From: Silanimonas sp.
Lineage (GTDB): Bacteria; Pseudomonadota; Gammaproteobacteria; Xanthomonadales; Xanthomonadaceae
Direction of reading: 5' to 3'
Assembly (NCBI GenBank): GCA_018334015.1
Contig: JAGXTI010000014.1
Location: 222,671 to 286,670 of the forward strand
Length of the DNA: 64,000 nucleotides
The notes under the pieces are model-generated. The model saw only the letters and a program-made list of their open reading frames with translations. It was not told where the DNA came from and ran no database searches. A program made the position numbers and the translations under genes. This document shows, piece by piece, positions 1-64,000 of this stretch (positions are counted from its first letter, which is position 1; each line of letters starts with the position of its first letter).

Positions 1-201
1 CTGCCGCCCGCGCAGCGTCGCCTGCATTTGCGCGCCGCCGATGGTCGCCTCAAAGTGATCGAATTGCGGGGCCGGCCCGAGCGCACTTGGGCACGCGTCG
101 ATGCGCCGGAGCCGCGCTATGCCGGTCGAGAGTTCCGCCTGCCGCACGATGTGGCGGTGGCCCTGTGGATGCCGCTGGCGGATGCCGGCGCCTCGCCCTG
201 A
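1..201 (+). CDS. C-terminal fragment of an unrecognised protein (5' end outside window)
   Basis: An open frame enters at base 1 and runs 66 codons to a TGA at 199-201. The fragment is rich in Arg, Leu and Ala (it includes RLHLRAADGR and REFRLPHDVAVALWMPL) and shows no motif, membrane segment or export signal I recognise. It lies 23 bases upstream of the AlkA-like gene on the same strand, so the two may be co-transcribed. The family cannot be named from this tail. That it is coding is inferred from the uninterrupted frame, the GC-rich third positions and the close spacing to the next gene. Confidence 0.55.
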   Translation: MPPAQRRLHLRAADGRLKVIELRGRPERTWARVDAPEPRYAGREFRLPHDVAVALWMPLADAGASP

Positions 202-224
202 AGCCTGCGCCCCGAGCCTCGCCC

Positions 225-851
225 ATGCCCCGCGGTTTCGATCTCGACGCCGCCCATGCCCACCTCGCTCACCATGACCCGGTCTTGGCCGGCTGGATCG
301 CGCGGCTTGGCCCGCTGGCGCCGGAAGGCTGGCAGAAACCCTTCGACAGCGTCGATGCGCTGGCCCGCGCCATCCTCCATCAGCAACTCACCGGCAAAGC
401 GGCGGCCACCATCATCGGTCGCATCGAGGCGGCCACCGGTTCGCGTACGCTCAAGCCCGCGGTGCTGGCCGGCATCGACGATGCCCGCCTGCGCGCCTGC
501 GGCGTTTCCGCCAACAAGCTGCTGGCCCTGCGCGACCTGTGCCGGCGCGCCGAGGCCGGCGAGCTGCCGAGCGCCCGGCAAATGCCGGGGATCGACGACG
601 CCCGCCTCATCGAGCAGCTCACCCGGGTGCGCGGCATCGGCCGCTGGACCGTCGAGATGCTGCTGATCTTCCGGCTCGGCCGCCCGGACGTGCTGCCGCT
701 CGACGACCTCGGCGTGCGCAAGGGCGTGCAAAAGCTCGATGGTCTCGCTGCGCCGCCACCGCCGAAGGCGGTGTGGCAGCGTGGCGCGGTTTGGGCGCCC
801 TACCGCAGTTTGGCCAGCCTCTACCTGTGGCGGATCGCCGACGCCGGCTGA
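225..851 (+). CDS. DNA-3-methyladenine glycosylase II (AlkA/HhH-GPD family)
   Basis: A 208-residue base-excision-repair glycosylase that removes alkylated purines. The helix-hairpin-helix is at residues about 132-148 (LTRVRGIGRWTVEMLL), followed by LPLDDLG. By analogy with E. coli AlkA, the second Asp (about residue 161) is the catalytic one. WAPYRSLASLYLW near the C terminus matches the AlkA WKPWRS segment. The protein lacks AlkA's N-terminal domain, like the short single-domain members. The ATG at 225 is chosen because homology begins there; the longer frame from 87 would overlap the preceding gene heavily. It converges with the M15 peptidase gene, with only 7 bases between the stop codons. 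Confidence 0.88.
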   Translation: MPRGFDLDAAHAHLAHHDPVLAGWIARLGPLAPEGWQKPFDSVDALARAILHQQLTGKAAATIIGRIEAATGSRTLKPAVLAGIDDARLRACGVSANKLLALRDLCRRAEAGELPSARQMPGIDDARLIEQLTRVRGIGRWTVEMLLIFRLGRPDVLPLDDLGVRKGVQKLDGLAAPPPPKAVWQRGAVWAPYRSLASLYLWRIADAG

Positions 852-862
852 AGGCCCTTCAG
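848..862. terminator. Short palindrome holding both convergent stop codons
   Basis: CTGAAGGCCCTTCAG is a perfect 7+7 dyad around one central C. It includes the TGA of the glycosylase gene on the plus strand and the TGA of the M15 peptidase gene on the minus strand. There is no T-run and essentially no loop, so termination function is only a guess. The symmetry may simply reflect two CTGA ends facing each other. Confidence 0.25.
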
Positions 863-1677
863 CTGTTTGGTGGATGCCAGCACCAGTGCCAGGGCTCGTA
901 GGTGATGCCGTGCGGGTTGCCCTGCGGGTAGCTCAGCCGGAAACCGAAGTCGCCGGCACGGGCCTGCAACCAGGCGAAGGCCGGCGTCGCCGCGAAGCTC
1001 TCCTCGGCCGCGGGCTCGCCCGGCGTAGCGATGTCGATGGCACGCCCGCTGTGGTGCTCGGAATGGCCCGGTGCGGCATTGACCCGGAGCACCTCGGCGA
1101 GCGGCAGCCCGCGCGCCAGCTTGCGTTCGACGATGCCGCGCTGGTGGGCGTGGCTGCGGTAGCCCGAGATCGCCTCCAGCGCCACGGCCTCGCGCCGGGC
1201 CGCTGCCACCATCGCCTGCCAGGCGCGGGCGACCGGGGCCAGCAGCCACAGCGTGCGCAGCCCGCGGTCGCGGCCGGCGGCGTGCAGCAGGCGCGGTTCC
1301 GGGTGGATCGGCAGGCCGCTGCTCCGGGCGTAATCCTCGGGCAGGCCGATGGCCGCGTTGTCGGCCTGCAGCTCGCCGAGGGGCAGGCTGCCGCGCAGCA
1401 GCGGTGATGTGGCCGGGTCGCGTTCGGTGAGTGCGGCGAGCGTGGCCATGGCGGCTTCGAGCCCCGGTTCGCGCCACAGGGCCGGCAGCAGCGGATGCAG
1501 CCCATCAGGGCCGACGGCGGCGAGCAGGCGGCCGTCGCGTTTGCGCCGCAGCACCACCCTCGATGCGGCCAGCCGCCGGGCGATGGATGCGGCCTTGGCC
1601 CGGCACAGCGCGGCCGGCCAGAGTTCGATCGCCGGCGTGTTGAGCAGCAGGGCAGGGTGCCGGTGCGGTCGCGCCAT
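859..1677 (-). CDS. M15-family (VanY-type) D-alanyl-D-alanine carboxypeptidase-like protein
   Basis: A 272-residue protein. The C-terminal half carries the peptidase M15B signature in order: [20 protein letters not shown] (Zn-binding His and Asp) and EPWHW (third Zn ligand region). Such enzymes trim D-Ala from peptidoglycan stem peptides. The N-terminal 140 residues are not recognised and may bind substrate. No clear signal peptide is visible at the chosen ATG, which is unusual for a wall enzyme; either the start is elsewhere, export is non-classical, or the enzyme acts in the cytoplasm on recycled peptides. The next gene upstream on the same strand ends 5 bases before this one starts, so the two are probably co-transcribed. 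Confidence 0.82.
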
Positions 1678-1682
1678 GCGCT

Positions 1683-2594
1683 TCAGGGTTGCCGGTCGAA
1701 ACGCAGCAGCGGGCTGGGGGTCTGCTCGCCGGCCACCCAGAGCGAACGGCCGTCGGCGGCGAAGGCGATCGCCTCGGCCTGCGGCATCCAGGGAAAATCA
1801 AGGCGTGCCGGGTTTTGCAGGGCCGCCGTCCAGCTGCCGTCGGCAGCGCGGGTGTACAGGTAGGCCGCCCGGTAGTTGAGCACCGCCAGGGTCAGGCCAT
1901 CAGGGCTCAGGTCGGCGGCGCTGACCTGGGCGCGGAAACGGCCATAAACCGGATTGCGGATCAGGTCCTCGGCGCTCGGCTGGGCGATGCCGGCGAGCAG
2001 GCCGATGCGTTCGGCCACCTGCAGGCTGTCGTCGGCGGGCCGCAGCGGCAGCCGGAAGAGTTCCGGCGGCACGCGTTTTTTCGAGACCAGCAGGATCTCG
2101 CCACGGGCCGCGTCCACCGCCACCGCCTCGCAGTCGCGGGCACCGTCCGGCCAGCGGAAACGCAGGCTCCAGGCCACCGGCAGCGATGCGCCATCGCGCA
2201 CCTGCAGCGGCTCGACGACCACGTGCAGGTTCAGGCTGCGGCGGATGCCGCCGTTGTCGCCGGTGTCGGCGATCAGCAGGTAGCGGCGGCCGTCGAGGGT
2301 GAAGGCGGCCAAGTCTTCCCAGTCGGTGTTGCTGAGGCCCGCGATGCCGACGCTGGCGACACGCTTGCCGTTCGTGTCCATCAGGTGCAGCTCGGCCGGG
2401 TGGCCGCTGTCGTTGATCACCCACCAGTGGCCGGGCCGCGAGGCCGCGGCCAGGCCGCTGGTCTCGGTGAGTCGGGCCTCGGTCATCAGGCCGGCGATAC
2501 GGGGGGGCGACCAGCCGCTGGCCGCCGGGGTCGTGGCGCTGACGGGCGGCAGCAGGGCCACAGCGAGCAGGGTCGCCAGCAGGCAGGGGCGCAT
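1683..2594 (-). CDS. Secreted beta-propeller-like protein (esterase/phytase-like fold), unknown function
   Basis: 303 residues, starting with a signal peptide ([20 protein letters not shown]). Repeating blade-like segments follow: [59 protein letters not shown] and [19 protein letters not shown]. This resembles the six-bladed propeller proteins often annotated as esterase-like activity of phytase or SdiA-regulated. The acidic DTGDN and CEAVAVD motifs could bind metal. The ATG at 2594 is taken because the signal peptide starts there; the frame remains open much further upstream across purT on the opposite strand, which is not credible. It is the first gene of a two-gene unit with the M15 peptidase and is divergent from purT. 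The substrate is unknown. Confidence 0.72.
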
Positions 2595-2699
2595 GGAGGA
2601 GGCAAGAACACCGGCAGGGAGGGCGCAAGCATCGCCGCTGCCGCCGGCGGGTGGCAAGCCGCCCTTACACTGATGCCCCGATTCCACGGAAAGCGCCCG

Positions 2700-3890
2700 A
2701 TGACGCCCGCCATCCACCTGGGCACCCCGCTCTCGCCCCAGGCCACCCGTGTGCTGCTGCTGGGCAGCGGCGAGTTGGGCAAAGAACTGGCGATCGAGCT
2801 GCAACGGCTGGGTGTCGAGGTGATCGCCGCCGACCGCTACGCCAACGCACCGGCCATGCAGGTCGCCCACCGATCGCATGTGCTGGACATGCTCGACCCG
2901 GTGGCGCTGCGCTCGCTCATCGAACACGAGCGGCCGCAGCTCGTGGTGCCGGAGATCGAGGCCATCCACACGCCCACCCTCGTCGAACTGGAGGCGCAGG
3001 GCCAGCGCGTGGTGCCGACCGCCCGCGCCGCCCGCTTGACCATGGACCGCGAGGGCATCCGCCGGCTCGCGGCGGAAACCCTCGGCCTGCCGACCTCGCC
3101 CTACCGTTTTGTCGACACCGAGGCCGAGTACCGCGCGGCGGTGGCGGCACTCGGCCTGCCCTGCGTGGTCAAGCCGCTGATGTCGAGTTCGGGCAAGGGC
3201 CAGAGCGTGGTGCGCAGCGAGGCCGACATCGCCAGAGCCTGGGCCCACGCCCAGACCGGCGGCCGCGCCGGCCAGGGCCGCTGCATCGTCGAGGGCTTCA
3301 TCGATTTCGACGACGAGATCACCCTGCTCACCGTGCGCCACCGTGATGGCACCCTGTTCTGTCCGGCCATCGGCCATCTGCAGATCGACGGCGATTACTG
3401 CGAGAGCTGGATGCCGCAGGCGATGAGCGAGCAGGCCCTGACCGAGGCCCGGCGCATCGCCAAGGCGGTGACCGACGAACTGGGCGGTTACGGTCTGTTC
3501 GGCGTCGAGCTGTTTCTCAAGGGCGGGCAGGTGTGGTTCTCGGAAGTGAGCCCGCGCCCGCACGACACCGGCCTGGTCACCTTGATCGGGCAGGACCACT
3601 CCGAGTTCGCTCTTCATGCCCGCGCCATCCTCGGCCTGCCGATCCACGAGCTGCAGACCTTCGGGCCGTCCGCTTCCTGCGCGATCCTCGCCCGAGGGCA
3701 GGGCGTGCCGCTGTTCGAGAATGTCGAGGCCGCACTGCGCGAACCCGGCACCGACCTGCGCCTGTTCGGCAAGCCGCGGGTCGAGGGCAGCCGCCGCGTC
3801 GCGGTCACTCTGGCCCGCGACGTCGATACCGGGGCGGCCCGTGCCAAGGCGCGACGGGCTGCGGCGGCGATGAGGGTGCGGCTGGTGTAG
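2700..3890 (+). CDS. purT: Formate-dependent phosphoribosylglycinamide formyltransferase (GAR transformylase 2)
   Basis: 396 residues, matching the family's usual length. It catalyses ATP- and formate-dependent formylation of GAR in purine synthesis, a folate-independent alternative to PurN. ATP-grasp signatures are plain: [12 protein letters not shown] near residue 20, [16 protein letters not shown]-like sequence, [14 protein letters not shown] (ATP-binding loop), [10 protein letters not shown] and [12 protein letters not shown] (metal-binding). The start at 2700 is preceded by GGAAAG six bases upstream; an in-frame ATG at 2673 has no such site. It is a single gene, divergent from the propeller gene and convergent with the 3963-4670 gene. 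Confidence 0.97.
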
Positions 3891-3928
3891 GCCGCGCGCC
3901 GCACCCGCGGGCCATGGGGTCACAGGGA

Positions 3929-3947
3929 GGCGCACAGGACGTGCGCC
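3929..3947. terminator. Terminator-like hairpin between convergent genes
   Basis: GGCGCAC-AGGAC-GTGCGCC is a perfect 7-bp GC-rich stem with a 5-base loop, lying between the purT stop and the convergent gene ending at 3963. It has no trailing T-run on either strand, so termination would be weak or Rho-assisted. Confidence 0.45.
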
Positions 3948-3962
3948 GTCCGGCGAGCAAGC

Positions 3963-4670
3963 TCAGCGCGACCCCGCCGAGGCAGTGCGCGGAAAACCGA
4001 GCGCAAAGCTCGGCGGTTCGCCGGCCGGGAAGCGCAGACTGAGTTCGACATCGAGCGTGCTGCCGCAGCCGCTCACGGCCCAGAGCTCGACCCGGTCGGC
4101 GATGGCGGCGGCCGAGCTTGCGTCCTTGCGCAAGACTGCGGGCGGGGCCGGCCGGACGGCGATCGCGGCCGGGTTTTCGCAGGCCATCAGGGTGCTGGCG
4201 ACCGGCAGCAGGGCGTCGAGCACCTCGCGTCGGGTGTCCTCGTCGAGCGTGTTGCCGCTCATCGGCAGGTAAGGCTCGCCGCGCAGCGTGGCGCGCAGCC
4301 GGGTGCAGGTGAAGGCCAGGGTCGCGGCATCGGCGGCGGCCTGCTGGCGTTCGCTCTGGGCGCGGATGGCGGCGTCGATGTCAGCACGCGACAGGCCTTG
4401 CGTGGCGGCGAGGTTCTCGACCAGGGCGGCGGCTTCGGCGAGGGTAACGGCACGGCGTTGCCGCCAGCCGGCCAGTTCGGCCTCCAGAGGCGCATCGCGC
4501 AAGGCCGGCAGGGTCTTGCAGCGTTCGACCAGCAACGGGAACAGCAGGCTCTCGGCATGGCGTTCGACCAGCCGCTGCTGCGCCCGCTCGGAGGCCACCA
4601 GCGGTGCTGCCGCCAGCAGCAGGCCGAGCAGCAGGCCGGTGCTCGACCGCAGGCAGGGCCTCCGGCTCAC
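3963..4670 (-). CDS. Secreted protein of unknown function
   Basis: 235 residues with an N-terminal signal peptide ([20 protein letters not shown], then AAPLVAS). The mature part is Ala-rich and mostly helical, with four widely spaced Cys and no family motif I recognise. The GTG at 4670 is chosen because it overlaps the preceding gene's TGA (GTGA), a sign of translational coupling, and because it puts the signal peptide at the N terminus; an ATG at 4727 would lie inside the neighbour. It is the last gene of a bpt-EEP hydrolase-unknown cluster. The coupling suggests it is made together with the secreted EEP hydrolase, but no functional link can be shown. Confidence 0.65.
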   Translation of the reverse strand: MSRRPCLRSSTGLLLGLLLAAAPLVASERAQQRLVERHAESLLFPLLVERCKTLPALRDAPLEAELAGWRQRRAVTLAEAAALVENLAATQGLSRADIDAAIRAQSERQQAAADAATLAFTCTRLRATLRGEPYLPMSGNTLDEDTRREVLDALLPVASTLMACENPAAIAVRPAPPAVLRKDASSAAAIADRVELWAVSGCGSTLDVELSLRFPAGEPPSFALGFPRTASAGSR

Positions 4671-5914
4671 GGCTGGGCGGTTTCGAGCCGCAACCAGACC
4701 AGATGGTGGTCGCTGGTATCGATCCAATCGGCGCCGGGCTGGCCCGGGGGCGGCCAGAACACACCACTGTCCAGCACCCGGAAGCCCTGCGAGGGCAGCA
4801 CGTAATCGAGCTGCAGGTTGCCGGTGCGCGGGCCGAAGGCGCCGGTATCGTGCGCCGGATCGCCGCGGTGCTGGTCATTGATACCGCCGCTGGCGCGTGC
4901 CGCCAGCACCGCGCCCTCGCTGCGCGGAAAGGCGTGCGGCAGCATGCGCGGGTGTTCGATCAGGGCATGGATGGCTTCGCGCAGGCCGTTGCCGTCGACC
5001 GGATCGTTGTTGAGGTCGCCGGCGAGGATGAAACGGGCACCGTCCTCCAGCCCACCGCAGCGGCCCTGGTCATCGCAGAGCCAGTCGGCCGCGCGGTTGT
5101 CGAGGTAGTGCTGCCAGAGCGCCAGTTCGTCGGCATTGCGCCGGCCGTTGCGGTCCTCGGGGCCATCGAACACCGGCGGCGTCGGGTGCGAGGCGAGAAA
5201 GTGCACGATCCCGTCCGGCAGCCGGACCGGCACGTCCCAGTGCGATTTCGAGGACAGCCGCAGCCGCGGCCAGATCGCGTCATCGTGCCACCAGCGGCCA
5301 TCGGGGTGCCGGGGCCGTCGGGCATCGGGCAGATCGGCCCAGCGCAGGTGCTGGAAGGTGCGCACGTTGCCGGTTTCGATCGGGAAGCGCGACAGCACCA
5401 GCATGCCGTACTGGCCAGGTTGCAGGCCGAAGCCGAAGCTGTCTTCGCCGTGCAGCCGGCCCTCACCGCCGATCCGACCGTCACCGTTCAGGTCCATGCC
5501 ACTCGGCACGCCGGTGTTGACCGGAGCGAGGAAACGGTAGGGGTAGTGGATCGCCGCCTCGCCGAACTGGCCGACGGCCAGGTAGTCGCGCTGGAACACA
5601 TCGGCCAGCGCGCCCTCGGCATCGAAGTCGAACTCGTTGATCAGCAAAAGGTCCGGGCGGACCCGCTGGATGATCGCCGCGACCTTGCGGGCTTCGATGT
5701 TCTGCCCGCCCTGCAGGCGACGCAGCACGCCGCCTGCCTCGTCGCTGTAGAGCCGGGCATTGAACTGGGCGACGGTGAAACGTACGGGCGGTGCATCGAT
5801 GGCGGTCATGGCGGGGGGCTGCGGTACTGCCGCCGGCGTGGCGGACAGGGTGGAGGGCAGAAGGAACAGGGCGGCCGCGAGCAGCAGGGCGGCGCGGAGC
5901 GGGGGCGGGCTCAT
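4667..5914 (-). CDS. Secreted endonuclease/exonuclease/phosphatase (EEP) family protein
   Basis: 415 residues with a signal peptide ([20 protein letters not shown], then STLSA). EEP-fold landmarks are visible: [14 protein letters not shown] (first Asn), [10 protein letters not shown] (metal-binding Glu), [10 protein letters not shown] (catalytic Asp-x-Asn) and [11 protein letters not shown] (terminal Asp-His). Members cleave phosphodiester bonds in nucleic acids, inositol phosphates or lipids; the exported form suggests an extracytoplasmic nuclease or phosphodiesterase. The ATG at 5914 overlaps the TGA of bpt (ATGA), so the two are coupled. The substrate cannot be decided from sequence. Confidence 0.8.
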
Positions 5915-6630
5915 GCGTGGGTCTCGTCGAAAGCGATCCAGTGACCGTTCCAGAGCCGCTCGAGCGGCCGGAAGCGGCGTTTGTAGTCCATTTTCGGGTG
6001 GCCCTTGAGCCAGAAGCCGAGGTAGAGGTGCGGGCGCGCCGTGGCCTTCGCCCACTCGATCTGGGCGAGGATGGCCATGGTGCCGAGGCCACGCCGAATG
6101 GCCGTGGGCTCGAAGAAGGTGTAGACCGCCGACAGCGCGTTGGGCGTGACATCGGTCACCGCGACCGCCAGCAGGCGGCCTTTCTCGCGCAGCTCGAAGA
6201 AGCGGGTGGGGCTCCAGTCGCCGATCAGGAACTGCTCGAACTCCGATTCGGCCGGATCGGCCATCGGGCTGTCCGGGTGGCGGGCGGCGAGGTAGCGAGC
6301 GTAGAGCTCGAAGTGCTCGTCGGTGCGCCGGGCGGGTGCCACCGACAGCACCAGGTCGCGGTTGCGGGCGGCGGTGCGGCGCTGGCCGCGGTCGGGCCGG
6401 AAGCCCGCCACCGGCAGGCGGATCGGCAGGCAAGCGTTGCAGCTCGGGCAGTGCGGCCGGTAGACATGCCGCCCGGAGCGGCGGAAACCCAGCATCAAGG
6501 CCGATTCGTAGACCGCCCCGAGCGCCGGATCCTGCGGGTCGAGCACCAGGTCGCGGGCCTGCCGGTCCGGCCAGTAGCCGCAGGCATGGCCTTGCGTCAG
6601 ATAGACCCGGATGTCGGTCAGCGCGCCCAT
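5911..6630 (-). CDS. bpt: Aspartate/glutamate leucyltransferase (Bpt) of the bacterial N-degron pathway
   Basis: 239 residues, the normal size. It transfers Leu from leucyl-tRNA onto N-terminal Asp or Glu of proteins, marking them for ClpS/ClpAP. The N-terminal ATE domain has the Cys cluster [13 protein letters not shown] and [14 protein letters not shown]. The C-terminal GNAT-like domain includes [25 protein letters not shown] and [20 protein letters not shown], which are characteristic of the Ate1/Bpt family. It is first in a three-gene minus-strand cluster. Confusion with arginyltransferase Ate1 is possible by homology, but the short bacterial form is Bpt. Confidence 0.95.
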
Positions 6631-6685
6631 GCAGCGAGTGTAGTCCCCGGCGATGGCACGGCGATGAGGACGCTTTGACGTGGAA

Positions 6686-7528
6686 TCAGGCCAGAGTACC
6701 CAGCCGCTGGCCGAGCCGCACCGGGGTTTCGGCCGGGATCGCCTCGATCGAGGCCAGCACGGCCCTCGGGAACAGCAGCACCACGGTACTGCCGAAGTTG
6801 AAGCGCGCCATCTCGGCGAAACGTTCGAGCGTGATGCCCTTGCCGCGCCAGTCCTTGCGGATCAGGCGGTTCGCGTAGGCCGGGATCTCCTCGCCCGACC
6901 ACACCGTCTCGACGCCGGAGACCAGGATCGCGCCAACCATCACCGCCACGAAGGGGCCATGTTCGCTCTCGAAATGGCAGACGAGGCGCTCGTTGCGGGC
7001 GAACAGCCGCGGAATCGCGCGCGCCGCCCAGGGCGCCACGCTGAACAGCCGGCCCGGCACGTGCACGGTCTCGACCAGAGTGCCTTTCAGGCTCATGTGG
7101 ACGCGGTGGTAATCGCGCGGCGAGAGGTAGACGTTGGCGAACCAGCCGTCGCGATAGGCCTCGGCTTTGGCCTCGTCGGCGAGGAACTCGGCCGCGGTGA
7201 AGTGCTGGCCCTTGGCCTGGAAAATGCGGCCCTGCTCGATGCGGCCGATTTGCGCGATCTTGCCGTCGGCGGGGCAGAGCACGGCCTTCGGGTCGGGGTC
7301 GGCCCGTCGCGCGCCGGTTTTCAGCGGCCGGGTGAAGAAGGCGTTGAAGCTGGCGTAGCTTTCGGGGTCGGGGTTCGCGGCCTCGGCGAGGTTCACCTTG
7401 AACTTGCGCACCACGGTGGCGATCAGCCAGCGCTTGAGCGGCCTGAACTCCGAACGTGCGAGGCGGTGGGCGAGGTGCGACAGCAGGCGGTGCGGCAGGA
7501 CGTGTTGCAGCAGGACCGCAGGACTCAC
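6686..7528 (-). CDS. psd: Phosphatidylserine decarboxylase proenzyme
   Basis: 280 residues. It converts phosphatidylserine to phosphatidylethanolamine at the inner membrane. Family motifs include [23 protein letters not shown] (PADG), [32 protein letters not shown] and FARNERLVC. The self-cleavage site is FNFGST near residue 250, where the Gly-Ser bond breaks to give beta and alpha chains and the pyruvoyl group. The start codon is GTG at 7528, overlapping the stop of the upstream SCO1-like gene (GTGA), so translation is probably coupled. It is shorter at the C terminus than E. coli Psd, as is common. Confidence 0.96.
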
Positions 7529-8196
7529 GCACCCGCTCCGGCGAGGGCGGCGAGGTCGCGGGCGACGGCCTCGGCATCGATCACCGGAATCGCCCCGGAG
7601 CCGGGCGTGGCGCCTTCGGGCAGGCGCGGCCGGATGACACCGGCGACCCGTACCTCGGGGTCGAGCACCACCATCGAACTGCTGTGGTCCATGGTGTAGG
7701 TGTCGCCCAGCGGCACTTTGCGGAACACCAGGCTGAGGCTGTTGGTGAAAGTCTCGAGGCGGGCCAGATCGGGCTGGGTCGCGGCCACCGTCTCGGGATG
7801 GAAATGGCGGGCATAGCCGGCGATCAGTTCGGGCGTGTCGCGTTCCGGGTCGATCGAGACGAACAGCAGGCGCGGCCGCTGCGCCTCCGGCAGGGCCGCC
7901 CAGGCGCGCTGGGCCTTGGCCATGTCGGTGAGCGTGGTCGGGCAGATGTCAGGGCAGGAGACGAAACCGATGAAGACCACGGTCCAGCGGCCGCGCAGGC
8001 TGGCCTCGGTGACCGGACCGGCCGCAGAGACCAGTTCGAAGGGCGGGATCGGTCGCGGGGTGGCGAAGGGGATCACCGTTTCCAGGGCGGGTGCGCTGTG
8101 TTGCGGTCCGCGCTCGATCCATTGCTGGGCGGCCAGCAGGCCAAGGCCGGCGAACACGGCGGCGGCGACGATGAGCAGGGAACTGCGGTTGAACAT
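7525..8196 (-). CDS. SCO1/SenC-family copper chaperone-like thioredoxin-fold protein
   Basis: 223 residues: an N-terminal membrane anchor ([17 protein letters not shown]), then a thioredoxin-like periplasmic domain. The copper-binding Cys pair is SCPDICPTT, and the distal His is in [12 protein letters not shown], so the canonical CxxxC...H set is intact. The family delivers copper to the CuA site of cytochrome c oxidase or acts as a thiol reductant. It starts at the ATG at 8196 and is coupled to psd downstream. No oxidase gene lies nearby, so the partner must be elsewhere. Confidence 0.9.
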
Positions 8197-8289
8197 GGCG
8201 GCGGGCGGCTGGCGGAGTGGATGGCGAGGCCACCAGTATAGAGGCGGCTGGCTATACTCAAGCGCTTGCCCCGTGAACCCCCGAGCCGC

Positions 8290-9222
8290 ATGCCTGCCGA
8301 ACGCCAGACCGATGCCCTGCAGACCATCATCGACCTGATCCGCTACGGCGCCAGCCGTTTCGGCGCGGTCGGCCTGAGCTTCGGCCACAGCTACGACAAC
8401 GCCATGGACGAGAGCACCCAGCTCGTTCTGCATGCCCTGCACCTGCCGCACGACCTGAACCCGATCTACGGCGCCTCGCGCGTGACGGCCGACGAAAAGG
8501 CCAAGGTGCTGGCCCTGTTCCAGCGCCGCATCGACGAGCGCGTGCCGGCCTGTTACCTCACCGGCGAGGCCTGGTTCGCCGGCCTGTCGTTCAAGAGCGA
8601 TGCGCGTGCGCTGGTGCCGCGCAGTCCGATCGCCGAGCTGATCCTCAATGGCTTCCAACCCTGGATCGGCGAGGTCGAGGTGCGCGATGCGCTCGATCTG
8701 TGCACGGGCGGGGGCTGCATCGCCATCGCCATGGGCCACTACCACCCGGACTGGAACGTCGACGCGGTCGATCTGAGCCCCGAGGCGCTCGCGCTGGCGG
8801 CCGAGAACATCGAGCGCCTCGATGCGCGCAACGTGACGCTGCATCGCGGCGATCTTTACGGCCCGCTCACCGGCCGTCACTACGACCTGATCGTCACCAA
8901 CCCGCCTTACGTGACGAATGCGGAAACCGACGCGCTGCCGCCCGAGTACGCGCACGAGCCCGAGATGGCCCTGCGCGCCGGTGACGACGGGCTGGATCTG
9001 GTGCTAAAGATCCTGCGCGACGCGCCGCTGCACCTGCGCCAGCACGGCCTGCTGATTGGCGAAGTGGGCGAGAGCCAGCAGCACCTCGAGCGCCTGCTGC
9101 CCGACGTGCCTTTCGCCTGGATCGAGTTCAAGGTGGGGCAGATGGGCATCTTCGCTCTGCACCACGACGACCTCGTGGCCCACCATCGCGACATCAAGCG
9201 TCTCGCCGACGCGCGCCCCTGA
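8290..9222 (+). CDS. prmB: Ribosomal protein uL3 N5-glutamine methyltransferase
   Basis: 310 residues, exactly the usual PrmB length. It methylates a Gln of ribosomal protein L3 using SAM. Landmarks are the N-terminal helical domain, [10 protein letters not shown], the SAM-binding loop [13 protein letters not shown] and the catalytic [11 protein letters not shown] (NPPY), which binds the target glutamine. The pairing with aroC just downstream is the conserved prmB-aroC order of gammaproteobacteria and favours PrmB over the paralogue PrmC. The ATG at 8290 is preferred over an in-frame TTG at 8266. A TATACT -10-like box at 8253-8258 would put the transcript start near 8265, too late for the TTG. 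Confidence 0.95.
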
Positions 9223-9241
9223 GCATGGACGCCTGACGCGC

Positions 9242-10354
9242 ATGGCCAGCAACACCTTCGGCAGAGTCTTTGCGGTCACCACCTTCGGCGAGAGCCATGG
9301 GCCGGCGATCGGCTGCGTCATCGACGGCTGCCCACCCGGCCTTGCGATCGCGCCCGAGGATTTCCGTGCCGATCTGGAACGCCGCGCCACCGGCCGCTCG
9401 CGCCACACCTCGCAGCGGCATGAGGCCGACGAGGTCGAGATCCTCTCCGGCGTGTTCGAGGGCAAGACCACCGGCACGCCGATCGCCCTGCTGATCCGCA
9501 ACGTCGATGCCAAGTCGAAGGACTACGCCAAGATCAGCGAGCAGTTCCGCCCCGGCCATGCCGACTACGCCTACTGGCAGAAGTACGGCATCCGCGACCC
9601 GCGCGGCGGTGGTCGCAGCTCGGCCCGCGAGACGACCATGCGCGTCGCCGCCGGCGTGATCGCCAAGAAGTGGCTGGCCGAGCGTTACGGCGTCAGCGTG
9701 CGCGCCTGCGTGAGCCAGCTGCACACGATCACGCCGCGTGCGTGGGAGTGGTCGGCCGTCGAGGACAGCCCCTTCTTCTGGCCGGACGCTGGCCAAGTGC
9801 CCGAGCTCGAGGCCTTCATGGACGCCCTGCGCAAGTCCGGCGACTCGGTCGGTGCGCGGGTGCGTGTCGAGGCGCACGGCGTGCCGCCGGGCTGGGGTGA
9901 GCCGATCTACGGCAAGCTCGACGGCGAACTCGCCGCGGCGATGATGTCGATCAATGCGGTGAAGGGTGTGGAGATCGGCGCCGGCTTCGCCAGTGTCGGC
10001 CAGCTCGGCACCGAGCACCGCGACCTGATCCACCCGGACGGCTTCGCCAGCAACCATGCCGGTGGCGTGCTGGGCGGCATCAGCAGCGGCCAGCCGCTGG
10101 TCTGCGAGTTGGCCTTCAAGCCGACCTCCAGCCTGCGCCTGCCCGGCCCCACCGTCGACCTGAGGGGTCATCCGGTCGAGGTCATCACCACCGGCCGCCA
10201 CGACCCCTGTGTGGGCCTGCGCGCACCGCCGATCGGCGAAGCCATGATGGCGCTGGTGCTGATCGACCAGGCCCTGCGTCACCGTGCCCAGTGCGGCGAT
10301 GTCGGCGAGGTCGCGCCGCGGGTGGCCGGTGAGCGAAAACGCGAGGGCGCGTGA
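9242..10354 (+). CDS. aroC: Chorismate synthase
   Basis: 370 residues. It makes chorismate from EPSP, the last shikimate-pathway step, using reduced FMN. Family signatures are [18 protein letters not shown] at the N terminus, [54 protein letters not shown] and the C-terminal [18 protein letters not shown]. The ATG at 9242 fits the family N terminus ([20 protein letters not shown]). It lies 19 bases after prmB and feeds the tryptophan genes further along, so aromatic biosynthesis is partly grouped in this window. Confidence 0.98.
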
Positions 10355-10401
10355 GGCCCCCGAATTCGCTCCCTTCCTCGCATCCATCCAAGGAATCCTC
10401 C

Positions 10402-11421
10402 ATGTCCCAAGGCTTCAAAGTCGCCGTCGTCGGCGCCACCGGTGCCGTCGGTGAAACCATGCTCGCTATCCTCGCCGAGCGGAACTTCCCGGTGAGCGAA
10501 GTCATCGCGCTGGCGAGCGATCGCTCGGCGGGCGGGCAGGTCGATTTCGGCCGACGCAAACTCACGGTGCGCGATCTCGCCAGCTTCGACCCGAGCGGGG
10601 TCGATTTCGCCCTGTTCTCGGCCGGCGGCGACATCTCGCGCGAGCACGCACCAAGGTTTGCGGCGGCCGGGGCCATCGTCATCGACAACAGCTCGGCTTT
10701 CCGCATGGACGCCGACGTGCCGCTGGTGGTGAGCGAGGTGAACCCGGAGGCGCTGGATTCGATCCCGCGCGGCATCGTCGCCAACCCCAACTGCTCGACC
10801 ATGCAGATGGTCGTAGCGCTGAAGCCGATTTACGACGCGGTGGGCATCACCCGCATCAATGTCGCCACCTACCAGTCGGTGTCCGGTGCGGGACGTTCAG
10901 CGCTCGAGGAACTGGGTCGCCAGACCGCCGCCCTGCTGCGCTTCGAAGACCCGAAGCCGGCACATTTTCCGGTGCAGATCGCTTACAACCTGATCCCGCA
11001 GATCGACGCCTTCACCGACAACGGCTACACCAAGGAGGAGATGAAGCTGGTCCACGAAACCCGCAAGATCCTCGGCGATGCGAACATCCAGGTGAACCCG
11101 ACGGCGGTGCGGGTGCCGGTGTTCTTCGGCCATTCCGAGGCCGTGCATGTGGAGACCCGCGACAAGATCACCGCGGCGCAAGCCCGCGCTCTGCTCGAGA
11201 AAGCGCCCGGCGTCGTCGTGGTCGATGACCCGGCGAACGGCGAATGGCCCACGCCGGTCACCCACGCCTCCGGCAGTGACCCGGTCTTTGTTGGCCGCAT
11301 CCGCGAGGACATCTCGCACCCGCGCGGGCTGTCGATGTGGATCGTGGCCGACAACATCCGCAAGGGCGCGGCCCTGAACGCCGTGCAGATCGCCGAGCGG
11401 CTGGCCGCCCGTCGCGCCTGA
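10402..11421 (+). CDS. asd: Aspartate-semialdehyde dehydrogenase
   Basis: 339 residues. It reduces aspartyl phosphate to aspartate semialdehyde for Lys/DAP, Met and Thr synthesis. It has the NADP-binding VVGATGAVGETML, IDNSSAFRMD, the catalytic Cys in VANPNCSTMQM, SVSGAGRSALEEL and the C-terminal active-site region VHVETRDKI and SDPVFVGRIRED. The ATG at 10402 has AAGGAA 8-13 bases upstream. A GTG at 10351 overlaps the aroC stop but would add 17 unrelated residues. This is the gene order (asd then fimV) typical of Pseudomonas and Xanthomonas relatives. Confidence 0.97.
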   Translation: MSQGFKVAVVGATGAVGETMLAILAERNFPVSEVIALASDRSAGGQVDFGRRKLTVRDLASFDPSGVDFALFSAGGDISREHAPRFAAAGAIVIDNSSAFRMDADVPLVVSEVNPEALDSIPRGIVANPNCSTMQMVVALKPIYDAVGITRINVATYQSVSGAGRSALEELGRQTAALLRFEDPKPAHFPVQIAYNLIPQIDAFTDNGYTKEEMKLVHETRKILGDANIQVNPTAVRVPVFFGHSEAVHVETRDKITAAQARALLEKAPGVVVVDDPANGEWPTPVTHASGSDPVFVGRIREDISHPRGLSMWIVADNIRKGAALNAVQIAERLAARRA

Positions 11422-11466
11422 GGCCCTCGCCACGGGGGTACTGACGGGCAGCGGCGTCGGAAGTCC

Positions 11467-11495
11467 TTGGCGGATCAAGGCGATTCGGCTTTACT
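11467..11495 (+). promoter_or_regulatory. Candidate sigma70 promoter for fimV
   Basis: TTGGCG (11467-11472) and TTTACT (11490-11495) are 17 bases apart in the asd-fimV gap, about 60 bases upstream of the fimV start. Each hexamer matches four of six consensus positions. This is pattern evidence only. Confidence 0.35.
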
Positions 11496-11554
11496 GTTGA
11501 CCGGTTTTGAAGATCCGCCCACCCGGCGCTTGGGCGCCGTCGAGGAATTCAGGC

Positions 11555-13906
11555 ATGTTGCTTGCGGTGAAAACGCTTCCTTTGGCCATGATTCTGGCCC
11601 TGAGTGCCGGCCCGGTGGCCGCACTCGGCTTGGGACCGATCGAGGTCCGGTCGCAACTCAACCAGCCCCTCTTGGCCGAGATTCCCCTGATCGGCGCCCA
11701 GGCGGCCGATCTGGAGGTTCTGAGCGTCCGTCTCGCCTCGCCCGAGGCTTTTGCCCGGGTGGGTTTGCCGGTGCCGGTCGGCGCCACCGCCAACCTGCAG
11801 TTCAGCGTCGGCCGCAATGCCCGCGGCGAGCCGGTGGTGCGGGTGACCACACCGGGCCGGGTGCAGGATCCTTTTGTCTCTTTCCTGCTTGAGGCCGAAT
11901 GGGGCAGGGGCAGCGTGGTGCGCGAGTTCACCGTGCTGATCGACCCACCACACATCGCCGCCGCCACCGTGGCCCCGCTGCGTGCCGCCACGGTCGCCGC
12001 ATCCGACACTCCGCCGACCCGGCCCCTGCCCGACCCGCTCCCCTACCCGCTCCCCGAGCCTCTGCCCGCCGCCCCGGTGGCCGCGCTGCCACCAGCACCC
12101 ATCCCAGCACCAGCAACTGCACCTGCACCTGCACCCGCCCCAGCACCCGCCCCAGCGCCTGCACCAGCGCCTGCACCAGCACCGGCACCCGCCCTTGAAG
12201 CGATGCCCATGGCCGGTTCTGCCGCGCTCCGTGAGCACCGGGTCCGTGCCGGCGACACGCTCTGGTCGATCGCCGCAGCCCATCGTCAGGAGGTCAGCGC
12301 GGCGCAGATGATGCTGGCGATCCAGCGCGCCAACCCCCAGGCCTTCGCCCGCGACAACATCAACCTGCTGCGCAGCGGTGCTGTGCTGCGCATCCCCAGT
12401 GCCGACCAGGCGCAGAGCCTGGCCCGGCAGGAGGCGGAGGCCAGTGTGCGCGAGCAGATGGTGGCCTGGCGGGCGCTTTCCGGAGCCCCGGCCCCGGCCC
12501 CGACGCCGGTGCAGGCCGAACGGATTGCCACCGCGATGCCCCCGCGATCGGCCGAGCCGGCGCGTGGCGACGCCACTGCGACAGCGACCACCGGTCGGCT
12601 GGAAATCGCCCCGCCGGTCGGCGAGGGGATGGCCGCGGCCCAGACCGGTGCCCGCGTTGGCGGCGAGGGTCGGGAATTGCGCGCCGAACTGCAGCAGACC
12701 CGCGAGGAGCTAGCCGCCCGCGAAACCGAACTGCGCGATCTGCGCTCGCGGCTCACCGAGCAGGAGGCACTGGCCAGCGAGCAGCAGCGCCTGATCGAGC
12801 TGAAAAACAGCCAGTTGAGCGCACTCGAAGAAACCCTGCGCCGCCAGCGTGAAGCCGAAGCCTTGGCCGCCACGCCGGCGGCCGCTGCGGCTGAAGCGGC
12901 GGCTGCCGCTGCCGCAGCTGCGGCCGAGATCCCCGCTGCCACCGCAGCTGCGACCGAGACTCCTGCTGTGGCCGAGACTCCCGCTGCCGCGGTGGTGATC
13001 GAAGCCACGCCGGCTGCGCCTCCTGTGGCCTGGTGGCGCCAGCCGCTGGTCCTTGGTGGTGCAGGCTTGTTGCTGGTGGGCGGTCTGCTTGCCTTGCTGC
13101 TGCGCCGTCGCAATCCGGCCGGAACGGCGGCGCGGCCCTTGGTGGCCGGTGCGGCAACCGGCCGCGGTCGCCTTTCCGACGATCCCGACCTGTTCAGTGG
13201 CTTGCCCGGCCCGGCCCGGCCGGAGAATGACGAATCGATCGACTCGGCGCCGCTTGATGAGCGTGGCGTGTCTGCGGCTGCGCGTATGGAAGACGCTGAA
13301 CCCTCCGTTCCAGCGCATCTGGAGAACGCCGAACCATTGGCGCATGAAGCCGTGCCGCAGCCGATCACCGATCCGATCGTCGATCGTCTGCACGCCGAGA
13401 TTGCGGCTTCTCCGCTCGACCTCGAGGCCCATGTCGCCCTGCTGCGCCAGCACTACAACGCTGGCGATGCCGGGGCCTTCCTTGCCGCAGCCGAGGCGAT
13501 GCGCCCCTGCGTCGGCGATACCGCCGATCCGCGCTGGCGCGAGGTGGTGGTGATGGGTATGGGTCTGGTGCCCGGCCACGCCCTGTTCCGCGAAGTGCTT
13601 TGGAACCCGATGCGGCCCACCGACCTGCAAGTCCGCGAGCCGGCAGCCAGACCGGTCGCGAGTGAACCGCTCGACGAGGCTTTCGATGCCGCGATCACCG
13701 CCCAGCGTCCGGCCCTCGATGTGACGGCCGAGCCGGTGGTCGAGGCCGAGAACGAGGGCTTGGACGACACCCGCATCGAGCTGGCCAAGGCCTACATCGA
13801 AATCGGTGACGCCGAGGGTGCCCGCGGCATGCTCGAGGAGGTGCTGCTCGAAGGCAGCCCGGCGGCGCGAGCCGAGGCCGGGCGGCTGCTGAAGTCGCTC
13901 GGTTGA
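11555..13906 (+). CDS. fimV: FimV/HubP-like polar hub protein with LysM domain
   Basis: 783 residues. Order of parts: signal peptide (MLLAVKTLPLAMILALSAGP); FimV N-terminal domain (LGPIEVRSQLNQPLLAEIPL to about residue 130); Pro/Ala-rich linker with PAPA repeats (about 150-215); LysM (about 225-290, VRAGDTLWSIAAAHRQE); coiled coil (about 370-435); Ala-rich stretch; one transmembrane helix (about 495-517); acidic cytoplasmic region; and the conserved C-terminal FimV TPR motif (TRIELAKAYIEIGDAEGARG). Family members organise type IV pili, twitching and chromosome pole markers. The start is set by GAGGAA at 11542-11547. It is shorter than the Pseudomonas protein, mainly in the cytoplasmic part. 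Confidence 0.93.
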   Translation: MLLAVKTLPLAMILALSAGPVAALGLGPIEVRSQLNQPLLAEIPLIGAQAADLEVLSVRLASPEAFARVGLPVPVGATANLQFSVGRNARGEPVVRVTTPGRVQDPFVSFLLEAEWGRGSVVREFTVLIDPPHIAAATVAPLRAATVAASDTPPTRPLPDPLPYPLPEPLPAAPVAALPPAPIPAPATAPAPAPAPAPAPAPAPAPAPAPAPALEAMPMAGSAALREHRVRAGDTLWSIAAAHRQEVSAAQMMLAIQRANPQAFARDNINLLRSGAVLRIPSADQAQSLARQEAEASVREQMVAWRALSGAPAPAPTPVQAERIATAMPPRSAEPARGDATATATTGRLEIAPPVGEGMAAAQTGARVGGEGRELRAELQQTREELAARETELRDLRSRLTEQEALASEQQRLIELKNSQLSALEETLRRQREAEALAATPAAAAAEAAAAAAAAAAEIPAATAAATETPAVAETPAAAVVIEATPAAPPVAWWRQPLVLGGAGLLLVGGLLALLLRRRNPAGTAARPLVAGAATGRGRLSDDPDLFSGLPGPARPENDESIDSAPLDERGVSAAARMEDAEPSVPAHLENAEPLAHEAVPQPITDPIVDRLHAEIAASPLDLEAHVALLRQHYNAGDAGAFLAAAEAMRPCVGDTADPRWREVVVMGMGLVPGHALFREVLWNPMRPTDLQVREPAARPVASEPLDEAFDAAITAQRPALDVTAEPVVEAENEGLDDTRIELAKAYIEIGDAEGARGMLEEVLLEGSPAARAEAGRLLKSLG
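12100..12192 (+). repeat. Pro-Ala codon repeat inside fimV
   Basis: A run of near-identical CCAGCACC/GCACCTGC hexanucleotides encodes alternating Pro-Ala dipeptides in the periplasmic linker between the FimV N-terminal and LysM domains. Such tracts can vary in length by slippage in multiples of six bases without breaking the frame, so this linker is a likely length polymorphism. Confidence 0.75.
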
Positions 13907-13945
13907 GGTCGAGGCCACGGGCTTTCGGCCCGCGGCACCGTCGCC

Positions 13946-14776
13946 ATGCGCTACGCCCTGGGCATCGAATACGACGGCAGCGGCTTTCTCGGTTGGCAGC
14001 GGCTCGCGCACGGCGAGTCGGTGCAGGGCGCGGTCGAGGCCGCGTTGGGCTCGATCGTGCAACACGCGGTTGATGCCGTCTGTGCCGGTCGCACCGATGC
14101 CGGCGTGCACGCCACCCAGCAGGTCGTGCACTTCGACACGGTGATCGAGCGTCCGCTGCGGGCCTTCGTCGAAGGCAGCAACACGCGCCTGCCGTCGTCG
14201 GTTCGGGTGCTGTGGGCGCAGCCGGTGGCCGAGGCCTTCCACGCCCGCCACGCCGCGCGCGCGCGCTGCTACCGCTATCGCCTGCTCAACCGCCGCGTGC
14301 GGCCGGCCCTGCTGCGCGAGCACCTGAGCTGGGAGCCGCGACCGCTCGATGCCGACGCCATGCACCGTGCGGCACAGGCGCTGCTCGGCGAGAACGATTT
14401 CAGCGCCTTTCGCACTGCCCAGTGCCAGGCCCGCCATCCGATGCGCGACCTGCATTCGATCAGTGTGCGGCGCGAGGACGAGCAACTCGTCGTTGAGGTG
14501 CAGGCCAACGCCTTCCTGCATCACATGGTACGGAACATCGTGGGAAGCTTGATCGTGGTCGGTCGCGGCGAGCAGCCGGAAACCTGGATCGGCGAACTAC
14601 TGGCGGGCCGCGACCGTACCCGCGCCGGGCCGACCGCCCCGGCCGCCGGGCTCAGCTTCCTCGGGCCGCGCTACCGGCGCGCCTGGGGCCTGCCGGAAGC
14701 GGTCTGCTTACCGCAAGACTGGATCGACCGCCCGCGACCGCTGGCGCTCTTGCCCTACGCCGAGATCGATGCATGA
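13946..14776 (+). CDS. truA: tRNA pseudouridine(38-40) synthase
   Basis: 276 residues. It isomerises uridines 38-40 in the tRNA anticodon arm. It begins [19 protein letters not shown]. The catalytic Asp is in [19 protein letters not shown]. Other family blocks are [33 protein letters not shown] and [17 protein letters not shown]. It lies 39 bases after fimV and its end is close to trpF, the fimV-truA-trpF order common in Pseudomonas and Xanthomonas. Confidence 0.97.
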
Positions 14777-14807
14777 GGATGGCCGCCGTTCGCCACAACC
14801 CGCAGCC

Positions 14808-15429
14808 ATGAGCCAACGCACCCGTATCAAGTTCTGCGGCCTCACCCGCGCCGGTGACGTGCGCCTGGCCGGTGAGCTGGGCGTCGATGCGCTCGGTTTC
14901 ATCTTCGTGCCCGGCAGCCCGCGTGCGCTCACCTTGGCGCAGGCCCTAGCGCTGCGCCAGGCCGTGCCGCCCCTCGTGCAGGTGGTCGCGCTGTTCATGG
15001 ACCCGGACCGGGCGCGAGTGCATGACACGCTGCGCGCCTTGCGGCCCACGCTTTTGCAGTTCCACGGCCGTGAGGACGCATCGTTCTGCGCGAGCTTCGG
15101 CCTGCCCTATGTGAAGACTTTGCCGATGGGCGAGGGTGTGGAGGCTGCGGAAGGACTCGCCACGCGTTACCCTTCGGCTGAAGCCTTCTTGCTCGATGGC
15201 CACAAGGCCGGCGAGCCGGGCGGGCAGGGCGTCCGCTTCGACTGGGCGCGCCTGCCCACGCTGCCGAAGCCTTGGCTGCTGGCCGGCGGGCTTGGCCCCG
15301 GCAACATTTTCGAGGCGGTCCGCGCTGCGCGACCCTTCGGCGTGGATGTGTCGAGCGGCATCGAGGGTGCTCCCGGCCTGAAGGACGGTGAGCGCATGCA
15401 CCGTTTCGTCCAAGAGGTTCGCCGCGCCG

Positions 15430-15452
<23 letters not shown>
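14808..15452 (+). CDS. trpF: Phosphoribosylanthranilate isomerase
   Basis: 214 residues, a monofunctional TIM-barrel enzyme of tryptophan synthesis. Signatures are [19 protein letters not shown] (catalytic Cys), [38 protein letters not shown] (catalytic Asp), [15 protein letters not shown] and [13 protein letters not shown] (phosphate-binding). The ATG at 14808 gives the standard N terminus; the in-frame ATG at 14769 would overlap truA by 8 bases and add 13 residues. It overlaps the start of trpB by 23 bases. Confidence 0.97.
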
Positions 15453-16658
<1,206 letters not shown>

Positions 16659-16659
<1 letters not shown>

Positions 16660-16749
16660 GAACGAGTGGAGAGGAAAGAGGAACGAGTGGCTCGCCGCGA
16701 GCCCCCACGCCGTCTCTGTTTCCTCTTTCCTCGCTTCATCACTCGTTTC
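16659..16749 (+). repeat. Compound inverted/direct repeat between trpB and trpA
   Basis: Arms AACGAGTG (16661-16668) and CACTCGTT (16739-16746 region) enclose a perfect 13-bp inverted pair GAGGAAAGAGGAA (16671-16683) and TTCCTCTTTCCTC (16720-16732). Inside is a small hairpin GGCTCG-CCG-CGAGCC (16689-16703). GGAACGAGTGG also occurs twice as a direct repeat (16659-16669, 16680-16690). The purine-rich arm is unlike neighbouring sequence. In RNA this would fold into a long stem between two genes whose products are needed in equal amounts. It looks like a small intergenic repeat element rather than a simple terminator. Confidence 0.7.
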
Positions 16750-16760
16750 TCGGAATCCGC

Positions 16761-17552
16761 ATGAACCGCATCGACGCCCGCCTTTCCGCCCTCCGCGCCG
16801 CCGGCCGGAAGGCCCTCGTGCCCTTCATCACCGCCGGCGATCCGTCCCGCGAGGTCACCGTGCCGGTGATGCACGCGCTGGTCGAAGGCGGTGCCGACCT
16901 GATCGAACTCGGCGTGCCCTTCTCCGATCCGATGGCCGACGGCCCGGTCATCCAGAAAAGCTCCGAACGCGCCATCGAGCGCAAGGCCGGCTTGGGTTTC
17001 GTGTTCGAGGCCGTGCGCGCATTCCGCAGCCGCGACACCGAAACGCCGGTGGTGCTGATGGGCTACCTCAACCCGGTCGAGATGCGCGGCCTCGAACGCT
17101 TCGCCGACGAAGCCGCTGCCGCCGGTGTCGATGGCGTGCTGCTGGTTGATCTGCCGCCCGAGGAAGCTGATCCGGTGCGCACTGCGCTGACCGCGCGCGG
17201 CCTGCACCTGATCGCCCTGGTGGCGCCGACCACCACCGAAGCCCGTCTGGCGCCCTTGCAGCGCCATGCGCAGGGCTACCTGTACTACGTCAGCTTCGCC
17301 GGTGTGACCGGTGCCGCCAAGCTCGACACCGTCGATGTCGCCGCCCGTGCTGCCGTGGTGCGGGCGCACAGCCCGGTGCCGGTGCTGATCGGCTTTGGTA
17401 TCAAGGACGCCGCTTCGGCGAAGGCGCTGGCCGCCCACGGCGACGGCGTCATCGTCGGCAGCGCACTGGTGCAGGCCCTGGCCGAAGCGGCCGATCCGGC
17501 GGCGGCGGCGCGGGCTTTCCTCGCAGCGATTCGGGTGGGGCTGGACGGCTGA
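16761..17552 (+). CDS. trpA: Tryptophan synthase alpha subunit
   Basis: 263 residues, a TIM barrel that cleaves indole-3-glycerol phosphate and channels indole to TrpB. Key segments are LVPFITAGDPSREV, LIELGVPFSDPMADGPVIQ (catalytic Glu and Asp), VLLVDLPPEEAD, LIALVAPTTTEARL, GYLYYVSFAGVTGA and VLIGFGIKDAASAK, then VIVGSALVQAL. The ATG at 16761 gives the family N terminus (MNRIDARLSALRAAGRKALV). It is followed by the long repeat-filled gap before accD. Confidence 0.98.
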   Translation: MNRIDARLSALRAAGRKALVPFITAGDPSREVTVPVMHALVEGGADLIELGVPFSDPMADGPVIQKSSERAIERKAGLGFVFEAVRAFRSRDTETPVVLMGYLNPVEMRGLERFADEAAAAGVDGVLLVDLPPEEADPVRTALTARGLHLIALVAPTTTEARLAPLQRHAQGYLYYVSFAGVTGAAKLDTVDVAARAAVVRAHSPVPVLIGFGIKDAASAKALAAHGDGVIVGSALVQALAEAADPAAAARAFLAAIRVGLDG

Positions 17553-17559
17553 GATCTCA

Positions 17560-17830
17560 GCGCTGACCGCCGCGACGGCCAGGGAGCCGCGGCGGCCTTG
17601 AGCCATGCCCGGAGCGGCACCCCCGCTTCGGCAGGCCGGGGGCCTGCGGCGGACTCGGGCCGGTAGCTGTGCGGCAAGAAACCCGACGGGCCGACCGAAG
17701 GGCGCATCCTTGGCGCCCTCGGTCGGTGCGCCCGTCCGGGGCGCACCCTGCGGGCCTGGCGTCTGATCGCCGTGCTGGCCCTCGAAATCCGCCGCAAGCC
17801 CCCAGCCTGCCATGCGGGGTGCTTCGAGGC
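17560..17830. repeat. Structured intergenic repeat, copy 1 (element A)
   Basis: Shares its whole layout with 18103-18300: a start block AGGGAGCCGCGGCGGCC, GCCATGCCCGG, CAAGAAACCCGA, a long hairpin, a second hairpin, CCCTGCGGGC, TCTGATCG and GGCCCTCGAAA. The long hairpin pairs 17691-17698 with 17719-17726 and 17700-17705 with 17713-17718, with one bulged A. The second pairs 17727-17733 with 17739-17745. This copy carries an extra segment of about 57 bases before CAAGAAACCC. Open frames across it exist on both strands but differ between copies, so I do not call a protein. Confidence 0.8.
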
Positions 17831-17841
17831 TGCTGCGGTGA

Positions 17842-18010
17842 TGGAGTGAGGAGCACGAAGTCCGTCTCACTTCGTATCCTGAGTCGGATGGTTGTCTGCG
17901 AGCGCCGCGCCAGCGCGGCCTGATGGACAGCGAAGCGAGCCAAGGAGGGCGAGCGTCGGCGAATGCGGAGCGGGACGCGAAGCCTGAGCCGTCGCGTCCG
18001 CAGGACTCGC
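17842..18010 (+). repeat. Dispersed repeat C, copy 1
   Basis: About 170 bases, starting TGGAGTGAGGA, that align end to end with the reverse complement of 63832-64000. The last 110 bases are the most alike; they include GAGCGCCGCGCCAGCGCGGC, GACAGCGAAGCGAGCCA and GAATGCGGAGCGGGACGCG. It contains a hairpin GCCGCGC-CA-GCGCGGC (17904-17919). It sits between elements A and B, whereas the second A/B pair downstream has no such segment, so it looks inserted. No frame is conserved strongly enough to claim a gene. Confidence 0.8.
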
Positions 18011-18063
18011 GCCAGCCGGCGCGACCTTTCGGGCCGTGCTCCGACCGGTCAGGGGCGAGCACT
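18007..18063 (+). repeat. Short hairpin repeat B, copy 1
   Basis: Begins with the perfect hairpin TCGCGCC-AGCC-GGCGCGA (18007-18024), followed by CCTTTCGGGCCG, then a diverging tail with GTCAGG and GCGA. The same block recurs at 18325-18382. The CCTTT(C) after the stem gives a short T-run, so the hairpin could terminate plus-strand transcripts. Confidence 0.65.
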
Positions 18064-18102
18064 CCTTACCATGGTCTGGCCGGGACCCAGAATTCCGCGG
18101 CG

Positions 18103-18300
18103 CTCACCGTCACGGCGGGCAGGGAGCCGCGGCGGCCTCGGGCCATGCCCGGATCGCAAGAAACCCGAAGGCCGGCACAAGGGCGCGTCCTGCGCCCTGT
18201 GCCGGTGCGCCACCTCCTGTGGCGCACCCTGCGGGCTGGGCTTCTGATCGATCGGCCGGCCCTCGAAAGCCGCCGCGATCCCCCTGCCCGCCGTGCGGCG
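18103..18300. repeat. Structured intergenic repeat, copy 2 (element A')
   Basis: Second copy of the element at 17560-17830, same orientation, lacking the 57-base extra segment. The long hairpin pairs 18172-18179 with 18198-18205 and 18181-18186 with 18192-18197, keeping the bulged A at 18180. The second hairpin pairs 18206-18213 with 18219-18226. Three base pairs of the long stem and one of the second differ from copy 1 by changes on both sides that restore pairing. Confidence 0.8.
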
Positions 18301-18324
18301 GCGCATCAAGACTCGGGCTGAGCG

Positions 18325-18382
18325 TCGCGCCAGCCGGCGCGACCTTTCGGGCCGCGCCCCGATCAGTCAGGCGCGACCACCC
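18325..18382 (+). repeat. Short hairpin repeat B, copy 2
   Basis: Repeats the TCGCGCC-AGCC-GGCGCGA hairpin (18325-18342) and the following CCTTTCGGGCCG of copy 1. It lies 24 bases after element A', about 85 bases before accD. A and B therefore seem to form one unit that is present twice here. Confidence 0.65.
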
Positions 18383-18466
18383 CAGCCCAGCAGCCGCGAC
18401 CGGAATGCCTGCTGCGCCGCGAAGCACCCGCGCTAGACTAGCTGCCCCGATCCACCAGGGCTTTCC

Positions 18467-19339
18467 ATGAGTTGGTTGAACAAGCTGAAACTCGGCGGTA
18501 TCCGCACCCAGGGCGGCGGCAAGCGTGGCGTCCCCGAAGGCCTTTGGGAGAAGTGCGAGAACTGCGGCGCGGCGCTCTACGCCCCCGAAGTCGACACGCA
18601 CCAGCATGTCTGCCCGAAGTGCAACCATCACATGCCGATCGGCGCCCGCGAGCGCATCGCCCATTTCCTCGATGCCGACAGCTTCGAGGAGGTCGGCGCG
18701 CACCTCGAGCCGGTCGACGTGCTCAAATTCCGCGACCAGAAACGGTACGCCGACCGCATCAAGGCCACCCAGAAAGCCACCGGCGAGCGGGATGCCCTGA
18801 TCGCCGGCGCCGGGCGCCTGATGGGCCTTCCGGTCTGCGTTGCCGCCTTCGAGTTCCGTTTCATGGGCGGCTCGATGGGCTCGGTGGTGGGCGAGCGTTT
18901 CGCGCTGGCGGCCGAACGCGCGCTGGCCGACCGCAGCGCGCTGGTGTGTTTCTCCGCGACCGGCGGCGCCCGCATGCAGGAAGGCCTGTTCTCGCTGATG
19001 CAGATGGCCAAGACCTCGGCCACCATCGCCCGCCTGCGCAAGGCGGGCGTGCCCTACATTTCAGTGCTGGCGCACCCGACCACCGGCGGTGTTTCGGCTT
19101 CGCTTGGCATGCTGGGCGACATCAACATCGCCGAGCCCAAGGCGCTGATCGGTTTCGCCGGCCCGCGGGTGATCGAGCAGACCGTGCGCGAGACCCTGCC
19201 GGAAGGCTTCCAGCGCAGCGAATTCCTGATGGAGCACGGCACGGTCGATGCCATCGTCGACCGCCGCCGGATGCGGCCGAAGATCGCCGCCCTGCTGGCC
19301 CTGCTGGGTCGCCAGCCGGCCCCGGTCGAGGCGGCCTGA
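18467..19339 (+). CDS. accD: Acetyl-CoA carboxylase carboxyltransferase subunit beta
   Basis: 290 residues. With AccA it transfers the carboxyl group from carboxybiotin to acetyl-CoA to make malonyl-CoA. The N-terminal zinc ribbon is [20 protein letters not shown] followed by PKC (four Cys). The crotonase-fold core includes [58 protein letters not shown] and [20 protein letters not shown]. The ATG at 18467 gives the family start MSWLNKL. A TAGACT box at 18434-18439 could be a -10 without an obvious -35. glmM starts on the base after its stop. Confidence 0.98.
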
Positions 19340-20692
19340 ATGGCGGCGCGCAGGTATTTCGGCACCGACGGCATCCGCGGCCGCGTCGGCGAGGGGGCGA
19401 TCTCGGCGGATTTCGTGCTGCGTCTCGGCAACGCCTACGGCCATGTGCTGCATGCCCTGCGCGGTGGCGAGTGGCGCAAGCCGATGGTGCTGATCGGCAA
19501 AGACACCCGCATCTCCAACTACATGTTCGAAGCCGCGCTGGAGGCCGGTCTGGTCGCGGCCGGTGTCGATGTGCAGCTGATGGGGCCGATGCCGACGCCG
19601 GCGGTCTCGCACCTGACACGCTCGCTGCGCGCCGACGGCGGCGTCGTGATCTCGGCCTCGCACAACCCGCACCACGACAACGGCATCAAGTTCTTCTCGG
19701 CCGAGGGCGAGAAGCTCGACGACGCCACCGAGCTGGCCATCGAGGCGGCGCTCGAATCACCGTTCCGCACCGTCGCCTCCGAGAAACTCGGCAAGGCCAT
19801 CCGCACTCGCGACGCGGTGGCCCGCTACGTCGAGGCCTGCAAGGGTTCGGTGCCGCGGCATTTCGATCTGGGCGGGATGCGGATCGTCGTCGATTGCGCG
19901 CACGGCGCCACGTATCAGCTGGGGCCGCTGGTGTTCCGCGAGTTGGGTGCCCGTGTCGAGGCCATCGGCATCGAGCCCAACGGCCTCAACATCAATGACG
20001 GTGTTGGTTCCACCCACCCCGAGGCGCTGGCCGCCCGTGTCCGCGACACCGGCGCGGAGCTCGGCATCGCCTTCGACGGCGACGGCGACCGCGTGCTGTT
20101 CGTCGACGACGAGGGCAGGCTGTGCGATGGCGACGACCTGCTATACGTGTTGGCCCAGGACTGGCAGGCCAGCGGCCGCCTGCACGGCCCGGTGATCGGC
20201 ACCCTGATGAGCAACTACGGTCTGGAACAGGCGCTGGCCCGGCTCGGCGTCGGCTTCCTGCGCACCAAGGTGGGCGACCGCTACGTGCACCAGGCCCTGA
20301 TCGAACACGGCGCGGTGCTGGGCGGTGAGACCTCCGGCCACCTGCTCTGCCTCGATCGTGTCAGTTCCGGCGATGGCATTGTCAGCGCCCTGCAGGTGCT
20401 GGAAGTGCTGCGCCGCCGCGGCTGCTCGCTCAGGCAGGCGCTGGAGGGTTTCACCAAGCTGCCGCAGCAGACCGTGAACGTGCGCGTGGCCCCGGGCCTG
20501 AAGCCGGCCGAGGCCGACAGTGTCAAGGCCGCGTTGGCCGAGGCGCAGTCGGCGGTGCAGGGCAGGGGGCGTGCCTTCCTGCGACCCTCCGGCACCGAAC
20601 CGGTGGTGCGCGTCACCGTCGAGGCCGACGACGCCGCCCTCGTGCAGCGCGTGCTTGATCGCCTCTCCGCCGCGGTGAAAGCCGCCGCTTGA
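19340..20692 (+). CDS. glmM: Phosphoglucosamine mutase
   Basis: 450 residues. It interconverts glucosamine-6-P and glucosamine-1-P on the way to UDP-GlcNAc for peptidoglycan and LPS. It begins with [15 protein letters not shown]. The phosphoserine loop is [16 protein letters not shown]; the Mg loop is [13 protein letters not shown]; the sugar-binding loop is GGETSGHLL; and the phosphate-binding end is [15 protein letters not shown]. Four alpha-phosphohexomutase domains are intact. The ATG directly follows the accD stop, so the pair is coupled. Linking accD to glmM ties fatty-acid and wall precursor supply, if co-transcribed. Confidence 0.97.
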
Positions 20693-20759
20693 TCCGCGTC
20701 ATGCCGGCACAAACCAGCCGGCGCGACGATCCGCAGCAATCCTGCCACGAGCCCCAGCG

Positions 20760-21710
20760 ATGCCCGTCATCCCCACCCTCGACATCCGCCGTTTCACCAC
20801 GCCCACCCGCAGCGCCGACCGCGAGGCCTTCGTGGCCGAGCTGGGGGCGGCCTACCGCGAATGGGGCTTTTGTGGCATCCGAGGCCACGGCATCCCGCAG
20901 GCCCAGATCGACCGCGCCTACAACGTCTTCCAGCGCTTCTTCGCCCTGCCCGAGGCGAGCAAACGCAAGTACCACGTGCCGGGCGGCGGCGGCGCGCGCG
21001 GCTACACGCCCTTCGGCATCGAGACCGCCAAAGGTGCCCAGCACTTCGACCTCAAGGAGTTCTGGCACGTCGGCCGCGAGATTCCGCGTGACTCGAAGCA
21101 CGCCGGGGTGATGCCGCCCAACCTGTGGCCGGAGGAAATCCCGGAGTTCAAGGAGGTGGCCTACGGCCTCTACACCACGCTCGACGAACTCGGTTCGAAG
21201 GTGCTCTCGGCCCTCGCTCTGCACATCGGCCTGCCCGAGAACTATTTCGCCGACAAGACCGATGTCGGCAACAGCATCCTGCGGCCCATTCACTACCCGC
21301 CGATCACCGCCGACAACATCCCCAACGTGCGCGCCGGCGCGCACGAGGACATCAACCTGATCACCCTGCTGGTCGGGGCCAGCGCGGCCGGGCTGGAGGT
21401 GCTCTCGCGCAAGGGCGAGTGGGTGCCGTTCACCGCCGATGAGGACACCATCGTCGTCAACATCGGCGACATGCTGCAGCGCCTCACCAACCACGTGTAC
21501 CCCTCGACCACGCACCGCGTGGTCAACCCGCCCGGTGATGCGGCGCGCAAGCCACGCTATTCGACGCCGTTCTTCCTGCACCCGAACCCGGACTTCCTGA
21601 TCCAGACCCTGCCGGGCTGCATCACGCCGGACAACCCGGACCGCTACCCCGAGCCGATCACCGCCCACGGCTACCTGATGGAGCGCCTGCGCGAGATCAA
21701 GCTGACCTGA
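20760..21710 (+). CDS. Isopenicillin-N-synthase-like 2-oxoglutarate/Fe(II) oxygenase
   Basis: 316 residues. The N-terminal DIOX_N region is FVAELGAAYREWGFCGIRGH. In the C-terminal double-stranded beta helix, the iron ligands are AHEDINLITLL (His and Asp) and STTHRVVNPP (His), and an Arg and Ser for the 2-oxoglutarate carboxylate are present at PRYSTPFFLHPN. All catalytic residues are intact. Such genes are common in bacteria as putative oxidoreductases with unknown substrates; a role in antibiotic synthesis is not implied, as no partner genes are present. It lies between glmM and tpiA, 67 bases after glmM. Confidence 0.88.
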   Translation: MPVIPTLDIRRFTTPTRSADREAFVAELGAAYREWGFCGIRGHGIPQAQIDRAYNVFQRFFALPEASKRKYHVPGGGGARGYTPFGIETAKGAQHFDLKEFWHVGREIPRDSKHAGVMPPNLWPEEIPEFKEVAYGLYTTLDELGSKVLSALALHIGLPENYFADKTDVGNSILRPIHYPPITADNIPNVRAGAHEDINLITLLVGASAAGLEVLSRKGEWVPFTADEDTIVVNIGDMLQRLTNHVYPSTTHRVVNPPGDAARKPRYSTPFFLHPNPDFLIQTLPGCITPDNPDRYPEPITAHGYLMERLREIKLT

Positions 21711-21768
21711 GCCGGCCCGGCCCGGGCTGCTATCCTTTTTCGCCTTTCCCCTCACGATCAGGACCCGC

Positions 21769-22518
21769 ATGCGCCCACGCATCGTTGCTGGCAACTGGAA
21801 GCTCAACGGCAACCGCGACAGCACCCGGGCCCTGCTGGGTGCGCTGGTAACTGGCCTGCCGCCGGGTGTGGAGGTGCTGGTGCTGCCGCCGCTGCCCTAC
21901 CTGGCCGAGGCGGTGGCCGGTTTTGCCGGCCGGGGCCTGGGTTTTGGTGCCCAGGACCTCGACCTCCACGATGCTGGCGCTTACACCGGCGAGGTGTCCG
22001 GGGTGATGCTGCGCGATATCGGCGCCAGCCATGTGCTGGTCGGCCACTCCGAGCGCCGTCAGTACCACGAGGAATCGAGCGATCGGGTCGCCGAGAAGCT
22101 GCTGGCCGCCCGCCGCGCCGGCCTCGTGCCGATCCTCTGCGTGGGCGAGAGCCTGCATCAGCGCGAGGCCGGCCAGACCGAGTGGGCGCTGTCCGGACAG
22201 ATCGCGGCGGTGATCAAGCGCGGCGGCATCGAGGCCTTCCGGGGGGCAGTGCTGGCCTACGAGCCGGTCTGGGCGATCGGCACCGGCCGCACCGCTGCGC
22301 CGGCGCAGGTCCAGCAGGTGCATGCCTTCCTGCGTGGCGAATTGCGATCCCATGATGCTACAATCGCTGGCTCGCTGCCCATCCTCTACGGGGGCAGCGT
22401 GAAAGCCGCCAACGCCGCCGAGCTGTTCGCCCAGCCCGATGTCGATGGCGGTCTCATCGGCGGCGCTTCGCTGGTCGCCACTGAATTCCTCGCCATCGCC
22501 GCCGCTGCGGCGCGGTGA
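21769..22518 (+). CDS. tpiA: Triosephosphate isomerase
   Basis: 249 residues. This glycolytic enzyme interconverts DHAP and glyceraldehyde-3-P. It has RIVAGNWKLNGN (catalytic Lys), LVGHSERRQYHEES (catalytic His), AYEPVWAIGTGRTA (catalytic Glu and loop 6) and ILYGGSVKAANAAELF (phosphate-binding). The start MRPRIVAGNWK is standard. A TATCCT box at 21731-21736 might be a -10, but no good -35 precedes it. secG begins one base after its stop, the tpiA-secG order conserved across Gammaproteobacteria. Confidence 0.98.
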   Translation: MRPRIVAGNWKLNGNRDSTRALLGALVTGLPPGVEVLVLPPLPYLAEAVAGFAGRGLGFGAQDLDLHDAGAYTGEVSGVMLRDIGASHVLVGHSERRQYHEESSDRVAEKLLAARRAGLVPILCVGESLHQREAGQTEWALSGQIAAVIKRGGIEAFRGAVLAYEPVWAIGTGRTAAPAQVQQVHAFLRGELRSHDATIAGSLPILYGGSVKAANAAELFAQPDVDGGLIGGASLVATEFLAIAAAAAR

Positions 22519-22519
22519 A

Positions 22520-22945
22520 ATGAGTGCCATGAACTGGATCGTCATCGCCACCGTCATCTACGTCATCATCGCCATCGCGATGATCGTCCTGATCCTCATG
22601 CAGCGCGGTGCTGGCGCGCAGGCCGGCACCGGCTTCGGCGGCGGGGCCTCGGCCACCGTCTTCGGCGCTTCCGGCTCGGCCAACTTCCTGTCGAAATCGA
22701 CCAAGTGGCTGGCCATCGTGTTCTTCGCCATGAGTCTTGGCATGGCCTGGTACGCCAGTCAGCATGGCGGCCGCCTGCTGCCGGCCCAGAGCGACTCCGT
22801 CGGCATCATGGCCGAGGCCACCGAGGCTATTCCGGCCGTGCCGGAATCGCCGCCGGCCCCTTCGCCGGTGCCGGCCGCTCCGCCGACTGCTCCGGCTCCG
22901 GCGGAGGTGCCCGCGGATTCACCCGGAGGCGATTCCGGCGGCTGA
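22520..22945 (+). CDS. secG: Preprotein translocase subunit SecG
   Basis: 141 residues: two transmembrane helices (IVIATVIYVIIAIAMIVLIL at about 6-25, and WLAIVFFAMSLGMAWYA at about 58-74) flank the conserved cytoplasmic loop MQRGAGAQAGTGFGGG and SANFLSKSTKW. It stimulates protein translocation through SecYE. The C-terminal 60 residues form a Pro/Ala-rich low-complexity tail absent from short SecG proteins but common in GC-rich relatives. The ATG at 22520 is favoured; an in-frame ATG three codons later is also possible. It precedes tRNA-Leu and the nuo operon. Confidence 0.95.
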   Translation: MSAMNWIVIATVIYVIIAIAMIVLILMQRGAGAQAGTGFGGGASATVFGASGSANFLSKSTKWLAIVFFAMSLGMAWYASQHGGRLLPAQSDSVGIMAEATEAIPAVPESPPAPSPVPAAPPTAPAPAEVPADSPGGDSGG

Positions 22946-22959
22946 TGGCCTGATACAAT
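22933..22959 (+). promoter_or_regulatory. Possible promoter for tRNA-Leu/nuo
   Basis: TACAAT at 22954-22959 is a good -10 about 38 bases before the mature tRNA end. The upstream TTCCGG (22933-22938) is a poor -35 with a short 15-base spacer, so only the -10 is convincing. Confidence 0.35.
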
Positions 22960-22996
22960 CTCCATGTTTCGCGGTTCACGCGGAGCAAGCGACAAA

Positions 22997-23081
22997 GCCC
23001 AGGTGGCGGAATTGGTAGACGCACTACCTTGAGGTGGTAGCGACGTAAGTCGTGGGGGTTCGAGTCCCCCCTTGGGCACCA
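22997..23081 (+). tRNA. tRNA-Leu (anticodon GAG)
   Basis: An 85-base class II tRNA with encoded CCA (23079-23081). The acceptor stem GCCCAGG pairs with CTTGGGC (one G-U). The anticodon stem CTACC/GGTAG (23024-23028, 23036-23040) holds loop TTGAGGT with anticodon GAG at 23031-23033. There is a variable arm CGACGTAAGTCG, and the T arm GGGGG-TTCGAGT-CCCCC is intact. It decodes CUC and CUU. It lies between secG and nuoA, as in related Xanthomonadales. Confidence 0.98.
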
Positions 23082-23104
23082 CACACCATCGACACGCAAT
23101 GGAT

Positions 23105-23145
23105 CGCGCCCCACCGGGCGCGGCCGCAATGCGCCCCACGGGCGC
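23105..23145 (+). terminator. Twin GC hairpins between tRNA-Leu and nuoA
   Basis: CGCGCCC-CACC-GGGCGCG (23105-23122) and GCGCCC-CAC-GGGCGC (23131-23145) are two near-identical stem-loops in the 78 bases between the tRNA and nuoA. Neither has a T-run. They could partly terminate the tRNA transcript, guide its 3' processing, or protect the 5' end of the nuo mRNA. Confidence 0.5.
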
Positions 23146-23159
23146 TAGCCGAGGCCTGC

Positions 23160-23516
23160 ATGCTGGGCGAGTACCTGCCGATCCTGCTGTTCCTGATCGT
23201 CTCCACCGGCCTGGGCGTGGTCCTGCTCGTTGCCGGCTGGCTGCTCGGGCCGAAGCGCCCGGACAGCGAGAAGCTCTCGCCCTACGAGTGCGGCTTCGAG
23301 GCCTTCGAGGACGCGCGCATGCCTTTCGACGTGCGTTACTACCTCGTCGCCATCCTGTTCATCGTCTTCGACCTGGAGATCGCCTTCCTGTTTCCGTGGG
23401 CGGTGGTCTATCGCGACATCGGCGAGCCGGCGCTCTGGGCCATGGCCGGCTTCCTCGGCCTGCTGGTGTTCGCCTTCATCTACGAATGGAAGAAGGGAGC
23501 CCTGGAATGGGAGTGA
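23160..23516 (+). CDS. nuoA: NADH-quinone oxidoreductase subunit A
   Basis: 118 residues, three transmembrane helices, a small membrane subunit of complex I near the quinone site. It has the conserved loop [20 protein letters not shown] and [20 protein letters not shown] (FDLE). The ATG at 23160 gives [12 protein letters not shown], the usual N terminus; the longer frame would run into the tRNA. It overlaps the start of nuoB. It is first of 14 nuo genes in standard order, so the operon encodes a full proton-pumping complex I. Confidence 0.97.
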
Positions 23517-24061
23517 TCCAGACCGTCTCGCGCGTGATGCACAACCCCGAGCCGCTCGGCCGGGTTGACGACCTGCTGCGGCCCGAGGGCGACAATCCCC
23601 TGCTTGAGCGTGGCTTCGTCACCACCTCGGTCGACACCCTGGTCAACTGGGCGCGCACCGGCTCGCTCTGGCCGATGACTTTCGGCCTGGCCTGCTGCGC
23701 GGTCGAGATGATGCATGCCGGCGCCGCGCGCCTCGACCTTGACCGCTACGGCGTGGTGTTCCGCCCCTCGCCGCGGCAGTCCGACGTGATGATCGTCGCT
23801 GGCACCCTCTGCAACAAGATGGCACCGGCCCTGCGCAAGGTCTACGACCAGATGCCCGAACCGAAATGGGTCATCTCGATGGGCAGCTGCGCCAACGGCG
23901 GCGGCTACTACCACTACAGCTATTCGGTGGTGCGCGGCTGCGACCGCGTGGTGCCGGTCGACATCTACGTGCCGGGCTGCCCGCCGACCTCGGAGGCCCT
24001 GGTCCACGGCATCCTGCAGCTGATGAAAAAGATCCGCCGGACCAACACCATCGTGCGCTGA
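23507..24061 (+). CDS. nuoB: NADH-quinone oxidoreductase subunit B
   Basis: 184 residues. It carries cluster N2, the last iron-sulfur centre before quinone. Its ligands are visible: the tandem Cys in [10 protein letters not shown], the Cys in [16 protein letters not shown] and that in [15 protein letters not shown]. The ATG at 23507 overlaps the nuoA end by 10 bases. It docks with NuoD and NuoC in the peripheral arm. Confidence 0.98.
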
Positions 24062-24103
24062 ATGCGCACCCTGCCGCCGAACGGAAAGCCCGCAGAACCC
24101 GCC

Positions 24104-24832
24104 ATGACCGAAGCCCTGCCGCGTCTTGCCGAACGTCTCCGTGCCCGCTTTGGCGAGCGCGTCCAAGCCCTTGTCGAAGCCCGCGGCGAGACCACCCTCG
24201 AGCTTTCGCCTGCCCATCTCGTCGAGGTGGCGCGTGCCCTGCGCGACGAGCCCGAGTTCCATTTCGAGCAGGCCGTCGATCTTGCCGGCCTCGATTTCCT
24301 GGGCTACGGCATGGACGAGTGGGAAACCACGGCGGTCAGCAGCGAGGGTTTCTCGCGGGGTGTGCAGGGCGGCGATGGCCCCGGTCGCTTCGCCTGGGCC
24401 AACCGCCCACAGGGCAGCGGTCCGGAGCGGCGCTTTGCGATCAGCGTCCACCTGCTCTCGATCCGCCACAACCGCCGGTTGCGCCTGCGGGTCTTCGCCA
24501 CCGACAACGAATTGCCGGTGCTGCCCTCGCTGGTCGGCGTCTGGGTCGGGCTGGACTGGTTCGAGCGTGAGGCCTTCGACCTGTTCGGCATCCTCTTCGA
24601 GGGCCATCCGGACCTGCGCCGCATTCTCACCGACTACGGTTTCGTCGGCCATCCCTTCCGCAAGGACTTCCCGCTGATCGGCAATGTCGAGGTGCGCTAC
24701 GACGCCGAGAAGCAGCGTGTCGTCTACGAGCCGGTCACCTCGGTCGAGCCGCGCGTCGGTGTGCCGCGCGTGGTGCGCGAGGACTCGCGTTGGCAGCAGT
24801 CGGCCGCCGAAGCCGCGGCCAAGAAGGCCTGA
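24104..24832 (+). CDS. nuoC: NADH-quinone oxidoreductase subunit C
   Basis: 242 residues of the 30-kDa subunit, separate from NuoD (fused in E. coli). The signature is [20 protein letters not shown], then [20 protein letters not shown]. The ATG at 24104 ([17 protein letters not shown]) best fits relatives. An ATG at 24062, directly after the nuoB stop, would add 14 residues and cannot be excluded; neither has a strong ribosome-binding site, although GGAAAG occurs 19 bases before 24104. It lies in the hydrophilic arm with NuoB and NuoD. Confidence 0.95.
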
Positions 24833-24836
24833 GCCC

Positions 24837-26108
24837 ATGACCCCTGCCGCGATGAACCAAGAGATCCGCAACTACACGATGAACTTCGGGCCGCAGCATC
24901 CGGCGGCCCACGGCGTGCTGCGCCTCGTGCTGGAGATGGACGGCGAGACGGTGCGCCGGGCCGATCCGCACATCGGTCTGCTGCACCGTGGCACCGAGAA
25001 GCTCGCCGAGTCGAAGCCCTACAACCAGTCGATCGGCTACATGGACCGGCTCGACTACGTCTCGATGATGTGCAACGAGCACGCCTACGTGATGGCCATC
25101 GAGCGCCTCGCCGGCATCGAGCCGCCGCCGCGCGCGAAGATGATCCGCACGCTGTTCGACGAGATCACCCGCATCCTCAACCACCTGATGTGGGTGGGCA
25201 CCAACGGCCTCGACCTCGGCGCGATGGCGATGTTCCTCTACGCCTTCCGCGAGCGCGAGGAGCTGATGGACTGCTACGAGGCGGTGTCCGGTGCGCGCCT
25301 GCATGCCGCCTACTACCGTCCGGGCGGCGTCTACCGCGACCTGCCGGATACGATGCCCAAGTACGCCGAATCACCGTGGCGCAAGGGCAAAGAGCTCAAG
25401 CGCGTCAACGAGTGGCGCGAGGGTTCGATGCTCGATTTCCTCGATGCCTTCGCCAATGACTTCCCGAAGCGCGTCGACGAGTACGAGACCCTGCTCACCG
25501 ACAACCGTATCTGGAAGCAGCGCACCGTCGATATCGGCGTCATCAGCCCCGAGCAGGCCCTGGCCTGGGGCATGAGCGGTCCGATGCTGCGCGGCTCCGG
25601 AATCGCCTGGGACCTGCGCAAGAAGCAGCCCTACGCCTGCTACGGTGAGGTCGATTTCGACATCCCGGTGGGCAGCAACGGCGACTGCTACGACCGCTAC
25701 CTCGTGCGCATCGAGGAGATGCGCCAGTCGGCGCGGATCATCAAGCAGGCGGTGGCCTGGCTGCGCGCCCACCCGGGCCCGGTGATGGTCGTCAATCACA
25801 AGGTGGCACCACCCTCGCGCGAACAGATGAAGGGCGACATGGAAGCCCTGATCCACCACTTCAAGCTGTTCACCGAGGGCTATTCGGTGCCGGCTGGCGA
25901 GGTCTATGCCGCGGTCGAGGCGCCCAAGGGCGAATTCGCCGCCTACCTCGTCTCCGATGGGGCCAACAAACCCTTCCGGCTCAAGCTGCGCGCACCGGGT
26001 TTCGCCCACCTGAGTTCGATGGATGCCATCGTCAAGGGCCACATGCTGTCGGACGTCGTCGCCATGATCGGCACCTACGACGTCGTGTTCGGGGAGATCG
26101 ACCGATGA
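24837..26108 (+). CDS. nuoD: NADH-quinone oxidoreductase subunit D
   Basis: 423 residues of the 49-kDa subunit that forms the quinone pocket with NuoB. It has [20 protein letters not shown] (quinone-site His), [33 protein letters not shown]-like sequence ([19 protein letters not shown]) and the C-terminal [13 protein letters not shown]. The ATG at 24837 lies 4 bases after the nuoC stop; MNQEIRNYT five codons in is an alternative start. It overlaps nuoE by ATGA. Confidence 0.98.
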
Positions 26109-26632
26109 AAGCCACCGGCAATTTCGAGGCCTGCCAGCACGTCGACCCGATGCTCGCGCTGAGTGAGGCCACCCGCGCCCGCATCGAGCAATGGCTGGCG
26201 CGCTTTCCGGCCGACCGCCGCCGCAGCGCCGTGATCCAGGCGCTGATCGCCGCGCAGGAGCAGAACCAGGGTTACCTCACCGATGAACTGATCGCGGCGG
26301 TGGCCAAGTACATCGGCATTCCGCCGGTCTGGGCCTACGAGGTCGCCACCTTCTATTCGATGTTCGCGCTGGAGCCGGTGGGCCGCAACGTGGTCGCCGT
26401 CTGCACCAACATCAGCTGCTGGCTCAACGGCGCCGAGGACATCGTGCGCCACTGCGAGAAAAAACTGGGCGTGCGGCATGGCGGCTCCACCGCCGATGGC
26501 CGGATCTGGCTCAAGGTCGAGGAGGAATGCCTCGCCGCCTGCGCCGGTGCGCCGATGATGGTCGTCAACGGCCATTACCACGAGAAGCTGACCCCGGCGT
26601 CGATCGACGCCATCCTCGACGAGTTGAAGTGA
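26105..26632 (+). CDS. nuoE: NADH-quinone oxidoreductase subunit E
   Basis: 175 residues of the 24-kDa subunit with the [2Fe-2S] cluster N1a in a thioredoxin-like fold. The Cys ligands are in [10 protein letters not shown] and [20 protein letters not shown]. Conserved text [20 protein letters not shown] supports the call. It starts with ATGA overlapping nuoD and works in the NADH dehydrogenase module with NuoF and NuoG. Confidence 0.98.
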
Positions 26633-26640
26633 GGCCGCGC

Positions 26641-28005
26641 ATGGCACACCACGCTTCGCACACTTCGCAGGCTTCCGGTCCGGTCGGTCCGGCGCCGCAG
26701 GAGCACCAGGTCGTCTACACCACGCTGCACTTCGACAAACCCTGGTCCTACGAGAACTACCTCAAGGTCGGTGGCTATGCGGCGTGGCGCAAGATCCTCG
26801 CCGAGAAGATGCCGCCCGAGCAGGTCATCGAACAGATCAAACAGAGCGGCTTGCGGGGGCGTGGCGGTGCCGGTTTTCCGACCGGCCTGAAGTGGAGTTT
26901 CATGCCGCGCAGCGTGCCGGGGCAGAAGTACATTCTCTGCAATTCCGATGAATCCGAGCCGGGCACCTGCAAGGACCGCGACATCCTGCGCTACAACCCG
27001 CATGCGGTGATCGAGGGTATGGCGATCGCCTGCTACGCCACCGGCTCGACCGTGGCCTACAACTACATGCGCGGCGAGTTCCATCACGAGCCCTTCGAGC
27101 ACTTCGAGGAAGCCCTGCAGGAGGCCTACGCCCACGGCTGGCTCGGCAAGAACGTGCTGGGTAGCGGTGTCGATGTCGACATCCATTCCGCGTTGGGCGC
27201 GGGGGCCTACATCTGCGGTGAGGAAACCGCGCTGATGGAGTCGCTCGAGGGCAAGAAGGGCCAGCCGCGCTACAAGCCACCGTTCCCGGCCAACTTCGGC
27301 CTGTACGGCCGGCCGACCACGATCAACAACACCGAGACCTACGCTTCGGTGCCGGCCATCATCCGCAACGGTGGCGAGTGGTTTCTGGGCTTGGGCAAGC
27401 CGAACAACGGTGGCCCCAAAGTGTTCTCGGTGTCCGGCCATGTGGCCAAGCCGGGCAATTTCGAGATCCGCCTCGGCACGCCCTTCAAGGACCTGCTCGA
27501 GATGGCCGGCGGCGTGCGCGGCGGTCGCAAGCTGAAGGCTGTGATCCCCGGCGGTTCCTCGATGCCGGTGCTGCCGGGCGACGTGATGCTCGGTCTCACG
27601 ATGGACTACGACAGCATCCAGAAAGCCGGCTCCGGCCTCGGTTCGGGCGCCGTCATCGTGATGGACGAGACCACCTGCATGGTCCGCGCCTGCCAGCGCA
27701 TCGCCCGCTTCTACTACAAGGAGAGCTGCGGCCAGTGCACGCCCTGCCGCGAGGGCACGGGCTGGATGTACCGCATGCTGACCCGCATCGTCGAGCACAA
27801 GGCCACGCTCGACGACCTCCACCTGCTCAAGGCCTCGGCCGGGCAGATCGAGGGCCACACCATCTGTGCCTTCGGCGAGGCCGCGGCCTGGCCGGTGCAG
27901 GGTTTCCTGCGCCAGTTCTGGGCCGAGTTCGAGTACGCCATCGTCAACAAGCGCTTCCTGGTCGATGACCAGGCGGCGGGTGTCGCCACGGAGCAGGCCG
28001 CATGA
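26641..28005 (+). CDS. nuoF: NADH-quinone oxidoreductase subunit F
   Basis: 454 residues of the 51-kDa NADH- and FMN-binding subunit. It has [20 protein letters not shown] (NADH site), [39 protein letters not shown] (FMN site) and the N3 cluster [15 protein letters not shown] with a later Cys in [15 protein letters not shown]. The ATG at 26641 is 8 bases after the nuoE stop. The N-terminal 20 residues are His/Ser-rich and not conserved. It overlaps nuoG. Confidence 0.98.
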
Positions 28006-30311
28006 GTGCCGTCACGCCGACCGCCCCCGCCACCGATCTCGTCAACATCGAGATCGACGGCATGCCGATGCAGGCCCGCAAGGGCTCGATGATCATCCAT
28101 GCCGCCGACAACGCCGGCATCGCCATTCCGCGCTTCTGCTACCACAAGAAGCTGCCGATCGCGGCGAACTGCCGCATGTGCCTCGTCGATGTCGAGAAGA
28201 TGCCGAAGCCGGCGCCGGCCTGTGCCACGCCGGTGATGGAGGGCATGAAAGTCACCACCCAGACCAAGCGCGCGCTCGATGCGCAGCGCAACGTCATGGA
28301 GTTCCTGCTGGTGAACCACCCGCTCGACTGCCCGATCTGCGACCAGGGCGGCGAGTGCGAGTTGCAGGATGTCTCGATGGGCTACGGCCGTTCGGTCAGT
28401 CGCTACGTCGAGCGCAAGCGCGTCGTGGCCGACGAAGACCTCGGGCCGCTGGTCGCCACCGAGATGACGCGCTGCATCCACTGCACGCGCTGCGTGCGTT
28501 TCACCGCTGATGTGGCCGGCACCTACGAACTGGGCGGCATGTACCGCGGCGAGAACCTGCAGATCGGCACCTACGATGGCAAACCGCTGATGAGTGAGCT
28601 TTCCGGCAACGTCATCGACGTCTGCCCGGTCGGCGCGCTCACCAACAAGGTCTACCGCTTCAAGGCCCGTCCGTGGGAGCTGGTGGCCCGCGAGTCGATC
28701 GGCCTGCACGACGCGCTGGGTTCCAACCTGTTCCTGCACGTGCGTCGTAATGAGGTGCTGCGCGTCGTTCCTCGCGAAAACGAAGCGGTCAACGAGTGCT
28801 GGCTGTCCGACCGCGACCGCTACTCGCATGAGGGCCTCTACAGCGAGGACCGCGCCACGCAGCCCTTGGCCAAACAGGCCGACGGCAGCTGGAAAGCCAT
28901 CGGCTGGGACGAGGCGCTGGGCCTCGCTGCCGCGATGCTCAAGGCTTCGGGCACGGACACCGGGATGCTGGTGCATCCGGCCACCTCGAACGAGGAAGGA
29001 GCTTCGCTGGTGCGCCTCGCCAAAGGCCTTGGCACACCGCACCTCGACCATCGCCTGACCCAGATCGACTTCGCCGATGCGCCGGTGGCCGAGACCTTCG
29101 GCTGCAGCACGGCCGAGCTTGAGAACGCCGATGTCGTGCTGCTGGTCGGCACGAATCTGCGCCACGAAGTGCCGCTGCTGCACCAGCGTCTGCTCAAGGC
29201 CAGCAAGAAAGGCGCCAAGATCTACGCGATCAACCCGGTCGATTTCCCGGTGGCGCATGCGCTGGCTGGCCAGGCGATCGTGCCGCCCTCCAAGCTGCCG
29301 GGTGTGCTCGCTGCACTCGCCAGCAAGCTCGGTGCGAGCTTGCCGAGCGGCATCGCCGTCGCCATCGACGATGCAGCGCTCGCCGCGATGGCCGAGGCGC
29401 TGAAAAGCGCCAAGGCCGGCGTGGTGCTGCTGGGTGAGATCGCCGAGTGCCATGCCCACGCTTCGCACCTGCGCGCCGCCGCGCGAGCCATCGCGCAGGC
29501 CACCGGGGTGGCGGTGAACCGCATCCCGCAGGGTGCCAATGCCTTGGGCCTCGCCCAGCACGGCGTGCTGCCGGGGCCGTCGGGCCACGATGCCAGCGCC
29601 CAGCTCGCCCAGGCCAAGGCCGGTTACGTGCTCTACAACCTCGAGCCGGCCTATGATTTCGCCGATGCCACGGCTGCGCTGAAGGCGCTGTCGGCGGCCA
29701 AGGTCGTCGCGTTTTCGGTGTATGCCAGCGAGTCGCTGAAGCAGGTGGCCAACCTGATCCTGCCGATCGCCGCCGCTGCGGAGATCGAGGGCCTTTACAG
29801 CAACCTCGATGGCCGTCTGCAGGCCACCAGCGCCGGTGGCAAGCCGCCCGGCGAAGCACGCCCCGGTTGGCGCGTGCTGCGGGTGCTCGGCGAGGCGATG
29901 GGTCTGGCCGGTTTCGACCACGCCGACCTCGCGGCCTTGCGCGCATCGATGACCGCACAGATCGTGCTCTCGGGGCAGGGTCTTTCGGCCCTGCGCCTCG
30001 TCAATGGCATCGAGCGGCTCGCCACCACGCCGGTGTACCGCGCCGATGCGCAGCTGCGTCGCTCGACGGCGCTCAACGCGCACCCGCTGACCAAGGGCCA
30101 GGGCATCGAACTGCATCCCGAGGATGCGGCAGCTCTCGGCCTCGCCGCCGGGACCATCGCCAAGGTCGCCGATGCGAACGGCCACGCCGCCTTGCCGGTG
30201 CGGCTCAATCCGCGACTCGCCAAGGGCACGGCCTGGGTCGAGAGCGCCTACCCGGCCACCGCCCCGTTGGCGGCCAAGGGCGAGCTGACGATCAGCAAGG
30301 CAGGTGGTTGA
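28002..30311 (+). CDS. nuoG: NADH-quinone oxidoreductase subunit G
   Basis: 769 residues of the 75-kDa subunit. The N-terminal ferredoxin domain has [2Fe-2S] ligands in [17 protein letters not shown]. The His-Cys3 cluster is [21 protein letters not shown] third cluster is in [16 protein letters not shown] with [10 protein letters not shown] molybdopterin-oxidoreductase-like domain follows, without cofactor motifs and Ala-rich. It starts ATGA with nuoF and its TGA overlaps the nuoH ATG by one base. Confidence 0.98.
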
Positions 30312-31378
30312 TGGACCTGTTCGCTCCCCTGCACGATTTCCTGATCGGTTTCGGCTACGCCGGCACCGTGGCCTGGGCGCTGGTCAAGATCGTGCCGCTG
30401 ATGCTGGCGCTCACCATCGCGGTGGCTTTCTTCACCCTGTTCGAGCGCAAGGTGATCGGCTGGATGCATGCCCGCCACGGGCCGGTCTATGTCGGCCAGC
30501 TGGTGCCGGGTCTGGGCTTCATCCAGGCCTTTGCCGACGTGTTCAAGATGCTGTTCAAGGAAAGCATCGCGCCTTCCAGCGCCAACGTCGTGCTCTACCG
30601 GCTGGCGCCGCTGATCGCGCTGGCCCCGGCTTTCGCCGCTTGGGCGGTGGTCCCGTTCGGCGAGGGTCTGGTCATCGCCGATGTCGATGCCGGCCTGCTG
30701 GTGCTGCTGGCGCTGACCTCGATGGGGGTCTATGGCGTCATCATCGGCGGTTGGGCCTCGAACTCGAAATACGCTTTTCTTGGCGCATTGCGCTCGGCGG
30801 CCCAGGTCGTCAGCTACGAGATCGCCATGGGCTTCGCCCTGGTCGGCGTGCTGATCGCCGCCGGCAGCATGAACCTCACCGCCATCGTGTTGGCCCAGGA
30901 CGGTAACGCCGGCCTGTTCGAATGGTTCTGGCTGCCGTTGCTGCCGCTGTTCGTCATCTATTTCATCGCCGGTGTGGCCGAAACCAACCGCGCCCCCTTC
31001 GACGTCGCCGAAGGCGAGTCAGAAATTGTCGCCGGCTTCCATGTCGACTACTCGGGTTCCGCGTTCGCGGTGTTCTTCCTCGCCGAGTACGCCAACATGA
31101 TCCTGATCAGCGTCCTCGCCGCGCTGTTCTTCCTCGGCGGCTGGCTCTCGCCCTTCCCGGAGTCGGTGCCGCTGCTCGGCGTCGACGGCCCCTGGTGGCT
31201 GTTCATCAAGGCGCTGTTCTTCGCCTTCTGCTACGTCTGGTTCCGAGCCACCTTCCCGCGCTACCGCTACGACCAGATCATGCGGCTCGGCTGGAAGGTG
31301 TTCATTCCCATCACCATCGTCTGGATCGTCGTCGTCGCCGTCATGGGCTACCTCGGCTGGTTCGAGATCGGCCAGTAA
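30311..31378 (+). CDS. nuoH: NADH-quinone oxidoreductase subunit H
   Basis: 355 residues, about eight transmembrane helices. It is the membrane subunit that connects the quinone chamber to the proton channels. It has [69 protein letters not shown] (the acidic quinone-site loop) and [20 protein letters not shown]. The start overlaps the nuoG stop (TGATG). Confidence 0.98.
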
Positions 31379-31399
31379 GGGCAGGGCAGACAGCAAACC

Positions 31400-31888
31400 A
31401 TGAACCGCGCGATCGCCTACCTCAAAAGTCTGATGCTGCTGGAACTGCTCCAGGGCATGCGGCTGACCCTCGGCTACCTGTTCAAGCCGAAGTACACGGT
31501 CCACTACCCGCTGGAGAAGCTGCCGCAGTCGCCGCGCTTCCGTGGTCTGCATGCGCTGCGCCGCTACCCGAACGGCGAGGAGCGCTGCATCGCCTGCAAG
31601 CTCTGCGAGGCGGTCTGCCCGGCACTGGCCATCACCATCGATTCGGAAGTGCGCGCCGACGGCACCCGTCGCACCACGCGTTACGACATCGACCTGTTCA
31701 AGTGCATCTACTGCGGCTTCTGCGAGGAGAGCTGCCCGGTCGATTCGATCGTCGAGACGCACATCCACGAATACCATTTCGAGAAGCGCGGCGAGAACAT
31801 CGTGAGCAAGTCGCAGCTGCTCGCCATCGGCGATCGCTTCGAGGCGGAAATCGCCGAGCGCCGCGCCGCCGACGCCGCTTACCGTTGA
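31400..31888 (+). CDS. nuoI: NADH-quinone oxidoreductase subunit I
   Basis: 162 residues with two [4Fe-4S] clusters (N6a, N6b). The motifs [16 protein letters not shown] and [18 protein letters not shown] are intact. An N-terminal amphipathic helix ([17 protein letters not shown]) lies on the membrane. It passes electrons from NuoG to NuoB. It lies 21 bases after nuoH, one of the larger gaps in the operon. Confidence 0.98.
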
Positions 31889-31901
31889 GGACTGGGCCAC
31901 G

Positions 31902-32522
31902 ATGGAACTGATCGCGTTCTACCTCTTCGCGGCGATGGCGGTGGCTTCCGCCCTCGGCGTCATCCTGCTCAAGAACCCCGTGCACGCCGTGCTCTGTCTG
32001 GTGCTGACCTTCTTCAGCGCGGCCTGCCTGTTCCTGCTGCTGCAGGCCGAATTCCTCGGCGTGGTGCTGGTGCTGGTCTACGTCGGTGCGGTGATGGTGC
32101 TGTTCCTGTTCGTGGTGATGATGCTTGACATCAACACCGTGCCACTGCGCGAGGGCTTCGCCCGCTACCTGCCCGCCGCCGCCATCGTCTCCGGCCTGAT
32201 GTTCGTGCAGATGCTGGTGCTGCTCGGGGTCACCACCGGCGAGCGTGGTGTCGCTTTCCCCAGCGCCGACCCGGCGCAGGCCGCGGGCTTCAGCAACCTC
32301 GAATGGATCGGTCGCGCGCTGTTCTCCGGCTACCTGCTGCCCTTCCAGATCGCCGCCGTGCTGCTCACCGTCGCCATCCTGGTCGCGGTGATGCTGACCC
32401 TGCGCCGCCGCCCCGGTGCGCGCCACCAGGACGCCGCCCGGCAGTCCGCGGTGCGCAAGGAGGACCGTCTGCGGGTGCTGAAGATGCCCGCCGAGACCCG
32501 CAAGGGGGAGAACGCCGAATGA
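31902..32522 (+). CDS. nuoJ: NADH-quinone oxidoreductase subunit J
   Basis: 206 residues, five transmembrane helices. It includes [20 protein letters not shown] and [20 protein letters not shown], the distorted pi-bulge helix region that links redox and pumping. A basic C-terminal tail (about 170-206) is on the cytoplasmic side. It overlaps nuoK by ATGA. Confidence 0.97.
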
Positions 32523-32824
32523 TCACGCTGGCGCATTTCCTCACGCTCTCGGCGCTGCTGTTCTCGATCGGCATCGCCGGCATCATCATCAACCGCAAGA
32601 ACATCATCGTCCTGCTGATGTGCATCGAACTGATGCTGCTGGCGGTGAGCATCAACCTGATCGCCTTCTCGCGCTTCCTCGGCGATGTCGATGGTCAAGT
32701 GTTCGTGTTCTTCATTCTGACCGTCGCCGCTGCCGAGGCGGCGATCGGCCTGGCCATCCTGGTCACGCTCTTCCGCAACAAGCGGACGATCAACGTGGCT
32801 GAACTCGACGCGATGAAGGGCTGA
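32519..32824 (+). CDS. nuoK: NADH-quinone oxidoreductase subunit K
   Basis: 101 residues, three transmembrane helices. The membrane Glu residues used in proton transfer are present in [18 protein letters not shown] and [17 protein letters not shown]. The length and spacing are standard for the family (MrpC-like). The ATG at 32519 overlaps the nuoJ stop. Confidence 0.97.
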
Positions 32825-32825
32825 C

Positions 32826-35021
32826 ATGGGCCATACGCTCTCGACCAACCTGCTGCTGGTCATCGCTCTGGCGCCCCTGCTTGGTGCCATCATCGCCGGC
32901 CTGTTCGGCCGCCAGATCGGGCGTTCCGGTGCGCACAGCGTCACCATCGCCGGTGTGGCCATCAGTTTCGTGCTTTCCTGCCACGTGCTCTGGCAGCTCT
33001 GGTTCGCGGGCGCCGACCCGTTCAACCAGAACATCTACACCTTCTTCGAGATCGGCACCTACTCGGCCCACATCGGCTTTCTGGTTGACCGCCTGACCGT
33101 GATGATGATGGTGGTGGTCACCTTCGTCTCGCTGCTGGTGCACATCTACACCATCGGCTACATGGCCGACGACGACGGCTACCAGCGCTTCTTCAGCTAC
33201 ATCTCGCTGTTCACCTTCTCGATGTTGATGCTCGTGATGAGCAACAACTTCCTGCAGCTGTTCTTCGCCTGGGAAGCGGTCGGCCTGGTGTCCTACCTGC
33301 TGATCGGCTTCTGGTACAAGCGCCCGACCGCCGTGTTCGCCAACATGAAGGCGTTCCTGGTCAACCGCGTTGGCGACTTCGGGTTCCTGCTTGGCATCGC
33401 CGCCATCTTGTATTTCTACGGCACACTCGACTACGCGACGGTGTTCGCCAAGGTCACCGATGCGGTCGGTGAAACTCTGGTGGTCTGGAGCCAGTTCTCC
33501 CTGCTCGGTCTGCAGGTGCCGGCCTGGCAGGTCGATGCCGTGACCTTCATCGGCATCTGCCTGTTCATCGGTGCCATGGGCAAGTCGGCGCAAGTGCCCT
33601 TGCACGTCTGGCTGCCGGATTCGATGGAAGGCCCGACGCCGATCTCGGCGCTGATCCACGCGGCCACGATGGTGACGGCCGGCATTTTCATGGTCGCGAG
33701 GATGTCGCCGGTGTTCGAACTGAGCGCCACCACGCTCGATGTCATCCTGTTCATCGGTGCGACGACGGCGCTGTTCACTGGCCTGATCGGCATGGTGCAG
33801 AACGACATCAAGCGGGTGGTCGCCTACTCGACGCTTTCGCAGCTGGGCTACATGACCGTGGCGCTCGGCGTTTCGGCCTACAGTGCCGCGGTGTTCCACC
33901 TGATGACACATGCTTTCTTCAAGGCCCTGCTGTTTCTCGCGGCCGGCAGCGTGATCATCGGCATGCATCACGTGCAGGACATGCGCCGCATGGGCGGCCT
34001 GCGCAAATACATGCCGATCACCTACTGGACCTCGTTGCTCGGCACGCTGGCCTTGATCGGCTTCCCCTTTCTCTCGGGCTTCTACTCGAAGGACAGCATC
34101 ATCGAGGCGGTCAAGGTCGCCGCCGATGGCGGCAACTGGGTGGTCGGCTATGCGCTGTTCGCCGTGCTGGCTGGCGTGTTCGTCACCAGCTTCTACAGTT
34201 TCCGACTGTTCTACCTGGTCTTCCACGGCAAGGAGCGGTTCCGCGAAGTACCGGACGACCCTGTCACGTCGCACGATGACCACGGCCACGGCGGCCACCA
34301 CGGTCCGGTCGAGCCGCACGAATCGCCCTGGGTGGTCACCGCACCGCTCGTGCTGCTGGCCATTCCCTCGGTGCTGATCGGCATGCTGACGGTGGGGCCG
34401 ATGCTGTTCGGCAAGGATTTCAGTGGCGAGAAGCCGGTGACGCCGTTCTTCGAGGGCGCCATCTACCACTACCAGCAAGGGCCGGCCGCCACCGGTCTGC
34501 CGGGGGCGGTGGCGTTCTCGCCGGTGCCGATGGGGCCGGTGGATTGCGAGGCTGTCCTGCAGGACGGTGCCGAGGATCCGGTTGCCGTGGTCGGCTGCAA
34601 GCACTTCGGCAACGGAGCGATCGGCTTCGCCGTGCATGGCTTCACCACGCCGGCGTTCTGGTTGGCCTTCCTTGGTTTCGCTCTTGCAACCTACCTTTAC
34701 CTGTTGCGACCCGGCACCAGCACCCGTTTGCGCCTTATCCTCGCACCGCTGGTGCGCGTGCTCGAGGCCAAGTACTGGATGGACGAACTGTGGATCGACG
34801 GTTTCGCCGGCCAGGGCGTGCGCCTCGGACGCGGGGCTTGGCGCTACGGTGACCGTGGCCTGATCGATGGTGCCGCCGTCAACGGCTCGGTCTGGGTGAT
34901 CGACCGGGTCTCGGCGATCGTGCGCCACATGCAGTCCGGCTACCTCTACCACTACGCCTTCGCGATGATCCTCGGCCTGATCGCCCTGTTGTGGCTGATC
35001 GGACGCTGGACCGCGGCCTGA
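32826..35021 (+). CDS. nuoL: NADH-quinone oxidoreductase subunit L
   Basis: 731 residues, the distal antiporter-like subunit, about 16 helices including the long lateral helix. It has FFAWEAVGLVSYLLIGFWY (key Glu), HVWLPDSMEGPTPISALIHA, AATMVTAGIFMVARMSP and IKRVVAYSTLSQLGYM (key Lys). It is longer than the E. coli protein (about 613 residues). Part of the excess is a His/Gly/Asp-rich loop at about 480-497 (HDDHGHGGHHGPVEPHE) and a Cys-containing periplasmic segment near 575-590. The His-rich loop could bind metal; this is inference. Confidence 0.98.
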   Translation: MGHTLSTNLLLVIALAPLLGAIIAGLFGRQIGRSGAHSVTIAGVAISFVLSCHVLWQLWFAGADPFNQNIYTFFEIGTYSAHIGFLVDRLTVMMMVVVTFVSLLVHIYTIGYMADDDGYQRFFSYISLFTFSMLMLVMSNNFLQLFFAWEAVGLVSYLLIGFWYKRPTAVFANMKAFLVNRVGDFGFLLGIAAILYFYGTLDYATVFAKVTDAVGETLVVWSQFSLLGLQVPAWQVDAVTFIGICLFIGAMGKSAQVPLHVWLPDSMEGPTPISALIHAATMVTAGIFMVARMSPVFELSATTLDVILFIGATTALFTGLIGMVQNDIKRVVAYSTLSQLGYMTVALGVSAYSAAVFHLMTHAFFKALLFLAAGSVIIGMHHVQDMRRMGGLRKYMPITYWTSLLGTLALIGFPFLSGFYSKDSIIEAVKVAADGGNWVVGYALFAVLAGVFVTSFYSFRLFYLVFHGKERFREVPDDPVTSHDDHGHGGHHGPVEPHESPWVVTAPLVLLAIPSVLIGMLTVGPMLFGKDFSGEKPVTPFFEGAIYHYQQGPAATGLPGAVAFSPVPMGPVDCEAVLQDGAEDPVAVVGCKHFGNGAIGFAVHGFTTPAFWLAFLGFALATYLYLLRPGTSTRLRLILAPLVRVLEAKYWMDELWIDGFAGQGVRLGRGAWRYGDRGLIDGAAVNGSVWVIDRVSAIVRHMQSGYLYHYAFAMILGLIALLWLIGRWTAA

Positions 35022-35039
35022 CCCTGGAAGGACGACCCG

Positions 35040-36569
35040 ATGGAAGGTTTCCCGCTGCTGAGCGCACTGATCTGGCTGCCCCTGTTGGGCGGCTTGCTGA
35101 CGCTGGCGTTCGGTGAGGCGCGTGGCACGCAGGCCAAGTGGTTCGCCCTGCTGATCGCCCTGCTCACGCTGGCGCTCTGCATTCCGCTCTACACCGGTTT
35201 CGACGCCAGCTCGCCGGCGATGCAGTTCGTCGAAAAGCGGCCCTGGATCCCGGCCTTCGACATCTATTACCACCTCGGGGTGGACGGCATCTCGGTGGCG
35301 CTGATCCTGCTCACCGCTGTCATCGGCGTGCTGGTGCTGATGGGGGCCTGGGCCTCGGTGAGCCATCGCGTTCACCAGTACTACGCCGCTTTCCTGATGC
35401 TGCAGAGCCTGATGATCGGCGTGTTCGCCGCGCAGGACGCCATCCTGTTCTACGTATTCTTCGAGGCCATGCTGATCCCGATGTTCATCGTGATCGGCGT
35501 CTGGGGCGGTGCCAAGCGCGTCTATGCCAGCCTCAAGTTCTTCCTCTACACCTTCCTCGGCTCGGTGTTCATGCTGGTCGGGCTGGTCTACCTGTACCTC
35601 AAGGGCGGCAGTTTCCAGCTCGCCGACCTCTACGCCTTGCCGCTCACCGCCACCGAACAGACCTGGTTGTTCTGGGCCTTCTTCGCCGCCTTCGCGGTCA
35701 AGATTCCGATGTTCCCGGTGCACACCTGGCTGCCCGACGCTCACGTCGAGGCTCCCACCGCCGGCTCGGTGGTGCTGGCCGCGATCATGCTGAAGATCGG
35801 CGGCTACGGCTTCCTGCGTTTCACCCTGCCGATCGTTCCCGACGCCGGCGCCGAGTGGGCCTGGCTGGTGATCGCCTTCTCGCTCATCGCGGTGGCCTAC
35901 ATCGGTCTGGTCGCGCTGGTGCAGGAGGACATGAAGAAGCTGATCGCCTATTCCTCGATCGCCCACATGGGCTTCGTCACGCTCGGCATCTTCATCGCCT
36001 TCGGCATCACACGAAGCGGCGGTGCCGGCGATCCGTCCAGCGCCGCGCAACTCGGCCTGCAGGGCGCGATGGTGCAGATGGTCTCGCACGGCTTCATTTC
36101 CGGCGCCATGTTCACCTGCGTGGGTGTGCTCTACGACCGCATGCACACCCGGATGATGGCCGACTACGGCGGCGTCATGAGCATGATGCCGTGGTTCGGT
36201 GGCTTCTTCGTGCTGTTCGCCATGGCCAACGCCGGCCTGCCGGGCACCTCCGGCTTCGTTGGCGAGTTCATGGTCGTCCTCGCCGCCTTCCAGGCCGAGC
36301 CGTGGATCGCCATCGTTGCTGCCACCACCCTGGTGCTCGGTGCCGCCTACACCCTGTGGATGGTCAAGCGGGTCATGTTCGGCGAAGTGGCCAACCGCCA
36401 TGTCGCCGAGCTCAAAGACATCGACGCCCGCGAAGCCTGGGTGCTCGGTCTGTTTGCTGCTGGTGTGCTCGCCATCGGCGTCTACCCGAAACCCCTGACC
36501 GACCTGATGGATGCCTCGGTGGTGCAGTTGGTGGGCCAGCTCTCGGCCACCAAGCTCGCCCTGCTGTGA
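35040..36569 (+). CDS. nuoM: NADH-quinone oxidoreductase subunit M
   Basis: 509 residues, an antiporter-like pump subunit of 14 helices. It has YYHLGVDGISVALILLTAVI, FYVFFEAMLIPMFIVIGVWG (key Glu), KIPMFPVHTWLPDAHVEAPT, LAAIMLKIGGYGFLRF and DMKKLIAYSSIAHMGFVTLG. It lies 18 bases after nuoL. All channel Lys and Glu residues I can check are present. Confidence 0.98.
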   Translation: MEGFPLLSALIWLPLLGGLLTLAFGEARGTQAKWFALLIALLTLALCIPLYTGFDASSPAMQFVEKRPWIPAFDIYYHLGVDGISVALILLTAVIGVLVLMGAWASVSHRVHQYYAAFLMLQSLMIGVFAAQDAILFYVFFEAMLIPMFIVIGVWGGAKRVYASLKFFLYTFLGSVFMLVGLVYLYLKGGSFQLADLYALPLTATEQTWLFWAFFAAFAVKIPMFPVHTWLPDAHVEAPTAGSVVLAAIMLKIGGYGFLRFTLPIVPDAGAEWAWLVIAFSLIAVAYIGLVALVQEDMKKLIAYSSIAHMGFVTLGIFIAFGITRSGGAGDPSSAAQLGLQGAMVQMVSHGFISGAMFTCVGVLYDRMHTRMMADYGGVMSMMPWFGGFFVLFAMANAGLPGTSGFVGEFMVVLAAFQAEPWIAIVAATTLVLGAAYTLWMVKRVMFGEVANRHVAELKDIDAREAWVLGLFAAGVLAIGVYPKPLTDLMDASVVQLVGQLSATKLALL

Positions 36570-36585
36570 CGGAGACCCGACCGCG

Positions 36586-38028
36586 ATGATGCCCCTGCCC
36601 ACCAGCGCCGATCTGGTTCCGCTTCTCCCCGAACTGCTGCTCTGCGGTGCGGCGCTCGGCCTGCTGCTCGCCGATCTGTTCATCGATGAGCGCCGGCGCG
36701 GCCTGATCCATTTCCTCGCCCTGCTGTCGCTGCTGCTCACCGCCCTGCTGGTGGCCCGTGGCATGGGTGGCGAGCCGGTGTCGGCGTTCGGCGGCATGTT
36801 CATCCGCGACACCCTGGCCGATGTGCTGAAGATCGCGATGTGCGGCGTCACCGCCCTCGTGCTGCTCTATGCGCGGCGCTACCTCGAGGAGCGCGGCCTG
36901 CTGGTCGGCGAGTTCTACGCCATCGTCCTGTTCGCCCTGCTCGGCATGATGGTGATGGTCTCGGCTGGCAACCTGGTCACCCTCTACCTCGGCCTTGAGC
37001 TGCTGGCGCTCAGCTCCTACGGTCTGGTCGCCATGGACCGTGACAACAAGGTCGCCTCCGAGGCCGGCATGAAGTACTTCGTGCTGGGCGCCATGGCCTC
37101 GGCCCTGCTGCTCTACGGCATGTCGATGATCTATGGCGCCACCGGCAGCCTCGATCTTGCCGCCATCCACCAGGCGGCGGCGAGCAGCGACGATCGCACC
37201 CTGCTGCTGTTCGGTGTGGTGTTCGTGCTGGTCGGCGTGGCCTTCAAGTTCGGCGCTGCGCCCTTCCACATGTGGGTGCCCGATGTCTACCAGGGCGCCC
37301 CGACGGCGATCACCCTGTTCATCGGCTCGGTGCCGAAGATCGCCGCCTTCGGTTTCGCCTACCGCCTGCTCGAATCCGGACTCGGTCCGACCTCGGAGTA
37401 CTGGTCGCAGATGGTCGCCTGGCTGGCGGTGCTGTCGCTGGTGATCGGCAACCTGCTGGCGCTGGCGCAGACCAACCTCAAGCGGATGCTGGCCTATTCG
37501 ACGATCGCCCACGTCGGTTTCCTGTTCATGGCGCTCTCGAACCCGCAGGCCGCCGGCTACAGCGCGGCGATGTTCTACGCCATCAGCTACGCGATCATGG
37601 CCACCGCCGCTTTCGGTGCCATCATTCTGATGTCGCGTCGTGGCTTCGAGGCCGACCAGATCGCCGACTACAAGGGCCTGTGGCAGCGCAGCCCTTTCCA
37701 TGCCTTCCTGATCATGATCGTGATGGCCTCTCTCGCCGGCGTGCCGCCCACGCTCGGCTTCTTCGCCAAGCTCTCGGCCATCGGTGCCGCGGTCGATGGC
37801 GGCCGCGAGTGGCTGGCCGTGCTGGGCGTGGTGATGGCGGTGGTGGGCGCCTTCTACTACCTGCGCGTCATCAAGGTGATGTTCTTCGACGCGCCGGAAC
37901 GCGACGACATGGTGGCGCATGCCGATGGCACCTTGCGCTTCGTGTTCGCCGCCAATGCCATCGCCCTGCTGGTGCTCGGTCTCGGTGCCCAGATGATTCT
38001 GGGTTGGGCGGAAGCCTCGTTCCTCTGA
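36586..38028 (+). CDS. nuoN: NADH-quinone oxidoreductase subunit N
   Basis: 480 residues, the third antiporter-like subunit and the last gene of the operon. Features are YLGLELLALSSYGLVAMDRD (key Glu), KYFVLGAMASALLLYGMSMI, FKFGAAPFHMWVPDVYQGAP and TNLKRMLAYSTIAHVGFLFM. The ATG at 36586 follows ACGGAG. The gene is followed by a GC hairpin and then the convergent recD. Confidence 0.98.
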   Translation: MMPLPTSADLVPLLPELLLCGAALGLLLADLFIDERRRGLIHFLALLSLLLTALLVARGMGGEPVSAFGGMFIRDTLADVLKIAMCGVTALVLLYARRYLEERGLLVGEFYAIVLFALLGMMVMVSAGNLVTLYLGLELLALSSYGLVAMDRDNKVASEAGMKYFVLGAMASALLLYGMSMIYGATGSLDLAAIHQAAASSDDRTLLLFGVVFVLVGVAFKFGAAPFHMWVPDVYQGAPTAITLFIGSVPKIAAFGFAYRLLESGLGPTSEYWSQMVAWLAVLSLVIGNLLALAQTNLKRMLAYSTIAHVGFLFMALSNPQAAGYSAAMFYAISYAIMATAAFGAIILMSRRGFEADQIADYKGLWQRSPFHAFLIMIVMASLAGVPPTLGFFAKLSAIGAAVDGGREWLAVLGVVMAVVGAFYYLRVIKVMFFDAPERDDMVAHADGTLRFVFAANAIALLVLGLGAQMILGWAEASFL

Positions 38029-38035
38029 ACACGTG

Positions 38036-38054
38036 GGGCCCGGTTTGCGGGCCC
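38036..38054 (+). terminator. Hairpin at the end of the nuo operon
   Basis: GGGCCCG-GTTTG-CGGGCCC is a perfect 7-bp stem 8 bases after the nuoN stop and just before the convergent recD stop at 38063. It could serve both operons. It lacks a T-run on either strand. Confidence 0.55.
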
Positions 38055-38062
38055 GGCAACGC

Positions 38063-39967
38063 TCAAGGCCCGGCGGCAGCGATCCGCTCGGCCAGACGGC
38101 CGTGCCGTTGCAAGCCGGTCGCCAGGGCCTTGGCCGTGCTGGCGGTGCTGGACCAGAGTTCGAGCGCCACTCTGGCCCGCGACAGCCCGGTGTAGAGGGT
38201 CTGCCGGTTGAGCAGGGGGGAGTGCGCATCCGGCGGCAGCAACACGGCCACCCGGGCGTACTCGGAACCCTGGCTCTTGTGCACGGTCAGCGCGAAGGCG
38301 TCCTCGTGCGGTGGCAGCGCGGCCGGGTCGAACAGCCGCACCGGGGCAGGGTCCGCCTGTGCCGCACCGCTACCCGGAGCGGCCGCCGCATCCGCTGCCG
38401 GATCGAAGGCGACCTGCAGGCGGCGCTGGCCGGTGGCGTCCTCGACGAGCAGGCACAGCCCGACGTCGCCGTTGTAGAGCCGTGCGGCAGGGTCGTTGCG
38501 GAGTACGATCACGGCACGGCCGGGGTACCAGATGCTCCCCGCCCAGTCGGCCAACGCCGACCCGCCGCGCAGCCGGGCGGCGATCGCGGTACTGGCCTGG
38601 ACGGCACCGAAAGGCCCCTCGCGCTGCGCGCAGAGCAGTTGCTGCCGACGCAGCAGGCCGAGCCGCGAGGCCAGCCCCGGGCCATCGTCGAAGGGCACCG
38701 GGCGTTCGATGCCGACCGCTTCGAGTTCCGCCATCCATTCGCGCGCCCAGGCGGCGAGGCGGCCCTGCAATTGATCCGGCGTGTCGACGATGTGGATCCG
38801 CGCCGCCACCCGCTCGCCCCTGCGCTGGCTCGCGGCCTGCTCGAAGGCGGCTTCGAAAGCCTGCGCATCGCCGGCACGCACCGCCTCGTTGATCGGCACC
38901 AGGGCGGCGTCGGCGCGGAAGCCATGCTCAAGCCGCACGAGATCGCCGCGCGGGTCGGCCTGCAGGGCCCGCACAATGTCCATCATCACCGAGCCGGTGC
39001 CGACCGAGCTGAGCTGGTCGGCGTCGCCCACCAGCACCAGCACGGCCTCCTCGCGCAGCGCCGACAGCAGGGCGCGCAGGAGACCGAGATCGAGCATCGA
39101 GGCCTCGTCCAGCACCACGATGTCGGCGGGCAGGCGTTCACCGGCGTGGAAAGCAAAGCCACCCTGCCGACCACGGCTGCCGAGCAGGCGGTGCAGGGTG
39201 CCGGAGCCGGCGGCGAGTACGCCATCGAGGTGGGAGGCCCAAGCGGCGTCCAGCGGCGGCTCGCCGCTGCCTAGGCGGGCCGCGCCCTGGCGCAAGGCTT
39301 CGCTCAGGCGTTGCGCGGCCTTGCCGGTGGGAGCGGCCACGCTCAGTCTGGGCAGGGGGCCGGTGCGGGCCTCGTGCTCGCGTGACAAGCCGAGCAGCAT
39401 GCGCAGCACCGTGCTGGTCTTGCCGGTGCCCGGCCCGCCGGTCAGCACCATCAGCCGGCGCCCCGGGGCCTGGCGCACGGCGGCTCGCTGGCGTTCCTCC
39501 TCGTCGCGCCAGGAGCCCTGGAAAAGCCCGCGCAGGTCCGCATCGTCGAGCGCCCGGACCGGTGAGGCTGCCGCCGCCCGGCGCTCGACCAGGGCTTCGG
39601 CCACGCGGATCTCGTCGCGGTGGTTGCGCCGCAGGTACAGGTGGTCGCCGTCGAGCACGAAGGGTCGGGCCGGTCTGGCTTCGCCCGCATGGGTGTCGAC
39701 CAAGGGGCTCTGCGCCAGCGCCTCGTAACACGCGGGGCCCAACAGCGGCCTGCCCTCGGCATCGTTAGAGGACAGCGGCAGGGCGCTGTGGCCCTGGCCC
39801 TCGGCATGGCTGACCCAGCCGGCGGCGAGCGCGGTGAGCGGATCGCCGCCATGCGCCCGCACCCAGCGCCAGACCGCACGATCGAGATCGCGCCAGAGCT
39901 CGGGCAGATCGCTTTGCGACCGCGGCCACGAAAAGCGGAACGCATCGCCGGCGATCTTCGTTGTCAT
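38063..39967 (-). CDS. recD: Exodeoxyribonuclease V alpha subunit (RecD helicase)
   Basis: 634 residues. It is the 5'-3' helicase of RecBCD. Motifs in order are Walker A VLTGGPGTGKTSTVLRMLLG, VAAPTGKAAQRL, Walker B DIVVLDEASMLDL, LVGDADQLSSVGTGSV, LEHGFRAD, VIVLRNDPAARLYNGDVGL, ALTVHKSQGSEY and YTGLSRARVALELW. The ATG at 39967 overlaps the recB TGA (ATGA). The longer open frame upstream is a shadow over recB. It is last in the recC-recB-recD unit. Confidence 0.97.
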   Translation of the reverse strand: MTTKIAGDAFRFSWPRSQSDLPELWRDLDRAVWRWVRAHGGDPLTALAAGWVSHAEGQGHSALPLSSNDAEGRPLLGPACYEALAQSPLVDTHAGEARPARPFVLDGDHLYLRRNHRDEIRVAEALVERRAAAASPVRALDDADLRGLFQGSWRDEEERQRAAVRQAPGRRLMVLTGGPGTGKTSTVLRMLLGLSREHEARTGPLPRLSVAAPTGKAAQRLSEALRQGAARLGSGEPPLDAAWASHLDGVLAAGSGTLHRLLGSRGRQGGFAFHAGERLPADIVVLDEASMLDLGLLRALLSALREEAVLVLVGDADQLSSVGTGSVMMDIVRALQADPRGDLVRLEHGFRADAALVPINEAVRAGDAQAFEAAFEQAASQRRGERVAARIHIVDTPDQLQGRLAAWAREWMAELEAVGIERPVPFDDGPGLASRLGLLRRQQLLCAQREGPFGAVQASTAIAARLRGGSALADWAGSIWYPGRAVIVLRNDPAARLYNGDVGLCLLVEDATGQRRLQVAFDPAADAAAAPGSGAAQADPAPVRLFDPAALPPHEDAFALTVHKSQGSEYARVAVLLPPDAHSPLLNRQTLYTGLSRARVALELWSSTASTAKALATGLQRHGRLAERIAAAGP

Positions 39968-42900
39968 GCCGCCTCCGGCTGCGCAGTGAACACGGCCTGC
40001 ACCGCATCGAGCAGGGTGTCGCTGAAACGGTGCCGCCAGACGCCGCAGGCCGTCCCGTCGGGCAGGCGCAGGCCGACCGCACGGACGAACAGGTACCAGC
40101 CATCGCCCAGATGCTGCTCGCGGCGGTAGGTCGTGCCCAGCCGTTCGCGCAGGTAGCGCTCCAGCGCCAGGGTGTAGAGCAGGGCCTGGAAGCGGTAGCC
40201 GGACCCATGCATCGCGCGTTCCAGTGCCTCGGGGGCGTAGTCCTCGAGGCAGGCACGCGAGCCGCGGGCGAGCTGGTTGCCCTTGTAGTCGAGCAGGTGG
40301 AAACGTTCGCCCTGTGCGAACACGAGGTCGATCTTGCCGCTCATCAGGCCGGCCAGGCTCTGCTCGCGCCTTGGCACGAGGCCGGCTTCGCCGTGGCGCT
40401 CGCAGGCCTCGCGCAAGGCAGCCAGCGAGGCCCGGTCGAGCAGGAAGCTGAAGCCCATCTCGGCGCGCATGTCCGGTGCCGAGAGGTCCCACAGGCGCGG
40501 GCCCTCGGGTTCGGCAAGGCGGGTGTGGAGCACGCGGTTCACGCGATGGGCCAGCGCCTCGGCCAGCGGGGCGAGCTCGCCATGGCGCGGCCGCACGGCA
40601 TGTTCACGCAGGGCGTCCAGTGCCTCGGCCGCCGACACCGGAATGCCCGGCAGGCGGCGTTCGAACAGGGCATGCACGGCATGGCCGAATTCGGTGCCAC
40701 CGACTGCGGCCAGGGCATCGAGCTCGGGATGCGGGTGTCGCGTTGCGGTGGCCGAGGCGGTTTCGGGGGCGCTTTCGATCGTGTCGTCCTCGGGCACGAG
40801 GGCTTCGGCGACAAGCGGGGCTTCGTCCTCGGCGGCGCGTTCTTCCTCGTTCGCCCTGCGGTGGTGGCTGCGCGACAGCGTGGTGAAGCTGTGGCGCAGG
40901 GGCAAAGGCCCGCGGGGCGCTGCGGGCAGCGGGCGTGCTCTGCGCTGAGTGGCTTCGCTCTCACCGCTCCGGTAGGCAAGACCCGGGTGCTCGGCCCAGC
41001 CCTGCACCAGGTCGATGGCACCAAGGCCGCTCGCTGCGTCGGCTTTCAGTGCTGTCAGATCGAGCGCCTTGAGCGGCACGCCGTCCTTGACACTGCCCTT
41101 CGGCACCACGAACAGATGGCAGGCATGGATGGCGCGAGTCAGCGCCACGTACAGCAGTCGGTAGCGCTCCTCATATTCCTGCCGGGCGACCAGCGCCTTG
41201 CAGTGATCGCTCTCGACGAGGCAGCGAAGGCCGGGCTCGCGGCCGGCGAGCAGCCGCGGGCCGTTCTTGGTGTTCCGTTTGGCTCCGTGCTTCCACATCA
41301 GCGGCAGGAACACGATCTCGAATTCCAGACCCTTGCTGGCGTGCAGGGTCATCAGCTTGACCCGTGCCGCATCCGATTCGAGGCGCAGGGCACGGGCTTC
41401 TCCGGCCTCGGCCCCGTCGCTGCCCTCGGTGACCTGTTGCGCGAACCAGGCCAGCAGACGCTCGCCACCGCCATGATCCTGCCAGCGCTCCTGCAGCAGT
41501 TCGCCGAGATGCCGCAGGTCGGTGAGCAGGCGCTCGCCTTCGCGGGTTTCCAGCAGGCGACCGGCCTGCTGTTCGAGCAGGGCGGCGACCAGGCCGAGTG
41601 GACCGCGATGTTCGAGCAGGCTGTGCAGGGTCTGGAAACGGGCGGCGAGGCCATCGAGCGCGGCCGGTTCCTGGCGCAGGCGCTGCAGTTCGCGCAGATC
41701 GCCACCCCACAGACGGCTGCTCACGGCCGCACGCAGGGCGCGCGGGTTCTCGGCATGCAGGGCGGCGTGCAGCAGCACGCGCAGTTCGCGTGCGGCATCG
41801 GACTCGAACACGCTGGCCTGCGAGCCGGTCACGCAGGGCACGCCGCGCGCTTTCAGCAGGGCGGCGAGTTGGGCGATCTGGGCATGGCCGGGCAGCAGCA
41901 CGGCGATGTCACCCGGCTGCAGCGGCTCAGCGCCCAGGTTGCAGCCCGGCTGCGACAGCAAGGCGGTGATCTGCCCGGCGCAGCAACGCAGGGCGTGCGC
42001 TTCGAGTTCGTGGTCATCGGCATCGGCATCGAGTTCGTGCAGCACCAGCGGCCGCCGCAAGGGCATGCCATCGGTATCAAGCAAGGGCATGTCGTCGCGA
42101 CGCCCGCTGGCCTGCACGCTTTCGTAGTGGATCGCCAGCGGCGAATCCGGCGGAGCAAGCCGCGTGCCGGTGGCGGCATAGAAGGCATTGACCGCCTCGA
42201 CGTAGGCGCGGCTGGAGCGGAAGTTGGTGTCCAGACTCAGCCGGTCGGCGGGCGCGATGCGGGCCTTGGCGTTTTCGTAGGCCGCCACATCGCCGCCACG
42301 GAAGCGGTAGATCGCCTGCTTCGGATCGCCGATCATCACCAGCCGGCCGCGTGGCAAGCCCTCGGCGTCGCGGTAGATCGCATCGAGCAGGGCGAACTGC
42401 TGCGGATCAGTGTCCTGGAACTCGTCGACCAGGGCGGCGGGCCAGGCCTCGAACAGGGCATCGGCCAGCGCGCGTTGGTCGTCTTTCGGCTTCAAGGCCT
42501 CGTGCACGCTGCTGACGAGTTGATCGAAGCTGGACTGGCCGGCGGCATCGAGCTGGGCCTGGAGCGCCTGCTGGCACCAGCGCTGTGCAGCGAGGAGAAA
42601 GCGCCGCTTCGGCGCCGGCCCCCTCAGGTCGAGTTCCAGCCAGGGCAATGCGGCGAGGATCGCCTTCGTCTGATCGATCAGCACCTTCATCGCCGGATCG
42701 GACGAGCCGGCCTTGTTGATGCCGGTTGTCTCATCGAGCTTGTCGAAAGCCGCAAGATGGCCCATCAGTTCGGCCGTGTCTTCGAGCGGCGCACGCAGGG
42801 CGGCGATCAGCCCGGTCCAAGCCTTGCGAAGCTTGGCGATCTTGGTCGTGCAGCGATCGACCAGAGCCTCGGCCTGCTTCGCCCAGGCCTCGACATCGTC

Positions 42901-43659
42901 CAGAAAGGGCAGGTGTCGAAGCTGCGCATGCAGATCGATGGGGCCCTCGGCAGCGACCACCAGCCCCGGCAGCAGCAGGGTCGGCAGCAGTTTCTGCAGT
43001 GCCTTGCGTTCGATGCCGGCGGCCTCGGCCAGTTGCGCCAGATCACTTTGCGTCTCGTCCTGCGCGATCAGTCGCCACAGGTCATCGGCGAGGCGGCTTG
43101 CCAGGTTCGCGGTGTCGATGATCTCGCGGCCACGGAACGGGGCTCCGGCCGCGAAGGGATGCTCGGCCAGAATGCGCGAGCACAGCCCATGCAGGGTGGC
43201 GATGGGCGCGGCATCGAGTTCGGAGAGGGCCGCCTGCAATCGCGCGACATCGTTCTTGCGCAGGTCGGGATCGTGCCAGCGCCGGCGCAGCCAGAGGGTG
43301 TCCGATGCCCCGTCCGCCTCGGTGGTGGGCTTGGCCTGATGCCGATTGGCCCGTTGCCGATTGGCCTGGTCGAGCAAGGGCGTCAGGCAGTGGATTCTTG
43401 GCGAGTCGGGGGCCCGTTGCCGATCGGCCTGGTCGAGGGCCCAGAGCAGGCGGGCCCGCAGGCGCTCGCCCAGTTCGGCGGCCGCCGCCTTGGTGAAGGT
43501 GGCGACGATGATGCGCCGGGGCGTCAGGCCCTGCTCCAGCAGCAGGCGCAGGTAGAGCACGGCGATCGTCCAGGTCTTGCCGGTGCCGGCGCTGGCCTCG
43601 ACCAGGCTGCGGCCGTGCCCGGCAAGCGGCAGCGTTTGCCAGTTGTTCGTGGCCGTCAT
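39964..43659 (-). CDS. recB: Exodeoxyribonuclease V beta subunit (RecB helicase-nuclease)
   Basis: 1231 residues. It is the 3'-5' helicase and nuclease of RecBCD, which processes double-strand ends and loads RecA. It has Walker A LVEASAGTGKTWTIAVLYLR at about 18-40, ALVDEFQDTDPQQFALLDAI (Walker B), VMIGDPKQAIYRFRGGD, LMTLHASKGLEFEIVFLPLM and RLLYVALTRAIHAC. The C-terminal nuclease site includes GKIDLVFAQGERFHLLDYKG. Near residues 74-125 an unusual linker contains a 21-codon partial duplication (see repeat). It starts ATG at 43659, overlapping the recC stop (ATGA). No ptr gene is interposed, unlike E. coli. Confidence 0.97.
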   Translation of the reverse strand: MTATNNWQTLPLAGHGRSLVEASAGTGKTWTIAVLYLRLLLEQGLTPRRIIVATFTKAAAAELGERLRARLLWALDQADRQRAPDSPRIHCLTPLLDQANRQRANRHQAKPTTEADGASDTLWLRRRWHDPDLRKNDVARLQAALSELDAAPIATLHGLCSRILAEHPFAAGAPFRGREIIDTANLASRLADDLWRLIAQDETQSDLAQLAEAAGIERKALQKLLPTLLLPGLVVAAEGPIDLHAQLRHLPFLDDVEAWAKQAEALVDRCTTKIAKLRKAWTGLIAALRAPLEDTAELMGHLAAFDKLDETTGINKAGSSDPAMKVLIDQTKAILAALPWLELDLRGPAPKRRFLLAAQRWCQQALQAQLDAAGQSSFDQLVSSVHEALKPKDDQRALADALFEAWPAALVDEFQDTDPQQFALLDAIYRDAEGLPRGRLVMIGDPKQAIYRFRGGDVAAYENAKARIAPADRLSLDTNFRSSRAYVEAVNAFYAATGTRLAPPDSPLAIHYESVQASGRRDDMPLLDTDGMPLRRPLVLHELDADADDHELEAHALRCCAGQITALLSQPGCNLGAEPLQPGDIAVLLPGHAQIAQLAALLKARGVPCVTGSQASVFESDAARELRVLLHAALHAENPRALRAAVSSRLWGGDLRELQRLRQEPAALDGLAARFQTLHSLLEHRGPLGLVAALLEQQAGRLLETREGERLLTDLRHLGELLQERWQDHGGGERLLAWFAQQVTEGSDGAEAGEARALRLESDAARVKLMTLHASKGLEFEIVFLPLMWKHGAKRNTKNGPRLLAGREPGLRCLVESDHCKALVARQEYEERYRLLYVALTRAIHACHLFVVPKGSVKDGVPLKALDLTALKADAASGLGAIDLVQGWAEHPGLAYRSGESEATQRRARPLPAAPRGPLPLRHSFTTLSRSHHRRANEEERAAEDEAPLVAEALVPEDDTIESAPETASATATRHPHPELDALAAVGGTEFGHAVHALFERRLPGIPVSAAEALDALREHAVRPRHGELAPLAEALAHRVNRVLHTRLAEPEGPRLWDLSAPDMRAEMGFSFLLDRASLAALREACERHGEAGLVPRREQSLAGLMSGKIDLVFAQGERFHLLDYKGNQLARGSRACLEDYAPEALERAMHGSGYRFQALLYTLALERYLRERLGTTYRREQHLGDGWYLFVRAVGLRLPDGTACGVWRHRFSDTLLDAVQAVFTAQPEAA
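43348..43437 (-). repeat. 27-bp direct repeat (63-bp period) in recB
   Basis: Two 27-base copies with one mismatch, at 43348-43374 and 43411-43437, are 63 bases apart, i.e. 21 codons. They encode LDQADRQRA and LDQANRQRA. The frame is kept, so this is an in-frame partial duplication in the 1B-like linker near the N terminus. Confidence 0.75.
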
Positions 43660-46600
43660 GGTGCAGGCTCCGCTGCCTTTCCGTTGGTTGGCGCATCGCC
43701 GAGATGGATCAGGGCAGCAATGCGGCAGGTCTCGTCGAGCATTCGCTTCAAGGCGATGTGGCCGGGGTCGGAGCCGGCATCGCCGAACACCAGATCCCCT
43801 TCCAGCCAGCGGGCGTAACCCGGCGCGTCCTTGCACTCGCCGGGCAGAAAATCGTTACCGCGCCAGGTGTTCACCACGTTCTTTGCTGCGGCCCGGATCC
43901 ATGCCTCGGGCTCGGCATCGGCCTCGATCGCTTGGTTCCACAGCGTCGATGCGGTGCGTGGGTACCACCGCGATTCGCCCTGGCAGGCCTGCTGCCAAAC
44001 GTCGATCAGGCCGCGCAGGCGACGACGCAGTTCGGCGTCCATGACCCGGCGTTCGGCAGCACAGGCCGCGCAGTAGCGTTCATCCCAAGCGTTAGCCTGC
44101 ACGGCGAAGGCCGGTTCCTCCATGGCCAGCACCGTCAGGCGCACCGGCGCGGGTGTCGGGCCGCCGTTGTATTGCAGGCGCAGGGCGGCCCATTGCAGAA
44201 AGGCCGGCACACTCTCCCTGAAGCCGATGGCTGCGACCTTCTTCAGCCCGCCTTGGTTCGCATCGGGGTAGGCGAACACGCGCTGCAGGCCTTGCTCCGA
44301 GCCGCGCAAGGCGAGCACCGAAGGCACGATGCCGCTGAGCCGGCGGGGGGTGTCGTCCGGGTTGTCGGCGAGGTCGATGTCGATGCGCTGGCTCTGGCCT
44401 CCGGCGGCGCTGCGCGTATCGAAGCGTTGCAGCTGTTCGGCGCAGACCAGGAGTGCTTCGACCGCCTTGGCCTCGCGGGCCCAGGCCGCGGCCGCGCCGG
44501 TGCCGATCGGCAGCCATCCGCCATGCCGCAGCCAGGCCGGAGGCAAGGCATCCCAGCGCCACGCCGGGTCCGCGCAGCGACGCGGCAGCACTTCGCGCAG
44601 GAACACCTGACGCGCCACGCTGGCGATGCGCGGGATCGCATCCAGCGGTTCCGCGTCGAGAAACCCCGCCTCGTCGTCGAGGGCATCCAGAGCGACCTGA
44701 AGATGGTCGTGCAGCAGGGCCCTGGCCGGATCCTTGAAAAAGCCCTCCAGACGGCGCAGCGGGATCGGCTCGGGCAGGGCCTCGGGCAGCAGCGGCGCGC
44801 CCTCGCGCAGCCGCGGCAGGGCACGCCGGCCCGCGCCGCGCATGCCGGCGAAAGCCGAGGAGTAGGAGAACAGCCCCGGATGCCGACCATCGAAATAGCG
44901 CGCATCGAAGGCTTGCAAAGGGTGGCGCAGCAGCCAGGGCCGTTCGCTCGCCGGGTCGTCCGGTGTCAGGCCGGCGTGGCGGTCCAGCTCGGCCAGCAGC
45001 TCGGCCAGCGGCGCGGCCGGATTGCGCGGCTTGCCGTCGCGCACGCCCTGACCGATGTAGGAAAGGTGCAGCCGTTGCCGCGCCGCCATCACGGTTTCGA
45101 GGAACAGGTAGCGGTCGTCGCCGGGCACGTCGCGGTCGCCCAGCCGGCGCAGGGTCGCCATCAGGTCGATGCCGCCATGCGCGGGGCGGCGCGGAAACTG
45201 GTCCTCGTCGAGACCCAGCACGGCCACCATCTCGAAGGGCAGGGCACGCTGCGGCACCATGCCGCAGAAGCTGATGCCACCCATCAGGAAGCTCTGCTGT
45301 TCCGGCACCGCGGCCAGGGCGTCCTGCAGCAGTTCGCGGACAACGACCAGACGCAGGCGCGGATCGAGGCCGTTCGCGGCCGGCTCGGCGGCGACGTGTT
45401 CGATCGCCCGATGCAGGGCCGCGAGCGCGGCGCGGGCATCGGCATCGCTGGGGTCGATGCGCAGCAGGGCATCGACGCGGGCACGCAGGGTGTCGGCCCA
45501 GACGCTCGCCGGCGCTTCGAGTCCGGCGAGATCGCGCCAGGCCTGCAGCTCGCAGAGCAGGCGGTCGAGGCTGCCCAGCGCCGCCGCAGCGGGCCCGTGG
45601 ATGCCGGGCAGTGGCAGCAGCTCGCTGCCGTCGGCGAGCTGCACCAAGGCGTCCGTGTCTTCGCCCGGATCGGCCATCAGGTAGCCGGCCAGCATCCGGT
45701 CCATCGCCCAGGCGAAGCTGTGCTCGGAGCGCGGCGGCAGGCCGAGTGCGGCCTTGTGCGCGCCGTCCAGGGCCCAGGCCACGCGGCTGGCGCGCAGCCA
45801 TTCGAGCAGTTCGTCGCTGGCCGCCTCGTCGAGCGAAAGCGCGCGCCGCACCTCGGCCACGCCGAGCAGATCGGCCACCTCGGCCGCGCTGATGCGCGAC
45901 TGGCTGAGTTCGAGCAGGGTTTCGAACACCGTGAACAGAGGATGGCTGCGCGCCACCGGCACATCGGCCAGGTGGTAGGGCAGCAGCCGTTCGCGGCTCG
46001 AGCCGGGTTCGCCGAACACGGCCGGGATCAGCGGCAGGTAGGCGCGGATGTCCGGGGCCATCACCACGATCCCGCCGGGGCGCACGCCGTCTTGGTCGAT
46101 CGCCTCGAGCAGGGCGTCGCGCAGCACTTCCAGCTCGCGCAGGCGGGTGTGGCAGGCATGGATGCGCAGGCTGGCATCCGCCCTCGTGGCGGCGGCATCC
46201 TCGCGCATCAGCGCCGGCTGCAGGCGGCGGATGCTTTCCTGCAGACGCTGCAGGCGGTTTTGCGGGGCTTCGTCGGCTTCGTCCTGCCAATGGCGGATGT
46301 CCTCGCGCACCGCGTCCTCGGTGAGTGCAGCGAAGAAATGCTGGCCGAGGCGACCCCAGCGGGCCAGCAGCGGATGCCTCTGCTCGTTCCAGTCGAGCGC
46401 GGCCGGATCGTCGAGGCGTGCCGCCTCGTTCTCGCGGAAGGCCCCCCAGGCGGCGGCATCGGGATCGCGGCCGCGGCCGTCGCCACGCGGGCTGCTGCCG
46501 TACAGGCCGCCCCAGTATTCGCGGCAGGGGTCGGGCACATGGATCGACACCAGCGCATGCCGGGCGTAGGCGCGCAGCACGGCCAGTTCGGCGGGCGGCA

Positions 46601-47303
46601 GGTGTGACAGGCCGAACACCTGCAGTGGCGGCAGCGGCGCGGTGCTCGAGTCCAGCGCCCAGAGCAGGGCATCGACGAGGCGGCCACGATGATCGCCCAG
46701 TTGGCCGACGAGGGCCCGCCACAGCGGTGCCAGTGCCTGCGATTCAAGGGCGCGCAGCGCCGAGTCGGTCTGTTGGCCGGTGGCCCAGTTCGAACGGCCC
46801 GCTTCCCAGGCCAACAGCCAATCGCTGCGATAGACGAGGTACTGCGAAAACAGCTTGGCCAGCCGATCGGCAAGCTGGAAGCGCCGTTGCGCGCGTTGAT
46901 CGGCGCTGCCGGCCTCGGCCAGATAGGCCCGGAAGCGTGGCTCGGTGACGCCGTGGGCCGCCGCATCGGCGAGCAGGCCATGCAGGCTCCAGCGCATCGG
47001 ACCACGCCGGTAGCGCGGCAGCGCCACAGCCTGCGCGCCGAGCAGGGCCTTCGACAGCCGGTCGAGCCAGGTGCTCGGCAGCTGGATCTCGAGGTTGGCG
47101 ACGATGCGTGATGCGCCGACATGCCGTGCCAAGGCCCCGGCCAGCCATGGCTTCATGCCCGGATGCGCCGCGATCACGGTCTGCGCTGCCAGCGGCTGTG
47201 CCGGCCGGGTCTCGTCCAGCAAACGCTGCAGCGGCGGGATCAGGGCTTCCAGCCGGCTGGCGCGCAGGATGACCAGGCCGGTCGGGGCATCGGGCGTGTG
47301 CAA
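43656..47303 (-). CDS. recC: Exodeoxyribonuclease V gamma subunit (RecC, Chi recognition)
   Basis: 1215 residues. It holds the complex together and reads Chi. Recognisable parts are FSQYLVYRSDWLLAWEAG, PPLQVFGLSHLPPAELAVLR, PLLARWGRLGQHFFAAL, IRIHACHTRLRELEVLRDAL-like text, IVVMAPDIRAYLPLIPAVFG and GGISFCGMVPQRALPFEMVA, then DDRYLFLETVMAARQRLHLS. The start is a TTG at 47303, supported by AAAGGA eight bases upstream and by the absence of an ATG or GTG close to the start of homology. It is slightly longer than E. coli RecC (about 1120). First gene of the recCBD unit. Confidence 0.96.
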   Translation of the reverse strand: MHTPDAPTGLVILRASRLEALIPPLQRLLDETRPAQPLAAQTVIAAHPGMKPWLAGALARHVGASRIVANLEIQLPSTWLDRLSKALLGAQAVALPRYRRGPMRWSLHGLLADAAAHGVTEPRFRAYLAEAGSADQRAQRRFQLADRLAKLFSQYLVYRSDWLLAWEAGRSNWATGQQTDSALRALESQALAPLWRALVGQLGDHRGRLVDALLWALDSSTAPLPPLQVFGLSHLPPAELAVLRAYARHALVSIHVPDPCREYWGGLYGSSPRGDGRGRDPDAAAWGAFRENEAARLDDPAALDWNEQRHPLLARWGRLGQHFFAALTEDAVREDIRHWQDEADEAPQNRLQRLQESIRRLQPALMREDAAATRADASLRIHACHTRLRELEVLRDALLEAIDQDGVRPGGIVVMAPDIRAYLPLIPAVFGEPGSSRERLLPYHLADVPVARSHPLFTVFETLLELSQSRISAAEVADLLGVAEVRRALSLDEAASDELLEWLRASRVAWALDGAHKAALGLPPRSEHSFAWAMDRMLAGYLMADPGEDTDALVQLADGSELLPLPGIHGPAAAALGSLDRLLCELQAWRDLAGLEAPASVWADTLRARVDALLRIDPSDADARAALAALHRAIEHVAAEPAANGLDPRLRLVVVRELLQDALAAVPEQQSFLMGGISFCGMVPQRALPFEMVAVLGLDEDQFPRRPAHGGIDLMATLRRLGDRDVPGDDRYLFLETVMAARQRLHLSYIGQGVRDGKPRNPAAPLAELLAELDRHAGLTPDDPASERPWLLRHPLQAFDARYFDGRHPGLFSYSSAFAGMRGAGRRALPRLREGAPLLPEALPEPIPLRRLEGFFKDPARALLHDHLQVALDALDDEAGFLDAEPLDAIPRIASVARQVFLREVLPRRCADPAWRWDALPPAWLRHGGWLPIGTGAAAAWAREAKAVEALLVCAEQLQRFDTRSAAGGQSQRIDIDLADNPDDTPRRLSGIVPSVLALRGSEQGLQRVFAYPDANQGGLKKVAAIGFRESVPAFLQWAALRLQYNGGPTPAPVRLTVLAMEEPAFAVQANAWDERYCAACAAERRVMDAELRRRLRGLIDVWQQACQGESRWYPRTASTLWNQAIEADAEPEAWIRAAAKNVVNTWRGNDFLPGECKDAPGYARWLEGDLVFGDAGSDPGHIALKRMLDETCRIAALIHLGDAPTNGKAAEPAP

Positions 47304-47397
47304 AGCGTGCGTCCTTTCCGGGGCCGGTCGGGGGTCAGCGGATCGCCAGCATGAGGGCAGGCATTCTCACGCGCTGAGACGGCAGACGCGAGGGGTC

Positions 47398-48374
47398 TTA
47401 CTGGGCTTGCGTGGGTGTCTGTTCGACCCGGTTCCGGCCACCGGCCTTGGCGAGGTAGAGCAGGCGGTCGGCTTCGTTGAGCAGCGTGTGCAAAGGCTCG
47501 ACACTCTCCGCTGGCGGGCAGCACAGGCCGATGCTGACGGTGAGCGAGAACCGGCGGCCATCCGGCAGTTCGACCTGCAAAGCGGCGATACGCTCGCGCA
47601 GGGCTTCGAAATGCTCGCGCGCGGCCCCGGCAACGAGATCGCCGGCCAGCACCACGAACTCCTCACCACCGAAGCGCGCCACCACATCCTATCGTTGGCG
47701 CCGTTCTTCAGGAACTGCGCGACCAGTTCCGGCCGGTGGGCACCGGAGACGCCGATGATCGCCAGACGATCGCGGGCGTAGCGTTCGCGCAGCTTGGCCG
47801 ACAGCTCGACACCGGTGAGCCCGGGCATCTCGTGGTCGGTGATGACAAGGCGGATGCCGGGGTCCTGCTCGAGGGCGCGCAGGCCGTCCTCGCCGTTGGC
47901 CGCCAGCAGCACGCGGAAACCGTAGGAGGACAGCAGTTCGGCGACCAGCAGGCGGGCGGTGGGCGAATCATCGACCACCAGGGCGGCGATACGCCGGTTG
48001 CGGTCGAGCCGCTGCACCAGCCAGACCAGGTAATCGAAATGGCCGGGCGCGCTCTTGATGACGTAATCGACCACGCTGCGGCCGATGATGCGATCGCGCA
48101 GCGCCTCATCGTAGGTCCCGGAAACCACCACCAGCGGCAGCCCGGTCTGGGACAGCCGCTCGATGACGGCGGGCGGTGCGGCATCGGGCAGCACGAGGCC
48201 GCTCAGCACGAGGAAGAGGTCGGGGTGTGCCGCGAGTGCCGCCTCGGCTTCGGCCAGACTGCGCGCCCGGGCGATCGGCAAATGCAGGCGCTGCTCCAAC
48301 ACCTCGGCCAGCAAGCCGGCATAGCTGCGCGAGTTCTCGACGATCAGGACGCGTTGTGCGCTCGGAGGGTCCAT
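47398..48374 (-). pseudogene. Broken double-receiver diguanylate cyclase (REC-REC-GGDEF)
   Basis: Frame 1, from the ATG at 48374, encodes two receiver domains: one beginning RVLIVENSRSYAGLLAEVLE and one beginning AALVVDDSPTARLLVAELLS, with phospho-Asp region LVITDHEMPGLTG. At about 47686-47696 the second receiver stops after FLKNGAND, and the rest of the frame is nonsense. A different frame (47398-47685) encodes the second half of a GGDEF domain: VARFGGEEFVVLAGD to TVSIGLCCPPAESVEPL. About 90-110 codons are missing: the end of REC2 and the start of GGDEF. This is a deletion that also shifts frame, so no cyclic-di-GMP synthase can be made. An assembly error is the alternative. It lies 14 bases downstream of rlmJ. 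Confidence 0.8.
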
Positions 48375-48388
48375 GCTGGATTCTGCGC

Positions 48389-49231
48389 TCAGGGTGCGGG
48401 GCGAAGCCAAGCGAGGCGGTGTGAGGCGCCGGTCTCGCCGAGCAGGCGGGCCAGCGCGGGCAGGCCCGGTGCGATCATCGCGTCGAGCTGGAAGGGCGGA
48501 TGGAACAGCAGCATGCCGCTGCCGTTGAGGCGCAGCGGCGAGTCGTCCGGGCGCACCAGCAGTTCGACGCAGAGCAGGCCGCGTGGGGCGAGCCGGGCGG
48601 CGTCGCGGAAGAAGGGCGAAAGGCTGCGGCGGCGCTTGATCGGGTACCAGACCGCCACGCCGCCGGTCGGCCAGCGGCCGAGGGCCTCCTCGACCGCCGC
48701 CAGCACCTGCGGGAACTCGGCCTCCTGCGCCTCGTAGGGCGGATCGATCAGCACCAGCCCACGTTTTTCGGCCGGTGGCAGCAGGGCGCGCAGCAGGGCG
48801 TAGCCATCGCCCTCGTGCACCGTGGCGCGGCGCTCGCCGGCCAGCGCCGTGCGCAGGGCCTGGGCTTCTTCGGGCTGCCGCTCGCAGGCGGCCAGCCGGT
48901 CCTGCGCACGCAGGGCCGCCAAGGCCAGACGCGGTGATCCCGGGTAATGGCGCAACCTGCCGTCGGGGTTGAAGTTCGCCACCGCCCGACACAGGCGTTT
49001 CAGCAAGGGCGGCAGCGCAGGCTGTCCCCAGAGCCTTGCGATGCCGGTCGCCGCCTCACCACTCGGCCCCGCCCCCTGTTCACCCAGTGCGTACTGGCCG
49101 CGGCCGCCGTGGGTGTCGAGCACGAAACAGGGCGCGTCCTTGCGGGCGAGGGCCTCGATCCAGGCCAGCAGCACGGCGTGCTTCAGCACATCGGCGTGGT
49201 TTCCCGCGTGGAAGACGTGGCGATAGTTCAT
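48389..49231 (-). CDS. rlmJ: 23S rRNA (adenine(2030)-N6)-methyltransferase RlmJ
   Basis: 280 residues. It methylates A2030 of 23S rRNA. It begins MNYRHVFHAGNHADVLKHAV, a near-invariant family start, and has YPGSPRLALAALRAQDRL and the catalytic LVLIDPPYEAQEAEFPQV (DPPY). The protein is the normal length. It is upstream of the broken cyclase on the same strand and probably shares a transcript with it. Confidence 0.97.
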   Translation of the reverse strand: MNYRHVFHAGNHADVLKHAVLLAWIEALARKDAPCFVLDTHGGRGQYALGEQGAGPSGEAATGIARLWGQPALPPLLKRLCRAVANFNPDGRLRHYPGSPRLALAALRAQDRLAACERQPEEAQALRTALAGERRATVHEGDGYALLRALLPPAEKRGLVLIDPPYEAQEAEFPQVLAAVEEALGRWPTGGVAVWYPIKRRRSLSPFFRDAARLAPRGLLCVELLVRPDDSPLRLNGSGMLLFHPPFQLDAMIAPGLPALARLLGETGASHRLAWLRPAP

Positions 49232-49261
49232 GGCGCCAGTCTAGCGCCAGTGGAGGCCCTC

Positions 49262-49804
49262 TCAGGGCAGCAGGCTCGTCCCCGGCACCAGCCACAGCGA
49301 CAGCCCGGCCAGGGCCGTGCCGATGGCGGTGGCGGCGAGCACATCGCTCGGGTAGTGCACGCCCAGCACCACCCGCGAAGCGGCGATGCTCAGGGTGAAG
49401 GGCACCAGCAGCCAGGCCAGCAGCGGGTAGTGGGCGATGGCGACCAGCGAAAAGGCCACCGCGTGCAGGGTGTGGCCGGAAGGGAAGCTGTATTCATCGA
49501 GCGGTGCCACCCAGGCGCGGATGCGTTCGTCGGCGTTGCAGGGGCGGGCACGGCGGGTCCAGCCCTTGAGCCGGCGGTAGAGGAACAAGGCCACGCTGCC
49601 GGTGGCGGCGAGATGGACCGAGGCGGCGAGACCGCTCCAGCCTTCGACCAGGATGATGGCGGCCATCAGCGTGTACCAGGCGGCACCATCGCCCAGCCGC
49701 GAGACGATGCGGAAGTAGGTGCGCACACTGAAACGCTCGCACCAGCGGTTGGCAACCAGGCACCAGCCGTGTTCGCGACGCATCTGGGGCTGGCGGGCGT
49801 CCAT
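49262..49804 (-). CDS. PAP2-family membrane phosphatase
   Basis: 180 residues with several transmembrane helices. The three phosphatase motifs are KGWTRRARP (K-x6-RP), YSFPSGHTLHA (PSGH) and SRVVLGVHYPSDV (SR-x5-H-x3-D), all intact. Family members remove phosphate from phosphatidic acid, PGP or undecaprenyl-PP. It starts on the base where the GT4 gene ends (TGATG), so the two are coupled. Together with GT4 and a Pho-type site upstream, a role in turning phosphatidate into diacylglycerol for glycolipid synthesis is a reasonable inference, not proof. Confidence 0.88.
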   Translation of the reverse strand: MDARQPQMRREHGWCLVANRWCERFSVRTYFRIVSRLGDGAAWYTLMAAIILVEGWSGLAASVHLAATGSVALFLYRRLKGWTRRARPCNADERIRAWVAPLDEYSFPSGHTLHAVAFSLVAIAHYPLLAWLLVPFTLSIAASRVVLGVHYPSDVLAATAIGTALAGLSLWLVPGTSLLP

Positions 49805-50952
49805 CAGGCGGCCCGCCGTGTCGGATCGGCGGCCAGCCCGGCCAGCAGGGTGGCGAAATCGCGGGCCACCGCGTCCGGCGAGAGCGCCTCGACCGCCCGC
49901 CGGGCGGCTGCGCCGAGTGTCGCCAGATCCGGCCGCAGCGCGGTGTCCAGCACGCGATCGACGAAGCGCGCCTCGTCACCGAAGACGACGCGAGCGCCAT
50001 GCAGACCATCGACCAGGTGCTCGCGGGCCGCGCCGTAGTCGAAGGCCACGGTGGCGAGCCCCGAGGCCATCGCCTCCAGCGTGACGTTGCCGAAGGTCTC
50101 GGAAAGGCTGGGGAAGATGAACAGGTCGGCCGAGGCGAAATGCGTGGCCAGGGTCTCGCCGCGCAGCATGCCGGTGAAGTGCAGATCGGGGCGCGAATCG
50201 GCCAGCGCCGCCCGCTCCGGCCCGTCGCCGACCATCACCAGACGCGCGCTGGGGCATTCGGCCTTGAGCGCATCGTAGGCGCGCAGCAGCAGTGGGATGT
50301 TCTTCTCCGGGGCGATCCGGCCGACATGGATCAGCACCGGGCCATTGGCTTCGACACCCCATTGCAGGCGCAGGGCCTCGGAGCGCCGTGCCGGATGGAA
50401 ACGGTGGGTGTCGACGGCACGGCCGAGTTGGACGACCCGGTGGAAACCCTGCCGGCTCAGCTCATCGATCAGTTCGCCGGTGGGCACCAGAGTGGCCTGA
50501 CCGTGGTTGTGGAAACGCCGCAGCCAAGCGAACACCCAGGGCGAGAGAAAACCGGCACCGTAGCGACCCACGTAATCGTCGAAGCGGGTGTGGAAGCCGG
50601 TGGCCGCCGGAATGCCAAGCCGACGGGCAGTGCGCAGCGCCGACCAGCCGAGCGGGCCTTCGGTGGCGATGTAGACCGCATCGGGTCGTTGCCGGTGCCA
50701 GCGTGCCGCCAATACGCCACCGGCGGGCAGGCCGAAGCGAAGACCCGGGTAACGCGGCAGCGGTACGCCGCTGACCCGCAGCAGCGCATCATCGCCACCG
50801 GCGCTCTCCCCGGCCTGGGTGGGCCGCACGAGGCCCACCGCGTGGCCCAACTGCATGAGCCCCTCGTGCAGCGATTGCACGGTGAGAGCCACGCCGTTGA
50901 TCTCCGGCGGGTAGGTTTCGGTGATCAGCTCGTAGCGTCTCGTCGCGACCAT
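49804..50952 (-). CDS. GT4-family glycosyltransferase (putative glycolipid synthase)
   Basis: 382 residues, GT-B fold. The N-terminal domain begins ELITETYPPEINGVALTVQS, the acceptor-side Gly-rich loop of the GT4 group that includes SqdX-, MgtA- and Agt-like lipid glycosyltransferases. Other segments are VYIATEGPLGWSALRTAR, TGFHTRFDDYVGRYG and VLIHVGRIAPEKNIPLLLRA. The sugar-nucleotide site is FIFPSLSETFGNVTLEAMAS with the E-x7-E pattern. It is the first gene of a pair with PAP2 and is divergent from a TonB receptor across a 150-base region holding Pho half-sites. The likely acceptor is diacylglycerol; an exopolysaccharide role is possible. Confidence 0.87.
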   Translation of the reverse strand: MVATRRYELITETYPPEINGVALTVQSLHEGLMQLGHAVGLVRPTQAGESAGGDDALLRVSGVPLPRYPGLRFGLPAGGVLAARWHRQRPDAVYIATEGPLGWSALRTARRLGIPAATGFHTRFDDYVGRYGAGFLSPWVFAWLRRFHNHGQATLVPTGELIDELSRQGFHRVVQLGRAVDTHRFHPARRSEALRLQWGVEANGPVLIHVGRIAPEKNIPLLLRAYDALKAECPSARLVMVGDGPERAALADSRPDLHFTGMLRGETLATHFASADLFIFPSLSETFGNVTLEAMASGLATVAFDYGAAREHLVDGLHGARVVFGDEARFVDRVLDTALRPDLATLGAAARRAVEALSPDAVARDFATLLAGLAADPTRRAA

Positions 50953-50987
50953 GAAAAAAAGGCTACATGACTGCGGGCGGCATGGTC

Positions 50988-51016
50988 ATGACACTCGTAT
51001 GACGTTGACATGACAT
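50988..51016 (-). promoter_or_regulatory. Triple PhoB-type half-sites (Pho box) in a divergent intergenic region
   Basis: Three 7-mers, ATGACAC (50988), ATGACGT (50999) and ATGACAT (51010), are spaced exactly 11 bases apart with 4-base gaps. Read on the minus strand they are ATGTCAT, ACGTCAT and GTGTCAT; all share GTCAT with the known PhoB half-site CTGTCAT, which is also spaced 11 bp. The array ends 36 bases before the GT4 start and lies about 87 bases before the receptor start. An extra GTCAT at 51018-51022 faces the receptor. No clear -10 is seen on either side. Confidence 0.72.
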
Positions 51017-51102
51017 CGTCATCTGTCTTCCTTGCTTCATGGCGATGTCACCTTTCACGGCCAGCATCTCGACAACTTTTTAACCACCGCTGGAGTTGTC
51101 CG

Positions 51103-53343
51103 ATGCCCGCTGCCCGCCGCTTTGTCCGTCCCGCCCTGTTGCCGCTCGCCGTTGGCATGGCGCTGGCCGGTACCGTCCATGCCGCCCCGGCCGCCACCGC
51201 CGCAGACGCCGCCACCCGGCTCGATGCCGTCAACGTGGTCGGCGTCGGCGAGACTCGCCAGGTCCAGGAGATCGGTCGCGAGGAACTGAGCCGCCAGCCG
51301 GCCGGCAGCAGCCCGCTGCAACTGCTCGCCAAGCTGCCCGGCGTGCATTTCTCCTCGGCCGATCCCTGGGGCAACTACGAGTGGGCCAAGCGCATCAGCA
51401 TCCGCGGGTTCAACCAGCAGCAGCTCGGTTTCACGCTGGACGGCATCCCGCTCGGCGACATGAGCTACGGCAACCACAACGGCCTGCACATCAGCCGCGC
51501 CCTGATCGCCGAGAACCTCGGTGCCGCCGAAGTCTCGCAGGGCAGTGCGGCGATCGACACCCCCTCCACGTCGAATCTGGGCGGTGCGGTGCGCTTCACC
51601 ACCCGCGGTCCGCAAGCCGAGCGCAGCCTGGAGCTCGCGCAGACGGTGGGCAGCGACGACACCTTCCGCACTTTCATCCGCTACGACAGCGGCGAAAGCA
51701 ACGGCTTCTCCAGCTTTGTCTCGGTGCTGCGTCATGACGCCGAGAAGTGGAAGGGCTATGGCCCGCAGGATTCGCGCCAGTTCAACGGCCAACTCCGCTA
51801 CGCCACCGACACCTGGAATGTCGGCGTGCTGCTGAACACCTCGCGTCGTAACGAGACCGACTACGCGGATCTCTCGCTCGACTCGGCACGCCGGCTGGGC
51901 TTCGGTTGGGACAACTACGCACTCGACTGGGTTCGGGCCATCCGTGCCGCCGCCGGCCAGTTCAGCGGTAGCGTGATCAGCTTGGACGATGCCTACTACC
52001 TCGGCCGTGGCCTGCGCGATGACAACCTGTTCGCCTTGAATGCCGAAACCGCGATCGGCGACGGCACCCTGCGCGCCCAGTACTACCGCCACACCAACGA
52101 AGGCCAGGGCCACTGGGTCACGCCCTACCGGGCCAGCTCGCCGACCTTGCCGCTCAGCCTGCGCACCACCGAGTACCTGATCGACCGCGACGGCATCACC
52201 GCCTCGATCGAGTTGCCCTTCGGCATCCACACCTTCTCCGCCGGTCTCTGGTTCGAGCGCAACGAGCACAACCTGCAGCGCAACTTCTACAACCTCAACG
52301 CCGATTCGCCGCCGAACCGCGGCTACTTCTTCCGCCACCCCGATGTCCGCGTGTTCGAACAGGACTTTGACACCCGCACCAGCGTCTACTTCGTCAACCA
52401 CCGCATGGAACTCCAGGATGGTCGCCTGCTGGTCGATGCCGGCTTCCGCAGTCTGAGCGTCGAGAGCGATGCGATCGCCCGGATCGGCACCCGTGCCGGT
52501 GGCACCATCGAGGCCAGCGATAACTTCCTGCCGCAGATCGGTGCCCGGTTCGAGATCGCGCCCGGTTTCGAGCTGTTCGGCTCCTACGCCGAAAACATGG
52601 CGGCGTTCCGTGCCGGTGCTGGCGGCAGCCCGTTCGCCGCCAGCCAGGCGGCCTTCACCGCCCTGCGCGGCAACCTGCGTCCGGAAACCTCGACCACGCT
52701 CGAAGGCGGTGTGCGCTGGGGCAATGACGCGGTGCAGACCTCACTCACGCTCTACAGCGTCGATTTCCAGGACCGCCTGCTCTCGATCGCCCAGTGCGTC
52801 GGCATCCTCGGCTGCCCGGCGGCACTGGCCAATGTCGGTGACGTCGAGACCCGCGGTGTCGAGGCGGCGATCGACTGGTCGCTGGGCCAGGGCCTGTCGG
52901 TGTTCGGTTCGATCTCGCACAACGAATCGACCTATGCCTCCGACTACCTCGACGGCACCACCGTGGTGCGCACCAACGGCAAGACCGTGGTCGATTCGCC
53001 CGAGCTGCTGATGAACGTCGAACTGCGCTGGCAGAGGGACGGTTGGGAGGCCCGGGTTGGTGCCAAGTACACCGACGAGCGCTTCATCACCTTCCTCAAC
53101 GATGCCAAGGTGCCGGACTACTGGGTCACCGATGCCTCGCTTTCCTACGATTTCGGTGCGATCGGCTGGGCCCGCGAGCTGAAGGCCACCTTCAATGTCA
53201 CCAACTTGTTCGACGAGGAGTATTTCGCCACCGTCGGCACCAACGGCTTCCTCGCCAGCTACCCGAACTGGGTGGGCGGATTCCACACCCTCTCGGCCGG
53301 CGCGCCGCGACAGATGTTCCTGACCCTGCAGGGCCGCTTCTGA
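51103..53343 (+). CDS. TonB-dependent outer-membrane receptor
   Basis: 746 residues: signal peptide (RRFVRPALLPLAVGMALAGT, then VHA), a TonB-box-like DAVNVVGVGE, a plug domain (LLAKLPGVHFSSADPWGNYE, ISIRGFNQQQLGFTLDGIPL, NLGGAVRFTTRGP) and a 22-strand barrel ending in the conserved ELKATFNVTNLFDEEYFATV and LTLQGRF, with terminal Phe. The ATG at 51103 is preceded by GGAG. The stop overlaps the start of a PhoD-like phosphatase (TGATG), so substrate capture and dephosphorylation are produced together. The ligand is probably an organic phosphate compound; this is inferred from context only. Confidence 0.94.
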   Translation: MPAARRFVRPALLPLAVGMALAGTVHAAPAATAADAATRLDAVNVVGVGETRQVQEIGREELSRQPAGSSPLQLLAKLPGVHFSSADPWGNYEWAKRISIRGFNQQQLGFTLDGIPLGDMSYGNHNGLHISRALIAENLGAAEVSQGSAAIDTPSTSNLGGAVRFTTRGPQAERSLELAQTVGSDDTFRTFIRYDSGESNGFSSFVSVLRHDAEKWKGYGPQDSRQFNGQLRYATDTWNVGVLLNTSRRNETDYADLSLDSARRLGFGWDNYALDWVRAIRAAAGQFSGSVISLDDAYYLGRGLRDDNLFALNAETAIGDGTLRAQYYRHTNEGQGHWVTPYRASSPTLPLSLRTTEYLIDRDGITASIELPFGIHTFSAGLWFERNEHNLQRNFYNLNADSPPNRGYFFRHPDVRVFEQDFDTRTSVYFVNHRMELQDGRLLVDAGFRSLSVESDAIARIGTRAGGTIEASDNFLPQIGARFEIAPGFELFGSYAENMAAFRAGAGGSPFAASQAAFTALRGNLRPETSTTLEGGVRWGNDAVQTSLTLYSVDFQDRLLSIAQCVGILGCPAALANVGDVETRGVEAAIDWSLGQGLSVFGSISHNESTYASDYLDGTTVVRTNGKTVVDSPELLMNVELRWQRDGWEARVGAKYTDERFITFLNDAKVPDYWVTDASLSYDFGAIGWARELKATFNVTNLFDEEYFATVGTNGFLASYPNWVGGFHTLSAGAPRQMFLTLQGRF

Positions 53344-54491
53344 TGCAGGACGAAGGGCGCCGGAACGCCTTGCGCGCGGCACTGGCACTCTCCGGCGCCT
53401 GCCTGCTGGGGGCTGGGCGGCCGCTTCAGGCCGCCCCGTCGTCCCCCTTGCTGGCCGGACCACCTGCCGGGGCTGCGATCCAGCGGATCGCTTTCGGCTC
53501 CTGCGTCCATCAAGCCCGTCCGCAGCCGATCTGGGACGATGTGCTGGCCGCCAAGCCCGAGCTGTTCGTGTTCCTGGGCGACAACATCTACGGCGACACC
53601 CGCGATCTTGCCGTACTCGAACGCGAGTACGCCCGACTCGCCGCGCAACCCGGCTTCCAGCGCCTGCGCGCCAGCACGCCGGTGCTGGCGACCTGGGACG
53701 ACCACGACTTCGGCGAGAACGACGCCGGTGCCGAGTTCCCGATGAAAGAACCGTTCCGGCAGGCCTTCCTGCGCTTCTGGGGCGAGCCGGAGGGCTCGCC
53801 GCGCTGGACCCGCGACGGCGTTTACACCAGTGCGCTGTTCGGTCCGCCGGGGCAGCGCCTGCAACTGATCCTGCTCGATCTGCGCTACAACCGCACCCCG
53901 ATCAGCCGGCAGATCGCTTTTCCGGATGACCGCGTCTACGAACGCTGGGTGCGCCGCGAACTGGCGGCCGGCCGGGCGGTGCCCGGTCCCTACGCCCGCA
54001 ACCCCGATCCGGCGGCGACCCAGCTGGGTGAGCGCCAGTGGACGTGGTTGCACGAGCAGTTGCGGCAACCCGCCGACCTGCGCCTGATCGGCTCCAGCCT
54101 GCAGGTGCTGGCCGATTTCACCGGCTGGGAGGCCTGGGCCAATTACCCGCGTGATCAGGCCCGGCTGTTCGAGGCGATCCGCCAGACCGGGGCCCAAGGC
54201 GTGGTCTTCCTCTCCGGCGACATGCATTACGGCGAACTGAGCCGGCTCGACGTCAACGTGCCTTACCCGCTTCTGGATCTGACCTCCAGCGGCCTCACCG
54301 AAGTCTGGACGATTCCGGTGCCGAACGCCTTGCGGGTGGGCGAGGCGCATGCGGTCGAGAACTTCGGTCTGGTCGAGATCGACTGGTCGCAGCGGCGCCT
54401 GCGGCTCTCGATCCGCGCCGTGGGCGGTGCGGAGCGGCTCGTCCACGAGGTCTCGATCGATGCGCTGGCCGCGGCCAGTGCTTGGCTCTGA
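53343..54491 (+). CDS. PhoD-like metallophosphatase/phosphodiesterase
   Basis: 382 residues. The N terminus has twin Arg followed by a hydrophobic stretch (GRRNALRAALALSGACLLGA), resembling a Tat signal, as in PhoD proteins. Metal-binding motifs are IAFGSCVHQ, VFLGDNIYGDTRD, LATWDDHDFGENDAG and VVFLSGDMHYGELSRLD. Family members are Ca/Fe-dependent alkaline phosphatases or phosphodiesterases in the periplasm. It is coupled to the receptor gene by a one-base stop/start overlap and convergent with ppx. It probably releases phosphate from what the receptor imports. Confidence 0.92.
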   Translation: MQDEGRRNALRAALALSGACLLGAGRPLQAAPSSPLLAGPPAGAAIQRIAFGSCVHQARPQPIWDDVLAAKPELFVFLGDNIYGDTRDLAVLEREYARLAAQPGFQRLRASTPVLATWDDHDFGENDAGAEFPMKEPFRQAFLRFWGEPEGSPRWTRDGVYTSALFGPPGQRLQLILLDLRYNRTPISRQIAFPDDRVYERWVRRELAAGRAVPGPYARNPDPAATQLGERQWTWLHEQLRQPADLRLIGSSLQVLADFTGWEAWANYPRDQARLFEAIRQTGAQGVVFLSGDMHYGELSRLDVNVPYPLLDLTSSGLTEVWTIPVPNALRVGEAHAVENFGLVEIDWSQRRLRLSIRAVGGAERLVHEVSIDALAAASAWL

Positions 54492-54494
54492 GGC

Positions 54495-56009
54495 TCAGCC
54501 ACCATCGAGTTCGAGGCGCATGCCGATGTCGGCCAGGTGTTCGCGTTCGGTCTCGAGATCGGCACGGGTCAGGGGGTGGGCGTCCAGCCAGCGCCGCGAC
54601 AGCTTGAGCTGCATCCCACCAGCGATGACCTTGAGCTTGAGGCCCGGCACCTTGCCGGCTTCGTGGGCGCGGTGCAGCAGCACGGCCAGCCGGAGCAGCA
54701 GGGCGCAGCGCTGCGCGGCCGGCGCCAAGCGGTCAGGCAGCAACTCGAAGGCGGTCAGTTTGATCGCCCGGCGCTGGTTGCGCACCAGCGTGGCGAGGAA
54801 CTGCTGCTCGGTCCGCGAGAAGCCGGCGATGTCGGAGTTCTCCAGCACGTAGGCGCCGTGGACATGGTGCTGGCTGTGGGCGATGGTCAGGCCCAGTTCG
54901 TGCAGGCGTGCTGCCCAGCCCAGCATCTGGCGGTCGGGCGGCTCCAGGCCCCAGTCGGCCGCGGCCTGGTCGAACAGCGCCAGCGCCGTGGTTTCGACCC
55001 ACTCGGCCTGCACCGCATCGACCGCGTAGCGGGCCATCAGCGCCGCCACCGAATCCTCGCGCGGATCGTCCTTGCCGGCGCGGCCGATCAGGTCGAGCAG
55101 GATGCCTTCGCGCATCGCCGATTCGCTGACCTGCACACGCCGCAGCCCGAGTGCCTCGACCGCGGTGGAGAGCACCAGCACCCCCCCGGCGATCACCGGC
55201 TGGCGCTCGTTGGAAAGGCCGGGCAGGCGGATCTCGGCCAGACCCTCGACCTGCAGCAGGCGCTCGGTCAGGGCGGCCAAGGCGCTGTCGGTGATCACGC
55301 CGCCCCTGGTGAGTTTCATCGCCTCGCAGATCTCGCCGATCGCCTTGACCGTGCCGGAGGAACCGAAAGTCTCCTTCCAGCCGAGCTGCCGGTAGAGGTT
55401 GCCGAACTGCTGGAACTCGGCGGCCATTTCGAGTTGCGCTTCGCGCCAGCGCCGGCGGTTGATACGACCGTCACCGAAGAAACGCTTGGTGGTGGCCACG
55501 CAGCCCATCTGCAGGCTTTCCCGTTCGATCGGCTGCAAGCCCTCGCCGATGATGAATTCGGTCGAGCCGCCGCCGATGTCGATGACCAGTCGGCGTGCCC
55601 GTGGTGGGTGACCGTAGGCCACGCCGAGGTAGCACAGTCGCGCCTCCTCGCGCCCGGCCACCACCTCGATGCCGTGGCCAAGTGCCGATTCGGCCGGCAG
55701 CAGGAAGCTGCGTGGATTGCGCAGTTGCCGCACCGTGTTGGTGGCGATGGCGCGCACCTGCGTCGCCGGTACGCCCCGCAGTTTCTGGCCGAACCGGCTC
55801 AAGCATTCCAGCGCCCGGGCGGCCACGTCGGGCCGCAGGCCGCCGTTGCTGTCCAGACCCTCGGCCATCCGCACCATGTCCTTGATGCGATCGACGATCC
55901 GCAACTGACCGAGGGTGTAGCGCGCCACCACCAGGTGAAAACTGTTCGAGCCGAGATCGATGGCGGCGATCAGGTCGCCGTCACGCAGGCTCTTTGCGGG
56001 GGTCGGCAT
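54495..56009 (-). CDS. ppx: Exopolyphosphatase (Ppx/GppA family)
   Basis: 504 residues. It removes terminal phosphates from polyphosphate. The ASKHA ATPase-like core has IAAIDLGSNSFHLVVARY, ATNTVRQLRNPRSFL, VIDIGGGSTEFIIGEGL (phosphate loop) and VIAGGVLVLSTAVEALG. The C-terminal HD-like domain has LGLTIAHSQHHVHGAYVLEN. The adjacent ppk, 6 bases upstream, favours Ppx over GppA. Together they set polyphosphate levels. Confidence 0.95.
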   Translation of the reverse strand: MPTPAKSLRDGDLIAAIDLGSNSFHLVVARYTLGQLRIVDRIKDMVRMAEGLDSNGGLRPDVAARALECLSRFGQKLRGVPATQVRAIATNTVRQLRNPRSFLLPAESALGHGIEVVAGREEARLCYLGVAYGHPPRARRLVIDIGGGSTEFIIGEGLQPIERESLQMGCVATTKRFFGDGRINRRRWREAQLEMAAEFQQFGNLYRQLGWKETFGSSGTVKAIGEICEAMKLTRGGVITDSALAALTERLLQVEGLAEIRLPGLSNERQPVIAGGVLVLSTAVEALGLRRVQVSESAMREGILLDLIGRAGKDDPREDSVAALMARYAVDAVQAEWVETTALALFDQAAADWGLEPPDRQMLGWAARLHELGLTIAHSQHHVHGAYVLENSDIAGFSRTEQQFLATLVRNQRRAIKLTAFELLPDRLAPAAQRCALLLRLAVLLHRAHEAGKVPGLKLKVIAGGMQLKLSRRWLDAHPLTRADLETEREHLADIGMRLELDGG

Positions 56010-56015
56010 GGGGCT

Positions 56016-58118
56016 TCAGTGGCAGAGGCGGGCGAGCAGGGCGTTCTGCGCCGAATGCGGCATTTCGTCCTCGACCGGCAGCAGACGCTGGTAGCGGCCG
56101 TCCGGCAGCAGCACCCAGCTCTGGGTGTTGTCGGCGAGGTAGTTGGTCAGTTCCTCGTCGAGCACGCGCGCGGCCAGTTTCGGATCGAGGATCGGAAAGC
56201 AGGTCTCGACCCGGCGCAGCAGGTTGCGCTCCATCCAGTCGGCCGAGGAGCAGTACAGCTCGGGCTGCGTGTCGTTCTGGAACCAGTAGACGCGACTGTG
56301 TTCGAGGAAGCGGCCGACCACCGAGCGCACGCGGATCCGCTCCGAGAGGCCCTTGACGCCGGGCCTCAGCGTGCAAGCGCCGCGGACGATCAGGTCGATC
56401 TCGACACCGGCCTGCGAGGCGGCGTAGAGCGCCCGGATCACGCCGGATTCGTTGAGCGCGTTCATCTTGGCGATGATTTTCGCCGGCCGGCCGGCGCGAG
56501 CGTGTTCGGCCTCGCGGGCGATCTTGGCGAGCAGGCCGCCGTGCAGGGTGAAGGGCGAGGTCAAGAGGCGCTTGAGCTTGAACGAGGGTGCCAGGCCGGA
56601 GAGCTGCTGGAACAGGGCGTGGACGTCGGCACCGAGTTCCTCGTTGGCGGTCATCAGGCCGATGTCGGTGTAAGCGCGTGCTGTGCCGGCGTGGTAATTG
56701 CCGGTGCCGAGGTGCATGTAGCGGCGCAGGCGGTCACCCTCGCGGCGGACGATCAGCATCATCTTGGCGTGGGTCTTGTAGCCGACCACGCCGTAGGACA
56801 CCTGCACGCCGGCCTCCTGCAGGCGGTCGGCCAGGCGCAGGTTGGCTTCCTCGTCGAAGCGGGCGCGCAATTCAACCACCACGGTGACGTCCTTGCCGTT
56901 GCGCGCGGCGGTGATGAGATGTTCGATCAGCGGCGAATCCTTGCCAACGCGGTAGAGCGTCTGCTTGATCGCCAGCACCTCCGGGTCGTGGGCGGCGTGG
57001 GCCAGCAGGTCGAGCACGCCGCTGAAGCTCTCGAAGGGGTGGTGCACCAGCACATCGCGCTGGCGCAGCTGTTCGAAGGGCGCGTCGGTGTCGAGCTTCG
57101 AGGGACGCGGCGTGAACGACGGGAACTTCAGTTCCGGGCGATCGACCATGTCGTAAACCTGGATCACCCGGTTGAGGTTGACCGGGCCGTTGATGCGGTA
57201 GACCGCGTTGGCCGGCAGCGAGAAGTTCTGCAGCAGCACATCGACGATGTGGCCCGGGCAGTTCTCGGCGATCTCCAGCCGCACCGCCGGCCGGAAGCCG
57301 CGACCCAGCAGCTCATCGCGCACGGCGTGGGCGAGGTTCTCCACTTCCTCCTCATCGACCACCAGCTCGGAGTTGCGGGTGACGCGGAACTGCCACACGC
57401 CCTTGACCTTCATGCCCGGGAAGATCTCATCGACGAAGGCGGTGAGCACTGCCGAGAGCAGCACGAAATCCTGGGTCGTGCCCGAGATTTCGGACGGGAT
57501 GCGGATGATCCGCGGCAGCGAGCGCGGTGCGCGGACGATCGCCATGCCGCCGGCGCGCCCGAAGGCGTCCTTGCCCTCGAGCACGACCACCACGTTCAGG
57601 GACTTGTTGAGGATGCGCGGGAACGGGTGCGCGGGATCAAGGCCGAGCGGCGAGAGCACCGGCATGATCTCGTTCTCGAAATACTCCTTGAGCCAGCGTT
57701 TCTGTCGGGCGTTCCAGGCATCACGCGGCAGGATGCGCACGCCGGCCTCGTTGAGCGCGGGGCGCAGGGTCTCGTTCCAGAAGCGGTACTGCGCATCGAC
57801 CAGGGCGCTGGCCTGCTGGTGGATGGCGTTCAGCAGGCTCACCGGGGCGATGCCATCGATGGTCTGGGTGCCGCCGAACTGCACGCTGGTGCGCAGCGAG
57901 GCGACGCGGATCTCGAAGAACTCGTCGAGGTTGGTGCAGCTGATGCAGAGGTAGCGCAGCCGTTCCAGCAGCGGGATCGAGGGGTCCTCGGCCTGCGCCA
58001 GCACGCGCTGGTTGAAGGCAAGTTGCGAGAGCTCGCGGCTCAGGAACAGCTCATGGTCCGGCAGGCTGGTCGGCGGCGGCGCGGTCGCCTGGGAGGTGCG
58101 GGACGGGGAACGGGGCAC
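56016..58118 (-). CDS. ppk1: Polyphosphate kinase 1
   Basis: 700 residues. It reversibly makes polyphosphate from ATP. It starts with LFLSRELSQLAFNQRVLAQA (N domain); LDEFFEIRVASLRTSV; NLNRVIQVYDMVDRPELKFP; DVLVHHPFESFSGVLDLLAH; and the phospho-His region RRYMHLGTGNYHAGTARAYT. The second His-containing C domain has ELYCSSADWMERNLLRRVET. The start is GTG at 58118 with no strong ribosome-binding site; the first 25 residues are poorly conserved, so a later start is possible. It is between phoR and ppx on the same strand. Confidence 0.96.
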   Translation of the reverse strand: MPRSPSRTSQATAPPPTSLPDHELFLSRELSQLAFNQRVLAQAEDPSIPLLERLRYLCISCTNLDEFFEIRVASLRTSVQFGGTQTIDGIAPVSLLNAIHQQASALVDAQYRFWNETLRPALNEAGVRILPRDAWNARQKRWLKEYFENEIMPVLSPLGLDPAHPFPRILNKSLNVVVVLEGKDAFGRAGGMAIVRAPRSLPRIIRIPSEISGTTQDFVLLSAVLTAFVDEIFPGMKVKGVWQFRVTRNSELVVDEEEVENLAHAVRDELLGRGFRPAVRLEIAENCPGHIVDVLLQNFSLPANAVYRINGPVNLNRVIQVYDMVDRPELKFPSFTPRPSKLDTDAPFEQLRQRDVLVHHPFESFSGVLDLLAHAAHDPEVLAIKQTLYRVGKDSPLIEHLITAARNGKDVTVVVELRARFDEEANLRLADRLQEAGVQVSYGVVGYKTHAKMMLIVRREGDRLRRYMHLGTGNYHAGTARAYTDIGLMTANEELGADVHALFQQLSGLAPSFKLKRLLTSPFTLHGGLLAKIAREAEHARAGRPAKIIAKMNALNESGVIRALYAASQAGVEIDLIVRGACTLRPGVKGLSERIRVRSVVGRFLEHSRVYWFQNDTQPELYCSSADWMERNLLRRVETCFPILDPKLAARVLDEELTNYLADNTQSWVLLPDGRYQRLLPVEDEMPHSAQNALLARLCH

Positions 58119-58178
58119 GGCGGTACTCGCAACGGGAAAGTTCGATTGGAAACGAGGCCATCGACCTGCGCAAGCGCT

Positions 58179-59501
58179 TCAATCGTCGGAACCGGCGCGC
58201 GGCATCACCGATTCCGGGCCGAACACGCAGGCGAAACGGCTGCCGCGGCCGACTTCCGAGCTGATCTCCAGCCGTGCGCCGTGCAGGTTCAGCACATGCT
58301 TGGCGATCGACAGGCCGAGTCCGGTGCCGCCGCTCTCGCGGGCGCGGCTGGTCGAGACGCGGTAAAAACGTTCGGTCAGTCTTGGCAGGTGCTGGGCCGG
58401 AATCCCGTAGCCGGTGTCCTGCACCGCCAACACCGCACCACCGTCCGGCAGGCGTTCGAAGCGCACATCGATGCGGCCCTCGACCGGTGTGTAGCGCACC
58501 GCATTGGCCACCAGGTTGGAGAAGGCGCTGTGCAGCTCACAGGTGCTGCCCAGCAGGTCGATACCGGCCTCGTCGATCACCTGGATGCGGTGACGTCCGG
58601 CAGAGAGGGCTTCGGCCTCGCGCCCGAGCGTGGCCAGCAAGGCGCCCATCGCCACCGGTTCGCGGGGCTGCAGGGCCTCCTGCGCCTCCAGCCGGGAGAG
58701 GGTGAGCAGGTCCTCGACCAGTTGCGACATCCGCTGCGACTGCAGGCGCATTTCGCCCAGCATGAGCTCCAGTTCGGGGTAGTCGCCACCGTCGATGATG
58801 TCGAGGTAGCCATGCACCACGGTCAGCGGCGTGCGCAGCTCGTGCGAGACGTTGGCAACGAAATCGCGGCGCAATTGCTCCAGCCGCAGCAGCTTGGTCA
58901 CGTCGCGCAGCACCACCAGCCACAGGCTGTCGGAATAGGGCAGCAGGCGCAGGCTGAGCCGCTGGTTGGGGTTGGTGGGGCTGGGCAGGTCGAGCAGCGG
59001 GTCTTCGGTCTGGCCCTCGGCCAGCCATTGCGCCACGCGGACATCAGGCAGCACATCCTCGACCCGGCCTTCCTGTCCGGACGGGCCAAGCGCCAGCAGG
59101 CGCCGGGCCTGGCGGTTGCACCATTCGATGCGGCCATCATCGCGGCGGGCCAGCAGCACGGCATCCGGCATCAGGCTGGCGGCGTGGCGGTAGCCGCGGA
59201 CCAGCCCGAGCAGGCGGCGAACCCGGACGCGGCCGTCGTTCTGGCGCCGGTGCAGCAGCATTTCGAGGTCATCCCAGAGGCCGCGGCCGTCGATCTCGCG
59301 CAGACGGCGGCGCTGGTAGAGCTGGGCCAGCAAGCGATGCAGGCGCCAGTAATGCCAGCCGAGGATGGCGAAGGCGGTCAGGGCCAGAAGCGGCCAGACC
59401 TGGCCCAGCAGCAAGCCGATCAGGCCGGCGGCGGCAAGCAGCACCAGCAGGCGGGCCACCGATTGCCGCCAGGCATGCAGGAGCAGGCGGCCGACCGTCA
59501 C
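58179..59501 (-). CDS. phoR: Phosphate-regulon sensor histidine kinase
   Basis: 440 residues: two N-terminal membrane helices (LLVLLAAAGLIGLLLGQVWP and following), a PAS domain (MPDAVLLARRDDGRIEWCN), the DHp box FVANVSHELRTPLTVVHGYL (phospho-His), N box FSNLVANAVRYTP, G1 DTGYGIPAQHL and G2 GGTGLGLSIAKHVL. No large periplasmic domain, as is typical of PhoR. The GTG at 59501 is chosen, 17 bases after the phoB stop; an ATG at 59573 would overlap phoB by 55 bases. Confidence 0.95.
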   Translation of the reverse strand: MTVGRLLLHAWRQSVARLLVLLAAAGLIGLLLGQVWPLLALTAFAILGWHYWRLHRLLAQLYQRRRLREIDGRGLWDDLEMLLHRRQNDGRVRVRRLLGLVRGYRHAASLMPDAVLLARRDDGRIEWCNRQARRLLALGPSGQEGRVEDVLPDVRVAQWLAEGQTEDPLLDLPSPTNPNQRLSLRLLPYSDSLWLVVLRDVTKLLRLEQLRRDFVANVSHELRTPLTVVHGYLDIIDGGDYPELELMLGEMRLQSQRMSQLVEDLLTLSRLEAQEALQPREPVAMGALLATLGREAEALSAGRHRIQVIDEAGIDLLGSTCELHSAFSNLVANAVRYTPVEGRIDVRFERLPDGGAVLAVQDTGYGIPAQHLPRLTERFYRVSTSRARESGGTGLGLSIAKHVLNLHGARLEISSEVGRGSRFACVFGPESVMPRAGSDD

Positions 59502-59517
59502 CGCCGGGTGCCTTGGC

Positions 59518-60207
59518 TCACGGGGTTTCCGAGAAACGGTAGCCGGAGCCGCGCACGGTCTGCACCATGCCATCCAGACCGGTCGGTTCGAGGGCCTTGC
59601 GCAGGCGGCGGATGTGGACGTCGACAGTGCGTTCCTCGACGTAGACGTTGCCGCCCCAGACGTGATCCAGCAGTTGCGCGCGGGTGTAGACGCGGTCGGC
59701 GTGGGTCATGAAGAAATGCAGCAGCCGGTACTCGGTGGGGCCGACATGGATCGGTTCGTCGCCGCCGAAGACGCGGTGCGCAGCACCGTCGATGCGCAGC
59801 CGGCCGATCTGCACGCTGCCGTCGGCCTCGTCGTCACGGGAGCGGCGCATCACCGCCTTGATCCGCGCCAGCAGTTCGCGCGCCGAGAACGGCTTGACCA
59901 CGTAGTCGTCAACCCCGGATTCCAACCCGGAAACGCGGTCGTTCTCCTCGCCGCGGGCGGTCAGCATGATGATCGGCACGTCGCGGGTGAGGTCTTCTTT
60001 GCGCCAGCGACGGGCCAGATCGAGGCCCGAGGTGCCGGGCAGCATCCAGTCGAGCAGGATCAGGTCGGGCACGCGTTCGACGATGGCGGTCTGCGCTTCG
60101 CGGGCGTCACCGGCGTGGACCGGCTCGTACTCGCCCTTGCGCAGGGCGAAGGCGACCATATCGCGGATGGCGGGTTCGTCGTCGACGATGAGGATACGTT
60201 TATGCAC
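59518..60207 (-). CDS. phoB: Phosphate-regulon response regulator
   Basis: 229 residues. Receiver domain: [19 protein letters not shown], phospho-Asp in [16 protein letters not shown], Thr and Lys switch residues in [11 protein letters not shown] and [17 protein letters not shown]. The C-terminal winged helix ([48 protein letters not shown]) is highly PhoB-like. The start is GTG at 60207. It precedes phoR by 16 bases and is itself preceded by Pho half-sites, so it is probably autoregulated. Confidence 0.97.
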
Positions 60208-60240
60208 GGCGGGTCCAGGCGGGAGGTGTCGCAGCGCCAG

Positions 60241-60272
60241 TAGATAAAACCATTATGACCGCCGAATGACGA
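60241..60272 (-). promoter_or_regulatory. Pho box and -10 of the phoB promoter
   Basis: On the minus strand, TCGTCAT (60272-60266) and CGGTCAT (60261-60255) are 11 bases apart, the PhoB half-site spacing. Eight bases further comes TATCTA (60246-60241), a plausible -10, about 34 bases before the GTG. A Pho box in place of a -35 is the normal architecture of PhoB-activated promoters. Confidence 0.72.
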
Positions 60273-60297
60273 CTGCAACCGCAGCGTCACCACCGTG

Positions 60298-61935
60298 TCA
60301 GGAGCCGCTGCGACTGCTGCCTGGTCGAGGACGGCCGCCATCCTGCGGCCGGAAGCCCAGGCGGCGCATCTCCAGCACCACCGGCATCAGCTCGGCGATC
60401 CGCGCCTCGACCCGGGCACGCTGCACGTAATCGACATCCTCGCGCTGTTTGAGGCGATTGAACTGGTTCAGCGCATCCTCGGCACGGCCCGCCAAGAAAG
60501 CCGCCTCGGCATGGGCTTCAGCGGCGCGGTTGGGCTCGCCGGCCAGTTCGGCGGCGCGTCCGAAGCGCTGCTGCAGCAGCAGGTCGCCGGGTGCTTTGGC
60601 CAGCATCGGTCGCAACAGGGCCAGCGCCCGCCGGCCGGCCACCGCGGTGCCGCGGGCGTTGAGCGTCTCGGCAAAGGCGAGGCTGACCGCACGATGCTCG
60701 GGGTAGTCGGCGAGCAGGGCCTCGAAGCGACGTTCCGCTTCCTCACTGAGGCCGGCTTCATGGGTCGCTTCGGCGGCAGCGAGGCGCACCCAGAGCTGGT
60801 CCGGCATCTCGCGCTGCAGGGCGTCAAGTACGGCCAAGGCCTCGTTGCCGCGACCATCGCGCAGCAGCGCGAGACCCAAGCCATAGCGTTGGGCCGGGCT
60901 GCCCCTGCGGGCCTCGGCGGCCTCGTATTCGGCCACGGCATCGCGCGGGCTGGCTGCGCTCAGCACGCGCAGACGTTCGCGGGCCCAGGCGAAATCGTCG
61001 ATCTTGCGTACATCGCCTTCGGGATGCAGGCCGGGGGGCAGCAGCAGGTGACCGTCGTCCTGCCGGCGCAGCAGGGGCGGCGGCGGTTTTCGGGCGATCT
61101 GTTCGGCGCGGTCGCGGGCTTCGGCGATGCGGGTGGTGGTGACGGGATGCGTGCGCAGGTACTCCGGCACCTGCCAGCCCGCCGAATTGCCGCGCGAGAC
61201 ACGCGCCAGGCGACCGAAAAAATCGGCGATGCCGAGCGGGTCAAAGCCGGCGCGGGCCAGGGTCTCGATGCCGATCCGGTCGGCCTCGGCCTCGTTGCTG
61301 CGGGTGTGGTTGATCTGCATCTGCAGCATCAGGGCTTGCGCACCAACCACGGCGGCGCTCATCGCATCGCCGCTGTTGCGGGCATCCGATTGTGAGGCGG
61401 CAGCCACCGCGCCCAGCATCGCCAGCATCACCGGAAGCTGGTTCTGTTGGGCACGCTCCATCGCCCGCAGCACATGGCGCTGGGTGACGTGGGCGACTTC
61501 GTGCGCCAAAACCCCGGCCACCTCGGCCTCGCGTTCGGCGGCCAGCACCAGGCCGGCGTTCATGCCGATCAGGCCACCCAGGGTGGCGAAAGCGTTGATG
61601 CGGCGATCGCGAAGCATGAAGAAGGTGTAGCCGTGATCGGGTTCGTCGCTGGCGGCGGCCACCCGGAAGCCCACGCCCTGCAGCCAGGCATCGATGAGCG
61701 GATCGTCGAGGATCAGCTCCTGACGGCGCAGTTCGCGCAGCACCATGGCGCCGAAGCGGGCTTCATCGGCCGGGGTGATCCGCATCGCCGCTGAGGAACC
61801 CATCGCCGGCAGCGATTCGCTGGCGGACTGCGCCACGGCCAGCGACGCCGGTGCCAGGGCCAGCGCCAGGGCGAAGGCGAGCGACCGGGACAGGCCGGCG
61901 GCGCGCGGTGGGCGGGGCGGGGAGGCGGTGCGCAT
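60298..61935 (-). CDS. Periplasmic M48-family metalloprotease with TPRs (BepA-like)
   Basis: 545 residues: signal peptide (LAFALALALAPASLAVAQS); zinc protease core with GVLAHEVAHVTQRHVLRAME (HExxH) and SNEAEADRIGIETLARAGFD (third ligand Glu); then a C-terminal TPR region (AVLDALQREMPDQLWVRLAA, ERRFEALLADYPEHRAVSLA). This layout matches BepA/YfgC, which helps outer-membrane LptD assembly and degrades misfolded barrel proteins. It is divergent from grxC. The likely role is envelope quality control. Confidence 0.92.
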   Translation of the reverse strand: MRTASPPRPPRAAGLSRSLAFALALALAPASLAVAQSASESLPAMGSSAAMRITPADEARFGAMVLRELRRQELILDDPLIDAWLQGVGFRVAAASDEPDHGYTFFMLRDRRINAFATLGGLIGMNAGLVLAAEREAEVAGVLAHEVAHVTQRHVLRAMERAQQNQLPVMLAMLGAVAAASQSDARNSGDAMSAAVVGAQALMLQMQINHTRSNEAEADRIGIETLARAGFDPLGIADFFGRLARVSRGNSAGWQVPEYLRTHPVTTTRIAEARDRAEQIARKPPPPLLRRQDDGHLLLPPGLHPEGDVRKIDDFAWARERLRVLSAASPRDAVAEYEAAEARRGSPAQRYGLGLALLRDGRGNEALAVLDALQREMPDQLWVRLAAAEATHEAGLSEEAERRFEALLADYPEHRAVSLAFAETLNARGTAVAGRRALALLRPMLAKAPGDLLLQQRFGRAAELAGEPNRAAEAHAEAAFLAGRAEDALNQFNRLKQREDVDYVQRARVEARIAELMPVVLEMRRLGFRPQDGGRPRPGSSRSGS

Positions 61936-61982
61936 GGTCCGAGGATGCCGAAAGGGGCGGGCAGGGGGGTGAATCCGCCGTT

Positions 61983-61999
61983 AAGCACGGCACGTGCTT
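61983..61999. promoter_or_regulatory. Perfect dyad in the M48/grxC divergent region
   Basis: AAGCACG-GCA-CGTGCTT is a perfect 7+7 inverted repeat with a 3-base centre, 48 bases upstream of the M48 gene start and 60 upstream of the glutaredoxin start. The position suits an operator for a dimeric regulator; a short RNA hairpin is the alternative. No regulator can be named. Confidence 0.4.
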
Positions 62000-62058
62000 G
62001 GCATGGACCACGCCGCCGCCGCATAGTTCCCGGCCCGATCCGCCCCCGGAGCAACCGC

Positions 62059-62325
62059 ATGCCCGCGCCCGACATCGAGATCTACACCACCGCCGTCTGC
62101 CCGTATTGCGTCGCCGCCAAGAATTTCCTCAAGCAGCGCGGCGTCGCCTGGCGCGAGATCCGTATCGACCTCGACACGGCCGCCCGCAGCGTGATGCTGG
62201 AGCGCGCCCGCCGCACTTCGGTGCCGCAGATCTTCATCAATGGCACCCACGTCGGCGGTTTCGACGACATGGTGGCCCTCGACCGCGCCGGTGGCCTGGC
62301 GCCCCTGCTGGAGTCCGCCCCATGA
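62059..62325 (+). CDS. grxC: Glutaredoxin 3
   Basis: 88 residues. A glutathione-dependent thiol reductant with the CPYC active site (TTAVCPYCVAAKNFLKQRGV), the cis-Pro loop TSVPQIFINGTHVGGFDDM and the GG-D glutathione-binding turn. The size and the CPYC motif match bacterial Grx3. The ATG at 62059 gives the family start. It overlaps the next gene by ATGA. Confidence 0.95.
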   Translation: MPAPDIEIYTTAVCPYCVAAKNFLKQRGVAWREIRIDLDTAARSVMLERARRTSVPQIFINGTHVGGFDDMVALDRAGGLAPLLESAP

Positions 62326-62678
62326 GCGACCGCGTTGCCGAATTCACCGCCTTCCGCCAGCGCATGAACGAGCGCATCCTGGCCGAGGACAACCAGGTCG
62401 TGCGCCGCTTCTTCGCGCTCGACACCCAGACCTACAAGCCCGGTGCGCTTGATCTCAAGACCAAGGAGATGCTCGGCCTGGTGGCCTCGATGGTGCTGCG
62501 CTGCGACGATTGCATCGCTTACCACGTCGCGCAGTGCCACGAGGCCGGCGTCAGCCGCGAGGAATTCTTCGAGGTGTTTTCGGTGGGTCTGGTGGTGGGC
62601 GGCTCCATCGTCATCCCGCACCTGCGCCGCGCCGTCGATTTTCTCGACCAGCTCGAAGCCGCCGCCGCTGGGGCATAA
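62322..62678 (+). CDS. AhpD/carboxymuconolactone-decarboxylase-family protein
   Basis: 118 residues, all-helical. The redox-type motif CDDC with a nearby His (VLRCDDCIAYHVAQCHEAGV) resembles AhpD-like alkylhydroperoxidase members; GLVVGGSIVIPHLRRAVDF is the conserved C-terminal helix. Coupling to grxC by a 4-base overlap suggests a thiol-redox function, rather than aromatic catabolism. It lies 48 bases before the dehydrogenase gene. Confidence 0.87.
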   Translation: MSDRVAEFTAFRQRMNERILAEDNQVVRRFFALDTQTYKPGALDLKTKEMLGLVASMVLRCDDCIAYHVAQCHEAGVSREEFFEVFSVGLVVGGSIVIPHLRRAVDFLDQLEAAAAGA

Positions 62679-62726
62679 TGGGCGGATCGGCCCGCGATGG
62701 ATCGGGCCCATTCCAAGGAAAGCCTC

Positions 62727-63737
62727 ATGACGCAGACGATCGCGGTGATCCGCGGGGACGGCATCGGTCCTGAAATCATGGATGCAGCACTGGGCGTGCT
62801 CGATGCAATGCAGCTCGGCCTGCAATACGAGTTCGTCGAGGCCGGCCTTTCGGCGCTGGAGAAGACCGGCGAGCTGTTGCCCGCCGCCACCCTCGAGGCG
62901 ATCGCCCGGCACCGCATCGCCTTCAAGAGCCCGTTGACCACGCCGGTCGGTGAGGGCTTCACCTCGATCAACGTCGCCCTGCGCAAGCAGTTCGATCTCT
63001 ACGCCAACGTGCGTCCGGCGATCAGCTTCCCCGGCACCAAGTCGCGCTTCGAGAACATCGACCTCATCACCGTGCGCGAGAACACCGAGGGTGCGTACAT
63101 CGGCGAGGGCCAGTCGGTGTCGGCCGACGGCGAGACCGCCCTGCTTACCCAGAAGATCACCCGCAAGGGCTCCGAGCGCATCGTCCGCTACGCCTTCGAG
63201 CTGGCGCGTCGGCTTGGTCGCAAGAAGGTCACGATCGTCCACAAGGCCAACATCCTGAAGTCGACCTCGGGCCTGTTCCTGAAGACCGCGCGCGAAGTCG
63301 CCACGCGCTATCCCGACATCCAGTGCAACGAGATGATCGTCGACAACACCTGCATGCAGCTGGTGATGCGCCCCGAGCAGTTCGACGTGATCGTCACCAC
63401 CAACCTGTTCGGCGACATCGTCTCCGACCTCTGCGCGGGACTGGTCGGCGGCCTCGGCCTGGCACCGGGCGCGAACATCGGTGAGCACGCCGCCATTTTC
63501 GAGGCCGTGCACGGCTCGGCCCCGGACATTGCCGGCCGGAACATCGCCAACCCCTGCGCCCTCCTGCTGGCCGCCGGCCAGATGCTCGACCACCTGGGCC
63601 ATGTCGAGCAGGCCAACCGTCTGCGCCAGGCGATCCGCGACACGCTCACCGCGAAGGACGGCGTCACGCCGGACGTCGGCGGTACCGGCACCACGCAGAG
63701 CTTCGCTAGGGCCGTGGCCGCGCGCGTCGCTGGCTGA
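62727..63737 (+). CDS. Isocitrate dehydrogenase, NAD-type (IDH/IPMDH family)
   Basis: 336 residues, a beta-decarboxylating dehydrogenase. It has VIRGDGIGPEIMDAALGVLD; the substrate Ser in PVGEGFTSINVALRKQFDLY; RENTEGAYIGEGQS; the catalytic Lys in IVHKANILKSTSGLF; metal-binding Asp in TTNLFGDIVSDLCAGLVGGL; and EAVHGSAPDIAGRNIANPCA, with an Asp in the cofactor loop that fits NAD rather than NADP. The length and text resemble the short NAD-dependent IDH of Xanthomonas and mitochondrial NAD-IDH; homoisocitrate or isopropylmalate activity cannot be fully excluded. The start has AAGGAAAG upstream. Confidence 0.92.
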   Translation: MTQTIAVIRGDGIGPEIMDAALGVLDAMQLGLQYEFVEAGLSALEKTGELLPAATLEAIARHRIAFKSPLTTPVGEGFTSINVALRKQFDLYANVRPAISFPGTKSRFENIDLITVRENTEGAYIGEGQSVSADGETALLTQKITRKGSERIVRYAFELARRLGRKKVTIVHKANILKSTSGLFLKTAREVATRYPDIQCNEMIVDNTCMQLVMRPEQFDVIVTTNLFGDIVSDLCAGLVGGLGLAPGANIGEHAAIFEAVHGSAPDIAGRNIANPCALLLAAGQMLDHLGHVEQANRLRQAIRDTLTAKDGVTPDVGGTGTTQSFARAVAARVAG

Positions 63738-63771
63738 CCTGCCGGCTGGAGGGCGCGCCCCAGCACGCTTC

Positions 63772-63831
63772 GCGCCTGCCGACGCGCCTGCCCTCGCGCC
63801 TGCCGACGCGCCTACCCTCGCGCCTGCCTTG
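63772..63831 (+). repeat. 12-bp tandem repeat, five units
   Basis: GCGCCTGCCGAC and GCGCCTGCCCTC alternate: units start at 63772, 63784, 63796, 63808 and 63820, with a single base change in unit 4 and a diverged end in unit 5. It begins 34 bases after the dehydrogenase stop and touches the dispersed repeat that follows. No spacers or direct-repeat pattern of a CRISPR array. Confidence 0.8.
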
Positions 63832-64000
63832 CGCGACCTGCGGACGCGACGGCTCAGGCTCCGCGTCCCGCTCCGCATTCGCCGCCGCTCGCCCTCCATG
63901 GCTCGCTTCGCTGTCCGCGAGGCCGCGCTGGCGCGGCGCTCGCTGACGGGCATCGGCCGCAGGATGCGAAGCGAAGACGGGCTGCGTGATCCTCACTCCA
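63832..64000 (-). repeat. Dispersed repeat C, copy 2 (may continue past the window)
   Basis: The reverse complement aligns with 17842-18010 along its full length, from TGGAGTGAGGA at the window edge to CCGCAGG near 63840. The blocks GAGCGCCGCGCCAGCGCGGC and GAATGCGGAGCGGGACGCG are identical. It is in the opposite orientation, 46 kb from copy 1. I see no gene in the 263 bases after the dehydrogenase stop. Confidence 0.8.

Follow-up and report, generated by a model that had tools for sequence, protein, structure and literature searches.

A structured repeat family in the trpA-accD gap of a Lysobacteraceae genome, probably a far relative of TwoAYGGAY

Background

What occupies the 914 nt (17553-18466) between the end of trpA at 17552 and the start of accD at 18467, and at which level, RNA or DNA, are its hairpins maintained? 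The window analysed here, a stretch of 64,000 nt, comes from a draft assembly of 2.25 Mb, in which it lies on contig 14; the family, Lysobacteraceae, is assigned from AccD, whose best match, at 73% identity, is in a Lysobacteraceae MAG. Within the gap are a hairpin element, A, present twice, and a second module, B (Table 1). The original prediction held the element to be either a structured RNA or a hairpin-dependent mobile or REP-like sequence, and not a protein gene. Here, I show that A and B belong to a family of structured repeats whose reality is strongly supported; that prediction is upheld, its mobile or REP-like half being favoured by the copy number, the empty sites and the spread of the element. 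The explanation preferred, with moderate confidence, is that A is non-coding, belongs with the dispersed palindromic repeats of the REP/MITE type and is far kin of TwoAYGGAY; both its spread and the upkeep of its stems would take place mainly at DNA hairpins.

Results and discussion

Two copies in the trpA-accD gap

The core of A is modelled as a stem around three hairpins, P2 (bulged), P3 and P4, whose loops would be fixed and whose stem letters would be free to change as long as they pair. In the P2 stem of copy 1, CCGACCGA (17691-17698), a bulged A (17699) and GGGCGC (17700-17705) face GCGCCC (17713-17718) and TCGGTCGG (17719-17726); in copy 2, CCGGCACA (18172-18179), the A at 18180 and GGGCGC (18181-18186) face GCGCCC (18192-18197) and TGTGCCGG (18198-18205). 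The bulged A is kept in both copies, the three outer-arm positions at which they differ (4, 6 and 7) each have a compensating change in the partner, and one more compensated pair is found in the next hairpin downstream, all as had been read from the gap at the outset. The spacing of about 540 nt given then holds for the 5' conserved stretches (540 nt) but not for the hairpins, which are about 480 nt apart; likewise, A followed by B does occur twice before accD, but the second B is a fragment only, which extends to 18383 and is cut if the region is ended at 18300, as was done originally.

Table 1. Coordinates of the A and B copies and of their parts in the window
Feature	Position	Strand	Basis
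A element copy 1	17607..17831, modelled core 17648-17795	+	alignment; 135.6 bits, E 3.7e-29
Outer arm 5' side, A copy 1	17630..17653	+	inverted repeat I1, 92% complementary to 17788-17811
Outer arm 3' side, A copy 1	17788..17811	+	inverted repeat I1
P2 hairpin, A copy 1	17691..17726	+	bulged A 17699; loop TCC (GGA on - strand); pair counts
P3 hairpin, A copy 1	17727..17745	+	loop TCC at 17735-17737
P4 hairpin, A copy 1	17746..17754	+	loop TGC closed by C-G
B module copy 1	17900..18030	+	nhmmer matches to B
A element copy 2	18091..18313, modelled core 18131-18276	+	alignment; 97.9 bits, E 2.9e-20
Outer arm 5' side, A copy 2	18111..18124	+	inverted repeat I4, 100% complementary to 18282-18295
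Outer arm 3' side, A copy 2	18282..18295	+	inverted repeat I4
P2 hairpin, A copy 2	18172..18205	+	bulged A 18180; pair counts
P3 hairpin, A copy 2	18206..18226	+	loop TCC
P4 hairpin, A copy 2	18227..18235	+	sequence
B fragment copy 2	18320..18383	+	direct repeats D2 and D7
Further B module, where window and contig end	63830..63941	-	nhmmer E 2.9e-19

Folded as RNA, both strands of both copies are better than their shuffles (z from -3.8 to -6.1; 0 of 200 shuffles as good), and the same is true when they are folded as DNA (z from -3.5 to -6.3, a level reached by no more than 1 shuffle in 200). Known Rfam RNAs were also sought in the window, where only a tRNA was found.

A repeat family in the genus

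The search of related genomes by covariance model, suggested along with the original prediction, bore it out. At E 0.01 the model R1 (146 positions, 31 pairs), built from a 32-sequence MAFFT alignment, matches 58 copies of A in the genome from which the window comes (hereafter the source genome), the two of the gap being thus far from alone, and 13, 13 and 1 further copies in the congeners G002, G003 and G007, respectively; at the same threshold it matches 0 copies in the congeners G001, G004, G005 and G006. A blastn search with window copy 2 gives 42 matches in the source genome. This copy is strongly diverged, with 97.9 bits versus 122-143 for the other full-length copies of the source genome, and is the most diverged of them apart from one gapped copy on contig 34 (75.6 bits). 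The true number of copies in the source genome is probably above 58, because the assembly breaks in A/B repeats and 18 of the 58 copies lie at most 450 nt from a contig end.

Tandem copies of A are frequent; they are spaced by about 500 nt and have B between them. Neighbouring genes were called by a simple custom gene caller, and among the 65 copies for which both neighbours were called, 27 are antisense and 16 sense to them, 17 lie between convergent and 5 between divergent genes. With B, nhmmer gives 57 matches in the loci examined; GCCNNGGANGGC is present in 52 of the 56 B copies of the source genome that align over at least 120 nt, and seven B-like matches occur in the G002, G003 and G007 loci. 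Since A carries TCC and B carries GCCNNGGANGGC, the GGA motifs of the two lie on opposite strands.

Many contigs of the source draft break within A/B repeats; the window and its contig also stop inside a B module (63818-64000). A passenger of plasmids or phages was considered as well and rejected, for copy 1 (225 nt), run against 72,556 plasmid records and 50,697 of phages, gives 0 blastn matches at E 1e-5. In the titles and opening parts of abstracts in the literature, no published description of the A repeat was found.

Covariation and fixed loops

An alignment of 84 copies (83 distinct), fitted to R1, comprises 57 of the 58 copies of the source genome, 13 each of G002 and G003 and the single one of G007; the 58th, the last fragment on contig 40, lies outside the loci searched and was left out. 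In these copies, which are not independent of each other, standard pairs make up 98.0% of the 2543 pair cells versus 85.7% after shuffling, cells changed on both sides number 243 versus 56.4 and are spread over 17 of the 31 pairs, and the covariation score is 0.313 versus 0.099 (sd 0.006) after shuffling and 0.031-0.085 when the partners are displaced by 1-3 columns. Of the five measures, only the number of further pair types is close to its shuffled value (30 versus 28.2; 101 of 500 shuffles as high). Two-sided changes were already present at 17 of the 31 pairs in the 32-sequence MAFFT alignment that was the source of the structure and preceded the model. A P2 pair may serve as an example, being AU in 56 copies, CG in 16, GC in 7 and UA in 4, with 0 mispairs.

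Throughout the alignment the arms change almost only with compensation, while TCC (GGA on the opposite strand) is kept in both the P2 and P3 loops of 84/84 copies and the P4 loop is TNC in 84/84. Across genera, too, the letters of the core loops and junctions stay the same and those of the stems vary. Between copies, loops and junctions differ by indels of 1-2 nt and are thus ill-suited to a conserved protein frame, in keeping with the non-coding nature claimed for the element. Covariation had been taken as the mark of selection on base pairing; the stems do covary, but covariation alone does not prove selection on RNA pairing.

A discrete structured RNA, be it an sRNA or a cis element, made from the + (TCC) strand and multiplied by duplication, would account for the covariation of the stems and for the P4 loop, since c(TNC)g, as RNA, reads as a UNCG tetraloop; UNCG-type loops are what Weinberg et al. 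built on, in a passage of their paper, when arguing for the RNA nature of the STAXI motif (PMC2864571). Such an RNA is nonetheless quite unlikely here, for A has no gene association, its neighbours and orientations vary, and its copy number ranges from 0 to 58 within one genus.

Insertion, turnover and private arms

A sits between genes, and the comparison of genomes suggests that it is copied or inserted at new sites, can be lost again and can change its orientation. The gap of 914 nt between trpA and accD measures 79 nt in G002, 79 nt in G003 and 66 nt in G006; the comparison is uninformative in G001 and G005, where a different gene precedes accD, in G004, whose contig starts before accD, and in G007, which has no full match. 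In the empty gaps of G002 and G003 (L186, L187), a terminator-like palindrome directly follows the trpA stop.

G002 and G003 are 91-95% identical over their longer aligned flanks, and at each of the five orthologous loci compared both genomes carry elements. At two of them the inner core differs in 0 of 101 and 1 of 99 columns, with both outer arms wholly different; at a third, the A-B block has the opposite orientation, and the remaining two have elements of other subtypes or orientation. By eye, no clear target duplication was seen at the five aligned loci. Three more pairs were compared, two of them G002/G003 and one G002/G007; here the left arms are alike, and 1-3 of 143-144 core columns differ.

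In the congeners, the arms are private palindromes. In 24 of the 27 congener copies the 40 nt on either side of the core pair with each other at z <= -3, the exceptions having -2.7, -1.8 and +1.5; over 30 nt, a left arm of a congener copy scores 17.6 of 30 against its own right arm, versus 7.2 against the left arms of other copies and 6.1 when shuffled. In the source genome, the left arms are alike between copies (mean score 20.1 versus 8.0 shuffled). The borrowing of arms from elsewhere was discarded as a source, since one G002 arm, searched in 8 genomes with at most 3 mismatches, was found at its own locus only.

Arms that are private and perfect and are replaced whole around an unchanged core, together with stem changes that are Watson-Crick only, are what one would expect if A were subject to neither selection nor recognition, i.e. 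if old palindromes had their arms copied into each other by template switching and covariation were a by-product. This is very improbable: copying alone leaves unexplained why loops stay constant from genus to genus around variable stems, in the 84 copies the loops do not vary as the stems do, and the dispersed copies require a spreading step. Unlikely, too, is a self-renewing palindrome, in which the conserved core would turn the adjoining DNA into a long and perfect inverted repeat by self-primed arm copying, so that private arms could be replaced wholesale with the core unchanged, and which, when read, would scatter GGA hairpins of the RsmA/CsrA type through the genome.

Base pairing at the RNA or the DNA level

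Over 28 of the 31 pairs, the R1-type cells comprise 2289 Watson-Crick pairs, 3 G-U, 10 A-C and 25 others; the three pairs left out of this count are helix-end or isolated ones, and their G-U cells (43, 25 and 56) are mostly one state common by descent to the copies of the source genome. In 83 distinct rows of the related Xanthomonas type (see below), from other genera, there are 1705 Watson-Crick pairs, 41 G-U, 30 of them at loop edges, 5 A-C and 45 others. As a small control, the stems of 5 tRNAs have 4 G-U in 60 cells. Along these lines, the scarcity of wobble pairs speaks against a structured RNA, as do inverted pairs of elements and private arms, unexpected of a single-strand RNA gene, whereas the excess of G-U over A-C in the Xanthomonas-type rows leans slightly to the TCC strand being an RNA and the UNCG-like P4 loop would suit one.

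Switching mostly from one Watson-Crick pair to another suits, though not decisively, hairpins in which every pair has to hold, either as DNA or on each of the two strands. Because the stems switch almost only between Watson-Crick pairs and the arms are private palindromes, a process acting on DNA has at least the same likelihood as one acting on RNA. The preferred DNA-level explanation would have the hairpin of A read as folded DNA, single-stranded or cruciform, by a putative enzyme, its stems being kept perfect either by the requirements of that reading or by the rewriting of one arm from the other; when transcribed, A may also bind RsmA/CsrA via its GGA loops.

Relatives in other genera and TwoAYGGAY

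Across the family (198 genomes), the genera g7, g15, g16 and g17 match R1 weakly (E about 3e-4); these matches show the same three hairpins and are here referred to as the Xanthomonas type. From 12 of them a second model, R2 (73 positions), was built; a joint alignment of R1 and Xanthomonas-type sequences was left out of model building, its P2 being out of register. With at most 25 candidates per genome scored, R2 finds the three-hairpin design in at least 91 of 196 family genomes and 36 of 54 genera; with 13 per genome scored, it does so in at least 21 of 369 genomes of the class and 18 of 272 genera. Moreover, it recovers 5 copies each in G002 and G003, which were not used in its building (best E 1.9e-7 and 1.1e-6), and has no match in the source genome. 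A partner on the opposite strand lies within 700 nt at 39 of 74 Xanthomonas-type loci, some of them overlapping.

The TwoAYGGAY RNA, RF01731 in Rfam, is among the motifs listed in part of Weinberg et al. 2010 (PMC2864571). Its cut-off (43) is passed by both members of one inverted pair, L302 in G581, with 53.1 and 51.5 bits, and among the 20 partnered Xanthomonas-type loci scanned it matches below cut-off in four further loci. The link is an indirect one, a chain of likeness that runs from the type of the source genome to that of the congeners (R1), to the Xanthomonas type (weak R1, R2) and to RF01731. RF01731 has no match in the window at the gathering cut-off, nor at E 5 in the L031 array, seven G002/G003 loci and one G007 locus; it is because these source-genome and congener loci lack a match that A, although probably related at a distance to the TwoAYGGAY repeats, is called their far kin and not a member. 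MicroRNA-type matches below threshold on the arrays and on relatives were taken as chance.

A shares with TwoAYGGAY a pair of adjacent hairpins whose loops are of the GGA type, if A is read on the other strand than in the original description; the stricter CA(N)GGAYG is present twice in only 1 of 57 source-genome copies (see below). Beyond that, it has outer arms, a third hairpin and a tandem or inverted arrangement, and while Rfam files RF01731 as cis-regulatory, A is a dispersed repeat in many copies.

GGA loops and the RsmA/CsrA network

The main rival, though rather unlikely, is that A is a decoy for RsmA/CsrA scattered through the genome, whose - strand GGA hairpins, in 3' UTR or intergenic transcripts, would titrate RsmA. 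Several GGA hairpins are a feature that A and B share with the RsmA/CsrA-sequestering RNAs (CsrB, RsmX, RsmW and the RsmU of Xanthomonas), and distant kin of A, in partnered Xanthomonas-type loci, give weak matches to RsmW and RsmV, below cut-off. A decoy would also agree with the GGA in both loops of 84/84 copies on the - strand, with GCCNNGGANGGC in 52/56 B copies, and with inverted A pairs, which present GGA hairpins in either reading direction. The SELEX consensus, as given in part of PMC7652899, is RUACARGGAUGU, with the GGA in a hairpin loop; close to it is CA(N)GGAYG, which is matched at least twice by 26 of 27 congener copies and, among the 83 distinct rows of the Xanthomonas type, by 62. 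TwoAYGGAY has previously been matched to the CsrA motif, according to a section of PMC4333381, and an RsmA-sequestering 3' UTR RNA is described for Xanthomonas in a portion of PMC7694677. CsrA itself is encoded in the source genome (G000), G002 and G003.

Several findings argue against a decoy. Two strict CA(N)GGAYG occur in only 1 of the 57 aligned copies of the source genome, 14 of which have none, so that these copies fit the full consensus poorly; A has long stems of high stability, in contrast to the four or fewer contiguous pairs of most SELEX winners, as reported in a part of PMC7652899; in the window, trpA and accD have the direction of the TCC strand, the orientation to genes being mixed overall; and A, in dozens of scattered copies with no transcript known, differs from the sequestering RNAs in these respects too. 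In the genomes compared, CsrA shows no association with the element, being found in 22 of 27 genomes with it versus 20 of 23 without; the five element genomes that lack CsrA are drafts of more than 300 contigs. In G529, a genome with four R2-element copies, six CsrA-family matches were observed.

Known repeat systems and implications

MITEs are small non-autonomous transposons whose ends are common to all copies. A resembles them in being small and dispersed, with inverted-repeat ends and presence/absence polymorphism, yet it has no known parent transposon, and its ends differ locus by locus in the congeners, whereas in the source genome the arms are alike between copies. Likewise, A is intergenic, palindromic, in tens of copies and often inverted or clustered, as are REP, BIME and REPIN sequences (REP as described in part of PMC2817692), but it does not appear to have their palindrome of 20-30 nt headed by GT(A/G)G, its core being about 146 nt with three hairpins; the letters GTAG, counted at any position, occur in the core of 18 of 84 copies. 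A further difference from REP/RAYT systems is the Y1 transposase (PF01797), with 0 matches in the 8 genomes of the genus and matches in 5 of 14 control genomes; a RAYT/IS200 partner enzyme was accordingly rejected for these 8 genomes. Both this result and the absence of a clear target duplication, by eye, at the five aligned loci weigh against the preferred explanation.

Should the preferred explanation hold, a motif that stands in Rfam as an orphan and a possible cis-regulator would be the core of a dispersed palindromic repeat, present in almost one in two of the Lysobacteraceae genomes sampled; DNA hairpins and arm-to-arm rewriting could give rise to strong covariation between the genes of bacteria; and a testable link would exist between repeat elements and the RsmA/CsrA network.

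Some Xanthomonas-type loci have additional repeats. An AT-rich palindrome of the form CTTTCTTTTGGTTACTTTTCTTTG adjoins three-hairpin units (L333 860-910 and 1087-1130; L335 800-850 and 968-1010), and a text search of papers for strings like it found nothing. REP-like palindromes, of the GTAGGAGCGGC.. and GTGGGAGCGGC.. types, lie between inverted three-hairpin units (L333 960-1035; L342 905-980), and CAACAG-like simple repeats stand as inverted repeats on both sides of the Xanthomonas-type composite (L333 620-680 and 1306-1348).
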